Assembly (NCBI GenBank): GCA_031267485.1
Contig: JAIRYY010000048.1
Span: forward strand, 1-8,915
Source of the DNA: Tannerella sp.
Lineage (GTDB): Bacteria; Bacteroidota; Bacteroidia; Bacteroidales; Tannerellaceae
DNA: 8,915 bases
Direction of reading: 5' to 3'
Every line of letters starts with the position of its first letter. Position 1 is the stretch's first letter. Positions 1 through 8,915 of this stretch are shown here, in pieces. A program made the position numbers and the translations under genes. A model generated the notes under the pieces. That model was not told the DNA's origin. It saw only the letters and a list, made by a program, of their open reading frames with translations, and made no database searches.

Positions 1-61
1 TTCGAACCCACGACCCTCGGAACCACAATCCGATGCTCTAACCAGCTGAGCTACAATCACC
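1..61 (-). tRNA. tRNA-His (anticodon GTG), 3' end outside window
   Basis: Read on the minus strand from 61, this folds as a tRNA. There is an extra G at position -1 (base 61), a 7-nt acceptor 5' strand (60-54), then TA, then a D arm with GCTC/GAGC pairing. The anticodon stem TCGGA/TCCGA encloses the loop TTGTGGT, giving anticodon GTG (plus-strand bases 24-26). A 5-nt variable loop, the T-stem 5' strand GTGGG and the start of the T loop (TTCGAA) follow. The genome-encoded G-1 is characteristic of tRNA-His and agrees with the anticodon. The T-stem 3' half, the acceptor 3' half and any CCA lie beyond the left edge, so the gene is incomplete because of the window, not because of damage. Confidence 0.95.
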
Positions 62-126
62 ATGTATAAACCGATGTGCAATTTACAGTACGGCCTTTGT
101 GAGGCGGTATTTCTGAAAAAGCGCTG

Positions 127-156
127 CAAAGATAGTGATAATTTTTATTTCGCAAA
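127..156 (-). promoter_or_regulatory. Bacteroides-type promoter for tRNA-His
   Basis: On the minus strand TTTG (156-153) is followed after 18 nt by TATCTTTG (134-127), fitting the Bacteroidota primary-sigma pattern TTTG / TAnnTTTG. Transcription would start near base 120 and give a leader of about 60 nt before the mature tRNA-His at 61. The site sits between the folD stop and the tRNA, so the tRNA probably has its own promoter rather than depending on read-through from ffh-folD. The motif match is seen directly; activity is inferred. Confidence 0.6.
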
Positions 157-175
157 TAGGTAGCGAAGAATATTT

Positions 176-1072
176 TTATTTGTATATTTCTTTTTTCGCG
201 GCGAGCAGTGTGTTGCGCATCAGCGATACGATTGTCATGGGGCCTACGCCACCGGGGACGGGGGTGATGTAGCTGCATTTGGGGGCTACTTCATTGAACG
301 CGACGTCGCCGGTCAGTTTATAGCCGTTTTTGGTGACGCTGCTGGGTAAGCGTGTTGTTCCGACGTCTATTACGACGGCGCCGTCTTTTACCATTTCGGC
401 TTTTACAAATTCGGGCGTGCCCAGGGCAGCAATGATGATGTCCGCTTTGCCGCACATGTCTCTCAGGTTTTCGGAGCGGCTGTGGCATACGGTTACCGTG
501 CAGTCGCCGGGGTATGATTTTTGCATCATGAGCATGGCCACGGGTTTGCCGACGATGTTGCTTCTTCCGAGGATGACGCAGTGTTTGCCTTTAGTCTCGA
601 TATTGTAATGTTTCAGCAGTTCCGCTATGCCGGCGGGCGTTGCCGATTTGAAACACGGCAGGCCGAGGGAGAGGCGTCCCACGTTGATAGGGTGAAAGCC
701 GTCGACGTCTTTCCGGTAGTCGATTGCTTCAATTATTTTTTGCGTTGCGATATGTTCCGGCAGGGGTAACTGGACGATGAAGCCGTCAATGTCGTCGTTG
801 CCGTTGAGTTCCGCGACCCTGTCGAGAAGTTCCGTTTCTGTCACGTCGTCCTCGTATCGTATGAGGCTTGAGCGGAAGCCAAGTTCTTCGCAGGTGCGCA
901 CTTTACTTGCCACGTACGTTTCGCTGCCTCCGTCGTGTCCGACCAGTATGGCGGCGAGGTGAGGTATTTTCCCCCCGTCTTTTTTTATCTGCGCCACTTC
1001 CTTGGCTATCTCTTCCTTTATTTTTGCGGCTACGGCCTTGCCGTCCATGATTTTATACGGTTGTTCTTCCAT
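176..1072 (-). CDS. folD: Bifunctional methylenetetrahydrofolate dehydrogenase / methenyltetrahydrofolate cyclohydrolase
   Basis: FolD interconverts 5,10-methylene-, 5,10-methenyl- and 10-formyl-tetrahydrofolate in the cytosol, supplying one-carbon units for purines and initiator fMet-tRNA. The 298-residue product has the usual length of about 290. Visible hallmarks are the ETYVASK segment with Tyr53 and catalytic Lys57, QLPLPEH at 101-107, the [10 protein letters not shown] motif from 123, the NADP-binding Rossmann segment [12 protein letters not shown] at 169-180, and the C-terminal [10 protein letters not shown] at 271-280. The chosen ATG (1072-1070) places the IMDGKAVA segment where family members have their N-terminal (I/L)DGK; Met9 is an alternative start that would trim this. 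It begins 19 nt after the ffh stop with no visible promoter in the gap, so it is probably co-transcribed with ffh. No frameshift or missing catalytic residue is apparent. Confidence 0.97.
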
Positions 1073-1091
1073 AATGACTGTTGATTGATAA

Positions 1092-2420
1092 TTATCTTTT
1101 TAACATGGGCATCCGGTTATTTCCCATTCCCTTGGATGTCGTTATCGTGCGCATCATTTTGCACACTTCGTCAAACTGTTTAACGAGTTTATTCACGTCC
1201 TGCAGGGTTGTACCGCTGCCCTTCGCTATGCGCTGGCGGCGCGAGCCGTTCAGTATGGCAGGATTGCCGCGTTCGACGGGAGTCATTGAACGGATGATTG
1301 CTTCAATGCATTTGAAAGCATTTTCGTCCACGTCGATGTTTTTCATCATCTTGCCGACTCCCGGTATCATGGAAGCAAGGTCTTTCAGGTTTCCCATTTT
1401 TTTGATTTGCTGAATCTGCCCTATGAAATCATTGAAGTCGAACTGGTTTTTGGCCAGTCTTTTCTGGAGGCGTTTGGCTTCCTCCTCGTCGTACTGTTCA
1501 TGGGCGCGTTCGACAAACGACACGATATCGCCCATACCGAGGATGCGGTTGGCCATACGTTTGGGATGAAACACGTCCAGCGCATCCATTTTTTCGCCGG
1601 TACCCACGAATTTGATGGGTTTGTCGACGATCGTGCGTATCGAAAGCGCAGCGCCTCCGCGCGTGTCGCCGTCCAGTTTCGTCAGGACGACGCCGTCGAA
1701 GTCGAGGCGGTCATTAAATTCCTTCGCCGTGTTGACGGCATCCTGCCCGGTCATGGAATCGACGACGAACAGGATTTCGTTCGGATGGATAGCGTTCTTG
1801 ATAGCGGCAATCTCCCGCATCATCTGCTCGTCCACGGCCAGGCGTCCCGCGGTATCGACGATGACCAGGTCCTTTCCGTTTTTCTTCGCTTCGGCGATGG
1901 CATGCTGCGCTATCTCCACCGGATTTTTGTTCCCCTCTTCGAAATAGACCGGTATCCCAATCTGTTCGCCGAGTATGCGCAACTGTTCGACGGCAGCCGG
2001 ACGGTACACGTCGCAGGCGGCCAGCAGCGGGTTTTTGCCCTTTTTGCTTTTGAGCATATTGGCGAGTTTGCCGGAGAACGTCGTTTTACCCGAACCTTGA
2101 AGCCCGGCCATCAGCACGACGGCCGGCGAGCCTTTCAGGTTTATGTCGACGGCCGCGCCTCCCATCAGCGAGGTCAGCTCGTCGTGCACAATCTTGACCA
2201 TCAGCTGGCTCGGCTTTACCGAAGCAAGCACGTTTTGCCCCAGCGCCTTATCCTTAACCGTATCGGTGAATTTTTTCGCCACCTTGTAATTGACATCGGC
2301 GTCCAGCAAAGCGCGGCGCACGTCCTTGAGCGTCTCCGCAACGTTTAATTCGCTAATTTTGCCCTCGCCTTTCAATAGCTTGAACGAACGTTCAAGTCTT
2401 TCGCTTAAATTTTCAAACAT
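1092..2420 (-). CDS. ffh: Signal recognition particle GTPase Ffh (SRP54)
   Basis: Ffh binds 4.5S/SRP RNA and signal sequences of nascent inner-membrane proteins, and docks with FtsY at the Sec translocon. The product has 442 residues with the standard N-G-M order. The N domain is at about 1-95. The GTPase domain carries GLQGSGKTT (106-114), DVYRPAA (137-143), DTAGR (189-193) and TKLDGD (247-252). The methionine-rich M domain starts at about 328 and contains the RNA-binding [11 protein letters not shown] stretch (393-403). The reading frame stays open 31 codons further upstream, but the family N-terminus corresponds to MFENLSERL. The upstream extension also overlaps the promoter, so the start is set at the ATG at 2420-2418. 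It is the first gene of an ffh-folD transcription unit. The sequence looks intact and ordinary. Confidence 0.98.
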
Positions 2421-2443
2421 AATAATCTCACGGATTTTTGGGG

Positions 2444-2475
2444 CAAAGGTATGGAAAATGGTGCAAAATAGCAAA
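2444..2475 (-). promoter_or_regulatory. Bacteroides-type promoter for ffh-folD
   Basis: Minus-strand TTTG (2475-2472) is followed after 20 nt by TACCTTTG (2451-2444), a close match to the Bacteroidota -33/-7 consensus. The expected transcription start is around 2436-2438, leaving a short leader of roughly 16-18 nt before the ffh ATG at 2420. This placement also supports the shorter ffh start, since the longer reading frame would begin upstream of the promoter. Confidence 0.7.
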
Positions 2476-2525
2476 TGCCTATCTATTAATGGTGAAAAAA
2501 ACGTAAATTGCATGCCTGACAGCGT

Positions 2526-2563
2526 GTTGGTTATCGTTTTTTTTACAAATAATTATACCTTTG
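2526..2563 (+). promoter_or_regulatory. Probable promoter of the acyltransferase-to-oxidoreductase operon
   Basis: TACCTTTG at 2556-2563 is a clear -7 element 26 nt upstream of the first ATG of the plus-strand gene run. A good -33 TTTG is missing at the usual distance. The nearest candidate is GTTG at 2526-2529, spaced 26 nt, which is long. The promoter may therefore be weak or need an activator. The region also carries a run of eight T (2537-2544). The -7 match is direct; strength and regulation are inferred. Confidence 0.5.
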
Positions 2564-2589
2564 CAGTCATTTTGGTGAAAATTTAAGTA

Positions 2590-3951
2590 ATGGGAAAGTC
2601 TGAAAAAAGTAGGCAAGGTTTGGTTTATCGATTGTTCCGCGCGTATCTGCGTTCGGTGCATGACCTTTTCTTTTACAGGAAAGTCTATCGCGTCGGAGCG
2701 GAGAACATCCCGCCGGACGGTACGCCTGTTCTGATTGTTTCGAATCATCAAAATTGCCTGAACGACCCGCTGGCAGTCATTCTGTCGTTCAGGGACAGAA
2801 AACCGGGCGCGATTGTGCGTGCGGATGTCTTTGCAGTGCATCCGCTTATCGACAAATTTCTGCGGAAACTGGGTCTGCTGCCCGCCTACCGCCTTGATTT
2901 CGAAGGCGAAGAGTCGCTGGGCAAGAACAGGGAAATATTTAATGTTTCGGAGGAGGCGCTTGTCAACGGCCGGACGATACTGATGTACCCCGAAGGCGGA
3001 CATCAGGACAAACGCTGGCTCGGCGATTTTTCTTTGGGATATGCGAAAATGGCTTTTGAGGCGGCGGAACTCGACGGCTTCCGGACGGAAATATTCATAC
3101 TTCCTGCGTGCAATCACTATTCCGATTATTTTGACATTCAGAAGGACGTACTCGTCAAGTTCGGCACGCCCGTTTCGATAAAGCCCTATTACGAACTGTA
3201 CAAAAGCAAGCCGCGGACGGCGCAGCGGCAGGTGAATGTCATCGTGAGGGAACAGATTGCGGGAATGATGCTGAATATTACAGACCTCGACCATTACGGG
3301 GCGATTGATTTCCTGCGCGAAACGTACGGGTGGAAATATGCGGCGGAGCATGGCTACAGAGCCGCTTATCTGCCCGACAAACTGCTTTCCGACCGCGCTT
3401 TTTTCGAGGCGCTGAACGGCGCGAAATCGGAGGATGAGGCATTTGTCCGGCAGATTTACGTCGATGCGCTCCGGCTGAGGGATGAACTGGCGGGGCTGAA
3501 CATACGCGACGGACAGTTCGACCGCGTTCCGGGCCGGGGCATGATTGCCGCGTCGGCCGTTGCGCTGCTTGTCCTGCTGCCTGCATGGATACTGTCTCTG
3601 TGGCCGAATATAATCATTTACAAAGCGCCTCTGCTCGTTACGCGCCGCATGAAAGACAGGATGTTTCAAAATTCCTTTCTTTTCGGGATGAGCGTGCTGA
3701 TAACGATTCCGGTACTGTACGCGCTCACTTTTTTCGTGGCGCGGATGTACGTCCATATTGCCGTTGCGGCCGCGTATGTATTGCTGCTGCCGTATCTTGG
3801 CCTTTTTGCCTGGTACTACCGGAAATATGCCGTCCGGACGCTGCAGGACATGCGTTTTCGCCGCGCCGTTGCGGACGGAACAGATAAAATAAGCGGATTG
3901 AGGACGCTGCGCGCCGCTATTCATGAACGATTAAGTAAAATATTAAAATAA
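2590..3951 (+). CDS. PlsC-family (glycerolipid/lysophospholipid) acyltransferase with C-terminal membrane segments
   Basis: The 453-residue protein has a PlsC-like acyltransferase domain at about residues 30-200. The catalytic His is in SNHQNCLND (His53, Asp59). The acceptor-binding PEG motif reads YPEGGH (133-138), and the segment at 168-175 (IFILPACN) matches the last conserved block. His and Asp are separated by five residues, not the textbook four; to my memory this spacing also occurs in some Bacteroidota homologues. A helical middle region follows, then three hydrophobic segments at about 318-340, 363-383 and 388-409 with a basic C-terminus, so it is an inner-membrane protein facing the cytosol. 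The family moves acyl chains from ACP or CoA to (lyso)glycerolipids or related acceptors. It opens the run and ends 4 nt before the ketosynthase. It could lipidate the product of the locus or be a general phospholipid enzyme; the sequence does not decide. Confidence 0.85.
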   Translation: MGKSEKSRQGLVYRLFRAYLRSVHDLFFYRKVYRVGAENIPPDGTPVLIVSNHQNCLNDPLAVILSFRDRKPGAIVRADVFAVHPLIDKFLRKLGLLPAYRLDFEGEESLGKNREIFNVSEEALVNGRTILMYPEGGHQDKRWLGDFSLGYAKMAFEAAELDGFRTEIFILPACNHYSDYFDIQKDVLVKFGTPVSIKPYYELYKSKPRTAQRQVNVIVREQIAGMMLNITDLDHYGAIDFLRETYGWKYAAEHGYRAAYLPDKLLSDRAFFEALNGAKSEDEAFVRQIYVDALRLRDELAGLNIRDGQFDRVPGRGMIAASAVALLVLLPAWILSLWPNIIIYKAPLLVTRRMKDRMFQNSFLFGMSVLITIPVLYALTFFVARMYVHIAVAAAYVLLLPYLGLFAWYYRKYAVRTLQDMRFRRAVADGTDKISGLRTLRAAIHERLSKILK

Positions 3952-3955
3952 AAAA

Positions 3956-5179
3956 ATGAGCAATAAAAGAGTCGTTATAACGGGAATGGGAATCTATTCC
4001 TGTCTGGGAAAAAACCTTACGGAAGTTCGGGATTCGTTGTACAATGGGAGGTCGGGTATTATTTTTGACCCGGTCCGCAAGGAAATGGGTTTTCGCTCGG
4101 CGTTGACGGCCGCACTGGACGTCCCCGACCTGAAAAGCGTTTTGAGCAGGAATCAGCGCGTTTTCATGCCGGAACAGGCCAAATATGCGTATGTGGCAAC
4201 CGCGGAGGCGCTGGCCAATGCCGGACTTGACCGGGATTATCTGGATTCGCACGAGGTCGGCCTCTTTTACGGGAACGACAGTAGCGCCGATGCCGTCGTA
4301 AGGAGCGTGGACACGATGCGCGAGAAGAAAGACACGACGCTCATCGGTTCGGGAGCTATCTTCCAGTCGATGAATTCCACCGTGACGATGAATCTTTCCT
4401 GCCTGTTCAAGCTGAGAGGGATGAACATGACGGTTTCGGCCGCCTGTGCAAGCGGGTCGCATGCCATTGGACTGGGCGCCCTGCTGATACGGAACGGCCT
4501 GCAGGATATCGTCGTTTGCGGCGGGGCGCAGGAGGTCAATCCGTTTTCCATAGGCAGTTTTGACGGAATCAGCGCGTTTTCCGTCCGCGAGAACGAACCG
4601 GCCAAGGCTTCGCGTCCTTTCGACCGCGACCGCGACGGCCTGGTGCCCGGCGGAGGCGCGGCAACCGTGATTATCGAAGAATATGAATCTGCGGTCAGGC
4701 GCGGCGCGCCTGTCATTGCGGAGGTGCTGGGTTACGGCTTCTCGTCGAACGGCGACCATATTTCGGTGCCGAACGTGGACGGTCCGGCGCGTTCGCTCCG
4801 GATGGCGATTCGCGAATCGGGCATCGACATACGCCGGATTGGATACGTCAATGCACATGCCACTTCCACGCCGGTAGGCGACCGGAACGAGGCGCGCGCG
4901 ATAGATTCCGTCTTCGGCGATTACAAGCCCGAAATCACATCGACCAAATCGCAGACCGGACACGAGATGTGGATGGCCGGAGCAAGCGAAATCATCTATT
5001 CCACGCTGATGATGAAAAACGGCTTCATCGCTCCCAACCTGAATTTTGAAAATCCGGACGATGCTTCCGAAAAATTAAACATACCGGCCGGACGCGTGGA
5101 GAAACATTTCGATGTGTTCCTTTCCAATTCTTTCGGATTCGGAGGAACAAATTCCACGCTTATCATAAAAGATTTATAA
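3956..5179 (+). CDS. Beta-ketoacyl-ACP synthase (FabB/FabF-type ketosynthase)
   Basis: This enzyme would extend an ACP-bound acyl chain by decarboxylative Claisen condensation with malonyl-ACP. The 407 residues are full length for the family. Active-site Cys164 lies in VSAACASGSHA, His301 in NAHATSTPVGD, Lys331 in TKSQTGHE, His336 directly after, and the terminal GFGGTNS loop at 394-400. The complete Cys-His-His triad plus Lys means this is a condensing subunit, not a chain-length factor. The TGHEMWMAGASE segment and NAHATSTPVGD look more FabB-like than FabF-like. It follows the acyltransferase after 4 nt of A residues and is followed after 51 nt by the ACP gene. Placed with an ACP, two hotdog proteins and an MMPL exporter, it is more likely a dedicated secondary-pathway synthase (aryl polyene/flexirubin type) than the housekeeping FabF. 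No partner ketosynthase is visible in the window. Confidence 0.93.
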   Translation: MSNKRVVITGMGIYSCLGKNLTEVRDSLYNGRSGIIFDPVRKEMGFRSALTAALDVPDLKSVLSRNQRVFMPEQAKYAYVATAEALANAGLDRDYLDSHEVGLFYGNDSSADAVVRSVDTMREKKDTTLIGSGAIFQSMNSTVTMNLSCLFKLRGMNMTVSAACASGSHAIGLGALLIRNGLQDIVVCGGAQEVNPFSIGSFDGISAFSVRENEPAKASRPFDRDRDGLVPGGGAATVIIEEYESAVRRGAPVIAEVLGYGFSSNGDHISVPNVDGPARSLRMAIRESGIDIRRIGYVNAHATSTPVGDRNEARAIDSVFGDYKPEITSTKSQTGHEMWMAGASEIIYSTLMMKNGFIAPNLNFENPDDASEKLNIPAGRVEKHFDVFLSNSFGFGGTNSTLIIKDL

Positions 5180-5194
5180 TCATTTGGCAATTGA

Positions 5195-5202
5195 TAATTT
5201 TG
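5195..5202 (+). promoter_or_regulatory. Possible internal -7 element before the ACP gene
   Basis: TAATTTTG matches the Bacteroidota TAnnTTTG element and lies 28 nt before the ACP ATG, in the only sizeable gap inside the gene run (5180-5230). No TTTG is found at the expected upstream distance; the nearby TTTG at 5183-5186 is only 8 nt away. An internal promoter raising ACP expression is possible but weakly supported. Confidence 0.25.
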
Positions 5203-5230
5203 AAACAAACAAACAGAAAATAATCAATCG

Positions 5231-5482
5231 ATGGAAAGACAAAAATTAGTAGAAAAAATAAACAAAGTTTTAGCCGACGAATTTGAAGTGGAGGTCAGTG
5301 AAATCACGCCTGACGCCAACATAAAGAAAACGCTGCAGCTCGACAGCCTCAGTCTTGTTGACATGGTTGCATTGATTGAAGAAAATTTCAGCGTCAGCAT
5401 TAAAGGCGCTGAAGTGGCAAACATCCAGACGTTCGGTTCGCTGTACGAATTTGTTTTTGACCGCATGCAACAGAAACAGTAA
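5231..5482 (+). CDS. Acyl carrier protein
   Basis: This is a small acidic four-helix-type carrier protein of 83 residues that would hold the growing acyl chain on a 4'-phosphopantetheine arm attached by a phosphopantetheinyl transferase. The attachment site is Ser39 in the motif LDSLSLVDM (37-45), preceded by a typical helix I with DANIKKTLQ before it. The canonical hydrophobic pattern continues through VALIEENFSVSI and a final helix to residue 80. It differs clearly from the conserved housekeeping AcpP motif (DSLDTVEL), consistent with a pathway-dedicated carrier for the adjacent ketosynthase and dehydratases. Its stop codon overlaps the next start by one base (TAATG at 5480-5484), so translation of the two is probably coupled. 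Confidence 0.93.
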   Translation: MERQKLVEKINKVLADEFEVEVSEITPDANIKKTLQLDSLSLVDMVALIEENFSVSIKGAEVANIQTFGSLYEFVFDRMQQKQ

Positions 5483-5907
5483 TGGCTGAAATCAGAGGAG
5501 AAGACATAAAGGAACTTATCCCGCAACGCGAGCCGGCCATTCTGGTCGACGCTTTTTACGGGGCTACCGAATCGGAGGCGGACACGGGACTTGTCGTTTC
5601 GGACGATACGATGTTCTGCAGCAGGGGATGCCTTGAGGAGCCCGGACTGGTGGAACATGTCGCGCAGTCGGCTTCGGCGTTTGCCGGGTACAGGGCGAAA
5701 ATCGAAAACAGGCCCGCTCCGGTAGGATTCCTTGCCGAAGTCAGAAAGTTCCGCATCCACTTCCTGCCGCACGTCGGCGACAGATTATGCACGCACATTC
5801 ATGTCGTGTCGGAAGCGCTCGGCGTGTCCCTGCTTACGGCCGAGACGAAAGTCAACGGAGAGGTCGCCGCCTGCGGCCAGTTGAAAATCTACATCAAACC
5901 GTCATGA
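5482..5907 (+). CDS. Hotdog-fold dehydratase-like protein (ApeP-like), catalytic Glu but no visible His
   Basis: This 141-residue protein belongs to the FabA/FabZ hotdog group. The N-terminal LIPQREPAILVDAF (12-25) parallels the FabZ IPHRPPFLLVD segment. GLVEHVAQSASAFAG (55-69) parallels the FabZ central helix LEAMAQATG, so Glu58 aligns with the catalytic Glu of FabZ. The HFPG motif that carries the catalytic His is not present: the matching stretch reads MFCSRGCLEEPG (44-55) with two cysteines. This resembles the ApeP-type dehydratases of aryl polyene loci, which act on 3-hydroxyacyl-ACP to give 2-enoyl-ACP. Overlaps of 1 nt upstream and 4 nt downstream suggest coupled synthesis with the ACP and the second hotdog protein. 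Substrate and catalytic competence on its own are uncertain; a structural partner role is the main alternative. Confidence 0.75.
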   Translation: MAEIRGEDIKELIPQREPAILVDAFYGATESEADTGLVVSDDTMFCSRGCLEEPGLVEHVAQSASAFAGYRAKIENRPAPVGFLAEVRKFRIHFLPHVGDRLCTHIHVVSEALGVSLLTAETKVNGEVAACGQLKIYIKPS

Positions 5908-6281
5908 TAACCCTTCTTGATGATTATTACAAAATAGACGGACGGACGGCGGAGGATGACGGCGTCCTGTTCCGCGTGACCCTGTTGCCGGAACATCGCG
6001 TTTATGCCGGGCATTTCCCCGGCAGGCCTGTTTCTCCCGGCGTATGCAGCATCCAGATGATAAAGGAATGTGCCGGGCTGCTGACCGGGAAACGTCTTTT
6101 TCTCGGTTATATCTCTCAATGCAGGTTGCCGGCCGTCATAACGCCGCAAACCGCGCCGCAGTTACAAATCCGCATGCAGCTGTCCGAAACGGACGGAACG
6201 GCGTACAGGGTTCGCGCGACGGTGAGCGACGGCACGACAACGTATGTGGAATTTAAAGGCGAACTTACTCCCGTGCAATGA
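5904..6281 (+). CDS. FabZ/ApeI-like hotdog dehydratase, catalytic His but Gln at the Glu position
   Basis: This is a 125-residue single hotdog domain. The motif GHFPGRPVSPGV (36-47) matches the FabZ/FabA active-site loop, with His37 as the catalytic base. The residue 14 positions later, where FabZ has Glu, is Gln51. The expected role is dehydration of 3-hydroxyacyl-ACP, or a related (thioesterase-like) hotdog activity, during chain extension. The frame is open further upstream (to 5787), but only the ATG at 5904 makes sense: it gives an ATGA overlap with the preceding stop and starts just before the hotdog fold (ITLLDDYYKID). Its own stop overlaps the exporter start by 4 nt (ATGA at 6278-6281). 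The protein is intact for a short FabZ-like or ApeI-like member; which activity it has cannot be told from the sequence alone. Confidence 0.78.
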   Translation: MITLLDDYYKIDGRTAEDDGVLFRVTLLPEHRVYAGHFPGRPVSPGVCSIQMIKECAGLLTGKRLFLGYISQCRLPAVITPQTAPQLQIRMQLSETDGTAYRVRATVSDGTTTYVEFKGELTPVQ

Positions 6282-8824
6282 CTGTCTTCTTTATCACCCT
6301 GTTCAATTACTTCCGTAAACGCAAAACCGCTCTTTATGCATTGATGTTTCTGTCGTTCGGACTGTTTATCTTCTTCGGATTGAAACTCACATACGAAGAG
6401 GATATATCGAAACTGTTGCCTTCGACGGACGACACAAAGGCCGAAGGGCTGGTCTTTTCGGAACTCAAGGTAAAGGATAAAATATTTGTTCAGCTGTTTT
6501 CCCGGAGCGGCGCTGCGGAGGCGGATTTGTTGATTGAGGCAGGCGACATGTTTGTCGATACGCTGCTGAGATATGACGGGACGGACGGCGATGTGGGGGA
6601 TATCCTGTACCGGGTGGACGATGAAATCCGGCAGCGGGTACTGTCGTATGCGCTGGAAAATGTCCCAATATTGCTCGATACCGGACTGTACGGGAAGATG
6701 GATTCGCTGACGGACAGGGAAAACATATACCGGCAGATGGCGGAAAATTCGGAAAAAATAGCCTCGCCGGAGGGCGTCGTGCTATACCGTATCATGCGCT
6801 ATGACCCGCTTAACCTGCGCTCCGTTCTTTTTGCCGGCATCGGCGGCGGCGACGGGAACGGCGGAAACGGTACCGGCGGCGGCGGGTTCGGCGGCGGGTT
6901 CGGCGTGGAGAAAATGCTGGGGGGAAGCTGGCTGACGTACGGAGACCATCTGTTTACTTCCGACACCACGGTTGCGCTTGTTTTCGTGTCGCCCAATTTC
7001 ATCTCGTTCGATTCCAAAACCGGCACCCGGCTTGTCAACAAGATAGAACGTGCGATCAGGCAGGTGGAAGCCGTTTATCCGGACGTGGAAGTCCTGTTTC
7101 ACGGCCCTCCCGTTCAGAGCGTGTTCAACTCGAGGCAGATAAAACGGGATTTGGCGCTGACAATGGGATTTTCGCTCCTGCTTGCCTGCCTGCTCATCGT
7201 GATTTGTTTCCGCAACAAGTCGACGCTGCCGATGCTGCTGCTGCCGGTAGCCTACGGAGCTTTCCTTGCGCTGGCCTGCATGTTCCTGCTGCAGGGCATG
7301 ATGTCGTTGATGGCGCTTGGCATCGGCGCCGTAATTCTGGGGGTTGCGCTGAGCTATTGCCTGCATGTGATTACGCATTTCAAATACCTGACAGACCCGG
7401 CGCTGGTGTTGCGCGATCAGGTCAAGCCCATCATACTCGGAAGCCTCACCACTATCGGAGCGTTCATGGGACTTGTGTTTACGCAATCGGCGCTGCTCCG
7501 CGACTTCGGCCTGTTCGCCTCGCTGGCAATGGTCGGGACGACGGTGGCCTGCCTGCTTTTCCTCCCGCATCTGTTCCCGTATGTCCACAACCGCCGTTCC
7601 GAAAGAGCCTTTGCCGTGCTCGAAAAAATCAACACCTGTCCGCTCGACCGTCAGCCGTGGCTGCTTGTCCTGATAGCGGTCGTGTTCGTCGCCTGCCTGT
7701 TCACGTCGTCGGACGTCAAATTCGACGCGAATCTGCGGAACATCGGATACCACGAACCGTCCGTGACGCGGTCGGCGGCGCTGTATGCCGAAAAAACCTC
7801 GCGGGGACTGGCCGTCAGCTATTATGCCGCCACGTCCGCCGACCTGGATTCGGCGCTGGTCTGCAACATCGAAGTGAGCCGCGTCTGCGATTCCCTCCTG
7901 ACGGCCGGCAAGATACGCGGCTACACCCGCTCGTCGGCGATTTTATTGCCCGAAGCCGAACAGGAAAAACGCATCGCGGCATGGAAAAGTTACTGGAGCG
8001 GCGAACGCCTGGACGAACTGAAACGCGACGTGATTGCCGCAGGCGAGGCCAACAGATTCCGCCCGGCGATGTTCGACCCTTTTTTCGAAATGATATCGAA
8101 AGACTATGCGCCCTCCTCCGTTTACGAATCGTCCGTCCTGCCCGCAAGCCTTATGGCGAACATGATAGAACACTCCCAGGGGATGTATCTCGTCTACACG
8201 TCGGTGCAGCTGGAGGAGGAGAACCGGAAAGAGGTGAACGACATCCTTGCGTCGCAGCGGAACGTGATTGTGGCCGACCCGTTCTATTACACCACAAACA
8301 TGGTTGAGTTGATGCACGGCGACTTCAACATGATACTCGGCATCTCCTCGCTCTTCGTGCTGCTGGTCTTAATATTTTCCTTTCGCAGCATACCGCTGGC
8401 GCTAATCGCGTTCCTGCCGATGAGCATGAGCTGGTACATCGTGCTGGGCATCATGGCGATGCTGGGGCTGCAATTCAACCTCATCAACATCGTCATATCG
8501 ACGTTCATCTTCGGGATAGGCGTCGATTACAGCATTTTCGTGATGGAAGGGCTGCTTGCCGGCATGAAAGGCGAGGACGGAAAGCTGCTGACGTATCACA
8601 AGACGGCCATCTTCCTCTCCGCCGTAGTCCTGATCATAAGCGTCTCGTCGCTCATGTTCGCCCGTCATCCCGCGCTTGCATCCATCGGCGTGGCGACGCT
8701 CACCGGCATGACCTCCACGCTGCTTATCGCCTACTCCCTGCAGCCGTTCCTCTTCCGCCTGCTGCTAAAAACGCGCTCTGCCGACATCCTCCGGAAACGG
8801 ATGAAAAAAACTTTTAATTCTTAA
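6278..8824 (+). CDS. MMPL/RND-superfamily exporter (12 TM)
   Basis: The 848-residue inner-membrane transporter has the duplicated RND layout. TM1 is at about 18-35, followed by a large periplasmic loop to about 290 and TM2-6 between about 293 and 433. A cytosolic linker follows, then TM7 at about 459-476, a second periplasmic loop to about 683, and TM8-12 between about 685 and 829. The second half carries the family motif GIGVDYSIF with Asp750-Tyr751 in TM10, the expected proton-relay pair. The equivalent position in TM4 reads GVALSYCLH, with Ser359-Tyr360 instead of Asp-Tyr. A Gly-rich insertion occupies 187-209 of the first loop. MMPL proteins move lipids and polyketide-like products to the cell envelope using proton motive force; here the substrate would be the acyl or polyene product of the neighbouring genes. 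Its start overlaps the upstream stop (ATGA), and its end lies in a 14-nt tandem repeat. Confidence 0.88.
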   Translation: MTVFFITLFNYFRKRKTALYALMFLSFGLFIFFGLKLTYEEDISKLLPSTDDTKAEGLVFSELKVKDKIFVQLFSRSGAAEADLLIEAGDMFVDTLLRYDGTDGDVGDILYRVDDEIRQRVLSYALENVPILLDTGLYGKMDSLTDRENIYRQMAENSEKIASPEGVVLYRIMRYDPLNLRSVLFAGIGGGDGNGGNGTGGGGFGGGFGVEKMLGGSWLTYGDHLFTSDTTVALVFVSPNFISFDSKTGTRLVNKIERAIRQVEAVYPDVEVLFHGPPVQSVFNSRQIKRDLALTMGFSLLLACLLIVICFRNKSTLPMLLLPVAYGAFLALACMFLLQGMMSLMALGIGAVILGVALSYCLHVITHFKYLTDPALVLRDQVKPIILGSLTTIGAFMGLVFTQSALLRDFGLFASLAMVGTTVACLLFLPHLFPYVHNRRSERAFAVLEKINTCPLDRQPWLLVLIAVVFVACLFTSSDVKFDANLRNIGYHEPSVTRSAALYAEKTSRGLAVSYYAATSADLDSALVCNIEVSRVCDSLLTAGKIRGYTRSSAILLPEAEQEKRIAAWKSYWSGERLDELKRDVIAAGEANRFRPAMFDPFFEMISKDYAPSSVYESSVLPASLMANMIEHSQGMYLVYTSVQLEEENRKEVNDILASQRNVIVADPFYYTTNMVELMHGDFNMILGISSLFVLLVLIFSFRSIPLALIAFLPMSMSWYIVLGIMAMLGLQFNLINIVISTFIFGIGVDYSIFVMEGLLAGMKGEDGKLLTYHKTAIFLSAVVLIISVSSLMFARHPALASIGVATLTGMTSTLLIAYSLQPFLFRLLLKTRSADILRKRMKKTFNS
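6878..6901 (+). repeat. 12-bp perfect tandem duplication in the exporter gene
   Basis: GGCGGCGGGTTC occurs twice in direct succession (6878-6889 and 6890-6901). It encodes Gly-Gly-Gly-Phe twice (residues 201-208) at the end of a longer Gly/Asn-rich stretch (about 6836-6904). Being a multiple of three it keeps the frame, so copy number could vary without breaking the gene. Confidence 0.9.
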
Positions 8825-8839
8825 TTTTTAATTCTTAAT
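8812..8839. repeat. 14-bp perfect AT-rich tandem repeat at the exporter stop codon
   Basis: TTTTAATTCTTAAT is present twice back to back (8812-8825 and 8826-8839). The first copy encodes the last residues of the exporter and its TAA stop (8822-8824); the second fills the gap before the next gene. To my knowledge similar TTAATTCTTAATT-type strings are frequent between Bacteroidota genes. No hairpin plus T-run terminator is evident. Confidence 0.85.
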
Positions 8840-8844
8840 TTACA

Positions 8845-8915
8845 ATGTATGACGTTGTAATAATCGGAAGCGGTTTGGGCGGCCTGCAATGCGGATACAT
8901 CCTTTCGAAGCGCGG
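8845..8915 (+). CDS. FAD/NAD(P)-dependent oxidoreductase, N-terminus only (cut by window end)
   Basis: Only 23 codons are visible. They start MYDVVIIGSGLGGLQCGYIL and contain the dinucleotide-binding GSGLGG (GxGxxG) of a beta-alpha-beta Rossmann fold at the extreme N-terminus, as in phytoene desaturase-like and other FAD-dependent oxidoreductases. The start is 20 nt after the exporter stop on the same strand, so it probably belongs to the same transcript. In aryl polyene/flexirubin-type loci a FAD oxidoreductase could modify the chain or headgroup, but the substrate-binding part is outside the window and the exact family cannot be assigned. Confidence 0.8.
   Translation, partial: MYDVVIIGSGLGGLQCGYILSKR

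Follow-up and report, generated by a model that had tools for sequence, protein, structure and literature searches.

A split FabZ-like dehydratase site predicted for the ApeP-like and ApeI-like proteins of a Tannerella sp. aryl-polyene-type gene cluster

In FabZ chemistry a histidine takes the alpha proton and an acidic residue assists the departure of the 3-hydroxyl. The dehydratase domains of type I PKS and FAS are double hotdogs, with the histidine in one half and an aspartate in the other; unlike these, the two hotdog proteins considered here are encoded by separate ORFs and not as one polypeptide. The closest described system is represented by PDB entry 6QSR, whose linked publication we take to be a J. 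Am. Chem. Soc. paper of 2019. The entry is titled 'The Dehydratase Heterocomplex ApeI:P from Xenorhabdus doucetiae', the part of PMC8041823 available to us describes a single active site in ApeI/ApeP, and the accessible part of PMC8253772 reports stable heterocomplexes formed by several X. doucetiae Ape enzymes, with no statement there on pigment loss upon deletion of either apeI or apeP in E. coli. A second precedent is HadAB of mycobacteria, a two-hotdog heterodimer with one active site in which, according to an excerpt of PMC4491049, the whole His-Asp dyad lies on HadB. Given the solved ApeI:P complex and HadAB, the arrangement that an earlier note on this DNA had inferred, one dehydratase site built from two adjacent hotdog subunits, is of a known kind. 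The excerpts of PMC12141560, PMC12664062 and PMC3691225 available to us hold nothing on the ApeI/ApeP pair, and among open-licence papers we found no discussion of the Gln of Bacteroidia ApeI, which is no proof of its absence from print.

The window, by which we mean the whole 8,915-nucleotide stretch of DNA that was analysed, has Tannerella sp. genomes as its closest named relatives and carries an operon on the forward strand. Around the two hotdog genes this operon encodes an acyltransferase (2590..3951, PF01553), a beta-ketoacyl synthase (3956..5179, PF00109 and PF02801), an acyl carrier protein (5231..5482, PF00550) and an MMPL/RND-type exporter (6278..8824, PF03176). The first hotdog protein is a 141-residue ORF at 5482..5907 and the second a 125-residue ORF at 5904..6281 that opens with an in-frame Met at 5904, both on the forward strand. 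By their precomputed Pfam version-3 labels (PF22817.3 and PF22818.3, respectively) and by their residue columns, they are an ApeP-like and an ApeI-like protein from an aryl-polyene-type type II PKS cluster. In a profile scan with another Pfam version the ApeI-like protein scored 16.7 bits against a PF22818 cut-off of 28.5 and the ApeP-like protein went unscored; a search of the window's own genome with the PF22818 profile, in this version that scores the ApeI-like protein below its cut-off, gave no matches. The ApeI-like protein narrowly passes the Pfam cut-off for FabA (24.2 versus 23 bits), and NCBIfam returns weak FabZ similarity for both proteins. Against PDB sequences the ApeI profile ranks 6qsr_A first among 33 (E 2.3e-9), while the ApeP profile places FabZ chains on top and 6qsr_B at rank 19 of 21 (E 0.0014).

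A check of the codons bore out the residues and the numbering of the earlier note. The ApeP-like protein carries Glu58 (GAA, 5653-5655) within GLVEHVAQ, the glutamate being followed by xxAQ like that of FabZ, and its His column is occupied by Met44 (ATG, 5611-5613), so that the catalytic histidine is absent. The ApeI-like protein carries His37 (CAT, 6012-6014) within GHFPG and, 14 residues further on at the position of the FabZ glutamate, Gln51 (CAG, 6054-6056). The fold is that of FabZ, with the two FabZ motifs divided one per protein; whereas each chain of the FabZ homodimer holds both residues, the ApeP-like protein lacks the His and the ApeI-like protein lacks the Glu. Comparison with the ApeI:P relatives, namely 6QSR and the ApeI and ApeP of E. 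coli CFT073 and Acinetobacter baumannii, finds the same combination of a hotdog that has the His with a hotdog that has the Glu but no His, which in ApeI:P was solved as a heterocomplex. Unlike the proteobacterial ApeIs (E. coli ApeI, 3esi and 6qsr_A), which have Asp in the acid column, the ApeI-like protein of the window has Gln, and its gene adjoins that of its partner where the two are ~6.7 kb apart in E. coli. As in HadAB, a hotdog heterodimer with one site is predicted, but unlike in HadAB the dyad would be shared; the hydratase 2 motif quoted in the excerpt of PMC4491049, Asp and His in one chain, is absent by eye from both window proteins. Judged on its sequence, we regard this locus as a clear new example of an already known arrangement, the difference being a Bacteroidia ApeI without the proteobacterial Asp.

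We propose that the ApeP-like protein, with Glu58 and no catalytic His, and the ApeI-like protein, with His37 and Gln51, very probably pair 1:1 as a dimer of the FabZ type, whose one composite site would dehydrate 3-hydroxyacyl-ACP during polyene-type lipid synthesis, a model whose dimer, reaction and product class are all extrapolated from relatives. The alpha proton of the 3-hydroxyacyl-ACP would be abstracted by the ApeI residue His37 and departure of the 3-hydroxyl assisted by the ApeP residue Glu58, while the mirror site, in which Met44 would face Gln51, is expected to be dead.

The residues on which this model is built are conserved in a complementary manner. Glu58 is present in 120 of 120 ApeP homologues (120 listed of 225 matches, the window protein included), and none of these 120 has His in column 44, which holds Leu, Met, Ile, Phe or Tyr. 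Of 112 ApeI homologues, 111 retain His37 and one has Asn instead; at position 51, 108 of the 112 have Gln and the other 4 have Glu. To reach past close relatives, both family profiles were run against 247 Bacteroidia genomes, with strong matches taken at E < 1e-16 for ApeP and E < 1e-10 for ApeI; the next matches were well separated (E 1.1e-8 and weaker), FabZ-like and mostly in open frames of at least 460 residues. Columns were read in the strong matches outside the window's own genome, minus one ApeI fragment (G182:C117). The surveyed ApePs carry the Glu in 54 of 54 and a column His in 0 of 54, the 55th being a fragment without coverage of the site, and the surveyed ApeIs carry the His in 50 of 50; their position 51 is Gln in 40, Glu in 4, Arg in 3, Lys in 2 and His in 1, and is thus non-acid in 46 of 50. 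Column entropy within the families is zero at Glu58 and at His37, against 1.95 bits at column 44 and 1.09 bits at column 51, and as a control 20 of 20 FabZs from the surveyed genomes carry His and Glu within one chain. Since ApeP has a shorter loop than FabZ, the residue of ApeP equivalent to the FabZ His is alignment-dependent; 20 of the 55 surveyed ApePs have some His between columns 36 and 57 (column 43 in 11 and column 38 in 7), at a place that is not conserved.

The same columns weigh on two other explanations. Two independent homodimers with non-canonical residues, Gln51 in ApeI and an ApeP without His, might act on different substrates, as the separate ORFs would permit, and ApeI homodimers could conceivably have complete sites where the acid column holds Glu (the ApeIs of L019, L029, L031, L090 and L096) or Asp (E. 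coli ApeI and 6qsr_A); one genome, G055, moreover has ApeP with no ApeI found. We nevertheless hold this to be very improbable, given that the surveyed ApePs lack the column His throughout yet all have the Glu, that position 51 of ApeI has also become Arg, Lys or His, none of which is compatible with an acid role, and that a relative was solved as a heterocomplex. Just as little probability attaches to the notion that ApeI alone is catalytic and ApeP a structural or ACP-docking partner with a non-catalytic Glu58: the HadAB excerpt (PMC4491049) describes roles divided in this way, HadB holding the dyad, but Glu58 of ApeP is invariant and has the xxAQ that also comes after the FabZ glutamate, and an ApeI acting alone would have no acid in 46 of 50 cases.

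Across many genomes, sequence alone shows that the one-site ApeI:P pattern prevails in the surveyed Bacteroidia and that the ApeI acid is dispensable there. With the ApeI Asp missing in most Bacteroidia, the homodimer fallback that might exist for an Asp-bearing ApeI is gone and the split is cleaner. We lean towards the further view that Bacteroidia ApeI has lost the acid entirely (Gln, Arg, Lys or His), such that neither protein would work alone and only the mixed pair would make a site, and that the two pairs in the window's own genome would then have to sort their partners. Position 51 can, by its residues, still carry an acid, as in four surveyed ApeIs and that of L019. In these five ApeIs (L019, L029, L031, L090 and L096) both catalytic residues lie in one chain. 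The idea in the earlier note that the residues might covary across homologous loci found no signal between ApeI position 51 and ApeP, as the ApePs of the five genomes with a Glu-bearing ApeI (L019, L029, L031, L089 and L095) are unchanged, with the Glu kept and no column His.

Both genes also tend to be present together. Across the 247 Bacteroidia genomes a strong ApeP occurs in 51 and a strong ApeI in 51, with both in 48 and neither in 193. The ApeP-only genomes are G197 (60% complete), G217 (78%) and G055 (98%), and the ApeI-only genomes are G224 (78%), G210 (68%) and G152 (78%). The occurrence of one gene alone, which the earlier note had named as evidence against a shared site, is therefore seen in 6 of 54 genomes. 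Completeness does not exceed 78% in five of them; G055 stands, since a second search of that 98% complete genome with an ApeI from the same genus found none, leaving one real-looking exception to the co-occurrence. The ApeI of L014 has no neighbouring ApeP, and an ApeP is present elsewhere in that genome. As co-occurrence is to be expected of genes that share a cluster, this pattern supports the pair without proving a dimer. The claim that a His subunit and a Glu subunit make one site is supported by complementary conservation together with co-occurrence (48 with both versus 3 + 3), by 6QSR and by the accessible part of PMC8041823. Five loci (L058, L059, L060, L061 and L062, of G195, G025, G066, G102 and G022) have tandem ApeP-like genes beside a single ApeI; both tandem ApePs have the Glu and lack the His, giving two possible Glu partners per His subunit.

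The two ORFs do overlap by 4 nt, at the ATGA of 5904..5907 on the forward strand, but the coupled synthesis that had been argued from this overlap we reject, as comparison with relatives marks the overlap as lineage-specific. A thioesterase-type ORF lies between the ApeP and ApeI genes in L007, L008, L009, L012, L015, L017, L021 and L022 (4HBT by Pfam for the L008 copy, by likeness and by eye for the other copies), the genes adjoin with a short spacer in L005, L006, L010, L011 and L013, and they are on different contigs in, for example, G004, G065, G077, G134 and G247. Furthermore, the operon is tightly packed, the ACP/ApeP and ApeI/MMPL overlaps being 1 nt and 4 nt, and in this setting nothing particular can be read from the ATGA overlap. 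Window positions 5890-5925 resemble positions 5965-6015 of L006 minus 22 nt between two ATGA copies. As this difference is bounded by ATGA, the 4-nt overlap may have arisen by a small deletion relative to an L006-like sequence. No natural ApeP-ApeI fusion was noticed among the loci read.

An ApeP-ApeI read-through from L006, a close relative, was modelled in two runs; the one with pTM 0.83 folded as a double hotdog resembling dehydratases, the one with pTM 0.65 did not. Alignments that combined ApeP, ApeI and read-through rows (A3 and A5) were dropped, the ApeI rows having fallen on the ApeP half. The read-through model is matched equally well by double-hotdog thioesterases and dehydratases, and AmcE of cispentacin synthesis is described in an excerpt of PMC10698177 as a FabZ-like hotdog protein that decarboxylates, both of which would suit a pair with some other hotdog activity, such as that of a thioesterase or decarboxylase. 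Of the explanations considered we give this one the least credence, as the KS and ACP of the window and the KR and LolA of L015 fit a reducing type II PKS in need of a dehydratase, and relatives, like a second cluster, have a thioesterase-type gene apart from the pair. Of the features of an aryl polyene cluster, KS, ACP and MMPL are found in the window together with the predicted dehydratase pair, and further aryl polyene companions are seen in relatives, a thioesterase-type gene in L008 and KR with LolA in L015. No chain length factor or starter acyl-ACP synthetase (ApeC, ApeH) was noticed in the window or among the ORF starts of 15 related loci, contigs and loci that end early. The pair likely belongs to an aryl-polyene-like lipid pathway.

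For annotation, a pair of FabZ-like genes in a cluster of this kind likely represents one enzyme and not two. The pair further offers a clean system in which to study split active sites, and the outcome of a single substitution in each subunit is clearly predicted. Finally, the window's own genome holds a second split pair, on C192 and C296, with Glu and Leu in ApeP' and His and Gln in ApeI', which sits among other type II PKS genes and makes partner choice between two paralogous pairs testable in one cell. A search of the own genome for the intervening thioesterase gave its only match in this second cluster. ApeI' (L025 1994-3166, C296) is the N-terminal ApeI-like domain of a 390-residue ORF near LolA, the remainder of which is glycosyltransferase-like by eye. 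In L008 an FAD-dependent oxidoreductase-like gene (8876-10369; Pfam Amino_oxidase and NAD_binding_8) follows the MMPL exporter, and ORFs with a similar start come after MMPL in other relatives.
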